Assembly: GCA_016350165.1 (NCBI GenBank)
Contig: CP066225.1
Location: 2,976,001-3,040,000 of the forward strand
DNA: 64,000 bases
Direction: 5' to 3'
Origin: Planctomycetota bacterium
GTDB taxonomy: Bacteria > Planctomycetota > Phycisphaerae > Phycisphaerales > Phycisphaeraceae
The notes below the pieces were generated by a model. That model saw nothing but the letters and a program-made list of their open reading frames with translations. It made no database searches and was not told where the DNA came from. The translations under genes and the position numbers were made by a program. Of the stretch, positions 1-64,000 are shown piece by piece (positions within the stretch are counted from its first letter, which is position 1; the number at the start of each line of letters is the position of its first letter).

Positions 1-1854
1 TGGAATAAGACAGATGTTACGATCAATATTGTTTTTTGCATGGTGATAGCGTCGGATCGCCATGAGGCCTGCGTACTCACCGTTCGCACCTGAGTTTGGT
101 TGCAATGAAACAGCTTCAAATCCAGTAATCGTTGCGAGCCATGATTGTAGTGTTGCAAACAATTCACGGTAACCACGTGTTTGATCTGCTGGTGCGTATG
201 GATGCAGCTTCGAAAATTCAGGCCACGTGATTGGGATCATTTCCACAGCAGCATTGAGCTTCATCGTACATGAACCCAACGGAATCATACTGTTTGCTAG
301 TGAGATATCTTTGCCGAGCAAACGTGTCATGTAACGCAATATTTCATGTTCTGAGTGATAACGATTAAATACATCATGTGTTAAGAATGCTGTATCCCTT
401 GCGTATGGTTCGTCATACGCAGTTTTAATTGTATCAGCGATCGTTTTTGCATTCGGTGTCGTTGAATTTTTAGCCTCAGCAAAGATATTGATCAGCGTTT
501 GGATTTCAGTCAGCGTCGTTGTTTCATCAAGGTTGATACAGATGGATGTGTCGCTGTACTTACGCAGGTTGATCAAATGTTCGCGAGCAGCAAACAGAAT
601 CTGATTCACTTGATCCGCTGGCAGATCAATCCGCACATTATCAAAGACATTTTTGTGAGGTAGATTGTAGCCAATAGACTTCAATGCGTGAGATAAAATC
701 AATGCAAGTGAATGAACACGTTTTGCGATCTTCGTAATCCCATCGGGGCCATGATATACAGCATAAAAACCTGCAATTGTGGCTAGAAGTACCTGCGCTG
801 TGCAGATGTTTGATGTCGCACGGTCACGCTTAATGTGCTGTTCACGTGTTTGAATCGTCAGGCGGTAAGCCTTATTACCTTCAGTATCGACAGATACACC
901 AACAATACGGCCAGGCATCTTGCGTACATATTTTTCATGAGTGGCCATATAAGCAGCATGTGGACCACCAAAGCCCATCGGTACGCCAAAGCGTTGCGTG
1001 TTGCCAATGACAATATCAGCACCAAACTCACCCGGTGCACGCAGAAGTGTTAACGCAAGGATATCAGCAGCGACAACAAGTAGGCTGCCTGTATTATGAA
1101 TTTTATCACTAATCGTTGAATAGTCTTCAACATTACCATCAGTTGTCGGATACTGAACAAGTACGCCTGCAAGTGATTTTGCTTGTTCACTTTCAAAATC
1201 GTATTTCCAAATATCATCAACAATCAACTCGATACCCATAGATTGAGCACGTGTTTTCATGAGTGCAATTGTTTGTGGATGTGCAGAAGATGAACAAAGG
1301 AATGCAGTCTTTTTTGCTCTTGCAACTGCCACAGCCATCGCCATCGCTTCAGCTGCTGCTGTTGCTTCGTCAAGCAGTGATGCATTTGCAAGTTCCATGC
1401 CTGTTAGGTCAGACACCATAGTTTGGAAGTTAAGCAGTGCTTCAAGGCGGCCTTGTGAAATCTCAGCTTGATACGGTGTGTATGGTGTGTACCAACGCGC
1501 ATTCTCAAGAACGTTACGAAGAATAACAGCTGGTGTATTTGTATCGTGATAACCCATCCCGATCATGTTGCGGAACACGCGGTTCTTCTTGGCAATGCCC
1601 TGCAAGTGATTAAGGATGCTAGCTTCGGACAGTGTCTCAGGCATGTCCTTCAGATCCATCAGTGATTGCAAACGGATATCGCTAGGCACTGTTGCATCAA
1701 TTAACGCATCCAATGATTCATAGCCAACCTCTTTCAGCATTGCTTCAAGCTCTGCCTCTGAGTGGCCAATATGTCGTGCTTCAAACGTATCGCTTGGCTT
1801 CAGGAATTCCGCAGCCGTCAACTCACCAATATTGGGGGTATGATTTGAACTCAT
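1..1854 (-). CDS. gcvP: Glycine dehydrogenase (decarboxylating), P protein, 3' part cut by the window edge
   Basis: This is the PLP-dependent P protein of the glycine cleavage system, which decarboxylates glycine and passes the aminomethyl group to lipoylated GcvH. I translated 618 residues from the ATG at 1854-1852; the frame is open to the window edge. N-terminal family blocks are present: FEARHIG (residues 24-30), IGMGYHDT (98-105), YTPYQAEISQGRLEALLNF (near 127-144) and SLLDEATAAAEAMA (159-172). PLGSCTMKLN follows at about 525-534 and SLQPNSGANGEYAG near the edge. The catalytic PLP-lysine motif (LNLHK in the family) lies beyond the window. About 340 residues should be missing if the protein has the usual single-chain length of about 950. 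It reads as the fused single-chain form, not split gcvPA/gcvPB. No glycine riboswitch motif was recognised upstream. Confidence 0.95.
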   Translation of the reverse strand, partial: MSSNHTPNIGELTAAEFLKPSDTFEARHIGHSEAELEAMLKEVGYESLDALIDATVPSDIRLQSLMDLKDMPETLSEASILNHLQGIAKKNRVFRNMIGMGYHDTNTPAVILRNVLENARWYTPYTPYQAEISQGRLEALLNFQTMVSDLTGMELANASLLDEATAAAEAMAMAVAVARAKKTAFLCSSSAHPQTIALMKTRAQSMGIELIVDDIWKYDFESEQAKSLAGVLVQYPTTDGNVEDYSTISDKIHNTGSLLVVAADILALTLLRAPGEFGADIVIGNTQRFGVPMGFGGPHAAYMATHEKYVRKMPGRIVGVSVDTEGNKAYRLTIQTREQHIKRDRATSNICTAQVLLATIAGFYAVYHGPDGITKIAKRVHSLALILSHALKSIGYNLPHKNVFDNVRIDLPADQVNQILFAAREHLINLRKYSDTSICINLDETTTLTEIQTLINIFAEAKNSTTPNAKTIADTIKTAYDEPYARDTAFLTHDVFNRYHSEHEILRYMTRLLGKDISLANSMIPLGSCTMKLNAAVEMIPITWPEFSKLHPYAPADQTRGYRELFATLQSWLATITGFEAVSLQPNSGANGEYAGLMAIRRYHHAKNNIDRNICLIP

Positions 1855-2215
1855 TTTTTCTCTCAATATTTCCACGCCGGGAGGGTCAATTAGGTAACTA
1901 AGTCTAGACTTACATCCACCAACTGGCAATTCATGATCACACGCAATTTATTACATTTAAATCGCTCCAAACCGCACCGAATACAACACCCCATTCGCAC
2001 CCAATTTATACTCTTGTTAGCTTCACTTTTTCTGCTTTTGTACCCCTGTTCTTAGCCTTGATTCAGCCATTTGCCTCAGCACCTCACACGCTTGTTCAGA
2101 CATGTAGGTAGGCCCGTTTCACAGAAATCCAAGCACAATTTCGCTTGTCAGATTACAATACCACGTTATCCACACACCATTGTGGACCGATATCAATACA
2201 GAAACGCACAAAACC
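1855..2215. other. Divergent intergenic region between gcvP and polX
   Basis: This 361-base spacer separates two divergent genes and should hold both promoters. I see no convincing ORF or riboswitch. One exact TTATCCACA 9-mer (DnaA-box consensus) lies at 2166-2174, but a single copy is expected by chance in a window this size. Confidence 0.5.
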
Positions 2216-3955
2216 ATGGCCGACACAAACAAACAAATCGCAGCAATCTTTGACCAAATGGCAGATGTCCTACAGATACTCGATGCCAATCGCTTTCGTA
2301 TCATCGCCATGCAAAAAGCTTCACGTGTCATCAAAGAGCTTCCCAATGACGTTTCAACCATGTCACACAAGGATTTGCTCGCATTAGACGGTGTCGGCAA
2401 GGGAACAGCAGATAAAATTGTCGAGTTTTGTGAAACAGGCCAAATCGTTGAACACAAAGAGTTACTCAAGGAGATTCCCAAAGGTCTCCCTGCACTCCTC
2501 GACATCCCCGGCCTCGGAGCAAAGACAGTTGCATTGCTTTGGAATGAAGCGAATATCGTCAGCATCAAGTCTCTTGAAAAGGCACTTAAAAAGCCTGAAA
2601 CTCTGACCTCCATCAAAGGACTTGGCCAGAAAAAAATCGAGGCCATCGCCAAAAACCTCTCTTTCATAGAGCAGGCAGGTAAGCGTTACACTCTCGGACG
2701 TGCTCATCTCAAAGCCGTTTATTTCGTCGCACAGATGCGTCAGCTTCCTGAAGTTGCTCAAGCTGCGTTTGCCGGTTCACTTCGTCGTGGTCGTGATACT
2801 GTCGGTGATATTGACATCCTTGTAGCTGCCGATCCTAAGCACTCTGCCAAAATTACAAAGCACTTTGTTTCACTTGAGCCAGTCAAAGAAACCATCGTTT
2901 CCGGCAAAACCAAGACCTCGGTCCGAACCAAAGGTGGCATCCAAATTGACCTGCGTATCATCTCACCCGATGCTTACGGTGCAGCACTCATGTATTTCAC
3001 CGGCTCCAAAGAGCACAACGTTCGTTTACGTGAGCGTGCTTTGTCAATGGGCATGAGCCTCTCCGAGTATGCCCTCACGAATAAGAAAACAGAGAAAGTC
3101 ATTGCATCAGAAACTGAGGCGGACGTATATAAAGCGCTCGGTCTCGACTTCATCCCGCCGGAACTTCGCGAAGATCGTGGCGAAATCTCAGCTGCCGAAG
3201 CGCACAAACTACCGAAGCTTGTCACCGATCGTGATATTCATGCAGAACTGCACGCGCATACTCATGCGTCCGACGGGCTTTTATCTATTCGCGAGTTAGC
3301 CGGCCTCGCATATGATCGTGGTTTCCATACCATCGCAGTTACCGATCACTCTAAATCCCAAGTACAAGCGCATGGCCTCGACGAAAGTCGCCTCGAACAA
3401 CACATCATCGACGTTCATGCAGTACGTGATGAAATGACAGGCAAAATCAACGTCTTGGCAGGTGCAGAGGTTGATATTCTCTCCGATGGCAAGCTTGATT
3501 ACTCCAACTCACTTCTAAAACATCTCGATATCGTCGTTGCTTCGCCACACGTCGCGCTTGCGCAAACCGGTAGCACCGCAACCAAACGAATCATCAAAGC
3601 AATCAATAATCCATATGTGCATATCATCGGGCATCCCACCGGCCGTCTTCTGATGCGTCGTGAAGGTATGTCACCTGATATGTCTGAGATTATTAAAGCA
3701 GCTGTTGAACGTGGTATTGCACTTGAAATCAACGCTAATCACCACCGCCTTGACTTACGTGATACGCATGCACGTGCTGCGATCGAAGCCGGTTGTCTGC
3801 TCGCAATCAATACCGATACACATCGTCCAAACGATTTCAACGAACTTCAATACGGCATCCTTACCGCTCGCCGTGCATGGGCAGAGCCTAAAAATATCGT
3901 GAACTGTTTTACAGAAGCGAAGCTGCAAAAATGGCTTAAGTCCTGTCGCCCATAA
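2216..3955 (+). CDS. polX: DNA polymerase/3'-5' exonuclease PolX
   Basis: This is a bacterial family X DNA polymerase with a C-terminal PHP nuclease domain, of the type that fills gaps in base-excision repair. Residues 1-150 carry helix-hairpin-helix segments (LDGVGKGTA, IPGLGAKT, IKGLGQKK). The nucleotidyltransferase core has GSLRRGRDTVGDIDIL with metal-binding Asp198 and Asp200, and Asp245 in IQIDLRI. The PHP domain (about 340-579) has ELHAHTHASDG (His346, His348), VTDHSK, GAEVDI, IIGHPTGR and INTDTHRP, so both active sites look intact. At 579 residues it matches the family length. I chose ATG 2216 (MADTNKQI). The in-frame ATG at 2180 would add 12 residues with no homology and no better ribosome-binding site. 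It stands alone between divergent gcvP and the fucosidase. Confidence 0.95.
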   Translation: MADTNKQIAAIFDQMADVLQILDANRFRIIAMQKASRVIKELPNDVSTMSHKDLLALDGVGKGTADKIVEFCETGQIVEHKELLKEIPKGLPALLDIPGLGAKTVALLWNEANIVSIKSLEKALKKPETLTSIKGLGQKKIEAIAKNLSFIEQAGKRYTLGRAHLKAVYFVAQMRQLPEVAQAAFAGSLRRGRDTVGDIDILVAADPKHSAKITKHFVSLEPVKETIVSGKTKTSVRTKGGIQIDLRIISPDAYGAALMYFTGSKEHNVRLRERALSMGMSLSEYALTNKKTEKVIASETEADVYKALGLDFIPPELREDRGEISAAEAHKLPKLVTDRDIHAELHAHTHASDGLLSIRELAGLAYDRGFHTIAVTDHSKSQVQAHGLDESRLEQHIIDVHAVRDEMTGKINVLAGAEVDILSDGKLDYSNSLLKHLDIVVASPHVALAQTGSTATKRIIKAINNPYVHIIGHPTGRLLMRREGMSPDMSEIIKAAVERGIALEINANHHRLDLRDTHARAAIEAGCLLAINTDTHRPNDFNELQYGILTARRAWAEPKNIVNCFTEAKLQKWLKSCRP

Positions 3956-4145
3956 CACATAAGCATATTTAGTCTATTCATTAGTTAGCTCGCATTTTAC
4001 GTTAAATGTAAGAGTAAAATTTATACATTGGTTTTGTTCTCAAATCTGTTATCCTAAAAATTGCAAACACTTAACCAGTAGAAATGTACGTAAATTATAG
4101 GCTTAAAGCTTTATATAACGTTTCGCGTTATCTAATGAGGATGTT

Positions 4146-5609
4146 ATGAAATTACTAAAAACGGCTGCGTTGATTTCTTCTCTCTTACTCGGGTCATCCA
4201 TCCAAGCACAGGATGCTGATTTCATTGATTTCGCAATGGATAAAACCTATCCAGAAACATCGAGAAAACGCACAGAAGAATTTTCAAACTACAAATTCGG
4301 TCTATTCGTTCACTGGGGTCTCTATTCTGTACCAGCTGGTAAATGGCATGATGGTCGCATTCTCAAAAAAAATTATGGCGAATGGATTCAGTATCATCTA
4401 AAAATTCCATTCACTGAATACAGCCAGCTAACAAAAGAATTTAATCCAACTGATTTCGATGCGGATCGATGGGTTAGTTACGTTAAATCGCTTGGCATGA
4501 AGTACATCGTCATCACTTCCAAACACCATGATGGTTTTGCGCTTTTCCCATCAGATGTTTCCGAATACGATATCGAATCGACGCCATATAAAAAAGACAT
4601 TCTCGGTCAGCTTAAAAAAGCCTGTGATAAGTACGGCATCGCTCTGGGGTTCTACTACTCACAAGCAAAAGACTGGGAAAATATCAATGCAGTTGACGGG
4701 CAACTATTCAAGGATCTCCCTGAAAACTATAAACCCGACCTCGACAAGTACATCGCAGAAAAGTCCATTCCTCAGTTAAAAGAGTTACTTACTCGCTACG
4801 AGCCAACGCTTATTTGGTTTGACACACCACAACAAATCACTCCAGAACGTGCGCAACGTTTTGCAGACACAGTCAATACATACTCTCCCAAAACACTCAT
4901 TAACTCACGTATCGTCTTCCCCGGATCCGCTTTGCAAAGATGGATGCAAGGTCAACCGACGAACGAAGAAGCCGCGATTCAGTTTAAACTGCAAACAAAA
5001 TGGCAAACTGATTTTAATGACTTCGTCGATTACATCTCTCTGAGAGATAAGGGCATTCCAAACTCAATTATCCCAATTCCATTCGAGTCGCCTGACTCTG
5101 TCTCAACTTCCTACGGTCACAAAGAGTTTGGCTATGTTAAATACCATACACCTGAAGAGCTCGTGCATCGTCTTGTCAAAACAACAGCACGTGGCGGCAA
5201 CTACCTCCTCAACATCGGCCCAGATGGCAAAGGTAACATCCCATCAAAAACCAAAGAACTTCTTGATCAGCTTGGCAGCTGGATGAAAACCAACAGCAAC
5301 GCAATCCATAACACAATCGCTAACCCATTCGGTCAACTTTTTGATGAATGCGAAGTTACCTATAATTCAAGCACAAATACGCTATACCTCATTTTCCTTC
5401 AGTGGCCAACCGATTCTGCAATCACAATCAATCTGCCGCAAGAAAAGTCAGGTTTCACTGTACAGCCAACAGCTCGTGTTCTAGGCTCAAACGCAACAAC
5501 ACAAATCATTAAACTCGATAACACACTCACTATCGCAAGTATCCCGCAAAACATTCCACAATCATCCGCAACAGTGATCGCGATTCAACTTGATACGCCA
5601 ATCAAATAA
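4146..5609 (+). CDS. Secreted alpha-L-fucosidase, GH29 family
   Basis: This retaining exo-glycosidase removes alpha-L-fucose from glycans. Residues 1-21 form a Sec signal peptide (hydrophobic core, cleavage after SIQA), so the enzyme is exported. GH29 signatures are clear: FGLFVHWGLYSVPAGKW (51-67), YIVITSKHHDGFALF (120-134) and TLIWFDTP with the expected nucleophile Asp226. RGGNYLLNIGPDGKG is in the C-terminal half, followed by a beta-sandwich tail. The length of 487 residues is normal. GAGG about 5 bases upstream supports the start. The gene is monocistronic and ends at a bidirectional terminator. It sits tail-to-tail with two phosphodiester-glycosidase genes, which suggests a small locus for a fucose-containing polymer. 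No SusCD-type transporter is in view, and the substrate cannot be read from sequence. Confidence 0.93.
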   Translation: MKLLKTAALISSLLLGSSIQAQDADFIDFAMDKTYPETSRKRTEEFSNYKFGLFVHWGLYSVPAGKWHDGRILKKNYGEWIQYHLKIPFTEYSQLTKEFNPTDFDADRWVSYVKSLGMKYIVITSKHHDGFALFPSDVSEYDIESTPYKKDILGQLKKACDKYGIALGFYYSQAKDWENINAVDGQLFKDLPENYKPDLDKYIAEKSIPQLKELLTRYEPTLIWFDTPQQITPERAQRFADTVNTYSPKTLINSRIVFPGSALQRWMQGQPTNEEAAIQFKLQTKWQTDFNDFVDYISLRDKGIPNSIIPIPFESPDSVSTSYGHKEFGYVKYHTPEELVHRLVKTTARGGNYLLNIGPDGKGNIPSKTKELLDQLGSWMKTNSNAIHNTIANPFGQLFDECEVTYNSSTNTLYLIFLQWPTDSAITINLPQEKSGFTVQPTARVLGSNATTQIIKLDNTLTIASIPQNIPQSSATVIAIQLDTPIK

Positions 5610-5632
5610 AACATAAACTATCGCATAACAAA

Positions 5633-5661
5633 AAAGCTGCTCAATCGAGCAGATTTTTTAT
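5633..5661. terminator. Bidirectional rho-independent terminator
   Basis: A CTGCTC/GAGCAG stem (5637-5642 with 5647-5652) has a 4-base loop. It is flanked by an A-run on the left and a T-run on the right, so it can end both the fucosidase and the convergent 5677-7221 gene. Confidence 0.8.
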
Positions 5662-5676
5662 TTCAATAAATTTATT

Positions 5677-7221
5677 TTACTGTCTTAACTTACCCTTCGG
5701 ATCATAAACCACATCACTAATCATCAATTCAATCGGCTCATCATACTCCGCATCTTTATTCTTAAGAATCAGAATTGAGTCTAATGATGTGTTAGGCCCA
5801 TCAATCACACCGTTGCCCCCACCATAATTAAACCAGTGATCAACAACACGCAAATCCCACGCATAATTATGCCATTTACCGTCCGCGATGATCGGCATCG
5901 TTGATCCACGCTCATGACCTTTTGAAGTGTTCTCGAGTGGGTTCGACACATCATCTAGTACCAGCGATGCCTTCAGGTTTGGCGTTGTCGTCTTGATCTT
6001 GTACGTCACTGTACCGACGCGCCCCAAAGCCACGTTATGCTTCGGCTTCCCTTCACCTGAATACTCTCGAACTAAAACATCACTCCCCGCTTTGCTCTCA
6101 TCAATCACAACCTTTTTCAAATGCAAGCTGTCTGTCTTTTTCGACTTGGCATGCAAGATCGCTTCATGCTTCATTTGTAGTCGCAAGCTACGTTCTTCCC
6201 CTTCAAACTGAATATCAAACCACTCAAGTGCGACAGGTTCTTGCGGATAAGGCAACGCCTTCCTCGGCTTCGGCTTCGGTGCCATCGCAAGTGATCCCAT
6301 ATACTCAGGATTCGGCTTTGCAAACACAACCAAGGATGCAGCTACAAATCTCGGACGTCCCGTTCGACCATCTTCAAATGTGTCCGAAGGATTATTCGCA
6401 ACTCTCACTTCAGAGTCCGCAATTGCAAGCGTCGTCGAGCCGCCACCATCCAAGTTGATCGCATTCTCGCAACCTAAATCTCTGAACAAATCCGCCAACT
6501 CAAATAGCGTCATGCCTTCCGAGAACTCACTCTGTCTGCCATCCACAATCACCAACAGAATCGTGCCATCCTTTTTCCAACCTACTGCTGTTCTCGGATG
6601 TGTACTCGTTGTGAAACTCCATTTTTTCGTTTCAGGCATCATGCCATCTTCAAGTAATATATGTGAACCACCAATCGTATTATAAATCGGAGCATCCGCT
6701 GGAATCGTCTTCGCATTATTCGCTTTAGGTTCAGCCGACTTTACAATCGAAGCGACATTGTCCGCACTAATATTCAGGGCAGGCCACCCCTTGTAAAAAT
6801 TCGAATACACATTCCCCTCAGACGCTGCCAACCCTTTGATATCCGCATAAGGATGTTCTTTACTGATATCACCGTAAAACGCAGTGTTTATGCCTACCTG
6901 TGCTTTGACTTGTTCAACAAATACAGGCGTATGTACGCGCGTTACTTCAAGATTCGGGTCCCCCTCTTCCTCGCCATTCGGGTCGCCATTGGCAGGTGAG
7001 CACATAAAACGCACGCCTTTAGCTTTCGGATCAATTTCAATCACATTGATCACCGTGGGCCGCGGATTCTTCTGAATAATCTGTTTATGTTTCACCCCAA
7101 TAAACGGCTGCGCCTCTTTAACTTCCCCATTTATCTCCCATTTCCCCAGCGATTCATCCTCACCCCAAACCACACTACTCCCCACAAATGCCAATATTAC
7201 AGCCAAGCCAATTCGTTTCAT
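5677..7221 (-). CDS. Secreted phosphodiester glycosidase (NAGPA/DUF2233 family), copy A
   Basis: Proteins with this domain resemble the catalytic region of the mammalian uncovering enzyme, which hydrolyses GlcNAc-1-phosphodiesters; the bacterial substrate here is unknown. The 514-residue product starts at ATG 7221 (MKRIGLAV) with GGAG 9 bases upstream, and has a signal peptide ending near VVWG. The family core is visible: QIIQKNPRPTVINVIEID, GINTAFYGD, GGSHILLEDG, HPRTAVGWKKDG, LLVIVDGRQ and the diagnostic INLDGGGSTT. The last 150 or so residues form a separate beta-rich module (VGTVTYKIKTTTPNLKA, DGKWHNYAWDL) like a carbohydrate-binding jelly roll. It is a tandem paralogue of the next gene. 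The two share order and most motifs, but each has its own terminator, so they are probably separate transcription units. Confidence 0.85.
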   Translation of the reverse strand: MKRIGLAVILAFVGSSVVWGEDESLGKWEINGEVKEAQPFIGVKHKQIIQKNPRPTVINVIEIDPKAKGVRFMCSPANGDPNGEEEGDPNLEVTRVHTPVFVEQVKAQVGINTAFYGDISKEHPYADIKGLAASEGNVYSNFYKGWPALNISADNVASIVKSAEPKANNAKTIPADAPIYNTIGGSHILLEDGMMPETKKWSFTTSTHPRTAVGWKKDGTILLVIVDGRQSEFSEGMTLFELADLFRDLGCENAINLDGGGSTTLAIADSEVRVANNPSDTFEDGRTGRPRFVAASLVVFAKPNPEYMGSLAMAPKPKPRKALPYPQEPVALEWFDIQFEGEERSLRLQMKHEAILHAKSKKTDSLHLKKVVIDESKAGSDVLVREYSGEGKPKHNVALGRVGTVTYKIKTTTPNLKASLVLDDVSNPLENTSKGHERGSTMPIIADGKWHNYAWDLRVVDHWFNYGGGNGVIDGPNTSLDSILILKNKDAEYDEPIELMISDVVYDPKGKLRQ

Positions 7222-7337
7222 CACATTCACTCCAAAACCAAACACATCAATACATTCACACAAAATACTATCAGTAAAGAACAATTATAACTCGTCGTTA
7301 ACAATCACTACACCTTTTTCTTCACAGTAATACCACG

Positions 7338-7362
7338 AAAAAAGCCGCAGCAAACGCCACGG
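7338..7362 (-). terminator. Rho-independent terminator of phosphodiester glycosidase copy B
   Basis: On the minus strand an 8-bp stem (GCCGTGGC with GCTGCGGC, two G-U pairs) with loop GTTT is followed by six T. It lies 33 bases past the stop of the 7395-8984 gene. Confidence 0.65.
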
Positions 7363-7394
7363 CCTCAATCACTTAATCTTCAATATTTAAAGAA

Positions 7395-8984
7395 TTACTC
7401 AAAATCATCGTTCGGGTCATACGTCACCGCATCAACCATGATCTCAATCACTTCACCTTGCTTGTTGTATTTCGCATCAGAAGTAATCAACAAACCATCT
7501 ATTGACGTGTTAGGCCCTTCCATCGCACCATTGCCATTGTAGAAGTTCGTCCAGTGATGAACCTTCTGCAAGTCCCATGCATAAAAATGCCACTTGCCGT
7601 CAGCTTTGATCGGACGATAGGTACCCTTCTCGTGTGCCTTGGATTTGTTCTTAGCAGGCTGAATCGTATCGTCAACCACAATCGAGGCCTTCAGATTAGG
7701 ATGCTTCGTTTTGATCCAATATCCAATAGTACCAACACGTCCAAGTACTTCATTGTTCTTGGTTGCGCCACCACCAGAGAGGAAGCGAAGCAGCAAGCCT
7801 TTGCCACTATCTTTACCACGAATAATGCGCATCCCCAAAGCTTTTTTACCTGAAGGTGCTGTTCGATCATTTACAATTTTAGCTTCAGACTTCTTGTCTA
7901 TGCAGCGATTAGAACCACATGCACTTACTGCACTACCAAAGTGGCCTAGATCCTTTTCGAAGTCATCGATGACGATCTTTTTCTTCGCATATGGAAGTGG
8001 CTTCGGTGGGGCAGGCTTCTTCGCCATCGGCAACGGCTTATAACCTGGCTTTCTCTTCGCAAACACCGCAATGTTCACACCATTCGAACGTTCACGGCCA
8101 GCATCACCATTCGCTTTCGCATCCGATGGATTGTTCACCACACGCAGCTTCGGATCAGCCATCACCATTGTTGATGAGCCGCCACCATCGAGATTCACCG
8201 CATCACTCGCACCGAGACCAATCATGATCTGTGCAAGCTCTGCCAATGAAGCGCCCTCAGTAAAGTCAGGCTGACGACCATCAACAGTCACCAACAACAC
8301 AATACCTTCAGCCGTATGGCCAGCCGCTGTACGTGGATGGAACACAGCACTGAAAGCACCGCTATCAAATTTCTTCGCTTCGCCGTTTTCGACTAGCAAG
8401 TGTGAACCCGAAATCGCGTTATAAGGCTCAACATCCTTACGTGATGTCTTATACGTTGGGCCATCATTGTTCTCAGGCAGCAACACACTCGGCGTACCAT
8501 CAGGACCAAAGTTAATCGCCGGCCATGGTCTGCCATACTGTGGCTCAAAAGGCGAGAACGCCACACCTTCAGAAACACCCAAACCAACAACATTCGTATC
8601 CATCGTTCCTTTCACAAACGCATAGAACGCTGCGTTAATACCTGCCTGCGCTTTCTCTTGTTCTAAGAACTGACGCACCGTTTGGCGTGTTGTCTCATGA
8701 TTCGGATCACCCGGCTCGTCACCATTGGGATCGCCATTGCCCGCCGTTACCTTAAACCGAACGCCATCAGCCTTCGGATCAATTCTCAATACATTGATCA
8801 CGCGCGGCCGCGGGCTCTTCTGAATAATCTGAATATGCTCCACCCCGACAAACGGTTCACTCTTCTGGATCTCGCCTTCCAGCTTAATCTCACTCGCCCA
8901 AACGCTGCTCCACAAACTCAACACCGCCAGCAAGCAAAGTGAAAATAACACAGGACCAGATAATCTAAATCTGCTCACGATCAA
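7395..8984 (-). CDS. Secreted phosphodiester glycosidase (NAGPA/DUF2233 family), copy B
   Basis: The 529-residue paralogue of copy A has the same layout: signal peptide (cleavage near VWAS), an IIQKSPRPRVINVLRIDPKA block, GINAAFYAF, ISGSHLLVENG, HPRTAAGHTAEG, VTVDGRQPDF and AVNLDGGGSSTMV. A C-terminal module with VGTIGYWIKTKHPNLKA and DGKWHFYAWDLQKVHHW follows. The C-terminal module is longer than in copy A and contains two Cys (SACGSNRC) that could form a disulfide in the periplasm. The differences are spread evenly, so this looks like an old duplication rather than a recent one. The function is hydrolysis of a glycosyl phosphodiester by family assignment; the true substrate is unknown. A perfect inverted repeat lies about 165 bases upstream. 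Confidence 0.85.
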   Translation of the reverse strand: MIVSRFRLSGPVLFSLCLLAVLSLWSSVWASEIKLEGEIQKSEPFVGVEHIQIIQKSPRPRVINVLRIDPKADGVRFKVTAGNGDPNGDEPGDPNHETTRQTVRQFLEQEKAQAGINAAFYAFVKGTMDTNVVGLGVSEGVAFSPFEPQYGRPWPAINFGPDGTPSVLLPENNDGPTYKTSRKDVEPYNAISGSHLLVENGEAKKFDSGAFSAVFHPRTAAGHTAEGIVLLVTVDGRQPDFTEGASLAELAQIMIGLGASDAVNLDGGGSSTMVMADPKLRVVNNPSDAKANGDAGRERSNGVNIAVFAKRKPGYKPLPMAKKPAPPKPLPYAKKKIVIDDFEKDLGHFGSAVSACGSNRCIDKKSEAKIVNDRTAPSGKKALGMRIIRGKDSGKGLLLRFLSGGGATKNNEVLGRVGTIGYWIKTKHPNLKASIVVDDTIQPAKNKSKAHEKGTYRPIKADGKWHFYAWDLQKVHHWTNFYNGNGAMEGPNTSIDGLLITSDAKYNKQGEVIEIMVDAVTYDPNDDFE

Positions 8985-9149
8985 AACTCCATTCGTTTAA
9001 CTTTGGCCTTTTGCTCAGTTATCGCTGTTCCCAGCTCACGACCCATGGTCGCTGCTTTTGCATCAGCGAACATTCCCTCAGCACAGACTTACCACTGATT
9101 GACCCATGTGCCTCGATTATAACTACCCAAGGTCATATGTAATAGATCA

Positions 9150-9171
9150 AAAAGTGTTATAGAACACTTTT
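9150..9171. promoter_or_regulatory. Perfect 9-bp inverted repeat upstream of phosphodiester glycosidase B
   Basis: AAAAGTGTT and AACACTTTT are separated by ATAG. It sits 166 bases upstream of the gene start and no gene ends on the left side, so an operator for a dimeric regulator is more likely than a terminator. No homologous site was found in front of copy A. Confidence 0.35.
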
Positions 9172-9237
9172 GTCTCTGATTTGCGACAATTTAATATTAA
9201 CTCAGAAATTACCGCCGTCCCATTTCCAGCTTTCCCA

Positions 9238-9265
9238 TGAAAAAACCGTCGATCCCTCGACGGTT
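9238..9265 (-). terminator. Rho-independent terminator of flgM
   Basis: A 9-bp perfect stem (AACCGTCGA with TCGACGGTT, loop TCCC) is followed on the minus strand by a T-run. It lies about 80 bases beyond the flgM stop. Confidence 0.8.
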
Positions 9266-9347
9266 GAATGATCCATAGTTATTGGTTGCCTATCGGCTTG
9301 GGTAAGGATTACACGCCTCATGCATGTAATTCGGTTGGAAGGAGAAA

Positions 9348-9623
9348 TTAAAGATCCTCAGCTAACGCATCCAACATCGCATCAATCTTGTCTTCCGTGT
9401 CATAGTTACCCGCTGCAATCTCGCCCTTTACGCGATCTACAACGTCTTGCCTGACTTCTGGAAGCTCAGCGATCTTTGCCAGATATTGGGCCGCCTCTGA
9501 GAACTCAACACTGTCGCTTGGACGTGCTGTGCCGGTCTCCGCCTGCTGAGCGCTACGCTGTACTGGCATCTGGGCCTGTAGCGACGCTACTGACGCGCGA
9601 CTAATTGGGGCAATATCACTCAT
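9348..9623 (-). CDS. flgM: FlgM-family anti-sigma-28 factor
   Basis: FlgM binds the flagellar sigma factor FliA and keeps late flagellar genes off until the hook is finished. This 91-residue protein has a disordered Gln/Ala-rich N-terminus and a C-terminal helical segment matching the family: VEFSEAAQYLAKIAELPEVR, VKGEIAAGNYDTEDKID. I chose ATG 9623 because GGAG sits 7 bases upstream. The in-frame ATG at 9656 would have AGGA directly touching it, which is too close. It stands alone with its own terminator; no other flagellar gene is in the window. It suggests the organism has a motile stage. Confidence 0.85.
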   Translation of the reverse strand: MSDIAPISRASVASLQAQMPVQRSAQQAETGTARPSDSVEFSEAAQYLAKIAELPEVRQDVVDRVKGEIAAGNYDTEDKIDAMLDALAEDL

Positions 9624-10376
9624 TGGTTGACTCCTGATGGCACCGGTTGTGCTCATTCCTTTGTCATCTGCGAGACTCTTGCAGTCTCACGCTCCAGCAT
9701 CTCGACCCACGGGATGCCGGCCTTATCCACTCCGTGATCCAAACTCCTGACTGTCAGAGCCGTCTCTTTTACGACCAACTCTCAACCGGACCTTCGTATC
9801 ACACCAACGGTATCGACAATTACCGGATGATTTCTTGAGTGAATCTCTTAATACCTGAATAACAGGCTAAATATCTGCCAAATATATACTTAACGTGACA
9901 TTTGAACAATGTTCGTCCGGTAATATTCATCTAACCTGTATTGGTATCAGCCACCGGAAGTACTGCATAGACCTAGGCTTACCTCCATTTTCGACCAATA
10001 AGTCACGTTATCGAAAAATTTTGCACCACTTTTTCACATCTAAAAATCCACACCTTATAGGCCCGACCGAGAAGCAATTTACAAACTTTACCCCTGTTCA
10101 CCCCAATATCGCTTGCCAACACCCCTTCTGCCTCCAATCATGCCTAACCGCTCAATATCCCATAGCAATACTCCCTAGCCTCGCTCTCGCCCAACGATGC
10201 CGATATCAATCACATCATCCTTCAACACATTTCCACACACACTCATACACACGCAACCTCCCTCAAAACCAATCACTTAGAGTCAAGTAAAGCAATTTCA
10301 CCCACCATTCTTCCTGATCTTTGTCGTTTCAGGTTGCATTGATACAGGGAAATTGGTATTTTGATTAGTCAAAGTT
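9624..10376. other. Gene-poor 750-base spacer between flgM and the iron island
   Basis: This divergent intergenic region becomes increasingly C-rich on the + strand toward 10.3 kb. An open frame at 9895-10290 encodes a His/Ser/Pro-rich product without a ribosome-binding site or family resemblance, and I do not accept it. A single TGATTAG half-site of the palindrome found before feoB lies at 10362-10368, just before the regulator gene. Confidence 0.5.
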
Positions 10377-11378
10377 ATGAGCAATACTATTCAAACAATG
10401 ATCCTCGTCGCGATCGCACTACTTCTCTGCATCGCTATCTACCTTCTCATCAGACGTGAGAAGGCTCGCAAATCCTACGCACAGCTCGAAGACGCGCTTA
10501 AATATCTCGTCACTGCAGCTTTCGATCAGCAGCTCGTCACGCCCGACACGCTCGCCGGTGCACTCCATCTTTCGCGCACCGCCGCGCTTCAGCTCATTGA
10601 TCGCCTTCAATCCCAATCACTCGTCACCTTCGAGCAGAACAATCTCATCCTCACAACCCTAGGCCGCCAACGTGGCCTCAAACTCCTCCGAGCTCACCGC
10701 CTCATCGAACGCTACCTTCACGACGAAGCCAACATGCCGCTCGATCGCATTCACGCCGTCGCCGAACGTCGTGAGCACAATCTCACCGATCAGCAAATCT
10801 CAGATCTCGACGCACATCTCGGCTACCCACAGTCCGATCCCCACGGCGACCCAATCCCCACACCCCAAGGCCAAATCCCCAACACCCCACGCTTCCTCCT
10901 CAAAGATTGGCCCCTCAATTGGCCCGCCTCGATCATCCACATTGAAGATGAACCTGCCGATTCATTCCAACGCATCACCAAGCAAGGCCTCCTCCCCTCA
11001 TCACTCATCACCATCCTCCACGCCTCCGAGTCCACCCTCACCATCCAACACCAGGACCAAACAATCGAACTCCCCAAAACACTCGCTTCATCAATCCACG
11101 TGCATGCTGCAGACAATCAAGCGATCCAACAGGAGTCCTACATGACCCTCGCCGAATTACCCGACAACCATCAAGCACGCGTCATCAACATCCACGAGCA
11201 ATGCCAAGGCCTTTCACGCCGCCGACTTCTCGACCTCGGTGTCACTCCCGGTGCAACCATCGTCACCGAGCTCGCCTCCCCCGGCCGCTCCGCCCGCGCA
11301 TACCGCATCCGTGGCACACTCATCGCATTACGCAAAGATCAAGCATCCCAAATCGCAATCCAGCCCATCCCCGCATAA
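10377..11378 (+). CDS. Membrane-anchored DtxR-family metal regulator with FeoA-like C-terminus
   Basis: Order of parts in 333 residues: a transmembrane helix (about 6-25), a winged-helix DNA-binding domain (about 35-100), a DtxR dimerisation/metal region, a middle SH3-like segment, and a C-terminal FeoA-like SH3 domain. The dimerisation region includes LRAHRLIERYLHDEA, HAVAERREHNLT, and LGYPQSDPHGDPIP, the last being a hallmark of the family. The FeoA-like domain (about 255-330) contains RLLDLGVTPGATIV and YRIRGTLIALRKDQA. Canonical DtxR/IdeR proteins are soluble Fe(II)- or Mn(II)-dependent repressors of about 230 residues. The membrane anchor is the odd feature. It lies 114 bases upstream of the split feoB genes on the same strand and is C-rich like them. 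Role inferred: ferrous-iron sensor controlling the adjacent uptake and efflux genes. There is no strong Shine-Dalgarno sequence. Confidence 0.85.
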   Translation: MSNTIQTMILVAIALLLCIAIYLLIRREKARKSYAQLEDALKYLVTAAFDQQLVTPDTLAGALHLSRTAALQLIDRLQSQSLVTFEQNNLILTTLGRQRGLKLLRAHRLIERYLHDEANMPLDRIHAVAERREHNLTDQQISDLDAHLGYPQSDPHGDPIPTPQGQIPNTPRFLLKDWPLNWPASIIHIEDEPADSFQRITKQGLLPSSLITILHASESTLTIQHQDQTIELPKTLASSIHVHAADNQAIQQESYMTLAELPDNHQARVINIHEQCQGLSRRRLLDLGVTPGATIVTELASPGRSARAYRIRGTLIALRKDQASQIAIQPIPA

Positions 11379-11458
11379 ACCCAACAGCCACACACTGCAA
11401 CCATTCGTACATCCTTATATATAGATATATCAACCAAACATTAATCACGACTCATCAG

Positions 11459-11475
11459 ACTAATCATTGATTAGA
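11459..11475. promoter_or_regulatory. Candidate metalloregulator operator upstream of feoB G-protein gene
   Basis: A perfect 7-1-7 palindrome CTAATCATTGATTAG (11460-11474) ends 18 bases before the start codon. A near-identical palindrome occurs before the feoB permease gene. The adjacent DtxR-type regulator is the obvious candidate ligand, but this is inference. Confidence 0.55.
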
Positions 11476-11492
11476 AAGATCCAGGCATACCA

Positions 11493-12347
11493 ATGAGCTG
11501 TTCAGGAAATTGCAACTGTAGTCACAACAACTACCTCACCGGAGGCAACACCGTCGGCCTCTCCATCGGTGGTCACTCACGCACCATCGCACTCGCTGGC
11601 AACCCAAACACCGGCAAGTCCACAGTCTTCAACGCACTCACCGGCCTCCGCCAACATACCGGCAACTGGCCCGGCAAAACCGTCACACGCGCTGAAGGCC
11701 ACTACAACTTCAACAACTTCAGCTACAAGCTCATCGACCTCCCCGGCACATACTCACTCCTCTCCGCATCAGTCGACGAAGAAATCGCACGTGACTACAT
11801 CCTCTTCGGCCAGCCTGATTGCACCGTCGTCGTCGTCGATGCAACTGCACTCCAACGCAACCTCAACCTCGCCTTTCAGGTCATGGAAATTACCCCAAAA
11901 GTTGTTCTTTGTGTCAACCTCATCGACGAAGCAGCACGCAAAGGTTTCGACATCGATTTCCAAGCACTCGAAGACAAACTAGGTATCCCCGTCGTTCCCA
12001 CCGCAGCACGCCGTAAGCAAAACCTCGATCTGTTACAGGAAGCTATAGAAGCTGTTTGCACTGGTAAACTCAAGCCAAAACCAAACATCCCCGCTCCCCC
12101 GCCAGATCTCAAAGAAGCAATTGATCAAACGCTTCCACTCATCGAATCCATCGCACCGGGCCTCCCATCCGCACGCTGGGTCGCATACCGACTCATTGAA
12201 GGCGATACACGCATTCGCCGCGCACTCGAAACCGGCGAACTCCAACAACTCGCCGGCATCAAACTTCCTTCATCTCCAAAACCCACGCCACCCTCACCAA
12301 CACCAGATGCCGCCCAAAACCCAACAGACAAAAAACAATCCGCCTGA
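11493..12347 (+). CDS. feoB: FeoB N-terminal GTPase as a separate protein
   Basis: This is the G-protein half of the ferrous iron transporter. Of 284 residues, the first 13 form a Cys-rich start (Cys at 3, 7, 9) that may bind metal. G1 is GNPNTGKST (36-44), switch I follows, G3 is DLPG (82-85), and G4 is NLID (142-145, specifying guanine), followed by a helical GDI-like region and a Pro-rich tail. In classical FeoB the same chain continues into the membrane domain. Here it stops and the permease begins as its own gene 151 bases later. Both have their own start, and an operator-like palindrome lies between them, so this is a real split rather than a frameshift. The two proteins probably meet again at the inner membrane to import Fe(II). 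Confidence 0.93.
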   Translation: MSCSGNCNCSHNNYLTGGNTVGLSIGGHSRTIALAGNPNTGKSTVFNALTGLRQHTGNWPGKTVTRAEGHYNFNNFSYKLIDLPGTYSLLSASVDEEIARDYILFGQPDCTVVVVDATALQRNLNLAFQVMEITPKVVLCVNLIDEAARKGFDIDFQALEDKLGIPVVPTAARRKQNLDLLQEAIEAVCTGKLKPKPNIPAPPPDLKEAIDQTLPLIESIAPGLPSARWVAYRLIEGDTRIRRALETGELQQLAGIKLPSSPKPTPPSPTPDAAQNPTDKKQSA

Positions 12348-12407
12348 CCACATCATCACTCACCTCCCCATACAACCACTATCTCGCCTCAGGCCATAGT
12401 CAGTCAA

Positions 12408-12424
12408 TCTAATCAATGATTAGA
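12408..12424. promoter_or_regulatory. Candidate metalloregulator operator between the two feoB halves
   Basis: A perfect 7-1-7 palindrome CTAATCAATGATTAG (12409-12423), flanked by T and A, lies 75 bases before the permease start. It differs from the site at 11460-11474 only at the central base. Confidence 0.55.
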
Positions 12425-12498
12425 TAGCTTAATTCTGCGAATCAACCCAAATTAAAACTAGTATCAGCACTAGACATTAAACATAACCGGAAACAACC

Positions 12499-13959
12499 AT
12501 GAGTTCCGCACAAGACACAAAACAAGTTCTCGACAAAATCGACGCCATCCGCAAGCAAGCCGGCTCGCAATTTCGCGACCAGATCGTCACCTCCATGTAC
12601 GATCAAGCGGAATCCATTACCGATGACGTCGTCACACGATCCAATAAGCGTTGGACTTTCGACGCATCACTCGACTACGTCGCAACACATCCACTGCTCG
12701 GCCTCCCCTTTATGCTCGGCCTCCTCGCACTCACTTTCTATCTCACCATCGCCGGCGCTAACATCCCCTCAGCTTTTCTCGCTGGACTCCTCATGGAACA
12801 AGGCGGTCTCGCCGGTTTCTTCGAAGAATTCAGCATCACCATCCCCGCATTCCTTCACTACTCAGTTTACGACCTCCTCCATATCGCCACCTCTTCTTGG
12901 ATGAACGCAAACCTCGCCTCATTCCTCATTGACGGCATCTACCTCACACTCGGCTGGGTCATCTCCGTCATGCTCCCACCCATGGCCATCTTCTTCCCAA
13001 TCTTCACACTACTCGAAGACCTCGGCTACCTCCCTCGTATCGCATTCAACCTCGATTGGCTTTTCCAAAAATCCGGCGCTCATGGCAAGCAAGCACTCAC
13101 TATGTGCATGGGCTTCGGCTGTAACGCAGCCGGCGTAACAGCCTGCCGCATCATCGACTCACCACGCGAAAAACTCATCGCCATCCTCACCAACAACTTC
13201 ATGATTTGTAACGGCCGCTTCCCCACCATCATCGCAGTCGCACTATTCTTCTCAGTCTTCCTCGGCTACTCCGATGCACTCGTCTCTCTCACCGCCGCAT
13301 CCATCGTCATCGCGATTGTCCTCTTGGGTGTCGTCTTTACTTTCGTCACCTCATTCATCCTCTCAAAAACGCTCCTCAAAGGTGAAGCCTCCGCATACAC
13401 ACTCGAACTACCTCCATACCGCCGCCCAGCTGTACTCCGCATCATCTACACCTCACTCATCGACCGCACACTCTTCATCCTCGCTCGTGCTTGCGTCGTC
13501 GCTATCCCCGCAGGTGCTGCAATCTGGATCGCAGCCAACGTCAACATCGGCAATGAATCCGTCGCAACTCATCTCATCAATTTCCTCCAACCCCTCGGTT
13601 ACCTCATGGGCCTCGATGGTGCCATTCTCCTCGCATACATCATCGCAATCCCCGCAAACGAAATCATCGTCCCAACCATCATCATGCTCTACATCCGCCA
13701 CAATACCATGATCGAATTTGAAGGCGACGCACTACATAAAATCTTCATCGAGCAAGGGCACTGGACCCTCCTTACCGCAATCTCACTCCTCCTCTTCTGC
13801 CTCCTTCACAACCCCTGTGGCACAACCATCTGGACAATCTACAAAGAAACCAAATCCAAAAAATGGACCATCTTTGGCTCGCTCTTCCCCGTCGTCCTCG
13901 GCATCGCAGTCTGTATCATCGTCGCTGCAACTTGGCGTCTCGTCGCCAGCGCATTCTAA
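12499..13959 (+). CDS. feoB: FeoB membrane permease domain as a separate protein
   Basis: The 486-residue membrane half of FeoB moves Fe(II) across the inner membrane. After a soluble N-terminal 60 residues come hydrophobic segments with FeoB gate and core motifs: LPRIAFNLDWLFQKSGAHG, then TMCMGFGCNAAGVTACRII with the conserved Cys-containing Gate motif. NNFMICNGRFPTI and, near the C-terminus, LHNPCGTTIWTIYKE, the second Gate region, follow. It depends on the separately encoded GTPase upstream. The promoter is possibly its own, as a palindrome lies 75 bases upstream. A strong terminator follows 70 bases after the stop, which closes the feo unit and leaves the ATPase gene to its own promoter. 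Confidence 0.94.
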   Translation: MSSAQDTKQVLDKIDAIRKQAGSQFRDQIVTSMYDQAESITDDVVTRSNKRWTFDASLDYVATHPLLGLPFMLGLLALTFYLTIAGANIPSAFLAGLLMEQGGLAGFFEEFSITIPAFLHYSVYDLLHIATSSWMNANLASFLIDGIYLTLGWVISVMLPPMAIFFPIFTLLEDLGYLPRIAFNLDWLFQKSGAHGKQALTMCMGFGCNAAGVTACRIIDSPREKLIAILTNNFMICNGRFPTIIAVALFFSVFLGYSDALVSLTAASIVIAIVLLGVVFTFVTSFILSKTLLKGEASAYTLELPPYRRPAVLRIIYTSLIDRTLFILARACVVAIPAGAAIWIAANVNIGNESVATHLINFLQPLGYLMGLDGAILLAYIIAIPANEIIVPTIIMLYIRHNTMIEFEGDALHKIFIEQGHWTLLTAISLLLFCLLHNPCGTTIWTIYKETKSKKWTIFGSLFPVVLGIAVCIIVAATWRLVASAF

Positions 13960-14028
13960 CTTGCAATTAGATCATGAAATTATTCACACAAATATAAACA
14001 CGCCTGTTTAAATCTCATACCCCTTCAC

Positions 14029-14066
14029 ACACAGTTCTTCACCCCAATGAAGAACTGTGTTTGTTT
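14029..14066 (+). terminator. Strong rho-independent terminator of the feo unit
   Basis: A 13-bp perfect stem (14029-14041 with 14048-14060, loop CCCCAA) is followed by a T-rich tract. Confidence 0.85.
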
Positions 14067-14238
14067 GCATACTTTCTGCATCATCTAAAGACTGTTATTT
14101 CTTAAAACAGAGCTAAATTGATAATCAACCTCAATTTCTCAAAAACATAGATTTATCCCATAAAACACTTCTAAATAGCTAAAATTAGATTGCCGCCTGT
14201 ACATTTGAGCACCTCAAGCAAAGCGACCCATAAAGACC

Positions 14239-16734
14239 ATGCATACTGTTAAACTCACTGTCCAGGACTGCAACTCTCATCCAGCCGACAAATGCCGCGA
14301 CTGCATCACACGTCGTCTTCTCGATCAGCCCGGCGTTACCGCTTACAAATTCGAAGAGTCTAATCAATCGCTGCACGTTAAAGTCACATATGATCCACGT
14401 GTCCTTACGCTCTCTGAACTCGCCCGCCAGCTTCGCTGCTCTCACGCTCATCTCGATCCAGACATTGCCCAAATGGTTATCAAACTCAAAGGCATGCACA
14501 ATCAGCGATGTGAACGCACTATCGAATCAACCCTCAATCATCTACCCGGCGTCTACGCCACTGCTTCATACCCCTCTTCATCACTCCGACTCGAATTCGA
14601 TCGTTTACAATGCCCGCTCCCAGAAATCATCCGCCGGCTCGATATCCTCGGTTACTCCCCCATCTTCCCAGCACCACCATCACTTATCCCCCCCACACCC
14701 TCATCCGACATCTCACTTCCCCAAGCACCAACCGAACAGCAAATTGAACAACCAGTTACAAAACCAAACCGTCTAATCAGCGCATGGACGTGGCTTCGCG
14801 CTCATCCCGACATCCTCCTTATCATCATCTCCGCAATCTCATTTCTCATCGGGTTCATCGTCTTCATGACCTCCGGCCCCGACGCACTTCGTATCACTTT
14901 CCTCGCCATTGCCGCAATCACCGCCTCAACTCAAACCGCGCCTGAAGCAGTCCAATCACTTCGGCAATTCAAACTCGATGTCGATGTCCTCATGTTCGTC
15001 GCCGCAGCCGGTGCCGCTTCGCTCGGCCACTATGAAGAAGGTGCATTCCTCCTCTTTCTCTTTGGTCTTGGTGCAGCCGGCGAACATCTTGCGCTCGGTC
15101 ACGCACGCTCCGCCATCCACGCACTCTCAAACGTTACCCCCGAAACCGCTGACCTCCTCCTTTCTGATGGTTCAACCAAAACCATTCCTGTATCTAACTT
15201 GCAGATAGACGATAAGCTCCTCGTTAAACCTTTTGCGCGTATCCCCGCTGACGCAACCATAACCCTCGGTTCATCCCTCGTCGATCAGGCTACCATCACC
15301 GGCGAGTCCGAACCTGTCGCCAAACAGCCCGGCGACACCGTTTTCGCTGGCACCATGAACACCGATGCATCACTCACGATCACCGTCACCAAGCCCGCCT
15401 CAGAATCCACCATCGCGCGTATCCTCAAACTCGTTGAAGAAGCTCAGACCACCAAATCAAAAACTCAACTTTTCACGGATCGTATCGAAGCTGTCTACGT
15501 CCCCTTCGTCTTCATCGCGACACTACTCCTCATCTTCGCCGTCCCACTTTTAACCACAAAAACATGGGGTAATTCGTTCCTTCACGCCATGGCATTCCTC
15601 ACCGCCGCCTCACCATGCGCTCTCGCCATCGGCACCCCCGCCGCCATTCTCTGTTCCATCGCCCGCGCCGCCCGTCTCGGTGTCCTCGTCAAAGGTGGTA
15701 TCCATCTCGAACGTCTCGCGCACGTAAACACTCTTGCCTTCGACAAGACTGGCACCCTCACCACCGGCTCACCAACTCTCCACGACATCATCTCTGCCGA
15801 TGAATCTATCTCAGAGTTAGATCTCCTCACTCTCGCCGCCTCCGTCGAACAGTCAATCTCTCACCCACTTGCAGAAGCCATCACCGCAAACGCAAAATCC
15901 AAAAACCTGAATCTTTATCCAGCAACCAACCTCACCCAAACAGCAGGGCAGGGAGCAACTGCAACTGTCGATAATCAGCTCATCACCGTAGGCAAAGTAG
16001 CCGATCAATCCATTATCTCTATTCATCTGTTAGAGCAGGCCAACGAACTCGAAACCCAAGGCAAAACCATTGTCTACATCACCCGTGACAACACCCAAAC
16101 GCTCGGCCTCCTCGCCCTCGCCGACACCATCCGCAATAACGCCCAGCAAACCATCGCCGACCTCAAGCAAACAGGCGTCAACCACATCACCCTTCTCACC
16201 GGCGACCACAAGCAAGCCGCGCAGCATCTCACAAACCTCGGTCTAACTTCCATTCACGCTGACCTCCTCCCTGAGGACAAACTCAACATCATCGACGATC
16301 TCACCACGCAATACCATCATGTCGCCATGGTCGGCGACGGCGTCAATGATGCTCCCGCTCTCGCACACGCATCCGTCGGCATCGCGATGGGCGCAGCAGG
16401 TTCCGACGTTGCGCTCGAAACCGCCGACATCGTTCTTCCCGGCTCCGATCTCTCGCGCATCCCGCACGCCATTCAGCTCGCCCGTTCATCACGCGCCATC
16501 ATCATTCAAAACCTCACCTTCGCCCTCGCCGTCATCGCCATCGTCTCCCCCCTCGCCGCGCTCGGCTTCGCCAACCTCGCTGTTGCCGTCTTCCTCCACG
16601 AAGGGTCCACCGTCCTCGTCACACTAAACGCACTCCGCCTTCTCCGCTTTAAACCCAATCAACCTCACCAACCAATCGCTCCATCAACATCTCAACCCGC
16701 CGAACCCCAAACCCCAGAACTAACCAGCGCTTAG
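14239..16734 (+). CDS. P1B-4-type metal-efflux ATPase (Fe(II)/Co(II) class)
   Basis: This is an 831-residue inner-membrane heavy-metal P-type ATPase. The subclass follows from two signatures. SPC (458-460) replaces the CPC of Cu and Zn/Cd pumps in the metal-binding TM helix, and HEGST (787-791) is in the last TM region; together these define P1B-4 pumps such as B. subtilis PfeT, Listeria FrvA and mycobacterial CtpD. The phosphorylated Asp502 is in DKTGTLTTG. Also present are TITGESEP, the HP motif region SISHPLAEAI, and MVGDGVNDAPALAHA. The N-terminal 150 residues hold two degenerate HMA-like folds, one with several Cys (11, 19, 22) and one with GMHNQRC where GMTCxxC is usual. Next to feoB and a DtxR regulator it most likely exports excess Fe(II). 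It has its own transcription unit, as a terminator lies upstream. Confidence 0.9.
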   Translation: MHTVKLTVQDCNSHPADKCRDCITRRLLDQPGVTAYKFEESNQSLHVKVTYDPRVLTLSELARQLRCSHAHLDPDIAQMVIKLKGMHNQRCERTIESTLNHLPGVYATASYPSSSLRLEFDRLQCPLPEIIRRLDILGYSPIFPAPPSLIPPTPSSDISLPQAPTEQQIEQPVTKPNRLISAWTWLRAHPDILLIIISAISFLIGFIVFMTSGPDALRITFLAIAAITASTQTAPEAVQSLRQFKLDVDVLMFVAAAGAASLGHYEEGAFLLFLFGLGAAGEHLALGHARSAIHALSNVTPETADLLLSDGSTKTIPVSNLQIDDKLLVKPFARIPADATITLGSSLVDQATITGESEPVAKQPGDTVFAGTMNTDASLTITVTKPASESTIARILKLVEEAQTTKSKTQLFTDRIEAVYVPFVFIATLLLIFAVPLLTTKTWGNSFLHAMAFLTAASPCALAIGTPAAILCSIARAARLGVLVKGGIHLERLAHVNTLAFDKTGTLTTGSPTLHDIISADESISELDLLTLAASVEQSISHPLAEAITANAKSKNLNLYPATNLTQTAGQGATATVDNQLITVGKVADQSIISIHLLEQANELETQGKTIVYITRDNTQTLGLLALADTIRNNAQQTIADLKQTGVNHITLLTGDHKQAAQHLTNLGLTSIHADLLPEDKLNIIDDLTTQYHHVAMVGDGVNDAPALAHASVGIAMGAAGSDVALETADIVLPGSDLSRIPHAIQLARSSRAIIIQNLTFALAVIAIVSPLAALGFANLAVAVFLHEGSTVLVTLNALRLLRFKPNQPHQPIAPSTSQPAEPQTPELTSA

Positions 16735-16751
16735 CCGATACTCATCATCCA

Positions 16752-16791
16752 AATAAAAAGCCGCCGCATGCGTCTAGCTCATGCAGCGGCG
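16752..16791 (-). terminator. Rho-independent terminator of the amtB-glnB unit
   Basis: The minus strand shows a long stem (GCCGC, one mismatch, GCATG/CATGC) followed by a T-run, 70 bases after the glnB stop. Confidence 0.75.
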
Positions 16792-16861
16792 ATCATCTAA
16801 ACCAAAACCATATTCACTCTATACTTCAAATCCTGTTGATATAGTCTTAATCCAACTCTTA

Positions 16862-17200
16862 TTACAACGCATCAAGGTCCGTCTCACCCGTCCTGATCCG
16901 CTGCACCTTCGTCAGTTCATAAACAAAAATCTTCCCATCCCCCACATTGCCTGTAACAGCCGCATCACGAATCGCGTCAACGGTCTTTTCCAAATCTTCA
17001 CTCTTCACCGCAATCTTCAGCAGAATCTTGGGCATAAACCCAACATCCATTCGTCCGCCGCGGTAACGCTCAGTATGTCCCTTTTGTTTACCGAACCCCT
17101 TACATTCCAAGGCCGTACACCCCAGAATCCCAAGGCTCATCAATCTGTCCTTTACCGCATCTAATGACGACGGCTTTATCACTGCTTCTATCATGTGCAT
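16862..17200 (-). CDS. glnB: Nitrogen regulatory PII protein
   Basis: PII proteins sense ATP/ADP and 2-oxoglutarate and control ammonium uptake and assimilation. The 112-residue product starts MHMIEAVIKP with AAGGA about 7 bases upstream. It has the T-loop GFGKQKGHTERYRGGRMDV, with the Tyr of ERYRG at the usual uridylylation position, and the C-terminal signature VGDGKIFVYELTKVQRIRTGE. It lies 83 bases downstream of amtB on the same strand, so it is probably the GlnK-type partner that plugs the ammonium channel. The gene order amtB then PII is the reverse of the usual glnK-amtB order. Confidence 0.95.
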   Translation of the reverse strand: MHMIEAVIKPSSLDAVKDRLMSLGILGCTALECKGFGKQKGHTERYRGGRMDVGFMPKILLKIAVKSEDLEKTVDAIRDAAVTGNVGDGKIFVYELTKVQRIRTGETDLDAL

Positions 17201-17283
17201 GGTTATTTCCTTGCATTATTTCTTTTAGTAGTAAATCACTTCTAATCAGCGCTTTGAATATTTCTTGATTCAGTTTACGCTCA

Positions 17284-18723
17284 TCAAATTTCACGAGCGT
17301 GGTAGCTCTTGATGTAAGTTCGCTGGAAGTCCGGGTAAGCGGACATGTCATGTTCACCAAGATCCAAACCTTCAATTTCTTCGTACTCACTAACTCGCAA
17401 GCCGAACATAGATTTGATCACCACGAACAATACGCCTGAACTGATCAATGAGAATCCAACGACTGCAGCAACGCCGACAAACTGATACCAGAGTTGCAAA
17501 CCACCCGCATGATCTCCATTGCCGTATAAACCACGAGAACCAAAGATGCCGCACGCAAGTGTGCCGAAAATGCCGCAGACAAGGTGAACACTGATTGCAC
17601 CGACCGGGTCATCGATCTTGATCTTATCGAAGAGCAGCACGCTGAAGAAAACAAGTGCGCCGCTGATTGGGCCGATCAAAAACGCCGCTTCCCACCATTG
17701 CATCAGGTCAGGACCAGCGGTGATACCCACTAAGCCAGCAAGAATACCGTTCAGACCCATGGTGATGTCAGGTTTGCCGCCGAGTGCCCAGCTGGTGATC
17801 CCCGCAGTCAATCCACCACCTGCAGCAGCGAGTGCAGTTGTGACAAGAACTGTTGAGACGCCTGCTGCATCGGCGCTGAGAACTGATCCACCGTTGAAAC
17901 CAAACCAGCCGAACCAAAGTAGAAAGACGCCGATAGTTGCGAGCGGGATGTTGTGGCCGGGAATTGGATTCATGCTGCCGTCTTTGGCATATTTGCCAAG
18001 ACGTGGTCCGAGGATCAATGCGCCGATTAGAGCGCCAGCGCCGCCGACTGCGTGCACAAGTGTTGAACCCGCAAAGTCATAAAACCCAAGATCACTTAAC
18101 CAACCCGCACCCCACTGCCACGAACCAGTGATTGGATAACTGATTGCGACGAATAAGGTTGAGAAGATCAGGAATGGCGCGAGTTTAATTCGACCTGCAA
18201 CAGCTCCAGATACAATGGTCGCTGCGGTTGCTGCGAACATGCCTTGGAACAGGAAGTCGGTCCAGATGGTGTAACCCGCGTTGTATTTTGCGGTTAGTTC
18301 GCCAACACCAACTGTGCCATCACCGAGGATGCCGAGGTTGAATGCGAAGACGTTTGGGATGATCCAATCTTCGCCGGGGTACATGATTTTCCAGCCACAG
18401 ATTGCATAGGTGAGCAAACCAATACATGGAATCATGGTGTTTTTAAAGAGGATGTTAATTGTGTTTTTAGCACGTGTAAGGCCGGTTTCGACGCATGCGA
18501 AGCCCAGGTGCATGATAAAAACCAAAGTGGCAGCGATCATGATCCATAAGTTGTTGATGGTAAACATCTCAACGGTGACGCCAGTTTCTTTGAATGCTTG
18601 CTGTGTTTCAGTAAGTGCTGCGTCTTGTGCATGTAAATTGCCAGTTAAAATATCGATCGTCATAATACAGACTGGCAGTATTAGAAGATAACGTGCGGGG
18701 GGGCTGTGTTGCCAAAGTTTCAT
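17284..18723 (-). CDS. amtB: Ammonium transporter Amt
   Basis: This trimeric inner-membrane ammonium channel has 479 residues from ATG 18723, with GAGGAG 10 bases upstream. A GTG at 18753 is in frame, but its GGGAGG lies only 1 base away, so I reject it. An N-terminal signal-like segment (to about LHAQ) is followed by 11 TM segments. Family marks: GFACVETGLTRAKN, DFAGSTLVHAVGGAGAL (first pore His), HNIPLATIGVFLLWFGWFGFNGGS, and VHLVCGIFGTLACGIF (second pore His). The C-terminal tail with the YEEIEGLDLGEH region is the part that couples to PII proteins. It forms a unit with the PII gene downstream. Expression under nitrogen limitation is expected from the family; no NtrC or sigma-54 site was identified. 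Confidence 0.95.
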   Translation of the reverse strand: MKLWQHSPPARYLLILPVCIMTIDILTGNLHAQDAALTETQQAFKETGVTVEMFTINNLWIMIAATLVFIMHLGFACVETGLTRAKNTINILFKNTMIPCIGLLTYAICGWKIMYPGEDWIIPNVFAFNLGILGDGTVGVGELTAKYNAGYTIWTDFLFQGMFAATAATIVSGAVAGRIKLAPFLIFSTLFVAISYPITGSWQWGAGWLSDLGFYDFAGSTLVHAVGGAGALIGALILGPRLGKYAKDGSMNPIPGHNIPLATIGVFLLWFGWFGFNGGSVLSADAAGVSTVLVTTALAAAGGGLTAGITSWALGGKPDITMGLNGILAGLVGITAGPDLMQWWEAAFLIGPISGALVFFSVLLFDKIKIDDPVGAISVHLVCGIFGTLACGIFGSRGLYGNGDHAGGLQLWYQFVGVAAVVGFSLISSGVLFVVIKSMFGLRVSEYEEIEGLDLGEHDMSAYPDFQRTYIKSYHAREI

Positions 18724-19511
18724 GTCTAAAAGACTCCTCGTGTTGTTGTCCACACCTCCCTTGAGTTGCCGTGATCGGAAGTGTTTTTCCTCGTGCTGGG
18801 CCGATCATTTGTGTGGCGAATTGGGAGACGCTGAAAAAATGTGCATGTTTGCTACGTTTTCATGCGCTTGCCCGTATATGTTTCAAAATGCGTGCCATTG
18901 CGATGTTCGCAGGGAATTTCGTGAATGTTTGATGTTGTTGAATTGGTTTAAGTGCTTAACTGGCTAGGAGAAAGGTGAAGTGAAAGTTTTTTGAATTGCG
19001 TGAAAAGACGAGTTAGTTTTGTTGTTTATATGTGCGCGCATTTTAGGCAGTTGGTTAATTGATATGCGGTCTGCGCGCAGTGTGGATGTGCGTAAAATAG
19101 TCGCAATTTGCGCGCACGTTTTGGTATGGGTTGTGAAATGGGTTTTTGAAAGTTTTCAGTTTTTAGGTGATTTTGCAAGAAAGTTGGATGGTTTTGGATG
19201 AAAGTTGAGCGTTTTTAGCTTAAAAGTATCTGTTTTTGACGATTCTTGATTTTGCGTGTTTGTGCGCGCGTTTTGTTGTGGGTAACTGGTAAGTGTTTTT
19301 GAAAGTGTGGTTTATAGATTTAATAACATGTGGATATGCAGGGGATTGATGTAGAATGCGCGCACGGCTATTCAATGCATAGGATAGAGAGTTTGGTGTT
19401 GATGGTTATATAAGAGTGGGATTGGGATCTATCGTTTTTTGTGATAAACATACGGCCTTGCCATGTGTGCAAATATGAATCGCGTATGTTGATTCAGATG
19501 GATATCGATTT
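18724..19511. other. Gene-poor 790-base spacer with TGCGCGCA-type motifs
   Basis: Open frames here have no ribosome-binding sites or recognisable products. Five GCGCGC-containing words are scattered between 19033 and 19365. It should contain the amtB promoter at the left end. Confidence 0.5.
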
Positions 19512-21542
19512 TTATTTGTCATCTTCTTGCTGATCGTTAGCTATGTCATTTTTGAGTTTTGGATCTGTAAGTTGGGGCCAAGGTTCTGGATAGCCTGGTG
19601 AGAGTTCGTTGAGTGGGATGGTGCGGCCGTTGACGGTGATGTGGTCTTGTTTTGAAGATGTGGTTGTGAGTTGTGGTAAGTCGTATGTTGCGATTTTGGT
19701 TGTGGTGCCGTTACGGATGATGAGGTAAGCGCGATGATTGAGTTGATCGAGGAAGATGTCGAAGGGGTGATGATTTTTGACTTCGAGCTTTGCGATGGGT
19801 TTGTTGTCTTCGAGGATGATCAGGTGTGGTGAGGTTTTGGGATCGCTTGGGAAGTGAATGTATTGGAATGTGTAGGTTTGGTTGTCGAGGCCTTGAATGT
19901 AGGCTTGGTTGGTTATGTTTTTAGGGCCGATGTAAAAGCCGATTCGAGTGCCGGGGATGAAGCCGATGTGTGATGCTGGGAGTTTGTTCTCTGGATTGAT
20001 CGCGTTTCTATCAGGAGTAAGCCAATGCTTGGTGAGTGGGTTGTAGGTTGGTCGGTTCTTTCGGCTGAAGTATGTGCCTTCGAAAATATCGGGTTTGTTT
20101 CGTTCTTCTTCTGGGTCGATGTAGAGTGGTAAGAGTCTGTGTGTTTTTAGATCTTCCGCATCGTAGATTGCGATGTTTGCCTGTTCGGGTTCGATCTGCA
20201 TGAGGACAGTGATGCCGACGTCGCTGAGGTCGTAGATATTGGGGCCTGAGTTACTATCCATTGAATCGAAGCCATAGAAGTTATCGACAAATTCATCCAT
20301 CGTGACATGGCCATCATTATTAGTATCGGAGTTGGTCGCTTCCTTAGTGTCCGGAGATTTCGCTTTTACTTTCTTTGCACGTTGCTTGAGTTTAAATGGG
20401 CCTTTATGAGGTTGTGATGCTGCGATGAGGATGCGATGGTTGTCGTCAATGATTTGGTAATCAAGTTCTTGGGTGAGTTGCAATATTTCGCCGATGTCCG
20501 TCCCAATGTGTTGAGGTTTTAAGAAATCATCTTTGTTTTCAGGGATATATGAAGCAGTCGACAAATTACGAGCGTTGCCGAGTCGTGTTGCAAGTCGTTT
20601 GTAATAGTAGTATTCGTGATCGAGATTGGGCCATCCACGGTTGAGATCAGCTAAGTTTTTACCCGTGATGAAACTGGTTTCAGTTTCTTCGTCATAATCA
20701 AAATATGCAAGATCACTGGTTAGTGTTTTTTCGTGTTCAGATGTTAAAGGTAATACGAATTGATCGAACACATAATTATTGGTGTGGTCGGAGATGTCTC
20801 TGTTGTTTTGTACGTGGGTAGAAAGATCGTTGAGATTGAGTTGGATGTTTTTGATGCGCCATTTTGTTGCGCTAATCAGGTTGTGGGTGATCAAGAATCT
20901 TAAAGAGGATGTATCTGAGGGGAATAAGGTTTGTCGATTGATTCTGCCTGTGAGTTGAATGTGCCAATTGAATAGGTTGAGGAATTTGGGGAGCCGAATG
21001 TTGTTGATTAACTCGGTGTTTTTGCTTGAGATGATGGTCATTTTGTTATTGATGATTGCATGGGTGAGTTTGAATTGATGGTAGTAGAGAATCGAAAGGA
21101 TTGGGATTGTAAGTAAACAGAGGAGGATGGTTGTGAGCTTGAATGTTCTGCGTGTGAAGTTACGTGTACGTCTGAATGGTTTGGAGAATGCGGTTGCAAG
21201 ATCGTGGCCACATTCGGTGCATGTACTGGCTTTGTCTTCTGAGATGAGGTAGTCGCAGCGCGGACATGTTTGCATGTGCGGATTGAGTTTGCGTTGTTTG
21301 CGTTTGCTGAGGAAGCGTTTGATGAAGATGAATGAAAGAATGAGTGTGGCGAGGAAAATAAGTTCAGGCCAATGTGAGACGATTGCTTCGTAGAGGTCGA
21401 TGTAAAAGTAGTCGCCGGTGTATGTGTAGATGGTGTCGCCGGTTTGGTCTTGGAAGAGGAATGAGGATTTTGCGGGGAAGTCGATGTGTGTGCCGGTGAG
21501 GGTTTGGATGTCGGAAGGTTGTGTGATGGGGATGTCATTCAT
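19512..21542 (-). CDS. Large membrane protein with zinc ribbon and EF-hand, function unknown
   Basis: I do not recognise a named family. The 676-residue protein has, in order: a soluble N-terminus, a TM segment (about 53-75), a zinc ribbon CPRC..CTEC (about 93-112), and a second TM segment (about 135-155). A large extracytoplasmic domain follows, with a canonical EF-hand loop (DTNNDGHVTMDEF, about residues 409-421). This is the TM-ribbon-TM layout also seen, in a broken copy, at 38340-40045, so the two may be members of a lineage-specific family. The EF-hand suggests calcium binding outside the cytoplasm. The C-terminal 200 residues look beta-rich (FIPGTRIGFYIGP, IATYDLPQL), possibly propeller-like. 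It is monocistronic. Confidence 0.8.
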   Translation of the reverse strand: MNDIPITQPSDIQTLTGTHIDFPAKSSFLFQDQTGDTIYTYTGDYFYIDLYEAIVSHWPELIFLATLILSFIFIKRFLSKRKQRKLNPHMQTCPRCDYLISEDKASTCTECGHDLATAFSKPFRRTRNFTRRTFKLTTILLCLLTIPILSILYYHQFKLTHAIINNKMTIISSKNTELINNIRLPKFLNLFNWHIQLTGRINRQTLFPSDTSSLRFLITHNLISATKWRIKNIQLNLNDLSTHVQNNRDISDHTNNYVFDQFVLPLTSEHEKTLTSDLAYFDYDEETETSFITGKNLADLNRGWPNLDHEYYYYKRLATRLGNARNLSTASYIPENKDDFLKPQHIGTDIGEILQLTQELDYQIIDDNHRILIAASQPHKGPFKLKQRAKKVKAKSPDTKEATNSDTNNDGHVTMDEFVDNFYGFDSMDSNSGPNIYDLSDVGITVLMQIEPEQANIAIYDAEDLKTHRLLPLYIDPEEERNKPDIFEGTYFSRKNRPTYNPLTKHWLTPDRNAINPENKLPASHIGFIPGTRIGFYIGPKNITNQAYIQGLDNQTYTFQYIHFPSDPKTSPHLIILEDNKPIAKLEVKNHHPFDIFLDQLNHRAYLIIRNGTTTKIATYDLPQLTTTSSKQDHITVNGRTIPLNELSPGYPEPWPQLTDPKLKNDIANDQQEDDK

Positions 21543-21603
21543 GGTGCGTGTCCGGAAGGATGAAAGAGAACTGATTGTAACCTTTGAGTTGGTGGAATTG
21601 TAA

Positions 21604-21630
21604 TAAAAAACCCGCTCATTTGAGCGGGTT
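21604..21630 (-). terminator. Rho-independent terminator of the 21659-25084 gene
   Basis: A CCCGCTCA/TGAGCGGG stem is followed on the minus strand by a T6 tract, 30 bases past the stop. Confidence 0.8.
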
Positions 21631-21658
21631 GTTGTGTTTAAGTTGTCGTGTCGAAGGC

Positions 21659-24600
21659 TTATTCGCCAGTTGGTTTGAGGACGACTTCGAGGTAAACGTC
21701 ATTGAGTTGTTTTGTTTGGCCACGCCATGAGCCGTCTTTTTCGATGCGGATGTCCATGCCTTCGGTTTCAGTTTGATCGAAGTCGATGGTGTCGAGTTCG
21801 GGGACGCCGAAGTTTTTGAGATCAGTGAGGTTGAGGATTGAGAGGCCGAGGAAGTCAGAAGGAACTTCTATGAGAATGAGGTCACCCTCAAAGTGAGCTG
21901 TGCCTGCTTCGACGATGAGTTCAACTGTGCCAACGGTGATCTCGCGAAGGATCGGCAAATCGGAGAGTTGAGGTGCCTGCTTACGAGGTTGCTGTTGCTT
22001 GTATGTACCGGGGTAAGGTTGACGGGGGCCGCCTGCACCCATTCCAGCGGTGTCCATTTCCATCATGCCCATTTCCATCTGCATTTCCATGGACATTGGG
22101 TCGATTTGTGGAGCTGTGTTGCGGTTGTTTCGCATGTTACGGTTATTACGTGCGTTGTTTGACTGTGCTGTACCGTCATCGCCACGAACGAGCAGGAAGA
22201 GTGTGTAAGTGCCTGCTGCTTTTTTTAGTGCACGTGTATGGATTTCACGTTTGGTGTTTGACCAGAAAGTTTCCAGTGCACTGATTGAACGGTCAGGGCG
22301 AGATGCGATGGACTGAGCCATTTTCTGCTGCATCTTTTCATTGCCGCCTGCGGAAGCGACCAGTGCTGCGATGGCGCCGGTAGCCAAAGACTGATCACTG
22401 CTGCCAGCGAGTGCAAGTAACGCGTTATCATTTGGATAAATGTCAGCAAACTTTGAAGGTGAAGGTAGATCGTTGTGAGCGATTTCCTGGCCGAACCAGA
22501 TCGCTAATGCTGCTTGCTGATCTGGGTCACGTAAGAGGCCTGCGACGAGTGGTGCTTTGTTATCGAGTGCTGTGTAGATTCGTTTTGCGAATGCTTCACG
22601 GTCGTCGATGGAAAGCTCTTGCAGGATGATATCTAATGAACGATTAGACTTACGTAGTTTGATACCAGATTCGAGTGCTGCGGCGTCGTCGCCTTCGATG
22701 ATCAGACGAACTAGAGCACGTGATGCATAATCTTCGTGTTGTTGTTTAGCGAAGAAGTATGCGAGGCCGTCTGGAGTATCGGCTTGGCGTACAGCTGATT
22801 CAACAATACGGTCATAAACACTTGCAACGGGCATGTCACCTTGGTTGTTGAAGTTGTTTTGACGATAGCGGCTGTCCGATTTGATAACAGGTGTGCCGAT
22901 GTTGAAGTGCTTGAGTGCATTCCATGCGAGTTTGCGAGTTTCTTTGTCGCCAGAATTGAGTGCTCTGAAGATATTGTGTGAGGTTGTGAGGATTGGGATT
23001 TGTGTGGTGAGAGCTGCTTCAGCTTCTGCGATGTCGGATTCGAGCTTTTCTGTGACATCGTTTGAAGTATTGTTTTTGTTGCCAAGGAAAGCAGTGAGGA
23101 TTTTAGAAGCAGCTTTGTCGATCATTTCAGATTTAGGTGCTTCGATGCTGTTAACGAGTTTGAGTGTGCGTTTGGGAATTGACTGATCTGGTGAGCCGAG
23201 TAGTTGGTGGTTCATCCAGCCAGCAGCGAGTCGTGATTTGCCTGCTGAAGTTGCAATGGTGAGGATCGCATTATCAAGGCGTTCACCTTTGAGTGTGTCG
23301 AAGCTCAAGCCATGAGTAAGCAGCTTCGTCAGATCAGTTGTAGTGGTTGTGTTATTGCGATTGCGGCTACTGCTGCGGTTTTGCTGCTCATCTGAAACTG
23401 CAGAGAGAATTTTATCAATGACGAGATTGATATCTGGGCCTGCAGGATTTGAGATGATGTGATTGATGGCTTTGAGCATTTGGTTCGCAGCCATGGGGTC
23501 TTGTGTATCAATCGCAAGCAAGGGCTTGAGGATGAGTAACTGTTCATCAGTACCCATGGCGCCTGATGCACCTTTGAGTAATTCGAGTGTCGTTGTTGTT
23601 GGAGGGATTGCTTCAGAAAGACCTTTGACGATCGGGATGCGAACCAGTGGATCGTTTGAAGAAATCAATTGATTTGCAAGACGATAGATTGGATCATTAT
23701 CTTGCACGGTTGGCAATGAGCCTGAGTTATAGAGTGCGTTTGCAACGAGCTTCGTGATGAATGGGTTATCATTGGAAGCCATCTTTTGCAGGTCGGTTGC
23801 AACTTGGTATGCCTGCGGATTCAGTTGGCCACGTGTTGAAGAGTTGTTGATTGATGAGGTGGACTGAAGGATCTCAAGATCATCAAACGTTAGTGTCCAT
23901 TCCGGTTCAGTGTTTGAAGTGATCTTGCTTACAGCTAGAGGCAAGTCATAAACAGCCCAGATTTGTGCTGGCTTTTTCAAAGTGAATGTATCAGGCAATT
24001 CGCGAACTTGTTTTTGAAGTTCTTTGTATTGCTCTTGTGCTGCACGATATTTCAGTTGTTCTTCACGCTGCTTTTGGCGATCGGTGTTACGTGAACTTGC
24101 TGATGAACGAGAACGTGTGGAAGAAGAACGCGATGACGTGCGTGAACGTGATTGTGTCGGCATACCCATACCGCCCATCTCATCTATGCCGCCATTTGAG
24201 CGTGAGGAAGTGGACCGTGAACGTGTTGCTGACGTACGTGAACGTGATGAACTGGATGGACGTCTGGTTTCGCCTGGACGAAGTGGACGTCTTTCGTTCA
24301 TCATTCGTGAATCAATGCGTAGTGAGTAAAGTGAGTTGGTATTTGAAACTTCAGCACCCGAAATATTTCTCTCAAGTTCCCAGGTCACTGAACCATCCGC
24401 ATTGAGCTTGATCGTACGAGCAATACGTGGCGCATCATGTGGGATCTCTGGCTTAAGTGCTTCAAGTTCCTCATAGGTCATTTGCTTTTGCTGAACCTGA
24501 GGACGTTGTTGCTGACGAGGTGCACCACCCATCGGCCCCATCATTTCTATGTCCACCGTGTCCATACCCATGCCCATTGGGTCCATCATGCCCATATCAG

Positions 24601-25084
24601 GACCATAATTCGGGCCTTGCTGATAACCGCGATTACGTCTGTTCTGATTGTTGTTTTCAGCTTGCTTCTCTTCAATGAGCCAACAAAGAAAGCGGCCGGT
24701 TTTGAGCTTCAGTAATGGATCACGAATCTCAACATCTTCTTTAATGTCGCTGAAATCAATCGGTACCGAAATCAATTGGCGACCTTCGCGTGGTAATACG
24801 GTCCAGATGACGCTGTCGATTTTTTCAGACAAAACGAGCGGATGATTCAGGAACAGTTCAGCGTCGATCAATTCGGCTGGCCTTGGTGCATCCTTTTTAA
24901 CTTCCGCATTTTGATTTGCTTTTCGATTTTCTTCGAGGATAGCCAGGACCTCAGGTGAGTAGGTCGGCTTGTCGTCGCTTTGTGCATAGAGCAATGTTGA
25001 AGGAACAACTGTGAGTGTGACCGCAGCAAGTAGCGATCTCATCAGCGTGTGCGACGATTTATGTTGACGTTTAGAAATGGGCAT
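21659..25084 (-). CDS. Very large secreted protein with Ser/Arg-rich and Met/Gly-rich low-complexity regions and HEAT-like middle
   Basis: There are 1141 residues from ATG 25084 (GGAG 8 bases upstream). The longer open frame adds 63 residues without support. A signal peptide ends near LLYAQ. Visible parts: a conserved-looking N-terminal domain, a Met/Gly/Asn-rich stretch, and an Arg/Ser dipeptide-rich stretch of about 70 residues (DNA 24070-24290). A coiled Gln/Lys/Glu segment, a long all-helical region of short repeats like HEAT/ARM (TDLQKMASNDNPFITKLVANALYNSG and similar), a second Asn/Arg and Met-rich stretch (DNA 22010-22160), and a C-terminal beta domain follow. I cannot assign a function. 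Helical repeat proteins of this kind are usually scaffolds. The RS-like stretch is unusual for an exported bacterial protein. Confidence 0.8.
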   Translation of the reverse strand: MPISKRQHKSSHTLMRSLLAAVTLTVVPSTLLYAQSDDKPTYSPEVLAILEENRKANQNAEVKKDAPRPAELIDAELFLNHPLVLSEKIDSVIWTVLPREGRQLISVPIDFSDIKEDVEIRDPLLKLKTGRFLCWLIEEKQAENNNQNRRNRGYQQGPNYGPDMGMMDPMGMGMDTVDIEMMGPMGGAPRQQQRPQVQQKQMTYEELEALKPEIPHDAPRIARTIKLNADGSVTWELERNISGAEVSNTNSLYSLRIDSRMMNERRPLRPGETRRPSSSSRSRTSATRSRSTSSRSNGGIDEMGGMGMPTQSRSRTSSRSSSTRSRSSASSRNTDRQKQREEQLKYRAAQEQYKELQKQVRELPDTFTLKKPAQIWAVYDLPLAVSKITSNTEPEWTLTFDDLEILQSTSSINNSSTRGQLNPQAYQVATDLQKMASNDNPFITKLVANALYNSGSLPTVQDNDPIYRLANQLISSNDPLVRIPIVKGLSEAIPPTTTTLELLKGASGAMGTDEQLLILKPLLAIDTQDPMAANQMLKAINHIISNPAGPDINLVIDKILSAVSDEQQNRSSSRNRNNTTTTTDLTKLLTHGLSFDTLKGERLDNAILTIATSAGKSRLAAGWMNHQLLGSPDQSIPKRTLKLVNSIEAPKSEMIDKAASKILTAFLGNKNNTSNDVTEKLESDIAEAEAALTTQIPILTTSHNIFRALNSGDKETRKLAWNALKHFNIGTPVIKSDSRYRQNNFNNQGDMPVASVYDRIVESAVRQADTPDGLAYFFAKQQHEDYASRALVRLIIEGDDAAALESGIKLRKSNRSLDIILQELSIDDREAFAKRIYTALDNKAPLVAGLLRDPDQQAALAIWFGQEIAHNDLPSPSKFADIYPNDNALLALAGSSDQSLATGAIAALVASAGGNEKMQQKMAQSIASRPDRSISALETFWSNTKREIHTRALKKAAGTYTLFLLVRGDDGTAQSNNARNNRNMRNNRNTAPQIDPMSMEMQMEMGMMEMDTAGMGAGGPRQPYPGTYKQQQPRKQAPQLSDLPILREITVGTVELIVEAGTAHFEGDLILIEVPSDFLGLSILNLTDLKNFGVPELDTIDFDQTETEGMDIRIEKDGSWRGQTKQLNDVYLEVVLKPTGE

Positions 25085-25516
25085 GCCAAGAACTCCACGT
25101 GTTGTGGTCTGTGTGAATGTAAAAATTATGCCACAGCTGTGATGCAGACATCGTGTTGTCTGACAGCGATGGTGATGTTCTGAACGTTGAATATGTGTGC
25201 ATTTGAGTGAAAGTGTGAGCGAGTGATATATGCCCGAAAGGAGTTTGGTGATTGGTTTTAGTATGACGGGCATAAATGCAAGTTGTTCAGATACGACTCA
25301 GGGCCGATTTTAACCAAATATCAGGCGTTCAGCACGTGAAAAACGAGTGATTGGCAGAAACTGAGAGAAAGTCGTTAAAGGTTGGAATTCTCTATGGCAG
25401 AGTCAGGCTGATACAACCGATAAAGTTCATACAAAAGGGGGTACAGTATTCGTACGGATGTGTCTGGAAGTTGTGTTTAAAGGACACACTGCTGGTAGAA
25501 AAGGGAGCACGCAAGA
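25085..25516. other. Divergent intergenic region before manC
   Basis: This 430-base region should hold the promoters of the large secreted protein (minus strand) and manC (plus strand). I see no gene, repeat or hairpin that can be supported. Confidence 0.5.
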
Positions 25517-26617
25517 ATGCGATACGCACTGATTATTGCTGGGGGATCCGGCACACGCCTTTGGCCCATGTCTCGTAAACACATGCCCAAGCAGCTGATA
25601 CCTTTCATCGACGGCAAAAGCTTACTCGAATTGTCCGTCGAACGTCTGAAAAAAGTCCTCCCAGAGCAGCAGATCTACATCTGCGCAGGGGCAGGTATGA
25701 AAGATGCTGTTTTAAGTGGTCTGCCCGGCTTCAGTGAAGAGCAATTCATCAGCGAACCTTGTGGCCGAGATACCCTCAACGCTGTCGCGCTTGGCACGGG
25801 TGTTCTTGAAGCCAAAGACCCAGACGCCGTCGTCGGCATCTTCACCGCTGACCATGTCATCGAGCCTGTTGAAGAATTCGCCAAGGTTGTGGAGCGTGGT
25901 TTCGAGATCGCAGAGGGGGCTGACAACCGTCTGGTTACCTTCGGCGTCAAGCCCACTCACCCCGCCACCGGCTACGGCTATCTTGAGCTTGGACAATCAC
26001 TTAGCGACGGAACCGAAGGCTGGGTCGTTGATAATTTCAAAGAAAAACCAGACCAAACCACCGCTGAACAGTACGTCCTTGCGGGCGCGGAAAAATACCT
26101 CTGGAACAGTGGCATGTTCGTTTGGAAAGCCAGTACCCTCATGGACTGCGTAAAACGTTATGTCCCAGAGAATTATGTCGAGATGCAAGCCGTCATTAAG
26201 AGTTGGCATACCCCTGATCGCGACACGGTACTTAACGAAATCTACCCCAATCTCCCCAAAATCAGCGTCGATTACGCCATCATGGAGCCCGCCAGCTCAG
26301 ACCCCGAGATCGAAGTCGCTGCAACAGGCATGCCCATCCAATGGCTCGACGTTGGCAGTTGGCCCAGCTTCAAATCTGTCTGTGATGACGATGATGCAGG
26401 CAATTCAGTCAGTGGCTGCAAATCGATCCTCGTCGATTCCAAAGGTTCGCTCATTGTTTCAGAGCAGCCCGAACACCTCGTCGCTGTCCTCGGCTGTGAA
26501 GACCTCATCGTCATTCACACCGAAAAAGCCACCCTCGTTTGCCACAAGAACGATGCTGAACGCATCAAGCATGTGCACGGCATCGTCAGCGAGCAAATGG
26601 ATGGTGACTACATCTAA
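25517..26617 (+). CDS. manC: Mannose-1-phosphate guanylyltransferase (GDP-mannose pyrophosphorylase)
   Basis: It makes GDP-mannose from GTP and mannose-1-phosphate, the precursor for mannose- and fucose-containing envelope glycans. The nucleotidyltransferase signature is near-perfect: LIIAGGSGTRLWPMSRKHMPKQ at residues 5-26. FTADHVI (metal-binding DH), GYGYLE, FKEKPD, YLWNSGMFVWK and SVDYAIME follow. At 366 residues it is the short form without the C-terminal phosphomannose-isomerase domain of bifunctional ManC/AlgA. GGGAG 8 bases upstream supports the ATG. It lies upstream of a FemAB-like acyltransferase on the same strand, which hints at an envelope or exopolysaccharide context. Confidence 0.93.
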   Translation: MRYALIIAGGSGTRLWPMSRKHMPKQLIPFIDGKSLLELSVERLKKVLPEQQIYICAGAGMKDAVLSGLPGFSEEQFISEPCGRDTLNAVALGTGVLEAKDPDAVVGIFTADHVIEPVEEFAKVVERGFEIAEGADNRLVTFGVKPTHPATGYGYLELGQSLSDGTEGWVVDNFKEKPDQTTAEQYVLAGAEKYLWNSGMFVWKASTLMDCVKRYVPENYVEMQAVIKSWHTPDRDTVLNEIYPNLPKISVDYAIMEPASSDPEIEVAATGMPIQWLDVGSWPSFKSVCDDDDAGNSVSGCKSILVDSKGSLIVSEQPEHLVAVLGCEDLIVIHTEKATLVCHKNDAERIKHVHGIVSEQMDGDYI

Positions 26618-26814
26618 CCACCTGTAAACAAAACCTTTACCAATATCCATGCTCAAGGCAATCTCCCCCTGATTCGCCCACACTTTCTGCATAATTGTTA
26701 CAGATCCACCTTGAGGTCCATCCCTGCATCACCGATAAAAATCCTACCGAGAACGATTTTTATCACTGCACATTCACTGCACAGTTAACAGGCGGGGATC
26801 GAGGACCAGGCGTG

Positions 26815-27885
26815 ATGATTCACATCGAGCACGAATTCAACCAGCAGACCTGCGATCAGATCAATAATTTTCTGTATTCAGCCCCAATCGGCGTCTGCGG
26901 CGAGCACGATCCTCGTTGGCTCAACGTCCTCAAGCACGGCCTCGGCCACCGCGTCATGGCCATCATCAGTCGCAACTCACAAAACCAAATCGACGGTTAC
27001 TGCCCACTTGCTCTGGTCAAAAGCGCCCTCTTCGGCCGCTTCCTCGTCAGCCTCCCATATCTCAACCGAGCAGGCGTCATCGCTTCATCACCCGAAATCG
27101 CAAACGCAATCTCAACCAAAGCCGCCGATGCTGCCAACCTCGTCAACGCTCAATATCTCGAACTCCGTCACATGACCGAGCAACAACTCACCACCGATTC
27201 GCTCCCCGAATCGCGCAACGAAAAACTCATCATGGCTCTCGATCTCGCTCAATTCAATCAAGATCAGGATGCCCTCTTCAAAGCCATCGGCCCAAAAGTT
27301 CGTAACCAGGTTCGTAAAGGTGAAAAAAACAACCTCACCATTCAGTGGGGTTCGCATGAATTGATCGATGATTTCTACAACATTTTTGCGATCAATATGC
27401 GCGATCTCGGCACACCTGTTTACTCTAAGCGCTTGTTTGAGTCCATGGCCACGCAGTTCAGCAACGATTGCGAATTTGCCGTCGTCTCATATCAAGACAA
27501 ACCAATCTCAGCAGCAGTCCTGGTTCACGATTCACTCACACAAGACAAACGTACGCAAGTTCCAAGCGCAAGTTGTTTACGTGACTACAATTTCACCAAC
27601 GCAAACATGTGGATGTATCACCAACTGCTACTTCGTGCCATGCAACGTGGCAGCGAAAAATTTGATTTTGGTCGATCCTCCGAAGACTCGGGCACGTACC
27701 GTTTTAAGAAGCAGTGGGGCGCGAAACCTCACGCATGCACTTGGCAATACCATGTGCGAAAAGGCGCAATCGGATCGATGCGTCCTGATGATGAAGGCAT
27801 GAAACGCAAAGTCGAAATGTGGAAGAAAATGCCTCTATGGATCACCAAAGCCATAGGCCCATCCATCGTCAAGGGCATCCCCTAA
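26815..27885 (+). CDS. FemAB-like GNAT-fold acyltransferase
   Basis: The 356-residue protein begins at ATG 26815 (MIHIEHEF). The frame is open 40 residues further upstream, but that part is not conserved in character. The FemAB/GNAT pattern is clear in the C-terminal half: KVRNQVRKGEKNNL, FYNIFAINMRDLGTPVYSKRLF, and FDFGRSSEDSGTYRFKKQWG, a hallmark of FemAB-related proteins in exopolysaccharide/PEP-CTERM loci. Classical FemAB enzymes add amino acids from aminoacyl-tRNA to peptidoglycan. The environmental homologues are thought to acylate surface glycans. The gap to manC is about 200 bases. No exosortase or PEP-CTERM protein is in the window, so the exact role is open. Confidence 0.8.
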   Translation: MIHIEHEFNQQTCDQINNFLYSAPIGVCGEHDPRWLNVLKHGLGHRVMAIISRNSQNQIDGYCPLALVKSALFGRFLVSLPYLNRAGVIASSPEIANAISTKAADAANLVNAQYLELRHMTEQQLTTDSLPESRNEKLIMALDLAQFNQDQDALFKAIGPKVRNQVRKGEKNNLTIQWGSHELIDDFYNIFAINMRDLGTPVYSKRLFESMATQFSNDCEFAVVSYQDKPISAAVLVHDSLTQDKRTQVPSASCLRDYNFTNANMWMYHQLLLRAMQRGSEKFDFGRSSEDSGTYRFKKQWGAKPHACTWQYHVRKGAIGSMRPDDEGMKRKVEMWKKMPLWITKAIGPSIVKGIP

Positions 27886-27994
27886 GCCTTATACACTTTC
27901 GGTCATCTTCGTCACCATATGACGATCATACAGGTGACACAACTTGCTGTTATGACATGTTTTTAAGCAATAAAACCGCAAAAGGCTGCCTATA

Positions 27995-29470
27995 ATGCTA
28001 CCTATGAAGTCATGGATGCAACGTAAGGTTATCCTCACAATCTTACTTCTCATAGTGTTCAGTCTGGCTGGCTCAGCCGGGCTGCTTTCGTATGCAAACT
28101 CGAATTTTGCGATCTTTTCAGAAATCCAACTCATCGGCAGCGTTAAAGATCAAGACGGCAAGACCGCAACCAATCAAAAGAAGAAGCTCAGTAACTACGA
28201 CCTCATCGGCTATAACTCAGCTAAGCAGCGCTTAGGTAAAAAAATGCCAACCGGCCGTGGTATCAAAATGGGTCACGTCGAAGGCCCCGCACGTGAATAC
28301 ATCCCAAACACAACAACCAATAATTTCAAAAGTGTAAATTTTCACAAAAAAAGCGGGCAATCCAAAGTTTCAGGTCACGCAACTGCAACCGCATCGCGTC
28401 TCTATGGCACAGGTGGTCTTGCCAAAGGTGTCACCGATGTCGATCTATACAGTGCAAGCGACTGGATGGGCAAAGGCTATCTTAAAGCAGGTTCCAAAGA
28501 CAGTCCTGTTGATAACGACATTCGCATTTTCTCTAACTCATGGATAGGTGGCGAAAGTAAAGGCACTGAGCACATACTTCGTCGCGTTGATTACATCGTT
28601 GATCGTGATGGCGTTATCGTCGTTGCCGGCGTTAACAACGGACGTAATACACAAGTTCCTTCATTGCTCGGTAGCAGTTGGAACGGCATTGCTGTCGGTA
28701 CATGGGGTGGTAAAGGTAGCAGCGGCGGATACACACATACTGAAGGTGAAGGACGCGTTAAGCCTGATATCGTAGGCGTGCGTGATCTCACCAGTTTTAC
28801 AACGCCGCTCGTCTCAGCAACCGCTGCGATGATTCTTGAAATAGCAGATAAAGATCAAGATGCTGAAATGGCGCAACCAACCGTCGTCAAAGCGATGCTT
28901 CTCTCCGGTGCGACAAAGCCTTGGAACTGGAAACCTGAAGAAGCTCATTCACTCGACAAATACTTTGGTGCGGGTGTACTCAACGTCAATAACACGCTCA
29001 TGATCGCAGAAGGGCAAAAAGCAGAACCATCTGGAAAACTAGATGATTTCGGTTGGTCGTATGTTGCACTCAAACCTAATCAGGCAGTTCGATACTTGAT
29101 TGAAAAGCAAGATGAAAAATCGAATTGGGGGCCGCTCGCAATCACCATCGATTGGAATCGCTCGATTCAAGGTCCAGTGACTTTCACGCTTGGCCCTGAA
29201 AAACAAAACACAATCAATCGTTGGATGGGCACACCTGCGATTGCTGATTTTGATCTGCGTCTGATCAAAATCGAAGATGATGGTTCAACCAAAATTGTTG
29301 CAATGAGCGACAGCGAACGTGACAACGTCGAACACATTTATTTCAACGAACTTCCGCCGGGCAAATACGCGATCGAAATCCTTCGTCAGAACATTAATAA
29401 AGAAACAGAGCCGTGGCCGTTCGCACTCGCATGGCGCATCGGCGGCGAAAACTGGCGTGGTGATAATTAA
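27995..29470 (+). CDS. Exported subtilisin-like (S8) protease with Glu at the catalytic Asp position
   Basis: Of 491 residues, an N-terminal hydrophobic segment (12-34) is a signal peptide or anchor. S8 blocks can be placed: GIKMGHVEG (first acid; Glu96 where subtilisins have Asp), VSGHATATASRL (His128), a VVVAGVNNGRN block (oxyanion Asn near 214), and TSFTTPLVSATAAMI (Ser267). The catalytic order is therefore Glu/His/Ser. After the protease domain a C-terminal domain of about 150 residues (LDDFGWSYVALKPNQAVRYLIE, LPPGKYAIEILRQ) resembles the beta-sandwich P-type tails of secreted proteases. RBS AAAAGG lies 10 bases upstream. It may be an active variant protease or a binding-only relative. 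It ends at a strong terminator. Confidence 0.75.
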   Translation: MLPMKSWMQRKVILTILLLIVFSLAGSAGLLSYANSNFAIFSEIQLIGSVKDQDGKTATNQKKKLSNYDLIGYNSAKQRLGKKMPTGRGIKMGHVEGPAREYIPNTTTNNFKSVNFHKKSGQSKVSGHATATASRLYGTGGLAKGVTDVDLYSASDWMGKGYLKAGSKDSPVDNDIRIFSNSWIGGESKGTEHILRRVDYIVDRDGVIVVAGVNNGRNTQVPSLLGSSWNGIAVGTWGGKGSSGGYTHTEGEGRVKPDIVGVRDLTSFTTPLVSATAAMILEIADKDQDAEMAQPTVVKAMLLSGATKPWNWKPEEAHSLDKYFGAGVLNVNNTLMIAEGQKAEPSGKLDDFGWSYVALKPNQAVRYLIEKQDEKSNWGPLAITIDWNRSIQGPVTFTLGPEKQNTINRWMGTPAIADFDLRLIKIEDDGSTKIVAMSDSERDNVEHIYFNELPPGKYAIEILRQNINKETEPWPFALAWRIGGENWRGDN

Positions 29471-29487
29471 ATAGTACGTATTACCGA

Positions 29488-29502
29488 CTAATAAATGATT
29501 AG
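29488..29502. promoter_or_regulatory. Feo-type palindrome with one mismatch
   Basis: CTAATAAATGATTAG differs by one base from the palindrome between the feoB halves. It lies between a stop codon and a terminator, 320 bases before the next gene, so a regulatory role is doubtful. Confidence 0.25.
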
Positions 29503-29530
29503 ACAGCATGTGATCACACATGCTGTTTTT
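29503..29530 (+). terminator. Rho-independent terminator of the S8-like gene
   Basis: A perfect 10-bp stem (ACAGCATGTG with CACATGCTGT, loop ATCA) runs into a T-tract. Confidence 0.85.
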
Positions 29531-29824
29531 ATGCGCTGATATGCCAGTCAATTTGTATCACTTGTATTGATTGTGTGCTTTGTATCAAGATGTCACGTGC
29601 GCGTGTGCGGGTTGGGGAAAATGAAGGGGCGATAAAAAATCGTTTTTCAGCCCTGAGAAGTGAAGCAGCATTTTCGGACCGTCGATGAAACCTATGAGGC
29701 ATGATGGATCGACAGGGGACGGGATCGAACTGCTAGTCACCTAATTCGAGTCAAAGCAGATCGAAATTAAAAGGATTGATTTCGGACAAAACGTATCAGT
29801 GTCACTGGTCAGGATGAAATCAAC

Positions 29825-30286
29825 ATGAATGTAGCAAATCATAAACGTCAAGTCTTAGCGCGTATCGTCGGTCTGGCCGACGGACAGGAAATCGTTTCCG
29901 CGAAATTACTCGAAACTGAATGTGAAGCACCATGCACTTCTTCAAACTGCGGATCATTCGGCAGCACACCTTTCTGTGAGGGAACAGAAGAACTGGAACA
30001 ATATCTCGAAGGGCTCGGTGAGCAGGTCAACAAACTGCACATCGCGATGATGCGGCAAGATCTCTTGCAACTCGAAGAACTCGTCGAGGACATCAAACGC
30101 GGAGCTGGCAGTTACGGCCTCCGTCGAATCACCGCCATGGCCGACCGGTTGGACGCCGAGTTGGAAACCGACTCCGATGACGATCTTTGCGGTTTGGTCA
30201 ATCAGGTCAGCGCGCTCAGTGAAGTCTGCAGAGAGATGCTCTGCGGCGACGAACAGGGGGGCGACGATTATCTCCCCGGCGCATAA
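29825..30286 (+). CDS. Small Hpt-like helical protein lacking the phospho-accepting histidine
   Basis: The 153-residue soluble protein has AGGATG about 9 bases upstream of its ATG. The central part (about 70-120) reads as a four-helix histidine-phosphotransfer fold: AMMRQDLLQLEELVEDIKRGAGSYGLRRITAMADRLDAEL. Aligned with the Hpt signature (AH-T-LKG-S-AG-x-x-GA), the histidine is replaced by Glu, while Lys, Ala-Gly and the following Gly are kept. Several Cys (near 33, 37, 42, 51) precede the domain. Known inactive Hpt domains act as inhibitors or adaptors in phosphorelays; that role here is inference. It is monocistronic with a terminator about 110 bases downstream. No kinase gene is nearby. 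Confidence 0.6.
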   Translation: MNVANHKRQVLARIVGLADGQEIVSAKLLETECEAPCTSSNCGSFGSTPFCEGTEELEQYLEGLGEQVNKLHIAMMRQDLLQLEELVEDIKRGAGSYGLRRITAMADRLDAELETDSDDDLCGLVNQVSALSEVCREMLCGDEQGGDDYLPGA

Positions 30287-30393
30287 ATGATGGCTGAGTG
30301 CGGTTAGATATGAAAAATATATTTAGCACGAGTGATCTCAAAGTATGAACCGAATACTTATTCGGACGTACTAGATACAGAATCATGTTACGT

Positions 30394-30427
30394 AACGCTC
30401 TGCTGTGGCGGCAGGGCGTTTTTTTAT
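30394..30427 (+). terminator. Rho-independent terminator of the Hpt-like gene
   Basis: A 10-bp stem (AACGC, TCTGC pairing with GCAGG, GCGTT; one G-U) with a 7-base loop is followed by seven T. Confidence 0.8.
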
Positions 30428-31017
30428 GCCCAGTTCCAGATCAATGACGGTGCGATGAATGTTGAGATTGGATCGAATGGCGGGTTGGATTTTTGTTGTG
30501 GATTTTCTGATGTCTGGCTGAAAATTTGGGAACATTGGGATAATTGTTTGGTCTAATAATAAATGGGCCTTAGAGGGCGATAATCCGCGAATTTTGGTCA
30601 GTTATGGGGCGTTGGGCTACATATATATAGTATTAGGTCGATAATAAGTGGAGAGGAATGTCCTGCGAGGTATTTCTGGGAGGCTGAGCGGGACATGGGA
30701 TTGGAAAATGAGATGCGATTTACAAAGTAGTCGCTCACGTTTATCCAGACGATCGTCAAGATCTTGGTGGGGCGGGGTGAACCGCTCTTGACGGTCCGAC
30801 GAATAAAAGGGATAAAGGGAGCATGAATGTGAAAATGGGGGATTTTGCAGCGAAATCAAATCTGCTGCGAAACTTACATGCAATGAGACTTGGGAATCAA
30901 GTGAGATAAATCGGGATCTCAGAGCGGGAGAGGTTGAGGGGTGAGAAAATGGGGAGACTTAGGGGCAGGATCAGGAGTTTGCTAGCAATTAAACGCACAC
31001 GATGCGGAGATGGTCAG
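30428..31017. other. Gene-poor 590-base spacer
   Basis: No convincing gene is present. Short open frames on both strands lack ribosome-binding sites. An upstream in-frame extension of the next gene (from 30934) is present but disfavoured. Confidence 0.45.
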
Positions 31018-32382
31018 ATGAATCGACTCAGAAAACTTGGTGGATACGGCTTGTTCTTTTTGATGGCAGTTGCTGTCATGGGTTTCACTTGGGCGGCAGA
31101 CGGTCCGTTTGTGGCTGAGGTCACGAAGGACAACGTGGATGTGATGAGTGGAGCGGGTAAGCGTGTCTACTACAAGATGGGTCAGCTGAAGAAGGGTGAT
31201 CAGGTTGTGGTGAGAGGTCGTTTGTTCGGCTGGTACCGCATTGAATGCCCGACTGGTGTTTACAGCTACGTGTCGAAGGCGTTTGTTGATTTGAAGGGTG
31301 ATCGCACGATTGGTGTGGTCAACAAGGACGGCACTGAGGTGAAGGCTGGCATGATGGGTGGTAAGGAAGGCGATCATAGTCGCGTGCAGCTTTTGCTGAA
31401 CGAAGGTGACACGGTGAAGATCGTGGGTGAAGCTGGTAACAGTTTGTACAAGATCATTCCGCCAAAGGAAGCGACTGCGTTTGTTGAGCCGGGCTCACTG
31501 ACCACGGTAACAACTGCACAACAACTGCAACGCGAAAAAGATCGTCTGGCAGCAGAGGCAGCTAAGGCGGCAGCGACGGAAGTGGGTGCTGCGGAAAAAG
31601 CAGCGGCTGCTGAAGTAGAAGCGGCGCAAGCGGCAGCAGCGGCGGGTGCGAAGAAACCAGTTGATGCTGCAACTGAAAAACCAGGCACAACACAGAAACC
31701 AACTATCGCGGAATTGGCGAGAGCAGCAGCGGCAGGTAAAAAGCCAGCCGATGCAGCGAAGACGCCGGGTCTAACTTTGAGTGATAAGACGAAGGTCGCG
31801 GCGAAGCCGGGTGAGGTGAAGTACCTGCAGGGCGACAAGGGTGAGGTTCTGGATGAGAGTAATGTCTCGAAGGAATTGAAGGCGCTTGATGCGAAGATGC
31901 AGGAGTTGATGAAGAAGAATCTGGAAGAGCAGCCGTTGGATGTGATGATTGCTGCTTATGAGAAGATGCTTGCTCGTAAAGACGTGAGCGATATTGATAA
32001 AGAAGTTGTGAAGATTCGCGTTGAATCGCTCAAACACAACAAGAAGCTGCTGATGTTGTTGGCTGCGTTGGAAGAGGCAGAGAAGCCTGTGAAGGTTGAA
32101 GTGCCTAAGGAAGAAGTGGTCGTGATTGAGTACGATGCGGTTGGTCAGTTGTTGGCGAGTGCGGTGTATGATGGCACGACACTTCCACGCATGTACCGAT
32201 TGGTTGATCCTGCGAGTAATCGTACATTGGTTTATGTGAAGCCGGGCCAGTTGGTTGATGGTCGTGCGACGCTTGGGAGATTGGTTGGGATTGTTGGTTC
32301 ACAGCAGTTTGATCAGTCTTTGAAGCTGAACGTGATTAAGGTTGAGAAGATTGATGTGTTAGAGAAGTCTTCGAAGAAATAA
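31018..32382 (+). CDS. Secreted SH3-like domain protein with Ala-rich linker, function unknown
   Basis: The 454-residue protein starts at ATG 31018, with GGAGA about 8 bases upstream, and has a signal peptide (hydrophobic core to TWAA). The N-terminal 140 residues hold two SH3b-like units: VTKDNVDVMSGAGKRVYYKMGQLKKGDQVVV...GWYRIECP, and a second around VVNKDGTEVKAGMMGG...LNEGDTVKIVGEAGN. A helical Ala/Lys/Glu-rich linker (about 165-260) follows. The C-terminal part is a charged helical segment (KELKALDAKMQELMKKN) plus a beta domain (VGQLLASAVYDGTTLPRMYRLVDP). SH3b proteins often bind peptidoglycan or cell-surface ligands. It carries its own terminator. A structural role at the cell envelope is the most I would infer. 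Confidence 0.8.
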   Translation: MNRLRKLGGYGLFFLMAVAVMGFTWAADGPFVAEVTKDNVDVMSGAGKRVYYKMGQLKKGDQVVVRGRLFGWYRIECPTGVYSYVSKAFVDLKGDRTIGVVNKDGTEVKAGMMGGKEGDHSRVQLLLNEGDTVKIVGEAGNSLYKIIPPKEATAFVEPGSLTTVTTAQQLQREKDRLAAEAAKAAATEVGAAEKAAAAEVEAAQAAAAAGAKKPVDAATEKPGTTQKPTIAELARAAAAGKKPADAAKTPGLTLSDKTKVAAKPGEVKYLQGDKGEVLDESNVSKELKALDAKMQELMKKNLEEQPLDVMIAAYEKMLARKDVSDIDKEVVKIRVESLKHNKKLLMLLAALEEAEKPVKVEVPKEEVVVIEYDAVGQLLASAVYDGTTLPRMYRLVDPASNRTLVYVKPGQLVDGRATLGRLVGIVGSQQFDQSLKLNVIKVEKIDVLEKSSKK

Positions 32383-32408
32383 TCGAAGTGTATGAATATG
32401 AGAATGAG

Positions 32409-32439
32409 AAGCTCGAGTCGTTTGGCTCGAGCTTTTTTT
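32409..32439 (+). terminator. Rho-independent terminator of the SH3-like gene
   Basis: A 9-bp perfect stem (AAGCTCGAG with CTCGAGCTT) with an 8-base loop is followed by seven T. Confidence 0.88.
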
Positions 32440-33179
32440 GTGGGTGTTGTGGGTGGTTTGCGCGCATGAAATGAAATGGATTTGGGAATTGGACGGCGCA
32501 CGGAAGTGATGGGAAATTGGATGTTTTTTTGTTTTTGGTTTGGGTGTTTTGAATCGTTTTATTGGTAATAAAGGAGTTAGGGGTGATGGATGTAACAAAG
32601 GCGCGCGTTTGCGCGCATGAAAGCGCGTTTGGGGCTTATTTTGAAGGGTGAAAATGGTTAGAAATGGTATGGAAATGGATAGAAACGGCGCGGAATGGAT
32701 GAGAAATGGGTTGAAATGGTTGAAGAATTGCGCGCTTTGATTTAGCTGAATGCATGAATGTGCGCGCGGTTTGTGTTTGGTTTGGTGGAGCCCTCAACGG
32801 GGCCGGGCGGGCCTTTGTGGGGTGTGCGAAGGATTTGGTCTTGGATGGGGTGGTGGTGTGAGCTTTGAGGTGGTGATGGGTTGTTTTACTGTAGCGTGTC
32901 GTTGGATGGGAGATTGAATTTTGAGGTGGGGAGGGAGTGAGGTGTGGGCACGGCGAGCGTGGCTTGCTGGCTGTTGGTGAGATGTTTCACTTGAGCGTAT
33001 CGTTGGTTAGAGCGTGGGTGCGGTGTCTCTTTGCTGTGTGTTGTTGGTTTTGGGGTGTGATTGTGTATGTGGGGGATTGGCAAAAGTGGGGAAATGGTTG
33101 GTGTTTAAGCTATGGGTGATTTGTTGTTATGGCGTATTATGGTTGTTGTGAGATGATTTGAAATGAGAATGTATGGGGT
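32440..33179. other. G-rich 740-base spacer with phased repeats
   Basis: No gene is supported. The spacer is strongly G/T-rich on the + strand, holds several GCGCGC words and a run of phased GAAATGG units (32650-32719). Confidence 0.5.
32650..32719. repeat. Seven GAAATGG-like units at 10-11 base spacing
   Basis: Units GAAATGG, GAAACGG or GGAATGG begin near 32651, 32661, 32672, 32682, 32692, 32703 and 32713. The average period is about 10.4 bases, which matches the helical repeat of B-DNA, so all units face the same side. Confidence 0.6.
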
Positions 33180-35234
33180 ATGAAGATGAAGACTGATGAA
33201 GCGGTTAAAGAAATTGAGCTATGTGAATGTTTGACGTTGTTTGAGAAAGAGGAGGGGTTTCGGGTTGAGATGGTGGAGAGGACGCCGATGGGGCGGCGGA
33301 TGTTTTATTTGTTTTGTGGGATTTGTTTGACGTTGTTGCCGGGGGTATTGAAGTGGGGTGGGGTTTTTGAAGGGGAAGTGTGGGCGCATTTGAATCGGCT
33401 ACTAGGTTCAATGATGTTGGTGACGGGGGTTGCATGCGTGTTTGGTGTATATATTTTGTGGCGTATGATTGTTAGAAGTGGTGTAGTGGAGTTTGATGGT
33501 GAATTGCTGACGGTTGTGAAGTCGTATAACAGTCAAACGAAAAAGTGTGTTGGGTATGGGGTTAAGGTGAATGAGGTTTTGGGGTTGCGGATGTATGAGG
33601 AACGTCGGGGTTCTATTGCGCGATGGTTATTTGGGCTTGGCAGGAAATGGACGAATCGTAAACGGATGGAGATTGTGGTGGATGGAGGCACGTTCCAGTT
33701 GTTCAGGAATTGGAAGGAAGAGGAACTGCGGGTATTGATTGATTTGTTAGTTACGCGGTTGGATTTGTTGGAGATGGGTGAGCGAGAGCGGGAAGAGGAG
33801 GTTGATGGTGGTGTTGTGAGAATGAAGACTTCGCTGCCTAAGGAATGGCGGATTGAACGATGGATTATGTGGGGATGTTTGTTGCTGTTTGTATTTTTGG
33901 CTGGTTTTGTGTTTTTGAATTGGGGAGATAAAAAATCGATTGTGGAAGTGGCGTTATTGATGGCGTTACTGCCTTTGGTTGTGCTGAAGTTATGGTCGGA
34001 TAAAGGAACGAAGGCGGGGAGGGAGTTGGCTGATCAGTATCGGTATTGTGAAATGTCGGATATTGAGATGATGGATCAGAAAGATGAGTTACGTGAGTGT
34101 GATATTGAGGAGGAAGATTTACCCCCTATGCCAGGGTATGGGAATCTGAAATTTCTGAAGACGACTTCTGGGTTTATTTTGAAGATACAGCATCGGTTTG
34201 TGGGGCGATATAAGAAGTGGTTGATAGCAATTGGCAGTGTTAGTGTTCTTGTCGGTTTAGGATGTCTTGGTTCGCTGCATGATGGTTTTGAATCAACGCT
34301 TAGAGATGACGCGGAGAGTTGGATTTTTGTAGGTGTTGCAATTGGTGTTGGCATTGTTTGTTTGTTTAGTGCGATTAGCTGCTTTTTCTTGTTAGTTCAT
34401 TCAGAGCGATTGGTTTGGAATGAGAAGGAGCATACGTTTGGCACGGGGAGTGTGGCGGGGAATATGTTTAAGGTAGATAAGATTTATGGGGTGCGTTTAT
34501 TGATTCTTGCGCATCGTGATTATGAGATTGGGGTGGGAAATGAGAAGAAGCGAAAACGAAATGCGAAGGTTGAGGTGGTGACGCGTGAAGCGGTTAATAC
34601 TGTGACGACGGAATGGGAAGAGGATGATTGCAGATGGATGTTGGAGGTATTGAAGCAAAAGACTGATGTTGCGGTTTTGCCTGATCGGTATCGTGGTGAT
34701 GAGCAAACTGATGATCGGGTGAAGATGAATTGGCGTAGTACGATGCGACGAAGGGATTGGAGGAAGTTGCGTAATGCTGTATTGATATTGGTTATTATTA
34801 TGTCTGGATTTTTGGGGTGGGGTATTCATGATACGGTTGACCGATTGGATTGGGTTAAGGTGACTGGGGAGGTGCTTAGTATTGAGATTGTCGAAGATCA
34901 TTCGGTTGTGAAGTATTGGTATGAGGTGGACGGGAAGGTGTATCGAGCTGGTGATGCAGGGCAATATGCGCTGCAAAATTATCCAATCGGTAAGCGCGTT
35001 GAAATTTATTATGATCCGGATGATGTTGGGCGTGCGAGCATGAGTAAATCGAGTGTGCTTGGTATTTATTTCCTATGTGGTGTGCTTGTGTTGATGTGGT
35101 TTGGTTGGTTTTTGATGGTGATCAAGCTAAAGCCAAATGAGAAGCAGTTTGCACTTGCAGAGAAGTTGTATAAAGAAAATGGTGGACGAAGAGGTTGGAA
35201 TCGTGTGCGAAGTGAGCGGGGTGAAGCGGAGTAG
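33180..35234 (+). CDS. Multi-pass membrane protein with C-terminal DUF3592 domain
   Basis: The 684-residue protein has about six to eight TM segments. Two similar blocks are visible: residues about 36-195 and about 330-500 each have paired TM helices, then a beta segment (VVEFDGELLTVV / LVWNEKEHTFGTG), then a VxxVxGLRM / VDKIYGVRLL step. Each ends in an E/W-rich helix (WKEEELRVLIDLL / WEEDDCRWMLEVL), which suggests internal duplication. The C-terminus (about 565-665) is a DUF3592 domain between two TM segments: WVKVTGEVLSIEIVEDHSVVKYW..., YPIGKRVEIYYDPDDVGRAS. DUF3592 proteins are poorly characterised. The first ATG (33180) or the one 6 bases later may be used. Codon use is TTG/GTG-rich. Confidence 0.8.
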   Translation: MKMKTDEAVKEIELCECLTLFEKEEGFRVEMVERTPMGRRMFYLFCGICLTLLPGVLKWGGVFEGEVWAHLNRLLGSMMLVTGVACVFGVYILWRMIVRSGVVEFDGELLTVVKSYNSQTKKCVGYGVKVNEVLGLRMYEERRGSIARWLFGLGRKWTNRKRMEIVVDGGTFQLFRNWKEEELRVLIDLLVTRLDLLEMGEREREEEVDGGVVRMKTSLPKEWRIERWIMWGCLLLFVFLAGFVFLNWGDKKSIVEVALLMALLPLVVLKLWSDKGTKAGRELADQYRYCEMSDIEMMDQKDELRECDIEEEDLPPMPGYGNLKFLKTTSGFILKIQHRFVGRYKKWLIAIGSVSVLVGLGCLGSLHDGFESTLRDDAESWIFVGVAIGVGIVCLFSAISCFFLLVHSERLVWNEKEHTFGTGSVAGNMFKVDKIYGVRLLILAHRDYEIGVGNEKKRKRNAKVEVVTREAVNTVTTEWEEDDCRWMLEVLKQKTDVAVLPDRYRGDEQTDDRVKMNWRSTMRRRDWRKLRNAVLILVIIMSGFLGWGIHDTVDRLDWVKVTGEVLSIEIVEDHSVVKYWYEVDGKVYRAGDAGQYALQNYPIGKRVEIYYDPDDVGRASMSKSSVLGIYFLCGVLVLMWFGWFLMVIKLKPNEKQFALAEKLYKENGGRRGWNRVRSERGEAE

Positions 35235-35369
35235 GATTCACGAAATCAGGTAAATGCGTTGACATGGGGGGTGTGGTCTGTAAACTATATATAGCAAATT
35301 AGCTATAATTTTAATTTTAGATATTTCATGAAGCGTGTGAAATAACAGACGTTTTTGATGATGTTGCTA

Positions 35370-35405
35370 AGCACCTGCGATTTGAGTCGTGGGTGCTGCT
35401 TTTAT
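35370..35405 (+). terminator. Rho-independent terminator downstream of the DUF3592 gene
   Basis: An AGCACC/GGTGCT stem extended by an inner CGA/TCG pairing is followed by a short T-tract, about 135 bases past the stop. Confidence 0.55.
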
Positions 35406-35506
35406 GAGTGTGGTTTGAATGCAGACAGTGTTGTGGGAAGGGGGTATGATGAATCTGGTGCGACTGTTGTCGTGGTGAAGTTTTTGTCAATGAAGAATTG
35501 GTTTTA

Positions 35507-36289
35507 ATGATGGCTAATCAACGGATAGATGATGGTTTGGTTGAAGTGATAAAGGGGTGTGAGAGATTGGTTGTGCTTACGGGGGCTGGGGTTAGTGCGG
35601 GGAGTGGAGTGCCTACGTTTAGGGATGCACTTGAGGGGTTGTGGGCGAAATATGATCCGATGGAATTGGCGACGCCTGAGGCTTTTGGGCGGGATGCAAA
35701 GTTGGTGAGTGAGTGGTATGACATGAGAAGGTTGAAGGTGCTGGGGTGTGAGCCGAATGAGGGGCATGGGGCGATTGTGGGGATGGAGAAATTGATGAAG
35801 GAAAGAGGTGGGATGTTTAAGTTGCTGACGCAGAATGTTGATCGGTTGCATCAAAGGGCGGGCAGTGAGGATGTGGTTGAGTTGCATGGAAGTTTGTTGG
35901 TGTGGCGAGATGTTGAGAATGGTGAGGAGGTTTTGTGTGATGGAAAGGAGAAGTTGCCGAGCTATCCGTGGGTTAGAGATGGTGATGAGAGGGATGGGAG
36001 ATTGATGAGGCCTGGCGTTGTTTGGTTTGGTGAGATGTTGCCTGAGTGGGCGGTGATGGAAGCGAATGAAGCGGTGAGTGAGTTGGGTGAGAAAGATGTA
36101 TTTATGAGTGTTGGAACGAGCGGGGTTGTGTATCCGGCGGCGGGTTATGTGGATGAGGCGAGGTGTAAGGGTGCGGTGACGGTGGAGGTGAATTTGGAGA
36201 GGACGCCAATTAGTGATTTTGTTGATAGGTGTTTGCTTGGGAAGAGCGAAGAGATTTTGGTTGAGTTGTTGGAGAGGGTGAAGGGATGA
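35507..36289 (+). CDS. Sirtuin-family NAD-dependent deacylase without zinc-binding cysteines
   Basis: This Sir2-type enzyme removes acyl groups from lysine using NAD. The Rossmann and catalytic motifs are intact: LTGAGVSAGSGVPTFRD, TQNVDRLHQRAGS (NAD contacts), LHGSL (catalytic His) and PGVVWFGEMLP. WYDMRR matches the Tyr-x-x-Arg pair that marks class III sirtuins (desuccinylase/demalonylase, as in E. coli CobB). The small zinc module between HGSL and the VVWFGE motif keeps only one Cys (in EVLCDG) instead of four. Start: tandem ATGs at 35507 and 35510, neither with a good Shine-Dalgarno sequence; an upstream TTG at 35498 is less likely. At about 260 residues the length is normal. Confidence 0.88.
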   Translation: MMANQRIDDGLVEVIKGCERLVVLTGAGVSAGSGVPTFRDALEGLWAKYDPMELATPEAFGRDAKLVSEWYDMRRLKVLGCEPNEGHGAIVGMEKLMKERGGMFKLLTQNVDRLHQRAGSEDVVELHGSLLVWRDVENGEEVLCDGKEKLPSYPWVRDGDERDGRLMRPGVVWFGEMLPEWAVMEANEAVSELGEKDVFMSVGTSGVVYPAAGYVDEARCKGAVTVEVNLERTPISDFVDRCLLGKSEEILVELLERVKG

Positions 36290-36304
36290 TGGGTGGGTGT
36301 TGGT

Positions 36305-36499
36305 TTATTCTTGTATTTTCTTGAATATGCCGGCTTTGATGCTGCAGATGACGGCAATTATGCCTATTGCCAATGATGTTGGTAAAACAATGGTTGACCA
36401 ATCTGTGTCAAGGTATTCACCGCTTGTGAGGATGATGCCGAGTATGAAGATTGTGAAAAAGATTCTATATGCGTATATATACTTTTTATGCTTTGACAT
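36305..36499 (-). CDS. Small membrane protein with two TM segments, function unknown
   Basis: The 64-residue product from ATG 36499 starts MSKHKKYIYAYR and has two hydrophobic helices (about 10-27 and 34-55) followed by a basic tail. It starts 20 bases after the stop of the TPR gene on the same strand, so it may be cotranscribed with it. The ribosome-binding site is weak, and an overlapping + strand frame exists. The hydrophobicity pattern and basic ends favour the minus-strand reading. Confidence 0.5.
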   Translation of the reverse strand: MSKHKKYIYAYRIFFTIFILGIILTSGEYLDTDWSTIVLPTSLAIGIIAVICSIKAGIFKKIQE

Positions 36500-36518
36500 G
36501 GTGTGCACATTTTAGAAA

Positions 36519-38162
36519 TTAATTGTTGATGATGTATTGGAGTTCTTCTTTGTATTGTTTGACAGTTGGGTGGTTGGAGCCGAAGAGTTTTTGTGCGATT
36601 TTGATGACTTGTTTCATGTCTTTAACAGCGTCTGTTTTGTTGGCTTGTCTTGCGTGGACGACGGAGCGGTAGTAGAGGGCGCTTAAGGTGATGGCTTGTG
36701 CTTCTTGGGTGCGAGGCATTTTTGATTTGATGATCTGGTCGAGAATTGGTTTGGATTTTGAGATTTGGCCGTCGAGGACGAGGATGCCGCCGATGTCGTA
36801 GAGGCATTGGTTGTAGGTTGTGGAGTTGATGCCATGTGTTTTTTCGTAGATGTTCGCGGCTTGTTTTAAGTATTCGACTGCATTTTTGGGTTCACCTTGT
36901 TGGTGATAGAGTGTGCCGAATTTTTTGAGTGTTGTTGCGACGTATTGATGTTCATCGCCGAGTGTTGCTTTGTAGATGCTGAGTGAACGTTCGAGGAGTT
37001 CGAGTGCTTTGTCGTATTTTTTTTGTGTGGTGTAGATTTCTGCGATGCTTGAGATGTTTGCAGCGACGTTGATGTGGTCTTTGCCATGGATTTTTTCGTC
37101 GATGGCGAGTGAGCGTTTTTGGAATTTGATTGCGAGGTCGAGTTTATCGAGTTCACGATAGGTTGCAGCGAGGTTGAAGAGTGAGGATGAAAGATTGGGG
37201 TGATCTTTTTCGTAGATATTTTCGAGGATTGCGAGGGCTTGCTTGTTGTGTTTTAGAGCGAGGTCGAATTTATCGGTACAGCGGTAGAGAAGGCCGAGGT
37301 TGTTAAGGATGTCGGCGTAGTCTTCGTGGTCTACGCCGAAGTGTTTTTTGGCGATACGTTCTACTTGCTTAAGGAGTGATTCAGCTTTTCTGTAGTTTGC
37401 GTGAACGATGTAGTGTCTGGCGAAGTCGTTGAGGATGTAGATTGTTTCGTTGCTGTGGACGCCATTGGTGCGTTTGGAGATGGCGAGAGCTTTGGTGTAG
37501 TGGCGGATGGCTTTGGGTGAATCGCCTTTCCGGTTGTAGAGTAATGCGAGGTTCAGATGTGATTGGCAAATATCTTCGTGGTTTTGATCGAGAACTTTTT
37601 GGCGGATTTCGAGTGCCTGGAGGTGGAGTGGTTCAGCTTTGTCGAATTGGTCATTGTCGTAGTAGAAATCGGCGAAATCGGCAATGGCTTGGGCGGTGAT
37701 TTCGTGTTCGCGTGGAAGGTGTTCTTTGCAGATTTGGTTTGCTACTTTGTAGTTGAGTTCTGAATCTTCGTAGTTGCCGAGGTCTTGAAGGCATGCGGCG
37801 AGGCCGAGGTGTGCGAGGATGAGATTTTCGTTGTCGGCTGAGTCTGAATTTTGATATGTGGTGAGGATGTCGGAGTAGATTGGTTTTGCGAGTTCGCTTT
37901 GGTCTGCTTCGTAGTAGATTTGCCCGAGGAGGAATTTTGCATCGATGGTGTTGATATCGGTGAGCCCATGCTTTTGGGTTGCGAGTTCGACGGCTTGCTT
38001 GGCGAGCTTGATCGCTTGGTCGTAGTTTTCTTTGTCGGCGTGCTCAAGAGCTTGGTCGGACAGGTCTTTGAATGATGTTTTGGCGATGATGCTGTGGGTG
38101 GGGGCGGTGAGTGAGAGAAGAGCGATAAGGATCGCGATGGAAAGGGTTATCGATCGATGCAT
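36519..38162 (-). CDS. Exported tetratricopeptide-repeat protein (kinesin-light-chain-like TPR)
   Basis: The 547-residue protein has a signal peptide (1-27) and about ten consecutive TPR units of the longer, 42-residue TPR_12 type: for example SLFNLAATYRELDKLDLAIKF, DILNNLGLLYRCTDKFDLALK. Each helix pair ends in a typical YEKDHPN / HGKDHIN / LGDEHQY-type loop. Such proteins are protein-interaction scaffolds, here on the periplasmic side. No catalytic domain is present. The last 100 residues drift from the repeat and cap the array. A partner cannot be named from context. A 64-residue membrane protein may be encoded downstream in the same unit. Confidence 0.88.
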   Translation of the reverse strand: MHRSITLSIAILIALLSLTAPTHSIIAKTSFKDLSDQALEHADKENYDQAIKLAKQAVELATQKHGLTDINTIDAKFLLGQIYYEADQSELAKPIYSDILTTYQNSDSADNENLILAHLGLAACLQDLGNYEDSELNYKVANQICKEHLPREHEITAQAIADFADFYYDNDQFDKAEPLHLQALEIRQKVLDQNHEDICQSHLNLALLYNRKGDSPKAIRHYTKALAISKRTNGVHSNETIYILNDFARHYIVHANYRKAESLLKQVERIAKKHFGVDHEDYADILNNLGLLYRCTDKFDLALKHNKQALAILENIYEKDHPNLSSSLFNLAATYRELDKLDLAIKFQKRSLAIDEKIHGKDHINVAANISSIAEIYTTQKKYDKALELLERSLSIYKATLGDEHQYVATTLKKFGTLYHQQGEPKNAVEYLKQAANIYEKTHGINSTTYNQCLYDIGGILVLDGQISKSKPILDQIIKSKMPRTQEAQAITLSALYYRSVVHARQANKTDAVKDMKQVIKIAQKLFGSNHPTVKQYKEELQYIINN

Positions 38163-38339
38163 GATGTTGCTCCTCGGATGGAGATGGTTTGTTTTGCAGA
38201 TTGGAGGTTAGCAAAAATGATGCGGATAGGCGAGGGGGAAATGGTGTTGTGGTATGAAGGGTAAAAGAAAGTGATTGAGGTTGAAGAAGTGGACGAGTAA
38301 GTTGGGGATTGTTTGGGTATTAACCGGGAGTGTCATGAG

Positions 38340-40045
38340 ATGGCGAATGATGTGAAGACGAAGGCGATTGAGGCGAGTGAAGTTTTTTTGCCGAGCGGGG
38401 AAGGGGTGAGTGGGGTGCGGTGGGATAAGGTGATGATGGTGAATGATGTTGAGGGTGGGATGAAGGGGGTTTGGATTGGGAATCGTGAGGCGGTGGATGT
38501 GTGGGGGGTGATTGTTTTTTACTGGCCTGAATGGTTTTCGGTTGTGGCGGTGTTGTTGTGTGCTGTGATGCTTGTTTGGTGGTGGCGAAGAAGGAAGTTG
38601 CGAGAGGTGAAGGCGGGGGAGGCGTATTGCAGGAAGTGTGGGTATTGGAGGGTGTTGTGTGTCCTGAGTGTGGTGCGGGGAATGTGATGGAAGGGCGGCG
38701 GAATTATCGTGTGAGGAAATGGGGCGGGCCTGGGACGAAGTTGGAGCGAGTGTGGCAAGGTGCTGCGGTGATGGCGCTGCTGTGCGGTGTGATGGTGGTG
38801 GGGTTAGTTGGCGCGGAATGGTTGGCGTTGCGGAGTAAAGGGTATCAGAGTTCTGAGTATGGGGATTGGAGCTGGGTGAGAGCGCATTACTGGGAAAAGA
38901 TTGGTATGAATGGTTGGATGGTTTGGGAATCGCGGTGGCTATTTGATCAGTTTGCGGATCAGATTACTGACTGGCGAAATGGTGATGGCAGAAGTGAATG
39001 GGGGAAGTATTGGTCGAGGTCGTTTGCGTTTACGTTTGTGTCAGCGAGGCAAGAGGTGGTGTGTGAGATTGATTTTGAAAGTGGTGAGCAGACGACGCGG
39101 ATTTATAGTGACAAGGCGGGGCGTAGTGCGGCGAAGTATGGGACTGGGGATTTGGGGTGGATGTCGGCGTTGGGTGATGAGGAGGTGACGGGGGTTGTTT
39201 ACGATGTTGGATTTTTGGGTGAAGCGGCAGCCCGTCATAAAGAGTTTTATGAACAGCTAAAGGATGAGGGCGGGCAGGCTGACTCGTTGTGGGGGAGTGA
39301 GATGTTGGTGGGGGATGTGTTGATGGCGATGGTGATGAAGCGGTGCTTGTATGTGGGTTGGTTGGGGGATGATGGGGGAGATGGGAGTGGGGGGATGAGG
39401 CATGTTGAGTTGCATGGTGGTGATGATCCTTTGATAACAGGGTTTGAAAGAATTGCGAAGAAAGAGGAATGTGTGGCGGTGGATGGGCGGGTTTATATGT
39501 TTGGTCAGATGATGAGTACGCCTGTGATGGGGAATGAGTTGGAGATTTATGTTGCGGGTTGTTTGGATTCGAAAGAAAAGCGGCTGCTGGTGCGCATTGA
39601 AGAGGCAGGAGATTTTAATGGGGATGTGATTGGGTTCGATGGGTATGAAGGATTGGCGGGTTTTGATTTGAAGAAAAGGCGATGGGTGGGGAGTGATGGA
39701 CACTTGCTTGTGAATGATCGTGAGCGGTTGCGTCTTGGCAGGGAGGAAAGGATTAAATCTAAGGGGAGTGTGCTGGAAGGATTGTTGCGAAGTGAAGCGC
39801 ATGAGTATCAGATGCGCGTCAACATGAATTCGTTTTCTATGATGAGTGGAGGGAAGGCGAAGTTTTTGATGAATTATGAATTGGTTCGGTTGGGGGATGA
39901 AGAGAAACGCTGGACAATGAAGAGTGGTGGAGGTGTTTTTGAGCGGTTTTATATTGATGAGAAGGGGGAGCGATTGTTTGCGGCGAATGATACAGATGTG
40001 TTTATGTTTGAGCTTGAAGGGTTGGGGGAGGTTGCTCAGGAGTAG
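38340..40045 (+). pseudogene. Frameshifted zinc-ribbon membrane protein gene (paralogue in layout of the 19512-21542 product)
   Basis: Two overlapping frames make one gene. Frame 1 (ATG 38340, with GGGAG upstream, to the stop at 38687) has a soluble start, a TM segment (WPEWFSVVAVLLCAVMLVWW) and the first half of a zinc ribbon, YCRKCGY. Frame 2 (open to 40045) has the second half, VVCPECG (Cys codons at 38660 and 38669), then a TM segment and about 400 residues of extracytoplasmic domain. The ribbon is joined if one base is added near 38645, giving CRKCGY then LEGVVCPECG. Layout TM-ribbon-TM-large domain matches the 19512-21542 protein. It is either a genuine disrupted gene, a sequence error, or, less likely, a programmed frameshift. 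Codon use downstream of the shift still looks like coding sequence, so any inactivation is recent. Confidence 0.7.
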
Positions 40046-40386
40046 GGGAAGGTAAGAAAAATTGGGGATTGTGTTGGTTCGTTGAGGTGATTATCGGGGG
40101 GGATTACGGACTTGAGGGGTCCGGTTAAAAAAGTTGTGTTGGAAAGGCAGGGGAGGAGGATTTTGTCGGCGATGCGGAGGGGGAGGGGGGTGTTAGAAAT
40201 ATATGAAAGAAAAAGAAAGGTGGGTGGTTGATGCTGCGCGCAGGGGTGTCGATGTGATATGGGCAAGGGGAAATAAGTGGGATATGGGGAAAGGGATTTG
40301 GATTGATGTTCGTGTTGTACGGCTGATGGAAATAGTCGTGCGATACGGGAAAAATGGGAAAAGTTTGAGGCGGTAAGGAGAAAGTT
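40046..40386. other. 340-base G-rich spacer
   Basis: No gene is supported. AAGGAGAAAG just before 40387 is the ribosome-binding site of the next gene. Confidence 0.5.
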
Positions 40387-40887
40387 ATGTCGACTAGGCC
40401 AATTCGTATCGGTGAGATTTTGGTAGAGCAGGGCGTGCTGAGTGAACAGCAGGTGTTTGAAATTGTTCAAGAGCAGAAGCGCGTGAAGCGGCCGTTCGGG
40501 GTGCTGGCAGAACAGATGTTTGATGTTACGCTTGAGTCGATTGAGAATGCTTGGGTAGAGCAGTATCACCGAACGACGGGTACGTTGGATTTGAATGACG
40601 TTGAGATTGATGAAGAAGCTTTGAGGATGTTGAATCGTCGTCAGGCTTGGCAGTTTGAGATGATGCCGATCCGTCAGGAAGAGACGGGTGAAGTGTTGAT
40701 TGCTGCATCAAGAAGAAGGTTAGCAAGAGCGGTGACGTTTGCGACGCTGAAGTTTGATCGTGTGACGTTCTTCAGAGTGGCAGAGAGTGAACAGTTGAGA
40801 TCATTTTTGCGGAAGCATTATCCGATGCCTGAAGTTTCTGACGAATTGTTAGAAAAGGTTAAAGCGATGACGTCCGATCACGGATAA
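40387..40887 (+). CDS. Stand-alone MshEN/GspE N-terminal domain protein
   Basis: The 166-residue protein has AAGGAG about 8 bases upstream. It matches the N-terminal domain of type II secretion and type IV pilus ATPases (GspE/PilB/MshE): RIGEILVEQGVLSEQQVFEIVQEQ, FGVLAEQMFDVTLESIENAW, YHRTTGTLDLNDVEIDEEALRMLNR and QEETGEVLIAASR. No Walker motifs follow, so the ATPase part is absent. In MshE this domain binds cyclic di-GMP through two 24-residue motifs beginning RxGxxL. The first motif is recognisable here, the second only partly. It could be a c-di-GMP receptor or adaptor acting on pili or secretion. It is monocistronic. Confidence 0.78.
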   Translation: MSTRPIRIGEILVEQGVLSEQQVFEIVQEQKRVKRPFGVLAEQMFDVTLESIENAWVEQYHRTTGTLDLNDVEIDEEALRMLNRRQAWQFEMMPIRQEETGEVLIAASRRRLARAVTFATLKFDRVTFFRVAESEQLRSFLRKHYPMPEVSDELLEKVKAMTSDHG

Positions 40888-41644
40888 AGAATGTACAGTC
40901 GTTTAAAGCGATTAAGAAATGACTTCCTTGCTGAAGTGTTTTGATCGATCGCTGTATTGATGCATAATCGTTGATTAGACGAGTGACTGCTTGAAAACAA
41001 GTTTGTTGCTGATGCAGGGTTTTATTCGGGAAGCATCATAGACATGCAATGTGTCTTCGTTAGCTAAGAGGCTGACATAGGGGAGGGCACGACGACTGAG
41101 TTAGGGAACAATTGAATAAGCATTATTGCTGACTGTTTTCGTGTGCTTGAATGAATGACGATTACGTTGTTTATATTTGCAGGCGGCGGTGAGTGAGCCT
41201 GTGTTGGCATCGCATTGATTTGGAGATCAATGTGTAGGCGATCAGCTATGCGGTTGCCCGGCATGGCGGATGAAGAAAGATTGGGCGGGGATATGGTGCG
41301 TGGGGATGTGAAGGGGGAGGAGGGATATGGGGAGGATATCTCAATGGGTGAAGGGATGCAGGGGAGGATGATTGGGGGAGGATGATCAGGAGTGGGATTT
41401 TGGGAGTGGGATATTGGCGGGCGGATGAGTGCGTATTTGTCATTGGCTATGCTGGATGGTTTGATGACGGTAAGCAAAGGGGCGTTGGGGAGAAGGGCCT
41501 TGTGAAAAATGCTGGTTTTGCAAGGTATTTAAGAAGCCGTCTTGGAAGAGACGGTTTCTTAAGGGCGAAAAAGTGGAAGTGATGGAAAAGTAATCGTGGG
41601 GTATGCGGTGTTTAAAAGAGAATGGTTAACAGAAATTTGATATG
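40888..41644. other. Gene-poor 760-base spacer with an orphan hairpin
   Basis: Open frames here lack start-site support. A degenerate feo-type palindrome (two mismatches) lies at 40964-40978, and a long hairpin lies at 41529-41562. The centre (41260-41400) is very G-rich. Confidence 0.45.
41529..41562. repeat. Orphan 14-bp hairpin
   Basis: Arms 41529-41542 and 41549-41562 pair throughout, with one G-U pair and a 6-base loop. No T-tract of terminator type follows and no gene ends nearby, so it may belong to an untranslated RNA or a binding site. Confidence 0.4.
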
Positions 41645-41670
41645 AAAAAAGCCCGCTGTTGAGCGGGCTT
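41645..41670 (-). terminator. Rho-independent terminator of the BI-1/YccA gene
   Basis: A 9-bp stem (AAGCCCGCT with AGCGGGCTT) with a 4-base loop runs into a T6 tract on the minus strand, 24 bases past the stop. Confidence 0.82.
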
Positions 41671-41693
41671 GTTGTTTTTGATGTGTGTTTGGT

Positions 41694-42455
41694 TTAGCGG
41701 TTGCGCAATTTTGAGAGTAGGCGGAGGATTTCGATGTAGAGCCAAACGATGGTGACGAGGAGTGCGAATGCTCCGTACCATTCCATGTATTTCGGTGAGT
41801 TTGTTTTTGAGCCAACGTCGATCATGTGGAAGTCGAGTACGAGGTTGAGAGAAGCGACGATGACGACGACGACTGAGAAGCCGATGGAGAGCAAGCTACC
41901 GTTGGATGAATCGAGGACAGCGATTTCGAGGCCGAAGATCCAACCAGCGACGATTGCGAAGAGGTAGAAGAGCATGATGCCAGCGGTTGCGGAGACAACG
42001 CCGATGATGAAGCCCTTGGTGACAGGGATGACACCTGTTGCGTAGAGAGCGAGCATCACGAAGAGGACGCCGAGTGTTGAGCCGACGGCTTGAACGACGA
42101 TGCCTGGGTATTGAATTTCGAACATAGCGGAGAGTGCACCGAGGAAGAGGCCTTCAAAGACGGCGTAGATTGGTGCGGTGATTGGTGAGGCTTGTTTGAA
42201 GAACATTGTAATGAGGAAGAGGATGAAGCCGCCGATGACGCCACCCCAGAGGTAAGGCATGATGGCGCCAATGTTACCTGCAGCAACAGCGTTGTATGTC
42301 ATCTTCCATGTGATTGCAGCTGCGGTTGTGAGGATGAGTAGAAGGATGCCAGTTTTGATGGCAGTGCCTTGGACGGTCATGGTGTTTGAAGATTCGTACA
42401 TATCCGCTGGCGAACGGAATGTTTCCTCTTTGAGAAGTGGGTTTGAATTAAACAT
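41694..42455 (-). CDS. Bax inhibitor-1/YccA-family membrane protein
   Basis: The 253-residue inner-membrane protein has seven hydrophobic helices after a short polar N-terminus (MFNSNPLLKEETF). GGGAG lies 8 bases upstream. Family features: YAVFEGLFLGALSAMFE, GIMLFYLFAIVAGWIFG, and near the C-terminus LNLVLDFHMIDVGSKTNSPKYMEWYGAFALLVTIVWLYIEILRLL, whose acidic residues form the pH- or Ca-sensing pair in studied BI-1 proteins. Bacterial members modulate proteases such as FtsH or leak calcium; the role here is not known. It is a single gene between terminators. Confidence 0.9.
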   Translation of the reverse strand: MFNSNPLLKEETFRSPADMYESSNTMTVQGTAIKTGILLLILTTAAAITWKMTYNAVAAGNIGAIMPYLWGGVIGGFILFLITMFFKQASPITAPIYAVFEGLFLGALSAMFEIQYPGIVVQAVGSTLGVLFVMLALYATGVIPVTKGFIIGVVSATAGIMLFYLFAIVAGWIFGLEIAVLDSSNGSLLSIGFSVVVVIVASLNLVLDFHMIDVGSKTNSPKYMEWYGAFALLVTIVWLYIEILRLLSKLRNR

Positions 42456-42604
42456 GGGTGGTCTCCCGGATGTTTTGGTTTTCGTTGTTTTTGGAACCTA
42501 TTGCTATACGAGGTGTCTATTTTAACGAATGAGGAGGAATGGTGGTAGCGTTGGCGTGTTAAAGATGGGTTTGATGGTCACGGAAGGGGGGATATGATGG
42601 AGAT

Positions 42605-43015
42605 ATGAGGTATTTATCGATCGATTTTGGTGATAAGCGGACTGGTGTTGCGATGGGTGATGATTTGTTGCGGATTGCGACGCCGTTGGATGTGGTGCGG
42701 ACGGGGAGTATGGTGGAAAGGGAGCGGCTGTTGATGAGGATTATTGAGGCTGAGGAGCCTGATGAGTTGGTGGTGGGCGTGCCTTTGGGGAAGGATGGTG
42801 AGGTGGGCGATGCTGCTAAAAAGATCATGGGGTATGGTGAGTCGATTGAGAAGAAGAGTGGTTTGAAGGTGCATTATGTTGATGAGCGGCTGACGAGTCA
42901 GGTTGCGAATGAGCAGATGGCGATGAGTGGGTTGACGCATAAACAGAAGAAGGCGCGTCGTGATGCGCTTGCGGCTGCGGCAATATTGAAAAGATTTTTG
43001 GATACGCTTGAGTAG
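42605..43015 (+). CDS. ruvX: Putative pre-16S rRNA nuclease YqgF/RuvX
   Basis: The 136-residue RNase H-fold protein trims the 5' end of 16S rRNA precursors (YqgF) and was earlier described as a Holliday-junction resolvase (RuvX). Motifs: YLSIDFGDKRTGVAMGD (first catalytic Asp), ELVVGVPLGKDG (middle acidic strand), VHYVDERLTS and KARRDALAAAAILKRFL (last Asp). GGAG is close to the ATG. It is convergent with the acidic repeat protein gene, with 16 bases between the stops. Confidence 0.93.
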   Translation: MRYLSIDFGDKRTGVAMGDDLLRIATPLDVVRTGSMVERERLLMRIIEAEEPDELVVGVPLGKDGEVGDAAKKIMGYGESIEKKSGLKVHYVDERLTSQVANEQMAMSGLTHKQKKARRDALAAAAILKRFLDTLE

Positions 43016-43031
43016 CGGTGGGGTGGGTCTA

Positions 43032-45260
43032 TTAGAAGATTAGACCGTAGAGGCAGAGGCATGCAGAGGTGAAGAAGAGGACGATGGCAGTCCAGCCGAT
43101 GACTTGGTTGGCTTCATCGTTGAGTTTGAGAGCGGGGAAGTTGATGAGGCCGAGTAGCTTGATGAGGATGGAAGCTCGGTAAGGTTTGGCTTCTGGGGTT
43201 TCGAGAGTGATGTCTTGATCGAGATCAGATGATTGGGCTGCGGATACATGTTCAGCTGGGGCGGTTGCTGTGGCTGTAGCGGTTGCGGGTGAAACTTGTG
43301 CGTCTTGATCGAGTTCACGCGCGACATCTTCAGCGGAAGCGGTGAATGCAGCTGGTTGAGCTTCGGTATCTTCTTCAGGTGTATCGGGGACATCGGATGC
43401 GTCGCCGAAGAGTTCAGCTGGTGAAGCGAAGTTTTCTGGTTTAGATTCAGCGTTGACGGTTTGTTGGGTCGCTTCAGGTTGAGGTGTATTTTCAGTGACG
43501 TTGCTTGTGATTTCATCGACGCGTTTGTCGGGATCTGCAGATTCCTGAAGGGTCTGATCGGCTTCATCGGCGATGATGTTGTCGATGTCTTCGATGGAAA
43601 CTGTTGTGGTATCGGGAGCAGCGGCTTGAGGTTCGGTGGTGGGTTCTTCCGTTGCTGCGGGTTGGAGGATTTCTTCAGGTGTGTCGAACGAGCCAGCGAG
43701 TTGATCGTCGAGATCATCGATGGTGGGTTCTTCGGCGACCGCGGTTGCGGCTGATGTTTCGGGTTCGGTTGCGTTTGGTGAGAGGAGTGAGTCGAGCTTG
43801 CCTGCAAGTTGATCGAGATTGAACGATTCGGATGCAGGTTCTTCTGTCGGTTGTTCTTCTTTAGTCGGCTGCGATGATTCGATGTTCAGATCGGCGGGCG
43901 ACTCGAATGTGCCTGCGAGCTCATCTTCAATGTTTTCTTCGATTGCTGCGATGTCCTCTTCGGCAACTTCGGAGGCGAGGTCGGTGTCTTCCTGAGGAGG
44001 AATGAGTGAAGAAGGATCTATTGCGCGTTCGGATTCGATGTCAAGGTGCTCTGGCGCGAGGAAATCGCCTTGCAGTTCGGTTTCGGTGTCTGCTGGTTCA
44101 GCGGTTTGAGCTGCTGCTGCGACGGGTTCGGCTGATGGGGATTCGGTTGGTGCGGTGGTGTCGGCTGCACTGATGGTGCGCTCGATCTGCGTGTCGATGA
44201 GACTGTCGATGAAATCCTGATCAGCGTTGCCACCTTGAGCGGCGATCGGGTCAAGCAGTTCATCGTGCTCTTCGGGCTCTTGCTCAGGTTCAGGTGGTGC
44301 GTTTTTGACGGCTTCAGCAGCGGCGGCTTGGTTGATTTCGTCTTGCTCGATGATGGCTGCAACATCGGGATTGGTTGCTGCGAGCTGCTCGAGCATGATG
44401 CGCTCAGCTTCGTCTTCAGGGACGTTTGGTGAGTCTTCCTCCGGAAGTGTTGAATCTGGAGTGGTGAGAGTTGGTTGAGCGGCAGTCGGTGCGGCTTGAG
44501 GTTCTGGTTTTGTGTCTGTTTGCAGTTCGCTGACGGCAGCGTTTGCCTGTGCGAGCAGTTGGGCTGCGAGATCTGACATGGGTGGGGCAGCAGGTTTTGG
44601 GGGCGCATTTTCGGGGGCTTTGGGTTTGCTGTCGTTGACTTCGTTGACAGCATCGGTAGCGGCGGCGAGGAGTTGGGCGGCGAGATCGTTGGGGGCTGGT
44701 TCAGCTTTTGGAGTAGGCTCTGGCGCGGCGGCAGCTTCTTCGGTTTCGATGGCTTGCGCGATATCGGGGTTGGAAGCGGCAAGTTGCTCGAGCATGATGC
44801 GCTCGGCTTCGTCTTCGGGTACGTTTGGTGAATCTTCTGAAGGTGCGGCTGCAGCGGGGGCAGGAGCAGCTTTGGGTGTGGGTTCTGGCGTGGCGGCTGC
44901 TTCTTCAGTTTCGATGGCTTGGGCGATGTCGGGGTTAGAAGCGGCAAGTTGCTCGAGCATGATACGCTCGGCTTCATCCTCGGGAACGTTGGGGGACTCT
45001 TCCTCGGCAGATGCGGTTGCTGTAGGTGCAGGTTCAGTTGTTGCTGCGGGCTTTGGCGTTGCTTCGCGGTTTTGTTGGGTTGCTTGCGCGGATTTTTCGA
45101 GGAAGCGAGGCGGAGGAGCAGAGGTTTTTTCGGTTTGGACAGTGCCTGGCTCTTCTTTTTCGATGCGCGCGAAAAGATCATCGAGTTGATTCCCGAGATC
45201 AGAGAGGTTTGCTAGAGGCTTGTCTTTTTTCCCTTGAGACACTGTGCTTAGAAGCTCCAA
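43032..45260 (-). CDS. Acidic, repeat-containing protein with C-terminal membrane anchor, function unknown
   Basis: The 742-residue protein is rich in Glu, Ala, Pro, Thr and Asp and is probably mostly disordered. A short N-terminal amphipathic stretch (LANLSDLGNQLDDLFARIEKEE) comes first. Three copies of a 35-residue unit containing NVPEDEAERIMLEQLAA follow (residues about 89-125, 144-180, 277-313), the first two nearly identical. Two LAAQLLA units lie between them, then a long acidic region, and at the C-terminus a single TM helix (WTAIVLFFTSACLCLYGLIF). It thus looks tail-anchored with a large cytoplasmic part. Start is uncertain: no ATG occurs before residue 101 in this frame. TTG 45260 or GTG 45239 (with GGAG 12 bases upstream) would serve. 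The low complexity prevents any functional call. Confidence 0.75.
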   Translation of the reverse strand: MELLSTVSQGKKDKPLANLSDLGNQLDDLFARIEKEEPGTVQTEKTSAPPPRFLEKSAQATQQNREATPKPAATTEPAPTATASAEEESPNVPEDEAERIMLEQLAASNPDIAQAIETEEAAATPEPTPKAAPAPAAAAPSEDSPNVPEDEAERIMLEQLAASNPDIAQAIETEEAAAAPEPTPKAEPAPNDLAAQLLAAATDAVNEVNDSKPKAPENAPPKPAAPPMSDLAAQLLAQANAAVSELQTDTKPEPQAAPTAAQPTLTTPDSTLPEEDSPNVPEDEAERIMLEQLAATNPDVAAIIEQDEINQAAAAEAVKNAPPEPEQEPEEHDELLDPIAAQGGNADQDFIDSLIDTQIERTISAADTTAPTESPSAEPVAAAAQTAEPADTETELQGDFLAPEHLDIESERAIDPSSLIPPQEDTDLASEVAEEDIAAIEENIEDELAGTFESPADLNIESSQPTKEEQPTEEPASESFNLDQLAGKLDSLLSPNATEPETSAATAVAEEPTIDDLDDQLAGSFDTPEEILQPAATEEPTTEPQAAAPDTTTVSIEDIDNIIADEADQTLQESADPDKRVDEITSNVTENTPQPEATQQTVNAESKPENFASPAELFGDASDVPDTPEEDTEAQPAAFTASAEDVARELDQDAQVSPATATATATAPAEHVSAAQSSDLDQDITLETPEAKPYRASILIKLLGLINFPALKLNDEANQVIGWTAIVLFFTSACLCLYGLIF
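44322..44996 (-). repeat. Three in-gene copies of an approximately 110-base coding repeat
   Basis: Copies at about 44886-44996, 44721-44832 and 44322-44435 encode the NVPEDEAERIMLEQLAA unit. The first two are almost the same in DNA; the third is more diverged. They suggest unequal recombination within the gene. Confidence 0.7.
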
Positions 45261-45302
45261 TTTATCGGGCGAAGGCGGTTCATACAGCGGTTTGAGGTTA
45301 CA

Positions 45303-46247
45303 ATGAGTAGCTGTATTGGACTTTGCCTGATCGTTACATCCGGAAATATCGACAGGGACGGAGGTCGACTGAAGTACGGATTAGCCAAAAAGACCATAGA
45401 GGATCAAATTTTGGACGCTGAACAGAGAAAAAACCAAGTAAAGGCGAGGTTGTACTGCCCAGAATTCGGATTGGGGCTTGAGGGGGAGAGTGCGCAAGGT
45501 GGTTCAAGTGACCAGAATGTTGGGGGTGGAGTGGGGGGGATTGAGACCCAAGCAACCGAATTATCGGACAGTATACCATGTGTTTTGCCACTTGATCAGG
45601 CGAAGCATGCGAAAACGGTGCTCAGAATTGGTGTTGGGGATTTGGTTGAGGTGTTTAATGGTGAGGGTGTTGTGGGGCGGGGTAAGGTGGAGGTGTGTAG
45701 TAAGAAAGAATTGAAGGTTGGTGTGAATCGTTGGTGGCGAGAGAGGCGTGGAGAGATGAGGTTGGTTGTGGCGACGGCGCTGCCGAAGGGGAGCAGGGTG
45801 GATGGGATGATTGATATGCTGACGCAGGTGGGTGTGGATGAGGTGTGGTCTGTGCTGAGCGTGCGGAGTGTGGTTGATCCGAGGAAGGCGAAGCTGGAAA
45901 AATTGCAGGCGAGAGCGGTTGAGGGATGCAAACAGAGCGGGCGGGCGTGGTTGATGAAAGTGGATGAAAAGGTGAGAGGGTTGGATGAAGTGTTTGAGGC
46001 GGTGGGTGATGATGATGTAAAGTTGATGATGCACTTTGGGGGTGTGGGGATTGAGGATATGAGGGGGATGATGCAGGAGAAGAGGCGAGTGGTGTTATTG
46101 ATTGGGCCTGAAGGGGGATGGGCGGATGATGAGGTTGCGGCGGCTGAGGAGAAGGGGTGGGTGAAGTGGACGTGTGGCGGTCATGTGCTGCGGATTGAGA
46201 CGGCGGCGGTGGTGGGTGCTGGGGTGATTAAGGCATTGGAGGGGTGA
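45303..46247 (+). CDS. rsmE: 16S rRNA (uracil-1498-N3)-methyltransferase RsmE
   Basis: This SPOUT-fold enzyme methylates U1498 of 16S rRNA. Family motifs: HAKTVLRIGVGDLVEVFNGEG (PUA-like N-domain), ATALPKGSRVDGMIDMLTQVGVDEVW, EGCKQSGR, and VVLLIGPEGGWADDEVAAAEEKGW followed by LRIETAAVVGAG (knot and SAM site). It has 314 residues from ATG 45303 (GAGG 5 bases upstream). The usual family length is about 245. The first 45 or so residues (before RLYCPEF) are an extension, and a Gly-rich insertion lies near residue 60. The start codon of the divergent acidic-protein gene is only 42 bases away. Confidence 0.9.
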   Translation: MSSCIGLCLIVTSGNIDRDGGRLKYGLAKKTIEDQILDAEQRKNQVKARLYCPEFGLGLEGESAQGGSSDQNVGGGVGGIETQATELSDSIPCVLPLDQAKHAKTVLRIGVGDLVEVFNGEGVVGRGKVEVCSKKELKVGVNRWWRERRGEMRLVVATALPKGSRVDGMIDMLTQVGVDEVWSVLSVRSVVDPRKAKLEKLQARAVEGCKQSGRAWLMKVDEKVRGLDEVFEAVGDDDVKLMMHFGGVGIEDMRGMMQEKRRVVLLIGPEGGWADDEVAAAEEKGWVKWTCGGHVLRIETAAVVGAGVIKALEG

Positions 46248-46495
46248 TCGATTAAGGGGATGGTTCATTAAAAGAGGTAAATTTGTCTTGTAAATGCTCA
46301 TTAATCGTGGGCAATTTTGTATTTGCTGCGGTTTATGGGTGTGGGTATGCTTCGGTGTATGAAAGAGTAACGCGATCTTTCGATGTGCTGCGCGAAATAT
46401 TGTTCATATTGTTGATGTTAATTAGTTGGTGCGACAGCACGCGCAATAGTTAGAGTTTGTTGATTGAATCATATTTTGAGCATGAGGAGATATTC

Positions 46496-47332
46496 ATGCG
46501 AACTGAAGTCTATGAAACGGGTCATGCACATGGTGGTGGGGGTGGATCACATGGTGGGCATGGCGGGGCTGAGAAATCGGGTCATGGTGAGAAGAAGAGG
46601 AAGGGTGGACCGCCTGCGGGTGTGATGGGAAGTGGGGAGAAGCCTGACCTGAGTGAGAAGGGTGCGAATGGTCAGAGTAGTGATCGACGGCTATACATGC
46701 AGCTACTCGTATTTACGGGGTGCATGGATAGTGAGGTTTTGATTGAAGCTTTGAAGGGGGCGGATTTTGAAGCGGTGTTGTATGAGGATGCGAATGATTC
46801 ACAAGGGGTTGCGCTGCTGACGATGAATGAGGATGCGAGTTTCTTTGTGAAGGAATTGCGAGCGTTCTTGCTGGGTAGTGCGTTTAACGAATTGATTTTG
46901 GTACCTGACTACACGATGTTTGGGCGTACGTATTCGCTTGGTTATGAAGCTGAGTTGGAAGATGGATTGTTGCAGCGTCCGAAGCGTTATGTGATGGATG
47001 GTGAGTGGCCTTGGGTGGTTTGGTATCCATTACGAAGAGGTGGCGCGTTTGAGCAGTTGTCAAATGAAGAGCAGATGGAAATTTTGCGTGAGCATGGAAT
47101 GATTGGGTTTTCGTATGGTCGGGCAGGTTATGCACATGATGTACGGTTGGCATGTCACGGAATGGGGGGAGATGATAATGATTTTGTGATTGGTGTGATT
47201 GGTAAGGAATTGCATCCGTGTAGTGCGATTGTGCAACGAATGAGGAAAACACAGCAGACTTCTTTGTATTTGGAAAATTTGGGGCCGTTTTTCGTAGGAT
47301 ATGTGCGATGGCAAAGTGGAGTAAAGTGTTAA
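46496..47332 (+). CDS. Chlorite-dismutase-family protein, HemQ (coproheme decarboxylase)-like, with His/Gly-rich N-terminus
   Basis: The 278-residue protein is from ATG 46496, with GAGGAG 6 bases upstream; the frame is open 13 residues further. HemQ converts coproheme to heme b in the coproporphyrin-dependent pathway. The C-terminal half matches: VVWYPLRRGG, EHGMIGFSYGRAG (the His of the EHxxIG block is the heme ligand in Firmicutes HemQ), GDDNDFVIGVIGKEL, MRKTQQTSLYLENLGPFFVG. The preceding part (RRLYMQLLVFTGC, about 75-150) is the partner ferredoxin-like half. Residues 9-35 are almost only His, Gly and Ala, suggesting metal or heme capture. Function as HemQ versus another Cld-family peroxidase is by similarity only. 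Confidence 0.8.
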   Translation: MRTEVYETGHAHGGGGGSHGGHGGAEKSGHGEKKRKGGPPAGVMGSGEKPDLSEKGANGQSSDRRLYMQLLVFTGCMDSEVLIEALKGADFEAVLYEDANDSQGVALLTMNEDASFFVKELRAFLLGSAFNELILVPDYTMFGRTYSLGYEAELEDGLLQRPKRYVMDGEWPWVVWYPLRRGGAFEQLSNEEQMEILREHGMIGFSYGRAGYAHDVRLACHGMGGDDNDFVIGVIGKELHPCSAIVQRMRKTQQTSLYLENLGPFFVGYVRWQSGVKC

Positions 47333-47460
47333 ACGAAATATTATCTACAATAGGGTAGAAGTATCTTAATGTTCTGCCGATGCTTCAATGTATGGGTATA
47401 GAAGTGTAATCGATGTTTTTTGTTGAATAATAATTATTTAGAAGCTGGGGTTTCTAACCA

Positions 47461-48906
47461 ATGGATCAGGCTAGTTCAATTGAAGATCGTTTTGCTGCTG
47501 CGTTATCTGTACTTGAGAAGATTAAGCAGGAGCATGTGTTAACGTTTTATAATACGTTGGATGCAGCGAGTAAGGATCGCTTGCTGGACCAGATCGAGAA
47601 GATCGATTGGGAAGAGGTTGCAAGGCTTCGCGAGACGCATGTGCTTAAAGATCCAGAAATGAAGATTGCAGAGAATATTGAGCCTGCACCTTTCTATCCG
47701 AATACGCCAACGGATGACTTGAAGAAGAAGTATGCGGAAGCTGAGAAACTTGGTGAGAAGTTGATCGGTGATAATCGCGTTGCTGCGTTTTGTGTTGCAG
47801 GTGGTCAGGGTACACGTTTAGGTTTTTCAGGGCCTAAGGGGATGTATCCAGCGACGCCGATTCGTGAAGTGTCACTGTTTAGTTGTTTTGCTGATTACAT
47901 TCGTAATATGCAGCGCAAGTTTAAATGTGTGATTCCGTTTTATGTGATGACAAGTCCTTTGAATCATAATGAAACGATCAAATATTTTAGAGACAATAAT
48001 TATCTTGGTCTTGATGAGAAGAATGTAATGTTCTTCCCACAGGCAATGATGCCGGGCATGGAACGTAGTAGCGGTAAGGTGTTGATGGCGAGTGTTGATT
48101 CGCTTGCATTGTCGCCTAATGGACATGGGGGTTCGCTGAAGGCTTTGTATACAAGTGGCGCGATTCACGATATGCGTGAGCGTGGTGTTCAGCATATTAG
48201 TTATGTTCAGGTTGATAATCCGTTGGTTAAGTTGATTGATCCATTATTCATTGGTTTGCATGCGATGGATGAAGCGGAGATGTCATCAAAGATGCTTAGT
48301 AAACGAGATCCGTTTGAGAAGGTTGGGAACTTCTGTTTGGCGGATGGTCGTATGAGTGTAATTGAGTACTCGGATATGCCGGATGAGTTGGCGGTTGAGA
48401 AGAATGATCAGGGTGAGCTTAAGTATTGTGGCGGCTCGATTGCGATTCACATGATAAGTGTGAGTTTTGTAGAGCAGTTGAATAAGGGTGCGTTTAGGTT
48501 GCCGTTCCATCGGGCTGAGAAGAAGGTTCCGTACATGGATATGGAAAGTAAGTTGCCGGTGAGTCCGAGTGAGCCGAATGGTGTGAAGTTGGAAACGTTT
48601 GTGTTTGATGCGTTGCCGTTGTGTGATACATCGATTGTTTATGAGACATTGCGTGAAGAAGAGTTTGCACCGATTAAAAATGCTGATGGGCCGGGCGTTT
48701 TAGATTCGCCTGCAACCAGTAAGCAGATGCAGAGCAATCGCGCGGGTAAGTGGCTGAAAGCGAATGGTGTTGAGGTTCCACTCGATGCGAATGGCAATGT
48801 CGATGCGACGATTGAGGTTAGTCAGTTGACTGCGGTTTGTGCTGAAGACCTTGAGACTCATCCGCTGCCAAAGGAAGTGAAGCGTGGTGCTGAGATCTTG
48901 CTCTAA
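47461..48906 (+). CDS. UDP-sugar pyrophosphorylase of the eukaryotic UAP1/UGP type
   Basis: The 481-residue member of the UDPGP (type 1) family makes UDP-GlcNAc or UDP-hexose from UTP and the sugar-1-phosphate. Motifs: AFCVAGGQGTRLGFSGPKGMYP (nucleotide loop), FYVMTSPLNHNETIKYF, VMFFPQAMMPG, NGHGGSLKALYTSG (UAP1-like NGxGG), SYVQVDNPLVKLIDP (metal Asp) and YCGGSIAIHMIS. The AGGQGTRLG form, instead of bacterial GalU or GlmU motifs, places it with UAP1 proteins, which are common in eukaryotes and present in some Planctomycetes and Bacteroidetes. It has its own terminator. GlcNAc versus glucose specificity cannot be decided by eye. Confidence 0.9.
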   Translation: MDQASSIEDRFAAALSVLEKIKQEHVLTFYNTLDAASKDRLLDQIEKIDWEEVARLRETHVLKDPEMKIAENIEPAPFYPNTPTDDLKKKYAEAEKLGEKLIGDNRVAAFCVAGGQGTRLGFSGPKGMYPATPIREVSLFSCFADYIRNMQRKFKCVIPFYVMTSPLNHNETIKYFRDNNYLGLDEKNVMFFPQAMMPGMERSSGKVLMASVDSLALSPNGHGGSLKALYTSGAIHDMRERGVQHISYVQVDNPLVKLIDPLFIGLHAMDEAEMSSKMLSKRDPFEKVGNFCLADGRMSVIEYSDMPDELAVEKNDQGELKYCGGSIAIHMISVSFVEQLNKGAFRLPFHRAEKKVPYMDMESKLPVSPSEPNGVKLETFVFDALPLCDTSIVYETLREEEFAPIKNADGPGVLDSPATSKQMQSNRAGKWLKANGVEVPLDANGNVDATIEVSQLTAVCAEDLETHPLPKEVKRGAEILL

Positions 48907-48928
48907 GCGATTGATAGACTGAAAATAA

Positions 48929-48962
48929 CAAGCCCGTAATCAGAAATGATGCGGGTTTTTTT
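48929..48962 (+). terminator. Rho-independent terminator of the UAP1-like gene
   Basis: An AAGCCCG/CGGGTTT outer stem and ATCA/TGAT inner stem with a GAAA loop are followed by a T-run. Confidence 0.75.
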
Positions 48963-49093
48963 GTGGTTTCAGGTTTGGATGTGGATGGGTGTGGGAAGGT
49001 GGAAGTGGGGGAAGCGGGTATGGACTGTTAAAATGGGCTATGTTACGATGCTGCAGATCGGTAAAAGGAATACCAAACACAAAGGATGTTGTG

Positions 49094-49489
49094 ATGAGAA
49101 ACGTCGGTCAGATGAAGAAACGTTTGTGGCAAGTAGCTGCTGGTATGAGTTTGGCAGTTGCAGCGATGAGTATGGTTGGTTGTGCGAGCATGGAGGAACG
49201 TGCGCTGATTAATGATGCGATTGTTGCTGGCGCTGGTTTTGAAGTTGAATACACAGCTCCGATGGATGGGCGTGTTTATTACTATGACCAGACGAGCAAG
49301 CGGATTTTGATCACCAAGTCATTGAGACAAGGTGAGAAGTTTGAGATTGTGACGGGGCCGGGTGAACCACAGTTGCAGTCTATTCTTGGAGCGAAGGCGC
49401 GTGATGCGAGAATGCTTTTGTATTTCCGTCCAGAAGCATATTCACCAAATTATAGTAGTCAACTTGGATCGCAGGGTAGCTCCTATTAA
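49094..49489 (+). CDS. Small lipoprotein, function unknown
   Basis: The 131-residue protein is from ATG 49094, with AAAGGA about 7 bases upstream; the open frame starts earlier but those residues do not look like a signal. A basic N-terminus (MRNVGQMKKR), a hydrophobic core and the lipobox MVGC give a lipoprotein signal peptide. The mature part of about 100 residues is beta-rich (EVEYTAPMDGRVYYYDQTSKRILITKSL, LLYFRPE) and ends with a Ser/Gln-rich tail. This is likely an outer-membrane lipoprotein. The family is not recognised. It is monocistronic with a terminator. Confidence 0.8.
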   Translation: MRNVGQMKKRLWQVAAGMSLAVAAMSMVGCASMEERALINDAIVAGAGFEVEYTAPMDGRVYYYDQTSKRILITKSLRQGEKFEIVTGPGEPQLQSILGAKARDARMLLYFRPEAYSPNYSSQLGSQGSSY

Positions 49490-49511
49490 TCGAATAGAAG
49501 AAATTTGAATA

Positions 49512-49543
49512 TAAAAAAAGCTCACCAAACGGTGAGCTTTTTG
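49512..49543. terminator. Bidirectional rho-independent terminator
   Basis: A 9-bp stem (AAGCTCACC with GGTGAGCTT, loop AAAC) is flanked by an A-run and a T-run. It serves the lipoprotein gene and the convergent 49562-51631 gene. Confidence 0.85.
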
Positions 49544-49561
49544 TTCTACGGTCTGTGTTTG

Positions 49562-51631
49562 TTATTGGGTTTGTGTTTTGAGTTCGTGGAGTGACTCGAG
49601 CAGTTCGGTGCAAGCGAGTAGTGACATTGCAGATGGTGCGATAGCGAGTCGGTTGTTCCAGAGGCTTTGACGTACGCCGCCTAAAACTTGGTCGGGACGT
49701 TGCACATAGAAGGTTGAGTCGGGTTTGAAAGTGAGTTGATCGATGAAGCGAGCTGCGAGTGATGCGCTGAGTATCCAGCTGAAATCATCGCGTGATTCTT
49801 TCATGCCGGGCTCGCGGAGACCGACGGAGATAAGTGCGAGGATTTGCGACGTATGCCATGATGGATCTGGTGCTGAATCGAGTGGTGTGTCATAAAGATC
49901 GAATGCGCCGACGACGTCAGCTGGGCCGAGGCGAGGTGGAACATTGATCTGCAAATCAAGTAGTTTTTCGATTGCGTTGCCGAGTGCTTGCTCACGATCG
50001 ACGAGGGCAACACGGAGCTTCGGATCTTGGTCTGGGTTGATGATGTCATCGACACGTGAGTGAGCGAGCGCAAGCCAGTAGAGGGTTGTGATGTTGAGTG
50101 ATTTTTGGGTTTGATCCCACAAGTTATCGAGGACCAAGAGTGTTTGAGTGCGAAGTTCCTCGGTACGCTGTTGCTCGTAAGTTGAAGCGATGGCTGCTGC
50201 GATGAGAGCGAGTGATTGCTGACGTACATTTGGAGATTCAGGGTCTGCGCTTGTGCGGTATGAACCGTCTTCGTTTGCCATTTCGTTTAGTTTACGAAGG
50301 AGGCCATCACGTGTTGGTCCCATGAGTGAGGCACGTGGTGATTGAAGGACGCCCATGAGTGCGAGTGAAAGTTCAACAGAGGTTGCTTCGCTGTCTGGTT
50401 TGACGAATTGGTCTGCGATGATTTCGACGACGTTACTAGCCTGATCGGCAAGTTGATCGGTGATTGGATCGTTGTCTTGTTGGCTGAGCAGGTAGCGGTG
50501 GTAGCGAAGGATTGCGTATGAAGCGAGGAGTGCTTGATCGTCACTTGCGATTGCTGGTTTGTAGAGGTTTTGTGATGGGTAGTACTCGCCACGTACTTCG
50601 TCTTTTGAGGTTGTGATGGTTTGGAAGTGTTCAATGAGGTTATCAGCGAGGTTGCGGACGTCCTGATCGCCGATGCCGTGTGGAGGTAGGAGAACGTTGC
50701 CACGCACGAGATGAACAGGTGCGAGGTTTGGTTGTGGTTTTACGAATTGGATGACATCGAAGCGTTGGAATGGGAGACCGTTTGGTTGGCCGATGGTTTG
50801 GATGTCGGTGAGTGGGGAGCCGATGTTGGTGAGAAGGCGGGTGATTTGAGAATGAGGTGAGAGGTTGTGTGAGAGTACTTCGTCGGGCCAAATGTATGAG
50901 TCGATGGCTTCTTCGGTGGTTGTGGCAGGTTTGATGATGCGGAGGCCGTGATAGCCAGGTGAGAAGTTTTGATAGATCGCATTGGGCATGCTTTGCCCGG
51001 TGAGGTTGATGTCTTGCAGTTCGTGTGCAATTTGGATGTCGATCTGAAGTGAAGGAGCGACATCTTCAAAAGAACGAGCACGGTCGTTGGCCTCGATCCA
51101 GCCTTTGGCGACGGCATCGATGCGCTCGTTGATGAGCTTGCGTTTACCTTCGGTGAATGCGTCGCGTGCAGCGAGTGCGAGTAGCGGGATCATGTCATAT
51201 GCTTGACCGGGCTTATTGACGAGGTTGTCGATGTTGCTGCGGAGAGCTGTACCTTGTCCGACCATTTCGCCACTATCACGCAGAGTGACACGAATGCCAA
51301 TCATGTTCGTGACGTTGATGCGTGGTAATTCAAAATTGTTCTGAGGGACTTTGGTGTCGAGTAACCAATTGCTGACGAGGTGGTAGGCCTGCATCGCGTT
51401 GGAAAGATCAACGAACGGGGCTTGAAGGGGCATGTCCTCTTCAAGCGGTGCGTTGGATGAGAGGGGTTGTGCATGCAGGGGTGGGGTAACTTGGGCGATT
51501 AGAGCCGCGCACATGGCGGTGATGCAGCAAGTCGACGTGATGAGTTTTGAGAACGGCTGCTTTGGTGAGATGTTGCGTAAAAACGACATCCTGTCTGAGC
51601 TGAACATCGTGTTTTGGTGTTTATCCTTCAC
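49562..51631 (-). CDS. Large secreted protein, mostly helical, function unknown
   Basis: There are 689 residues from GTG 51631 (AAAGG 7 bases upstream); in-frame ATGs at 51607 and 51589 are alternatives. A signal peptide ends near PPLHA. The N-terminal 250 residues include NMIGIRVTLRDSGEMVGQGTAL and a long helical segment (LLALAARDAFTEGKRKLI). The second half is built from helical pairs with recurring short motifs (DDQALLASYAILRYHRYLLSQ, EDGSYRTSADPE, LYWLALAHSRV), which resembles an alpha/alpha-toroid such as terpene-cyclase-like or polysaccharide-lyase folds. No catalytic signature can be assigned. It has its own terminator at the 3' end. Confidence 0.72.
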   Translation of the reverse strand: MKDKHQNTMFSSDRMSFLRNISPKQPFSKLITSTCCITAMCAALIAQVTPPLHAQPLSSNAPLEEDMPLQAPFVDLSNAMQAYHLVSNWLLDTKVPQNNFELPRINVTNMIGIRVTLRDSGEMVGQGTALRSNIDNLVNKPGQAYDMIPLLALAARDAFTEGKRKLINERIDAVAKGWIEANDRARSFEDVAPSLQIDIQIAHELQDINLTGQSMPNAIYQNFSPGYHGLRIIKPATTTEEAIDSYIWPDEVLSHNLSPHSQITRLLTNIGSPLTDIQTIGQPNGLPFQRFDVIQFVKPQPNLAPVHLVRGNVLLPPHGIGDQDVRNLADNLIEHFQTITTSKDEVRGEYYPSQNLYKPAIASDDQALLASYAILRYHRYLLSQQDNDPITDQLADQASNVVEIIADQFVKPDSEATSVELSLALMGVLQSPRASLMGPTRDGLLRKLNEMANEDGSYRTSADPESPNVRQQSLALIAAAIASTYEQQRTEELRTQTLLVLDNLWDQTQKSLNITTLYWLALAHSRVDDIINPDQDPKLRVALVDREQALGNAIEKLLDLQINVPPRLGPADVVGAFDLYDTPLDSAPDPSWHTSQILALISVGLREPGMKESRDDFSWILSASLAARFIDQLTFKPDSTFYVQRPDQVLGGVRQSLWNNRLAIAPSAMSLLACTELLESLHELKTQTQ

Positions 51632-51741
51632 GTAAGTGCCTTTCTTACATTGATTTATCAGAAACTGAGGTGTTTGTGGTCAGTTTCTGGCATGGCTCTT
51701 GAAGTTATCTCTCTGACGTTTTTAATCAGGAGAGAAAAGCC

Positions 51742-51840
51742 ATGATGCGTAAGTTGATCTTTGATTTAAGCAGTGAGCAAGCAGCAAATCGCCGCAAGAT
51801 ACTTATTTTAGCCATTCTGACTTTTATCGCACTGTGCTAG
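51742..51840 (+). CDS. 32-residue single-TM peptide
   Basis: This short ORF starts with tandem ATGs and has AGGAG about 9 bases upstream. The product has a polar N-half (MMRKLIFDLSSEQAANRRK) and a hydrophobic C-half (ILILAILTFIALC) ending in Cys. A strong terminator follows at 51985, with no other gene between, so a short independent mRNA is likely. It could be a small inner-membrane peptide; function unknown. Confidence 0.5.
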   Translation: MMRKLIFDLSSEQAANRRKILILAILTFIALC

Positions 51841-51984
51841 TACTCAGATGCGAGAAAATCAGATTGTTTGGATGCTGCTTCAGGTTATACGAATCAACGT
51901 GTAACCAAGATCACGATCAACATCTTCTGAGATATTCTGCCACTTCACAACATCGGCAGAAAACATAATTTAGGACCAATGCTC

Positions 51985-52024
51985 CGCCCCTGCCACGTGT
52001 CGACGTCAGGGGCGCTTTTATTTG
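51985..52024 (+). terminator. Rho-independent terminator downstream of the 32-residue peptide
   Basis: A CGCCCCTG/CAGGGGCG stem encloses an inner ACGT/ACGT hairpin and is followed by CTTTTATTT. Confidence 0.8.
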
Positions 52025-52083
52025 TTCAGACGATGGGTTATGCGTGTTTGATCTAAGTTATTCAGACGACTTTCTTGCAGGGT

Positions 52084-52113
52084 ATAAAAAAAGCCCATCT
52101 TGCGACGGGCTTT
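52084..52113 (-). terminator. Rho-independent terminator of the 52141-53490 gene
   Basis: An AAAGCCC/GGGCTTT stem is followed on the minus strand by a T-run, 28 bases after the stop. Confidence 0.75.
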
Positions 52114-52140
52114 GTGGGTGTCATGTCATGGTGTTTCGAC

Positions 52141-53490
52141 TTATCGTTTTGCTTTGACATGTTGGTCGATGATTTTGTCGAACTCTGTTTGCAGATCTTG
52201 TGGGAAGCTGTGTCCCATTGCTGGGCGGTTGATGATCTGTTTGTTTTGGTGTGGGATGTTGTTAAAAGCTGTGTAGACCGACGTTGGGCAGCAGACGTGG
52301 TCAGCGAACCCGACGGAGATGAGAACTTGGCCTTCAATGAGTTTTGAGAAGTTGGCTGCATCGACATATTGACCTGCTTTGACGATCTTTTTGTATCTTT
52401 CGTTTTTTGCAGCAGGGGCTGTCCATGAAGCAAGGCGAGGCCACCCGACCATTTTTTCAAAGTTGTAGCCGGCGTGATCACACATGGCAGGAACTGAAGC
52501 CGCAACGAGTGTGACGTCTGGATCGAGTCCGCCTGCGACGAGTGCTTGGCCGCCACCTTGTGAAGATCCACGGACAACAAGAATTTTGCCGTTCCATTCA
52601 GGTTGTGCCTTGATGAATTGTAATGCACGGATCAAACGCATGTACATGCCGGTGAAATACGAATCTTCACGATCGGTTTTGCCCATGCCGGGGTAGCTAT
52701 TGAGTGGGCCTTTACTTTGTTCTTGATAGAACGATGAGGGTTTACCGTTTGGTAAGCCATGTGCGTTGAAGTCGAGAGCGATGAATCCTTTTTCTGCATA
52801 AGCTGCAGCCAGGTGGAGGTAGGATGAGCGAACGCCTGCGGAGTGAGGCAAGAGGATGGCTGGGCATGAACCGGCTTTGGCATTTTCAGGTTTTGCGTAA
52901 TAGCCGGTGAGTGGTGCGGTGCTTGTTTTGGAGCCGGGTGTGGCGATTTTTAGATCGACTACTTTTACACCTGAAACTTGTGTCTTTACATCAGTGAACT
53001 CAGGCTTCATTGGCACCGCATGAACTGTCTTCGTTTTTTCTTGCCAAAACGCTTTGAAGTCTTTTGGCAGGTCGTGGCTTGCAGGTATGGATAATGGTTC
53101 AACGCCTGCACCAAGTCTTAGATCGCTTCGCGTCATTTTAAATTTATCATTGCGTTTAACCATGACTTCAATGCGAACGAAGCCAGGCTCATTGAGTTTG
53201 GCTGTAAAAGCTTTTGGCTTGGTTGTTGATTTGTAGACGCCTTGCTCAATGACGGAGTAGCCATCTTTGGTGATGATGAATTTAACTTCTTGATCAGTAA
53301 CAGGCTTGCCTTCTTCGTCAATGACTGATGCGATAAATTTGATTGTTTCGTTCTGTTTATAGATCGCGCTTTCACGTACACACTTGCCTTCAACGCGATA
53401 GGCGGCAGCTTGTGCGATGACGCATAGGTTGAGCATCACGAAAGTTGCCAGCATGAAAGCAGCTGCGTTTTTTGTAAACCTGTTGAACAT
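52141..53490 (-). CDS. Secreted acetylxylan-esterase-like alpha/beta-hydrolase (CE7-like)
   Basis: The 449-residue protein has AAGGA 8 bases upstream and a signal peptide (cleavage near VIAQA). Residues about 30-125 form an Ig-like beta-sandwich (GKPVTDQEVKFIITKDGY, KAFTAKLNEPGFVRIEV). The C-terminal hydrolase has the nucleophile elbow GSSQGGGQA, the Asp in GFADHVCCPTS and the His in MGHSFP, in the order expected of CE7 cephalosporin-C deacetylase/acetylxylan esterases. It probably deacetylates plant or algal polysaccharides in the periplasm or outside. It lies 150 bases downstream of a second CE7 gene on the same strand, with a terminator between them, so the two are likely coregulated but not necessarily in one operon. 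Confidence 0.85.
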   Translation of the reverse strand: MFNRFTKNAAAFMLATFVMLNLCVIAQAAAYRVEGKCVRESAIYKQNETIKFIASVIDEEGKPVTDQEVKFIITKDGYSVIEQGVYKSTTKPKAFTAKLNEPGFVRIEVMVKRNDKFKMTRSDLRLGAGVEPLSIPASHDLPKDFKAFWQEKTKTVHAVPMKPEFTDVKTQVSGVKVVDLKIATPGSKTSTAPLTGYYAKPENAKAGSCPAILLPHSAGVRSSYLHLAAAYAEKGFIALDFNAHGLPNGKPSSFYQEQSKGPLNSYPGMGKTDREDSYFTGMYMRLIRALQFIKAQPEWNGKILVVRGSSQGGGQALVAGGLDPDVTLVAASVPAMCDHAGYNFEKMVGWPRLASWTAPAAKNERYKKIVKAGQYVDAANFSKLIEGQVLISVGFADHVCCPTSVYTAFNNIPHQNKQIINRPAMGHSFPQDLQTEFDKIIDQHVKAKR

Positions 53491-53565
53491 ATATATTCCT
53501 TGTCTGGTCTTATGTTTGAAGAACCTGATGTTGCAATCGTATCACATGTGTAAGGTTATATAAAT

Positions 53566-53593
53566 GTAAAAGGCTGCTTCAAGAGCAGCCTTT
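53566..53593 (-). terminator. Terminator between the two CE7-type genes
   Basis: A 10-bp stem (AAAGGCTGCT with AGCAGCCTTT) has only a short T-tract on the minus strand, so read-through is possible. Confidence 0.55.
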
Positions 53594-53642
53594 GGTCGTT
53601 GAAAGTCATGTAAGCCCATGTAAATTTGGGCGTAAAGTTAAT

Positions 53643-54620
53643 TTATACGAGTTGACCTGTGAGCTCTGAAACGTGTTTGACAGCTGCACTTGTCCAGCCT
53701 TTTAAGTATTCATGCCCAAAATCGTGGTAGACCATCATCTTTTTGTTTGAGGTGATCTTGTTGTATGCAGCGAACTGTGTAGAAGGTGGGCAGACGCCGT
53801 CGAGCAATGTTGCTGCAAAAAGGACATCGCCTTGAATGCGACCAACGATGTTTTGAATATCGATGTAGCCAAGTCGGCGGTACCACTCGTCCATGTTTTC
53901 ATGTAGTGGATCATGATGACGGAAGAAGTCGGACAGTTCCCAATAAGCATGCTTGGTTGAGAGGTCCATATCCCAAACACGTTTGTAGTCGCTGAGGAAT
54001 GGGAATGAGGTCGCGATTTTTTTAACTGAAGGAACAAGTGCTGCGCAGACGAGTGAGAGAGCGCCGCCTTGTGAGCCGCCATAGGTTGCGACGCGCGTTT
54101 CATCGACATCATCGAAAGCCATGGTAATTTCAGTCATTTGTGCTGCATCAAGGAAGATCTGACGGAACAAAAGTTGGTCTTCATGATCTTCCAAACCACG
54201 GATGACTTGGCCACGTAGGGTAGGGCCGCTGCTTCCACCGAGGTCTTGAGATATACCGCCTTGACCGCGTACATCGAGAGCGACACATGCGAAACCCATT
54301 GCTGTAAATCTGAGATATTCATCCCAATCGGGTGCGCTGCCGGAGTAGCCATGGAACCATGCAACCAAAGGCATTTTACCTTTGACGTTAGCAGGCTTGG
54401 CATAGCGTGCGTGAATACGTGAGCCTTTTGTGCCGTCGAAATAGAGGTCGTAAAACTCGGTGTTGGGCAATTCGTAGTCAGATTTTTTGAGTTCAATCTG
54501 TGGATCAAGGCTATGCATTTCCTGCATTGCGCGATCCCAATACGCATCAAAATCATCAGGTTTTACACTGCTGCCTTGATAGGTCTTTAACTTTTCAAGT
54601 GGCATATCCAGAATGGGCAT
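53643..54620 (-). CDS. Cytoplasmic acetylxylan esterase / cephalosporin-C deacetylase, CE7
   Basis: The 325-residue single-domain protein without signal peptide has GGGAGG 6 bases upstream. It is a clear CE7 member: MPLEKLKTYQGS start, PLVAWFHGYSGSAPDW, VALDVRGQGG (CE7 RGQGG oxyanion motif), ATYGGSQGGALSL (Ser nucleophile), TLLDGVCPPSTQFAAYN (Asp) and HDFGHEYL (His). CE7 enzymes are usually hexameric and remove acetyl groups from short xylo-oligosaccharides and cephalosporin C. Together with the exported paralogue downstream this suggests a two-compartment path: deacetylation outside, then of imported oligosaccharides inside. Confidence 0.93.
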   Translation of the reverse strand: MPILDMPLEKLKTYQGSSVKPDDFDAYWDRAMQEMHSLDPQIELKKSDYELPNTEFYDLYFDGTKGSRIHARYAKPANVKGKMPLVAWFHGYSGSAPDWDEYLRFTAMGFACVALDVRGQGGISQDLGGSSGPTLRGQVIRGLEDHEDQLLFRQIFLDAAQMTEITMAFDDVDETRVATYGGSQGGALSLVCAALVPSVKKIATSFPFLSDYKRVWDMDLSTKHAYWELSDFFRHHDPLHENMDEWYRRLGYIDIQNIVGRIQGDVLFAATLLDGVCPPSTQFAAYNKITSNKKMMVYHDFGHEYLKGWTSAAVKHVSELTGQLV

Positions 54621-54737
54621 TTTAGTCCTCCCAAAATAAAAAAGGGCTAGCTAAAGGAACCATGCATCGCTTTACCCTGAGGGTGTGAAAGCAATACATT
54701 AGTTGATCGTTCTTTGCTGGTCCAGATTGAGCCCATG

Positions 54738-54776
54738 TGAAAACAGCGCCATTTGCAGGTACGCGAAATGACGCTG
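54738..54776 (-). terminator. Hairpin terminator downstream of the 54803-55207 gene
   Basis: A CAGCG/CGCTG stem plus inner ATTT/AAAT pairing is followed by TTTT on the minus strand. Confidence 0.6.
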
Positions 54777-54802
54777 ATCGTATCAATATAAGTTTTGTGG
54801 GG

Positions 54803-55207
54803 TTAAAGCGTGCGGAACAGCCAGTCGGCATTGTGGCTTGTATCCAACTGGAGTGTGATCTGATTTTGAGTATTGGTCAGCATAGGGTGCATCAAATTGA
54901 ACGTTGCGTATTGCGGTTGTAGCTGATAATCCGCTTCGTTAAACATCATTGGATCGGCGTGTGATTGATCGGGTTTGGGGTCTTCTTTTTTGGCAATATG
55001 CTGCTCAACTTGCGTTATATGCTGCACGTTGGTGGGACTATGCGTCGGCACTTGAGCTGATTGTGATGTCACTGAACCAATGAGAATCGGCCCGCCAATG
55101 GTCAGGCACAGAATTAAGATCAGTGCAATGACTGTGTGCATCCAAACGTTTGCTTGCCTGCTATGTGCAAACTTTCGTTCAACTACTCTTCTTGTGACTT
55201 TTTTCAT
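54803..55207 (-). CDS. Small single-TM envelope protein, function unknown (first of three)
   Basis: The 134-residue protein has a basic N-terminus (MKKVTRRVVERKFAHSR), one TM helix (about 22-45, VIALILILCLTIGGPILIG) and a Gln/His/Pro-rich periplasmic tail of about 85 residues. AGGAG lies just before the ATG (2 bases) with a further GGGGGA upstream. Its layout is the same as the 55526-55891 product. A hairpin terminator lies downstream. No family is recognised. Confidence 0.6.
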   Translation of the reverse strand: MKKVTRRVVERKFAHSRQANVWMHTVIALILILCLTIGGPILIGSVTSQSAQVPTHSPTNVQHITQVEQHIAKKEDPKPDQSHADPMMFNEADYQLQPQYATFNLMHPMLTNTQNQITLQLDTSHNADWLFRTL

Positions 55208-55525
55208 CGCTCCTGTTCCCCCTGACTGTATTATCCGACAGTCTTGTGAGCAGTCCTTTTCTTTGAGTCATAGGTCGCACATCCATCTCGGCAGTACGCA
55301 AAACACGCACGTAGGATTGGTAGAGCACTGATTAAATCAGGCTATGCGAGAACAAAATTTCAGGTTCATTTGTGGAGGAGGGGGAGATAGATGTCGATTG
55401 CCAACAGATTTTCTGCCCGGTAGTTTCTGCATTTTAGCCACATGCCGATCATGTCCAGCAAAACCTTCAAAATTTTTTCAGATCAAAGGTTAGAGCCAAT
55501 GGCATAATGGGCTGGCAAGTACTAC
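55208..55525. other. 318-base spacer between two small envelope genes
   Basis: No gene or structured element can be supported; it likely carries the promoter of the 54803-55207 gene. Confidence 0.4.
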
Positions 55526-55891
55526 TTACTCGTGGTAGTTCACGATGAATGATGGGCCAAGCCAAGAAGGCCTTGTTGACTGAAGTTGCAACGGCTGGCT
55601 TTCCGCTGCGGTTGATTCAGCTGCTTCATTTGTTGTGTTGTTTGTGGGGGCTGCTTCAGTTGCACTAATCGTAGCTGCTTTGTCAGTTACTAAACTCGGC
55701 ATGGCAACTTCAAACGTAGCATCCCGTTGGTTTTGACGGATTACTTCCAGTGCAGTGAATGCTGTTATTAGTAATATGCTTAGCATTAAGATAACTATTA
55801 AATATGTTCGGACGGCCAGGCTCGATTTGCAGGCTGCATATTTTGCATTGAGTTCTTTGCAACGATTTTGTTGTAGTTGGATCGCCTTCAT
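55526..55891 (-). CDS. Small single-TM envelope protein, function unknown (second of three)
   Basis: The 121-residue protein has GGAG about 7 bases before the ATG. A short charged N-terminus with two Cys (MKAIQLQQNRCKELNAKYAAC) precedes a TM helix (about 28-48, YLIVILMLSILLITAFTAL). The acidic, Ala/Thr-rich, probably disordered tail ends PSWLGPSFIVNYHE. The conserved-looking aromatic C-terminus may be a docking peptide. It shares size and layout with its neighbour at 54803-55207, but no clear sequence similarity outside the TM part. Confidence 0.62.
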   Translation of the reverse strand: MKAIQLQQNRCKELNAKYAACKSSLAVRTYLIVILMLSILLITAFTALEVIRQNQRDATFEVAMPSLVTDKAATISATEAAPTNNTTNEAAESTAAESQPLQLQSTRPSWLGPSFIVNYHE

Positions 55892-55940
55892 GACAATCTC
55901 CGATCTGCCCTGATTTAAAGGGTGCTTGAATCATTGATTC

Positions 55941-55985
55941 CAATAAATAAACCCACATGTTTCAGCATTTGGCTGATATGTGGGT
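55941..55985 (-). terminator. Hairpin terminator downstream of the 56181-56432 lipoprotein gene
   Basis: An ACCCACAT/ATGTGGGT outer stem and TCAGC/GCTGA inner stem have a T-rich tail on the minus strand (TTTATTTATT). Confidence 0.65.
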
Positions 55986-56180
55986 ATTGGTTTCAAATTT
56001 GACAATTACGACATTGGGCAAGTATCCATACTTTTGTCGTATTGCTGTGCCTCCTTGCTCAGCGTTCTTGCGGGATTGTAGATTCGTGAGTCTAAAAGAA
56101 AAGTATCAATTTAGAATTTTCTAAAAATTATCTTAAAAATGCTCTTGTCGCTAAATATCAGGGATTTCAGATTTTAAGAA

Positions 56181-56432
56181 TTACTGTAAAACGTCGAAAG
56201 TCTCTGACTCTGGGTGCAATTGCTCGTATTCTTCAAGTTGTTGTGTGTCGTTTTTATGTTTGCTTGGTTTTTCGGATTGGCCTTCTTGTTTATCGGCTCT
56301 CTTGCCACTTGGATTGTCTGATGAACACCCCCCCATACTCATCAGGACTATGAGAGCGATCGCTGTGGTGAACAGCGTAAGATTGGCTGCACATTTGAGC
56401 GTTGTTCGTAACTTGGATGCAAGTGTATGCAT
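56181..56432 (-). CDS. Small lipoprotein (third of three small envelope proteins)
   Basis: The 83-residue protein is from ATG 56432 (GGTGG 5 bases upstream). The open frame continues 53 residues further up, but that part lacks signal-peptide character. A basic start (MHTLASKLRTTLK), a hydrophobic core (LTLFTTAIALIVLMS) and lipobox MGGC give a lipoprotein. The mature part is a short highly charged tail (KRADKQEGQSEKPSKHKND) without predicted fold. Function unknown. Confidence 0.62.
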   Translation of the reverse strand: MHTLASKLRTTLKCAANLTLFTTAIALIVLMSMGGCSSDNPSGKRADKQEGQSEKPSKHKNDTQQLEEYEQLHPESETFDVLQ

Positions 56433-56833
56433 AAGTTCCACCAAGCTATAACATCGGCAATCCAACTGCTCGAAACGCGTCCATCTCTTTACGGACTTGT
56501 ACCAAAATATACTAGGTTTCATCGTTTGTTTGTGTGTGTTTTGCAGCAGCTTGCCTGTTATTGGGCTTTGCTTCGTTGTGGTATCGCGCAATTCTAGGCT
56601 GACACTTACGAATTATGTACCTGTTACCCACAGTTATTGCACCATTGGAATGATCTGACGACATGTCCAAGCATTTCACGCACTTTTACCGATGAGATTG
56701 AGGCGTTTTTGGCACGCTACCCCATATACCGCTAAAATGCCCCATTCAATTCGTGTTGCCAGCAGTTTTGCAGCATGACATAAACGTAATGATCGCCTGT
56801 CATGACACTAGCATTAGAAAGTGACTGAATACG
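56433..56833. other. Divergent intergenic region between the lipoprotein gene and ribH
   Basis: This 400-base region should hold both promoters. I looked for an FMN riboswitch before ribH and did not find its conserved blocks. Confidence 0.45.
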
Positions 56834-57313
56834 ATGACTCAGCAAGGTCCGGAAAATCTCGAGGGAGAGCTCGTCGCTACCGACGCTAAGGTGGCAATTG
56901 TCACCGCACGATTTAATGAGTTCATTACCGATCGGCTTACGGTCGCTGCCATCAATACATGGGAGCGTTTGGGTGGTAAAGCTGAAAATCTCACATCCGC
57001 TCATGTACCGGGTGCTGTGGAACTTGCTGTGACTGCAAAAAAACTGGCTGAAACGGGCAAGTATGAAGCGGTAATCTGTCTCGGTTGCGTTATTCGTGGC
57101 GAAACTGATCATTACGATCACGTTGTCGATCAATCAGCTATCGGTATCCGAGAAGTTGGTGTTCAGACAGGTGTTCCATGTATTTTCGGCGTTCTCACTT
57201 GCGATACGCTTGAGCAGGCGATTGATCGTGCAGGTACAAAAATGGGCAATGCTGGTCGCTCTGCAATGATGACTGCTGTTGAGATGGCTAACCTTCTTAA
57301 AAAAATTAAGTAA
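56834..57313 (+). CDS. ribH: 6,7-dimethyl-8-ribityllumazine synthase
   Basis: It catalyses the penultimate step of riboflavin synthesis, condensing the pyrimidinedione with dihydroxybutanone phosphate. The 159-residue protein has VAIVTARFNEFITDRL (substrate loop), HVPGAVELAVTAKKL, VICLGCVIRGETDHYDHV with the conserved His of GETxH, and IFGVLTCDTLEQA. The family-typical G-T-K-x-G-N-x-G appears as GTKMGNAGRSA, and it ends in KK. The first 15 residues are an acidic extension. It lies 170 bases upstream of nusB on the same strand, the common bacterial ribH-nusB arrangement. Other rib genes are not in the window. Confidence 0.95.
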   Translation: MTQQGPENLEGELVATDAKVAIVTARFNEFITDRLTVAAINTWERLGGKAENLTSAHVPGAVELAVTAKKLAETGKYEAVICLGCVIRGETDHYDHVVDQSAIGIREVGVQTGVPCIFGVLTCDTLEQAIDRAGTKMGNAGRSAMMTAVEMANLLKKIK

Positions 57314-57483
57314 CTTCTCAAATCCTATTGATGCATTTCCTCGACGTATGTGAACTGCTTGCGTTAAGATGTGAATCATATGACTCAAAAACACACGCCC
57401 GCATTATCATCAAACTTAAGTAGTACAACTGTTTACAAATATAACTGACTGCGTAAGTATGCAGTCAATGGATAAATAGACTG

Positions 57484-57963
57484 ATGTCAAAGCAACGTAA
57501 CACACGAAGACTTGCCATGCAGGTCCTCTACCAGATCGACGTCACCGGCGAACTCGACCGCGACGAGATCCTCAGCAACATTGACAACGAGTTTGATACG
57601 CCAGATGTCTGTGCAAAAGCTGTAGATATGGCGCTTCATGCTTGGATTACACACGGCACCTCCGACGAGCAGATCGGCCTACTCGCTCCTGATTGGCCAA
57701 CCTATCGTCAACCACCAGTTGACCGCGCGATCCTGCGTCTTGCCTACTATGAAATCTCTTCTGGGCACACGCCACCCAAAGTTGCGATCAACGAAGCAGT
57801 TGAACTTGCGAAGAACTTTGCTTCTGAAAACTCACCAGCTTTCATTAATGGTGTTCTCGACAAGCTAGCAAAGAAGGTCAAGCCACGTCGCCAAGCGCCG
57901 CCAGTAAACGAAGATCTTCAAGATGCTTCGGATTGGTTGAAAGATGCAAAAGAAAGCGACTAA
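57484..57963 (+). CDS. nusB: Transcription antitermination factor NusB
   Basis: NusB binds boxA RNA with S10 and supports rRNA antitermination. The 159-residue all-helical protein has RRLAMQVLYQIDV at the start, DRAILRLAYYEI (the signature helix), PPKVAINEAVELAKNFASENSPAFINGVLDKL at the C-terminal core, and a short charged tail beyond the usual end. The Shine-Dalgarno sequence is weak, so translation could be coupled to a longer leader. It is cotranscribed with ribH if read-through occurs. A terminator follows directly. Confidence 0.95.
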   Translation: MSKQRNTRRLAMQVLYQIDVTGELDRDEILSNIDNEFDTPDVCAKAVDMALHAWITHGTSDEQIGLLAPDWPTYRQPPVDRAILRLAYYEISSGHTPPKVAINEAVELAKNFASENSPAFINGVLDKLAKKVKPRRQAPPVNEDLQDASDWLKDAKESD

Positions 57964-57990
57964 CTATAAGTTAGTTTTTAATGAAAACAC

Positions 57991-58016
57991 AACCCTGTTA
58001 CACACAGGGTTTTATC
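57991..58016 (+). terminator. Rho-independent terminator of ribH-nusB
   Basis: An 8-bp AACCCTGT/ACAGGGTT stem with a 5-base loop is followed by TTTATC. Confidence 0.75.
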
Positions 58017-58112
58017 TTGCGCACATGCAAAGCTGAATGAGTCGCCCCTTCTTCATTTGTGTGCATTTAGGTATACTACATCTCAATGAAATTGTTACCG
58101 TAAGGGGTCATA

Positions 58113-60446
58113 ATGGACAGCCGCCGAATTAGTACAGTTGCCCTCACTGCAGCCATTATTTCTGCTTCTGCTTGTTTTTATGCACAAAAATCTCATGCAG
58201 CAGAACATAAGCGAATACTTCCGCCTTTTTCAATTCTTCAAAGTGCTAGTAAAGCCAAAATAAACGGTATTATTTGCGTGACAGCCAATCCTGTACAAAT
58301 GGAGCGGGTTGACTTTGAAATCGATCTAAGCGCTGATTATAAGAACCCATTTGACCCTGATGATATTTCTGTGGATGCGGTGTTTACTCATGAATCGGGT
58401 GAAACTTTTGATGTTCCAGCTTTCTTTTTTGCAGGATATACGCATCAATCTATTCAAAAGAATGAAGACTATAACTACACAGGCAATCATGGGTGGCGAC
58501 TTCGGTTTCGCCCTCCACTAGCAGGTCAATATGTGCTCAAGGTAAAGATCAGTGATAATGGTCAAAGTGATATTTTTGAAAATCATCATTTTGTTGTGAC
58601 CCCTAAAATATCCAAAGGTTTTGTTCGTGTTGATCCAGTCAATCCGCTTACGTTCTCGTTTGATGATGGGTCGCCTTATGTTCCCATCGGCATGAATGTT
58701 TGTTGGCCTGGCTGGGGCGGTATTTTTAGTTACAACCGTTTTTGGCAAAAGCTCTCCGACAACGGTGGCAACTATGCACGCATCTGGATTGCGCCATCCT
58801 TCAATCCGCTTTCTCTTGAACGTCCACCAGAAACCGTCCGTCCAACAACTGGTCCGGGAAAGATCGATCAGCTTGCCTCATCGAGAATCGATTTCCTACT
58901 TGATGAAGCAGAAATGCGTGGCATCTATTTGATGCTTTGCTTTGAATCGTTCAACTCGCTTAACATCGATAATAACTCAAACAGTCATTGGGCAGCCTTT
59001 GCATACAACAAGCAAAATCAAGGGCCGCTTGAATCGCCGACTGAATTCTGGACGAACTTTGAAGCTGATAAATTGTTTAAAGCACGTGTTCGCTACATCG
59101 TTGCGCGATTTGGTCACTCCTCCAATGTCTTTGCTTGGGAATTTTGGAACGAAGTTGAGTACACCAATAAATGGGATGAGCATCAGCAGCAATCACGTGA
59201 TTGGCATGAAAAGATGTCTACATATTTGCGAAACATTGATGCATATAATCATTTGATTACGACCAGCGCACGTGAAGGAGCACATTATGCGTTACCGAAT
59301 ATCGATTTTATCCAAACACATAGTTACCACAGCAAAACGATCGCGGATACAGCTCGGGGTGTATCGAAATATCTAGTAAAGAAATTCAACAAACCACATC
59401 TAATGGGAGAGATGGGGATCTCGAATTCGCCTACAGACACTAAGCTTGATGATAAAGGTATACATTTTCACAACATGATTTGGTCGGGCTTATTTACCGC
59501 AACACCTTCATCGGCTATGACATGGTGGTGGGACAGCTATATCGAGCCACTGAATCTGTGGCATCATCTCAAGCCTGCGTCCCATTTCATGGAAGATGTT
59601 CCTGTGAATACCGCAGGCAGCTACTCACTTACTTCGAATGGTATTAGTTTTACATCACCACTTTCAAATCTACAGCCAATACTTGTGCCTCTTCAAGGTG
59701 GATATAGATTATGGATACCTTCTCCAGCAAATCAGCCAACAACAGTACATGTTTCCAAAGAAAAGATTGAAGGTGCAGAGTATCTTGCAGGTGTACTTCA
59801 CGGCTCTCTCGGCAAGCCAGAATTCTTTAATCCACTGACAATCAACATAAACTACGAACTTAATGGATCGTTCACTGTCAACGCAGGCAATGTTTCAGGT
59901 TGGGGTGGTGCTAAATTAAAAGTCTATCTTGATGATAGACTGCTTATTGATGAATATTTCTTCGATGAAGATGGGAATGAGAGCACAAAGACGATTACAA
60001 AGTATGCAGGTCGCTATACGATTCCAGTCCTTAAAGGTGAGCATCAAATCAAAGTGCTGAATGATGGCGCAGATTGGGTGATGGTTGATTATGAGTTCGA
60101 TTCGCCTTGGTATCGTGATACACCATGGCTGGAAATATATGGCCGTGTCTATCCAAATGCTGAAAAAAGCCAACCCGTTGTCACCGGTTGGCTTCGTAAT
60201 ATCGATTCATCATGGTCGCACTATGTCCGTAAGCACCCAATACAAAAACTTGAGCCAACCACGATCACGCTTTCTAACATACCTAAAGGGACATACGAAC
60301 TTCAAATTTTCGATACGCTCACAAGTGAAGCCACAAGTCTAGGTTCCTTTGATTCTGAGTCGGGTTCATTGAAGATAATGGTGCCTGCAATCGAATCGGA
60401 TCTTGCGTTCAAGCTCTACAAGACCACTCTGGTAACAGGTCGCTGA
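58113..60446 (+). CDS. Secreted GH5-like glycoside hydrolase with DUF5060 N-domain
   Basis: There are 777 residues. The signal peptide ends near SHAA. Residues about 50-160 form an Ig-like DUF5060 domain (VERVDFEIDLSADYKNP-like start, WRLRFRPPLAGQYVLKVKI). Residues 170-480 are a TIM-barrel hydrolase: YVPIGMNVCWPGWGG, NYARIWIAPSFN, FAWEFWNEVEY (acid/base Glu after Asn) and KPHLMGEMGIS (nucleophile Glu). Then comes a Trp-rich loop (MTWWWDSYIEP) and a C-terminal carbohydrate-binding-like beta domain (KVYLDDRLLIDEYFFDEDG, HQIKVLNDGADWVMVDYEF). This pattern matches DUF5060/DUF4038-type GH5-related hydrolases acting on beta-glycans. The precise substrate is unknown. RBS AAGGGG is 8 bases upstream. 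Confidence 0.85.
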   Translation: MDSRRISTVALTAAIISASACFYAQKSHAAEHKRILPPFSILQSASKAKINGIICVTANPVQMERVDFEIDLSADYKNPFDPDDISVDAVFTHESGETFDVPAFFFAGYTHQSIQKNEDYNYTGNHGWRLRFRPPLAGQYVLKVKISDNGQSDIFENHHFVVTPKISKGFVRVDPVNPLTFSFDDGSPYVPIGMNVCWPGWGGIFSYNRFWQKLSDNGGNYARIWIAPSFNPLSLERPPETVRPTTGPGKIDQLASSRIDFLLDEAEMRGIYLMLCFESFNSLNIDNNSNSHWAAFAYNKQNQGPLESPTEFWTNFEADKLFKARVRYIVARFGHSSNVFAWEFWNEVEYTNKWDEHQQQSRDWHEKMSTYLRNIDAYNHLITTSAREGAHYALPNIDFIQTHSYHSKTIADTARGVSKYLVKKFNKPHLMGEMGISNSPTDTKLDDKGIHFHNMIWSGLFTATPSSAMTWWWDSYIEPLNLWHHLKPASHFMEDVPVNTAGSYSLTSNGISFTSPLSNLQPILVPLQGGYRLWIPSPANQPTTVHVSKEKIEGAEYLAGVLHGSLGKPEFFNPLTININYELNGSFTVNAGNVSGWGGAKLKVYLDDRLLIDEYFFDEDGNESTKTITKYAGRYTIPVLKGEHQIKVLNDGADWVMVDYEFDSPWYRDTPWLEIYGRVYPNAEKSQPVVTGWLRNIDSSWSHYVRKHPIQKLEPTTITLSNIPKGTYELQIFDTLTSEATSLGSFDSESGSLKIMVPAIESDLAFKLYKTTLVTGR

Positions 60447-60917
60447 GATAGCATTGCACAGATAATCCACACTCAAATAACAGTTACGCAGCTAAGTTTG
60501 TGGTAACGTGATACGTGTGCAAAATTAGGTAATCCGATAGAGAAAAACTATCATTTTGCCTGTTACCCTAAATTCTAGTTTGAGGAAACTGTTCTTCTGA
60601 GACTTTTAAGTGTTATATAACAATAGGCTTTTTAAGAACTTAGCGATATATAATGCGCAATTATTTTCAATATCTCATTTGATCATATAGTCAACTTAAA
60701 CCAGACCTATAAGTCCTGTATAATAGTGAAATATGCGGTTTTTCGGCAACGTCCGAACCGTATATCATGGGCGTTTAAAACCCCGCTGATGCAGCTTCTT
60801 CTATGAAAGAGCATCGGATAGTTTCGCTTAATTGCCGACACATCCATCGTCGACAAGAAGCCATCCTGCCAGCTATGCCCATCAAAAAGTAAATATCAGT
60901 TGAAAGGCTTATATAAC
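60447..60917. other. 470-base region with hairpins, a promoter and a long leader before the LmbE gene
   Basis: A GATAG/CTATC hairpin enclosed by GGTAA/TTACC (about 60526-60565) may end the GH5 transcript. A TATAAT -10 box lies at 60719-60724. The leader of about 185 bases after it contains a bulged hairpin (CGG/CCG core near 60733-60763) just past the -10 box. No ORF is supported. Confidence 0.45.
60696..60724 (+). promoter_or_regulatory. Candidate sigma-70-type promoter for the LmbE gene
   Basis: The perfect -10 TATAAT (60719-60724) has 17 bases between it and a weak -35 TTAAAC (60696-60701). It leads into an untranslated region of about 185 bases. Confidence 0.4.
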
Positions 60918-61745
60918 ATGACCGGCGACTTCGAACTCGTAAAACTCGAAAACGGCAAACGCACCGTCAGTGAAAATTTTGCAGACATCTTCGCTGACTG
61001 GAGCGAAGGTAAGGAATGCTTCCTTTTTGTCACTCCGCACGATGATGACGCGATTCTCGGCGGCGGTCTCATGCTCGACATGGCTATCGCTAAAGATGTT
61101 CCAGTTTACATTCTCTGCGTTACCGACGGTTCTGCAGGCTACTGCACGATGGAAGAAAAAGATAATATCGCGGAAGTTCGTGCTAAAGAAACATACGATT
61201 GCTATGAAGCCATGGGTGTTCCGACCGACAACATCGTCTGGATGGGTTTCCCTGATTGTCAGCTTTCAGAATACCTCGGTCGCCGTGCAGCTAAGCCAGG
61301 TGATCCTTCACCTATTCAAGGTTTCACAGGTCTTGTTAACTCATTTGTCTACAACCTTCGAAAGATCAGACCAACACGCGTCTTTCTTCCGACCAACGCA
61401 GACCTCCATCCAGACCACCGTTTCACGCACTCAGAACTCCTCATTTCGCTCTTCCATGCAATGGGTGGCATCTGGCCAGAACTTGGCGAAGCGCTGCCTA
61501 AGCTTCCAAACGTCTACGAACTCGGCGTCTATTGCGACTTCCCTGAACCACCACAAATTCAGCTCAAGTCCACTCCAGAACGTCTCGAATCCAAAGTCAA
61601 CGGCATTCTTAAGTTCGTCTCACAAACTCAAATCAAAGCACTCATCGAAAACGTCAGAAAGTCAGGCCCTTACGAGTACTACCGCGACCTTCAGTTCGCT
61701 CTTTACTCACCTGATACCTACCACGAACGTTTCGCTGAAAAATAA
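60918..61745 (+). CDS. LmbE-like (PIG-L family) deacetylase
   Basis: This zinc-dependent N-deacetylase is of the family that includes MshB, BshB and GlcNAc-PI deacetylase. The 275-residue product is from ATG 60918, with GAAAGG 10 bases upstream. The zinc motif is FVTPHDDDAILGGG (family A-H-P-D-D-E variant, here Pro-His-Asp-Asp-Asp) and the distal His is in HPDHR; both are kept. VTDGSAGYC and WMGFPDCQL are also family-like. It is cytoplasmic with no signal. Genes downstream encode an amidotransferase-fold protein and a PPi-phosphofructokinase, each after a terminator-like hairpin. A role in sugar N-deacetylation (for example of a GlcNAc compound) is plausible; the substrate is unknown. Confidence 0.88.
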   Translation: MTGDFELVKLENGKRTVSENFADIFADWSEGKECFLFVTPHDDDAILGGGLMLDMAIAKDVPVYILCVTDGSAGYCTMEEKDNIAEVRAKETYDCYEAMGVPTDNIVWMGFPDCQLSEYLGRRAAKPGDPSPIQGFTGLVNSFVYNLRKIRPTRVFLPTNADLHPDHRFTHSELLISLFHAMGGIWPELGEALPKLPNVYELGVYCDFPEPPQIQLKSTPERLESKVNGILKFVSQTQIKALIENVRKSGPYEYYRDLQFALYSPDTYHERFAEK

Positions 61746-61756
61746 ACAGAATTTTA

Positions 61757-61795
61757 CCGAAGTTCGCCCTAATCGGCTAACTTCGGCTTCTTTAC
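61757..61795 (+). terminator. Hairpin terminator of the LmbE gene
   Basis: CCGAAGTT/AACTTCGG with inner GCC/GGC pairing is followed by the moderately T-rich CTTCTTTAC. Confidence 0.65.
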
Positions 61796-61921
61796 TTAAA
61801 GTAGACAGTCACGCCCTCATGCGGCATCCTACAAACATGCAAATCATTGCATAATTTAAGTAAAAACCGCTGCGGTTTGGCAGCACATAAAAAAGCAAAC
61901 TACCTAACTGAAGGTTAGACA

Positions 61922-62677
61922 ATGTCCAAAGACGTACTCTATCTCGGCGACACAGCTTATACACAGCAAGCTTCATACCTTTGTGGCATCATGACCCACT
62001 ACGGTATCTCTTTCGACTACATCCCTTCAGACGCATCACCCTCCGACGCACAAATCGCTGATGATTACAAACTCATCATCCTCAGCGATTACCCATCAAA
62101 CATGCTCTCCGAAACGCAGATCCAAACCATCGTCGAAAAAACAAAACAGGGCAGAGGCCTCCTCATGATCGGCGGCTGGGAAACATACGTTGGCCTTGGT
62201 GGTGATTATCATAAAACACCACTGGCTGAAGTACTTCCTGTCATCATGCAGGATTCCGACGACCGCCGTAATAACTATTGGCCATGCTTCGTTGACAAAC
62301 AAACCGATCACCCAATCCTCGCCGACCTTCCGTTCGACACCAACGTAACAACTGTCGGAGGTTTCAACGCTTTTACGCCAAAGCCTGATGCAACTGTTCT
62401 GCTCAAAGCAAACATGAACGACGCATCCAAAAACGCAGACGGTTCGTTCTCGCTCGTTCACAAAGACTCAATACCCCTGCTCGTCGTCGGCACCTTCGGT
62501 AACGCAAACGTCGCTTGCTTCGCTTCCGACGTCGCACCACACTGGGTCGGCCCACTAGTCGATTGGGGTGACAAACGTCTCCCCGCACAAGCCCCAGACT
62601 GTGAATCCATCGAAGTTGGCAACTGGTACGCTCAGTACTTTGCCAACCTTGTTCAATGGACCGCAAAAACCCTGTAA
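61922..62677 (+). CDS. Class-I glutamine-amidotransferase-like fold protein (DUF1355/PF07090 type)
   Basis: The 251-residue cytoplasmic protein starts MSKDVLYLGDTAYTQQASYLCG. The Rossmann-like amidotransferase fold is suggested by KLIILSDYPSNMLSE, GRGLLMIGGWETYVGLGGDY (where the nucleophile elbow of true class-I enzymes has GxCxG, here Trp-Glu-Thr replaces it), and VACFASDVAPHWVGPLV near the end. The catalytic Cys is missing, so it is probably not an amidotransferase. Homologues of PF07090 are often found beside carbohydrate genes. Context is the LmbE deacetylase upstream and PPi-phosphofructokinase downstream. Confidence 0.75.
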   Translation: MSKDVLYLGDTAYTQQASYLCGIMTHYGISFDYIPSDASPSDAQIADDYKLIILSDYPSNMLSETQIQTIVEKTKQGRGLLMIGGWETYVGLGGDYHKTPLAEVLPVIMQDSDDRRNNYWPCFVDKQTDHPILADLPFDTNVTTVGGFNAFTPKPDATVLLKANMNDASKNADGSFSLVHKDSIPLLVVGTFGNANVACFASDVAPHWVGPLVDWGDKRLPAQAPDCESIEVGNWYAQYFANLVQWTAKTL

Positions 62678-62689
62678 AGCAAGAAAAAA

Positions 62690-62712
62690 ACCACTGCATC
62701 AAATAATGCAGT
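62690..62712 (+). terminator. Weak hairpin downstream of the amidotransferase-like gene
   Basis: A 7-bp ACTGCAT/ATGCAGT stem has a 6-base loop but only TTGT follows, so termination is uncertain. An A-run on the left would suit the minus strand. Confidence 0.35.
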
Positions 62713-62766
62713 TTGTACGGTAAATATACACAAACAATCACTCGCTTATACTGAGAGGTGAATACA

Positions 62767-63969
62767 GTGCTTAAAGGTAACGCTCTCGTCGGTCAGTCCG
62801 GCGGCCCAACTTCCGTCATCAACTCCTCTGTTGCTGGTGTCGTTCAGACCGCACAAGGCGTTGAGCAAATTGAAAACATCTTCGGCATGCGCTACGGCAT
62901 CGAAGGTCTCATGCAAGACAACGTCTTTGACTTCGGCGCTGAAACTGCTGAAGCAATCGAAGGTCTTCGTTCAACACCTTCATCAGCTTGTGGCTCTTGC
63001 CGCTACAAACTCAAAGATGAAGATTTGCCACTCGTCCTTGAAAAGCTCAAAAAGTTTAATATCCGTTACTTCTTCCTCATCGGCGGCAACGACACAATGG
63101 ACACCGTCCATCGCGTCGAAGCATACGCTCAATCACAAGGCTACGACATGATCGGTGTCGGTATTCCTAAGACAGTCGACAACGACCTCTTCGGTACAGA
63201 CCACACACCAGGTTACGCTTCAGCCGCCAAGTACATGGCTCTTTCAGTTCTTCAAGCTGGCGTTCTCACACGTGACATGCAGAAGGTCGACCAGTTCGTC
63301 GTCTTCCAGTGCATCGGTCGTGAAGCAGGTTGGCTCCCAGCTGCTTGTTCACTCGCAAAAGAATGTGACGGCGACGCACCACACATCACCCTCTTTCCAG
63401 AGCACGCTTTCGATAAAGCGAAGTTCCTCGCGAAGGTTAAAGAAGTTTACGACAAGTACGGTTTCGTCTCCGTCGTCTGCGGCGAAGGCATCACTTACGC
63501 TGATGGAACACCTGTTTCAGCTTCTGAAACACGCGATAAATTCAACAACGTTGAATTTGGCGCAATGGGTGGTTCAGCTGTCGCAACCGTCCTTCACAAG
63601 ATGATTGCTGACGAATTTGGCTTCCGTGGCGAATTCCAAGTTACCGAATCACTCCCAATGTGTGCTGCTGACCGTGGCGTTCCACAGGACTTCGAAGACG
63701 CATACCAATGCGGCGTCAAAGCTGTTGAACTCGCCGCCGCAGGCACCACCGGTGTCATGGTTTCCATGGTCCGTGAAGAAGGTTCAGCAACTTCGTCATT
63801 CGAAACAGCACCGCTTTGCGACGTCGCTGTTCGTGCGAAGCCAATGCCGAAAAGCTTCTTCACAGAAGACGGCTTCGGCGTGACTGAAGAATACTTCAAG
63901 TACGTAAAACCACTCATCGGTGACTTGCCAAAATACACTAAGTTGGCTTACAAAACCGTTGAAATGTAA
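62767..63969 (+). CDS. pfp: Pyrophosphate-dependent 6-phosphofructokinase
   Basis: It phosphorylates fructose-6-phosphate with PPi and is reversible, so it serves glycolysis and gluconeogenesis. There are 400 residues. I choose GTG 62767 (product VLKGNALVGQSGG) because AGAGGTGA ends 5 bases before it; the GTG at 62758 overlaps that Shine-Dalgarno sequence. Motifs: QSGGPTSVINSS (phosphate loop), LIGGNDTMDTVHR (Asp at the position that favours PPi over ATP), GIPKTVDNDLFGTDHTPGY (PKTxDND with Lys typical of PPi enzymes), and GREAGWLPAACSLA. The start is GTG-type and the gene is rich in C-ending codons. Confidence 0.92.
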   Translation: MLKGNALVGQSGGPTSVINSSVAGVVQTAQGVEQIENIFGMRYGIEGLMQDNVFDFGAETAEAIEGLRSTPSSACGSCRYKLKDEDLPLVLEKLKKFNIRYFFLIGGNDTMDTVHRVEAYAQSQGYDMIGVGIPKTVDNDLFGTDHTPGYASAAKYMALSVLQAGVLTRDMQKVDQFVVFQCIGREAGWLPAACSLAKECDGDAPHITLFPEHAFDKAKFLAKVKEVYDKYGFVSVVCGEGITYADGTPVSASETRDKFNNVEFGAMGGSAVATVLHKMIADEFGFRGEFQVTESLPMCAADRGVPQDFEDAYQCGVKAVELAAAGTTGVMVSMVREEGSATSSFETAPLCDVAVRAKPMPKSFFTEDGFGVTEEYFKYVKPLIGDLPKYTKLAYKTVEM

Positions 63970-64000
63970 TTAACAAAAATAATCACGTTGGCTTGACCCA

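Follow-up and report, generated by a model that had tools for sequence, protein, structure and literature searches.

Is a DtxR-type protein that is held in the membrane beside a ferrous-iron importer a transcription factor, or is it a component of the importer itself? The question is raised by a gene of a Planctomycetota bacterium at 10377–11378 (plus strand) of the window, the 64,000-nucleotide stretch of DNA analysed here. The 333-residue product is identified as a membrane-anchored DtxR-FeoA protein by Pfam, a start-codon check, hydropathy and AlphaFold modelling. On the same strand follow feoB-N, which encodes the GTPase half of a split FeoB with a Cys-rich N-terminus (11493–12347; PF02421, 9e-60), and feoB-C, which encodes the membrane half (12499–13959; PF07670, 6e-30, and PF07664, 2e-13). 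The first-pass annotation had proposed that DNA binding takes place at the membrane, close to the regulated transporter, and that the FeoA-like domain could contact FeoB.

Domain architecture and membrane anchor

The transmembrane (TM) anchor comprises residues 7–26 (10395–10454, plus strand) and is predicted to be N-out/C-in by the positive-inside rule. The mean Kyte-Doolittle hydropathy is 3.02 over residues 7–25, and the segment is followed by RREKARK. Only two in-frame start codons, M1 and M8, precede the winged helix, with a stop codon just upstream; the hydrophobic stretch is retained from either start, which rules out a start-codon artefact. The AlphaFold model (32 homologues; pLDDT 90.4, pTM 0.83) places the TM segment in a single helix of residues 2–49 that merges into DtxR helix 1. 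Solved DtxR/IdeR/MntR chains align to residues 30–246 of the model only (best match 5zr6; Z 25.8, rmsd 1.5, 206 residues). The model and the structural alignment thus exclude the hydrophobic segment from the soluble core, as the first-pass annotation had held in placing a TM helix before the winged helix, and residues 1–29 and 256–333 are additions to a complete DtxR fold.

The remainder of the protein (all plus strand) has the order of winged helix, metal domain and SH3 domain found in DtxR/MntR regulators: (i) a winged helix at residues 37–92 (10485–10652), which matches IdeR/MntR in structure but has a diverged recognition helix, (ii) a metal-binding and dimerisation domain at residues 93–162 (10653–10862; Fe_dep_repr_C, PF02742, 5e-22) with near-invariant ligand columns, (iii) a first SH3/FeoA-like domain at residues 175–245 (10899–11111), which is delimited by the structural alignment to residue 245 and has a weak PF18357 match, and (iv) a C-terminal FeoA domain at residues 256–329 (11142–11363; PF04023, 7e-21). 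The C-terminal FeoA is the second domain of its kind, as the region before it is the SH3 domain that MntR and IdeR already have. An H-x-E-D-E-P motif (residues 188–193) in the first SH3 domain is near-invariant across the family. In Pfam searches of the window protein, the DtxR DNA-binding domain PF01325 has no match at E 0.1, the ABC-3 permease domain PF00950 that is present in permease-DtxR fusions is not found, and DUF4381 matches at E 0.008, a match seen in only one family member.

Compared with soluble DtxR, IdeR and MntR proteins (5zr6, 1u8r and 8pw0), the family shares the fold over residues 30–246 and the metal-ligand positions but adds the anchor and the second FeoA and has an unconserved recognition helix. 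A similar layout is that of PgMntR from Porphyromonas gingivalis, in which a winged helix, a metal/dimer domain and twin FeoA/SH3 domains occur in the same order (PMC4805248). Unlike the window protein, in which the winged helix begins at about residue 37 behind the TM helix, PgMntR starts its DNA-binding domain at residue 13, has no TM anchor and is purified as a soluble DNA-binding protein (PMC4805248).

Distribution and linkage to feoB

The family was analysed at 102 loci (two pairs of which have one sequence in common), selected without regard to FeoB adjacency or the anchor by a similarity ranking that favours full-length matches. At least eight phyla are represented. A scan of GTDB genomes finds members in the Chloroflexota, Acidobacteriota, Bacteroidota, Ignavibacteria, Gemmatimonadota, Verrucomicrobiota, Calditrichota and Myxococcota, and named species with the family include Maribacter polysiphoniae, Tamlana agarivorans, Cyclobacterium qasimii and Aeoliella straminimaris. 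In the class of the window organism, a profile search identifies clear members in 21 of 397 genomes, beneath which the E-values jump from 1e-112 to 1e-46, while a phylum-wide sample has members in 8 of 392 genomes, three of them already counted in the class set. Most members are 30–40% identical to the window protein; a contig scan queried with this single protein gave no matches, and the alignment as query found members.

An FeoB G1 motif is encoded directly downstream of the DtxR-FeoA gene in all 102 loci, and PF04023 is detected in each of the 32 members checked. The N-terminal segment is of TM grade in 86 of the 102 loci, so homologues do not start past the hydrophobic stretch, and the cytoplasmic flank is the more positive one in 83 of these 86. 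In the seven anchor-less members from the Planctomycetota, a short segment containing Trp and Arg replaces the TM helix. The presence or absence of the anchor needs four state changes on the tree, some of them losses of the TM helix, and the anchor is thus probably ancestral.

Of the 94 loci with a readable FeoB end, 72 have a split FeoB and 22 an unsplit one. A pure scaffold, in which the anchored protein uses FeoA to bring the GTPase half of FeoB to its membrane half and senses metal only to a minor extent, would account for the frequency of the split. This reading is nevertheless highly improbable: nearly all loci with an unsplit FeoB still encode the anchor, several anchor-less members are paired with a split FeoB, and the metal ligands are the most conserved positions of the protein. 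A physical link to FeoB through FeoA, as the first-pass annotation had suggested, does appear likely by analogy, given the adjacency in 102 of 102 loci and the known docking of FeoA (PMC8980893).

Several features of the neighbourhood are also noted. In the window, the FeoB GTPase half has a Cys-rich, CxxC-type segment at its start, MSCSGNCNCSHNN (in the gene at 11493–12347), where many relatives have ENCPVH or ACASC; judged by its sequence, this segment is a possible metal or redox site. A heavy-metal P1B-type ATPase with HMA domains is encoded directly after the feo genes (14239–16734) and likewise downstream in the sister genome. Elsewhere in the window genome lies a second feoA-feoB pair, which is canonical and has no DtxR part (L093, about 396–398.3 kb). 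On the minus strand, 5677–7284 and 7395–8984 are tandem paralogous open reading frames of about 530 residues, similar in sequence and with signal-like N-termini.

Metal site and recognition helix

The metal-ligand positions D39, H107, E111, H126, E133 and H134 have a pairwise identity of 0.987 across the family. The exposed positions of the recognition helix (alpha-3; residues 67–79 of the window protein, 10575–10613, plus strand) have a mean pairwise identity of 0.14, compared to 0.37 in a set of 19 diverse soluble DtxRs whose dimer domains are equally divergent (0.54 versus 0.52 in the family). None of 300 equal-size subsets of the family reaches the soluble value. Position 75 is Lys or Arg in 19 of the 19 soluble DtxRs and mostly Ala, Glu, Thr, Asp or Gln in the family. 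The net charge of residues 50–96 has a median of -1 in the family versus +2 in the soluble proteins (p 0.0015, with relatedness ignored) and is -2 in the window protein. PF01325 is recognised in 1 of 32 members and in 10 of 10 soluble paralogues. Between the window species and its sister species, residues 66–82 are identical at 9 of 17 positions in proteins that are 80% identical overall, and the palindrome that precedes the gene is kept despite the change of the helix.

These sequence comparisons point to a relaxation or loss of sequence-specific DNA binding in the anchored family, and we infer that the winged helix has been retained chiefly for its role as a structural connector and would bind DNA with little or no sequence specificity. 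As the DNA-reading face looks worn, the anchored protein probably controls the importer itself. The proposal of DNA binding at the membrane, near the controlled transporter, is weakened accordingly by the unconserved recognition helix (0.14 versus 0.37), the net negative charge of the region and the PF01325 counts, and also by the occurrence of the palindrome before soluble dtxR genes. On that proposal, the iron-loaded dimer, held in the membrane, would occupy its own operator and repress feo in cis, in the manner of other membrane-bound one-component regulators. The retained winged-helix fold and a palindrome 3 nt before the ATG are in its favour; it is an unlikely reading, as the recognition helix and wing are neither conserved nor positively charged and the helix changed between the sister species while the palindrome stayed.

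Palindromes and transcriptional control

The palindrome TTTGATTAGTCAAA (10360–10373) ends 3 nt before the ATG and is a probable soluble-DtxR operator, as judged from sequence; it has one match in the window versus 0.18 expected. The exact form TTTGA-N4-TCAAA is found upstream of 7 of the 102 family genes versus 0.01 expected, and it precedes 12 of 27 soluble dtxR genes from this phylum versus 0.0 expected; these expectations are rough, as they derive from mononucleotide shuffles and some of the genomes are related, and both lists include some palindromes from the gaps between divergent dtxR and feo genes. A further three members, all without an anchor, have the palindrome across their first codons (L038, 6851–6864; L039, 8171–8184; L040, 7106–7119), and the N-terminal TNQN peptide common to all three is thus a translated operator. 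Other phyla have different palindromes upstream, such as TTTAGGC-N2-GCCTAAA. Over the family as a whole, upstream inverted repeats are enriched (46 of 102 versus 20 in shuffles), which is consistent with repression in cis by the anchored dimer, whereas the presence of the same palindrome before soluble dtxR genes counts against it.

A soluble dtxR adjoins the feo genes in 38 of the 102 loci. The arrangement is mostly divergent in the Planctomycetota, where the soluble DtxR has a conserved recognition helix; in the Bacteroidota, the soluble dtxR often opens a compact four-gene operon in which genes partly overlap (e.g., Maribacter polysiphoniae). Because the same palindrome precedes soluble dtxR genes, the soluble DtxR is the likelier reader of the palindrome. 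The simplest reading is that the operator is recognised by the soluble DtxR, which has the anchored protein among its targets. For the window genome this control is proposed by analogy, since its soluble dtxR lies elsewhere and has no such palindrome upstream (best match, 2 mismatches).

The FNR consensus has an N6 spacing. An FNR box is ruled out as the identity of the palindrome, which has a TTGA-N4-TCAA spacing. Across genome G000 the palindrome has 11 sites versus 4 for the control; no clear iron regulon is seen among these sites, which have an OprB porin and a SelR protein among their neighbours.

A separate 15-bp palindrome, CTAATCANTGATTAG, occurs in each of the two gaps between the feo genes (11460–11474 and 12409–12423), with a near-copy at 29488–29502. 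The genome has 40 exact copies versus 0 for the reversed control, and the loci fetched from other genomes have none. From its sequence, it may be either a genome-specific dispersed palindrome or the site of a global regulator.

Origin of the anchor

The first-pass annotation took known DtxR proteins to be soluble. This does not hold for YtgC/YtgR of Chlamydia, a permease-DtxR fusion of a type reported in 11 phyla (PMC5599777). YtgR is documented to be cut free from YtgC, and the released YtgR is an active DNA-binding repressor (PMC5599777). ABC-3 permeases with a C-terminal DtxR core are also encoded in the same genomes as the family; in many relatives, one or two metal ABC permeases are fused to DtxR cores (L103–L122), several with two such genes adjacent.

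Most family members and most of these fusions have a linker in common. In the two fusions checked, a P-x-x-G motif starts two residues past the end of the permease domain, and its Pro is 21 residues before the Glu of E-D-x-L-K, at which the DtxR core starts. The linker P(-21)xxG(-18) is found in 64 of 97 family members (52 of 67 from other phyla and 12 of 30 from the Planctomycetota) and in 27 of 33 permease fusions, and almost never at other offsets. The motif is absent from the window protein, which by sequence comparison has lost it. A three-group tree without an outgroup could not place the family; placement came after solved soluble structures and other phyla were added. In trees of the DtxR core, which exclude the linker and include five soluble proteins of solved structure, the Feo-linked and permease-linked cores split together from the soluble DtxRs with 100/99 support (root not placed).

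The family resembles YtgC/YtgR and the ABC-3 fusions in having the DtxR core joined to the membrane directly behind a TM helix, in the register of P-x-x-G in most members and in its side of the tree. It differs in that it has a single TM helix without a permease domain, adds an SH3 and a C-terminal FeoA domain and is paired with FeoB rather than an ABC transporter; cleavage is documented for YtgR. The core and linker ancestry appears to be common to the family and the permease-linked DtxR domains, and the anchor resembles the final helix of a metal ABC permease. As the tree root is not placed, a fusion to the permease that came first and was followed by permease loss is the direction that we infer.

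The shared ancestry also bears on the possibility that the anchor stores an inactive DtxR-FeoA, which proteolysis frees upon a change in iron status, as for YtgR. The core ancestry, the linker common to the permease-DtxR fusions and the documented release of YtgR (PMC5599777) are compatible with such storage. It is very improbable, however, in view of the same decay of the recognition helix that weighs against repression in cis, the continuous modelled helix of residues 2–49 without a flexible linker, and the soluble DtxR already encoded beside many loci.

Proposed mechanism

In a natural FeoA-FeoB fusion, FeoA docks on the G domain of FeoB depending on the nucleotide state and stabilises the GTP-bound form of that domain (PMC8980893). 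The family is similar to FeoA and to FeoA-FeoB fusions (BfFeoAB, PMC8980893) in that FeoA is coupled to FeoB and encoded first, before feoB; it differs in that the fusion partner of FeoA is an anchored metal sensor and not the G domain. Based on the docking in the natural fusion, a tethered FeoA with metal-set docking is proposed. The preferred reading, with a probability of roughly 0.6, is that the anchored protein is a FeoA subunit that senses Fe(II)/Mn(II) and tunes FeoB, while a soluble DtxR controls transcription. The gene would then encode the FeoA component of a Feo importer for ferrous iron, in the form of a metal sensor anchored in the membrane. Fe(II) or Mn(II) in the cytosol would occupy the DtxR site and change the shape of the tethered dimer; the change of shape would alter the docking of FeoA on the FeoB G domain, which is usually a separate protein here, and the altered docking would provide local feedback on iron import. 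Transcription of the operon would more likely be under a soluble DtxR that reads TTTGA-N4-TCAAA. The anchor, the conservation of the metal site and the linkage to feoB are computed, and metal sensing, docking and gating would be the functions that they serve.

Several points run counter to the anchored sensor. The window protein is without P-x-x-G, the soluble dtxR of its genome is without the upstream palindrome, and the TM helix has been lost in some members. The recognition helix of a local autoregulator could drift together with its operator. The chlamydial YtgR, also a permease-linked DtxR, is an active DNA-binding repressor once cleaved (PMC5599777). The fuller account, in which a DtxR fold taken over from an ABC-permease fusion ceased to read specific DNA sequences and now serves in many phyla as a tethered Fe(II) sensor that gates the FeoB GTPase through FeoA, giving post-translational feedback beside a transcriptional soluble DtxR, is tentative, with odds slightly below even.

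Significance

In the open-access literature covered here, no description was found of a membrane-anchored protein that combines DtxR and FeoA and is encoded beside feoB; in one Feo study, DtxR-FeoA proteins were manually excluded from the survey (PMC8980893). The soluble twin-FeoA PgMntR (PMC4805248) and YtgC/YtgR are already known, and the anchored DtxR-FeoA is a variant of such systems. The way in which FeoA works with FeoB has been termed enigmatic (PMC8980893). The family joins a metal sensor, FeoA and a membrane anchor in one polypeptide, and because the FeoB GTPase is usually a separate protein, sensing, GTPase control and transport are separable in vitro. For annotation, the lesson is that a DtxR-like metal domain alone does not make a transcription factor.

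Follow-up and report, generated by a model that had tools for sequence, protein, structure and literature searches.

Our analysis indicates, with a probability that we put at about three in four, that positions 38340-40045 of the window (the whole 64,000-nucleotide stretch of DNA analysed here) hold an accessory paralog, broken recently, from an expanded family of membrane proteins with two helices and a zinc ribbon. An ordinary young pseudogene is the most likely identity of the region, as opposed to a new mode of gene reading. The source is a marine planctomycete with a one-contig genome of 5,234,020 bases. In the proposed course of events, a small deletion, probably of 10-19 bases and of a length equal to 1 modulo 3, would have removed part of the ribbon loop that separates the two CxxC pairs, and translation from the normal start would now give a stub of 115 residues, containing a single helix and one half of the ribbon, before meeting a stop. 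The lesion is presumably carried by the living strain, and its product is probably non-functional. Intact relatives may cover for the broken accessory copy. The remainder of the gene still has the character of coding sequence, which suggests that the loss is recent.

Bacterial pseudogenes arise by small frameshifting deletions in multicopy families, and the present case resembles them in placing one broken copy beside intact paralogs and in leaving the rest of the frame undecayed, but differs from them in that there is no intact orthologue against which the lesion could be dated or sized.

Reading frames across the zinc ribbon

All features of the locus lie on the plus strand. The N-terminal fragment, frame A (38340-38687), encodes 115 amino acids from an ATG at 38340, in a frame open from a TTG at 38313, and ends at a TGA at 38685-38687. 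It comprises the first predicted transmembrane helix (hydropathy peak at residues 57-75), the segment GEAYCRKCGY and 13 off-frame residues followed by the stop, the protein ending in ...GEAYCRKCGYWRVLCVLSVVRGM. Frame B, the remainder of the gene (38651-40045, within an ORF listed at 38531-40045), contributes 464 codons and a stop, and contains the second half of the ribbon, a hydropathy peak predicted to be the second transmembrane helix, the WSWV...WMVWESRW segment common to the family and then a long divergent C-terminal part (...LEGVVCPECGAGN...). The first CxxC, as known from the ribbons of relatives, is found at 38628-38639 in frame A and the second at 38660-38671 in frame B, in agreement with the first-pass annotation, which had described two overlapping frames that share the CxxC halves between them. 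The frame breaks in the loop between the two pairs (38640-38659), a G/T-rich stretch of 20 bases (2 mod 3) in which the longest homopolymer is 3; the loops read in relatives span 30-78 bases.

Eight plus-strand paralogs served as the training set for codon log-odds in blocks of 90 bases. Frame A had positive values in the first four blocks, beginning at 38340 (12.4, 11.1, 7.3, and 2.8), and frame B scored above zero in all blocks starting at 38610 or later (3.5 to 16.2). In the block at 39600 the two frames scored equally (4.8 each), but frame A has two stops there. The codon signal thus switches frame at the ribbon loop, which, together with the consecutive profile matches described below, confirms the frameshift inside the zinc ribbon of a membrane protein gene that had been suspected from the first reading. 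Stops occupied 310 of 4592 codons (6.8%) and 459 of 4592 codons (10.0%) in the two off-frames of the eight paralogs, so that an open run of 464 codons in frame B is not explained by chance, the probability of such a stop-free run being about 1e-14 at 6.8% by our own arithmetic. The earlier statement that the downstream part is coding therefore holds. By codon statistics frame B is undecayed over its 464 codons, and the single break is the only decay seen.

Family membership and length of the ribbon loop

With frame A as the query, 13 other places were found in the same genome (best match E 3.1e-14), each of them an open frame of 561-728 codons uninterrupted by stops, and in all 13 translated members the ribbon is flanked by hydropathy peaks. 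A ten-row N-terminal profile (A1) added one further member of 548 codons, known from its search row alone, which brings the other members in this genome to 14, none with an internal stop and with frames of 548-728 codons. A profile built from 17 relatives, namely the 13 from this genome and four of the five found in the same-genus genome G001, matched frame A over columns 7-100 (83.2 bits, E 2.4e-27) and frame B over columns 111-219 (33.7 bits, E 2.3e-12), the E-values being those of a search of two sequences. The first match ends at CGY and the second begins at VCPECG, and columns 101-110, which correspond to the ribbon loop, are matched by neither piece. The N-terminal part with the first helix and the first CxxC thus fits the family, and the second CxxC and second helix are present but in the downstream frame, while a single open frame with a loop of at least 10 residues is absent; the frame break and the 20-base loop therefore identify a broken, not an intact, family member. 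The locus shares with the family the first helix, the GEaYCxkCGY and CPECG motifs, the second helix and the WxWV...WfxWeSrW segment, and it departs from it in the frame broken within the ribbon loop and in a later C-terminal part that does not align to the profile.

After residue 110, frame B scored -0.7 against the family profile. When each of the 17 relatives was left out in turn, 14 scored 21.5-56.0 over the same part, and the other three (L018, L019, and L020), likewise intact, scored 7.0, 5.0, and -2.3. Judged by these scores, the C-terminal part of the broken copy is unusual for the family and damage there is beyond the reach of alignment, and since this part does not align, the support for it is entirely codon-statistical. 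A structure predicted from the single sequence of 38687-40042 was unusable (mean pLDDT 37.5).

The length of the ribbon loop was read twice. Of 34 loci in the first reading, 31 had a ribbon (13 from the same genome and 18 others; L028, L031, and L034 gave none), with loops of 10-23 residues. The second covered 30 loci of the 84 profile matches described below, and all 30, seven of them already included in the first reading, held a ribbon with a loop of 11-26 residues, an additional match in another frame of L056 being left uncounted. Taken together, the loop measured 10-26 residues from the second to the third cysteine, or at least 30 bases, in all 54 distinct relatives, 40 of which lie in frames of at least 480 codons; the pattern admitted loops of at least three residues, the loci came from ribbon-holding queries, and ribbons were read within open frames only. 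The loop in the window is shorter than in every relative read. The proposal that one added base near 38645 would restore a normal ribbon is contradicted by these lengths, since that base gives a loop of seven residues, outside the range of the relatives, and the loop of the window therefore probably lacks 10 bases or more. Restoring 10, 13, 16, or 19 bases would give loops of 10-13 residues, with the original loop being estimated from paralogs and more distant relatives, none of them an orthologue.

Regarding the wider family, the ten-row profile gave 84 matches at E 1e-6 in 42 of the 121 genomes of the order, the source genome included. Many of these are in shorter proteins that may have the ribbon alone in common with the family, and three of the 84 hold one stop inside the match, none of the three being in the source genome or G001. 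Neither A nor B nor any of the relatives submitted (four to Pfam and three to NCBIfam) scored above the cut-off of a model in these two databases, and the papers listed by a keyword search of the literature included nothing specific to the family. For this two-helix family of Phycisphaerae, defined here by its CxxCGY...CPECG ribbon, the A1 alignment and the 17-member profile, no curated model was found. This one genome has about 15 divergent two-helix ribbon proteins, six of them in tandem, and those of them that were compared with Pfam and NCBIfam gave no model at cut-off; this family merits the attention of curators more than the frameshift does.

Other members of the family were also observed beyond the broken copy. 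Six tandem paralogs of 561-600 codons each lie outside the window in the same genome (C1:3189200-3198217), and they are alike in the N-terminal part and diverge strongly later. Within the window, the minus strand carries a distant member with 728 open codons at 19515-21701. Inspection by eye of the ribbon codons of L008-L020 indicated that plus-strand paralogs have G/T-rich codons there and minus-strand paralogs A/C-rich ones.

Alternative explanations for the frame break

Of the three options raised in the first-pass annotation, recent mutation is the best supported, while an error in the sequence is weakened and recoding lacks support. If the deposited sequence had lost bases in the G/T-rich loop, the gene of the living strain would be intact and in a single frame, as the undecayed 464 codons of frame B would lead one to expect; the absence of decay beyond the single break, which fits such an error too, counts to that extent against a broken paralog. 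According to the report on Poriferisphaera strain ZRK32, the presumed source, both Illumina NovaSeq and Nanopore PromethION sequencing were used (PMC10945688); the Nanopore reads among these published data favor an error, and the Illumina data speak against it. A longest homopolymer of 3 in the loop and a probable shortfall of at least 10 bases, beyond the usual one-base indel, are also difficult to reconcile with an error, and the 14 other members in the genome are free of internal stops. Codon screens of the window for other frame switches provided a weak control only: the first returned zero pairs but missed the 38340-40045 case as well, and in the second, which listed five pairs on the same strand with one of the two segments always shorter than 180 bases, ORF A was displaced by an overlapping segment of the minus strand. 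Considering the probable size of the lesion, the use of two sequencing technologies and the uninterrupted frames of the paralogs, we regard a sequencing or assembly error as unlikely, at a little under one chance in five.

The two fragments might instead be expressed as a split gene. The stop of frame A overlaps an ATG of frame B in the TGATG at 38685-38689, a possible restart site in the right frame, and termination-reinitiation there could yield the second fragment as a protein of its own, with one helix and the divergent C-terminal part, as the open and codon-typical course of frame B to its end would allow. Such overlaps are, however, frequent by chance here, since 109 of the 310 off-frame stops in the eight paralogs overlap a coding-frame ATG, and for 44% of 538 interior ATGs the Shine-Dalgarno energy is at least as favorable. 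Restart would also leave the ribbon cut in half, and no relative with such a split came to notice among those read. This explanation is consequently improbable, and we give still less credence to the notion that selection keeps the break, maintaining two separate membrane proteins, of which one would be the N-terminal stub with its half-ribbon and the other a C-terminal piece with a divergent domain, made by coupled restart at TGATG, in which case a ribbon would require the pairing of two chains.

Programmed -1 frameshifting that joins frames A and B has the slightest chance of all these explanations. Known -1 sites re-read one base, which is the direction observed here; both frames are coding, and, as in dnaX, the step from the upstream to the downstream frame is -1. 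Unlike dnaX, the locus contains no strict X XXY YYZ slippery heptamer between 38529 and the stop of frame A, and its paralogs are in one frame. The arrangement is not conserved in the 14 other members of the genome, all 14 of which use one frame, and the ribbons of the 54 relatives, sought within open frames only, are no test of its conservation. The joined product, moreover, would have the abnormal seven-residue loop, compared with 10-26 residues in the 54 relatives. Recoding was rejected on these grounds. Returning to the preferred reading of a recently broken paralog, the two ORFs are best recorded in annotation as one disrupted gene, neither as two genes nor as a case of recoding.

Genomic neighborhood and search for an orthologue

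The surroundings of the broken gene are partly kept in G001, a same-genus genome of 4,291,168 bases. On one side, G001 carries relatives of the genes at 30934-32382 (65% identical) and 35498-36289 (68%), the latter with a product that we take to be Sir2-like, and on the other side relatives of 40387-40887 (93%) and 41694-42455 (70%). Between the relatives of 35498-36289 and 40387-40887, G001 has a different ORF of 367 codons, and neither A nor B nor the TPR gene described below had a match at E 1e-3 in the corresponding 12.5-kb stretch. Frame B had no match at the same threshold in 60 other genomes, so that among the 61 genomes including its own it matched itself alone. This absence and the different ORF in G001 together argue that the gene is an accessory copy. 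The failure to find an intact orthologue in the 60 other genomes and in genome_contigs also counts against a broken paralog. In genome_contigs, a gapped exact pattern for an intact allele or orthologue gave 0 matches and frame B gave 13 pattern matches, none of them confirmed, a result that is silent on strain variation because genome_contigs may omit records of the same or very near genomes. A fifth DNA match, L005 (E 9.6e-5), was discarded, as it shows only two ORFs of 100-101 codons, which do not resemble the family. Rfam gave no match at gathering scores over 38000-41700.

Other elements of the neighborhood were recorded in the course of this comparison. A 684-codon, partly hydrophobic ORF at 33180-35234 is also unmatched in the corresponding 12.5-kb stretch of G001, which indicates that this neighborhood gains and loses genes. 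Adjoining the broken gene on the minus strand, 36519-38162 encodes a TPR-repeat protein that resembles the NCBIfam model FxSxx_TPR, although its 172 bits fall short of the cut-off of 300. Finally, the segment 40091-40290, upstream of the gene at 40387-40887, is approximately 79% identical to G001 over 207 columns (L050:9824-10023).
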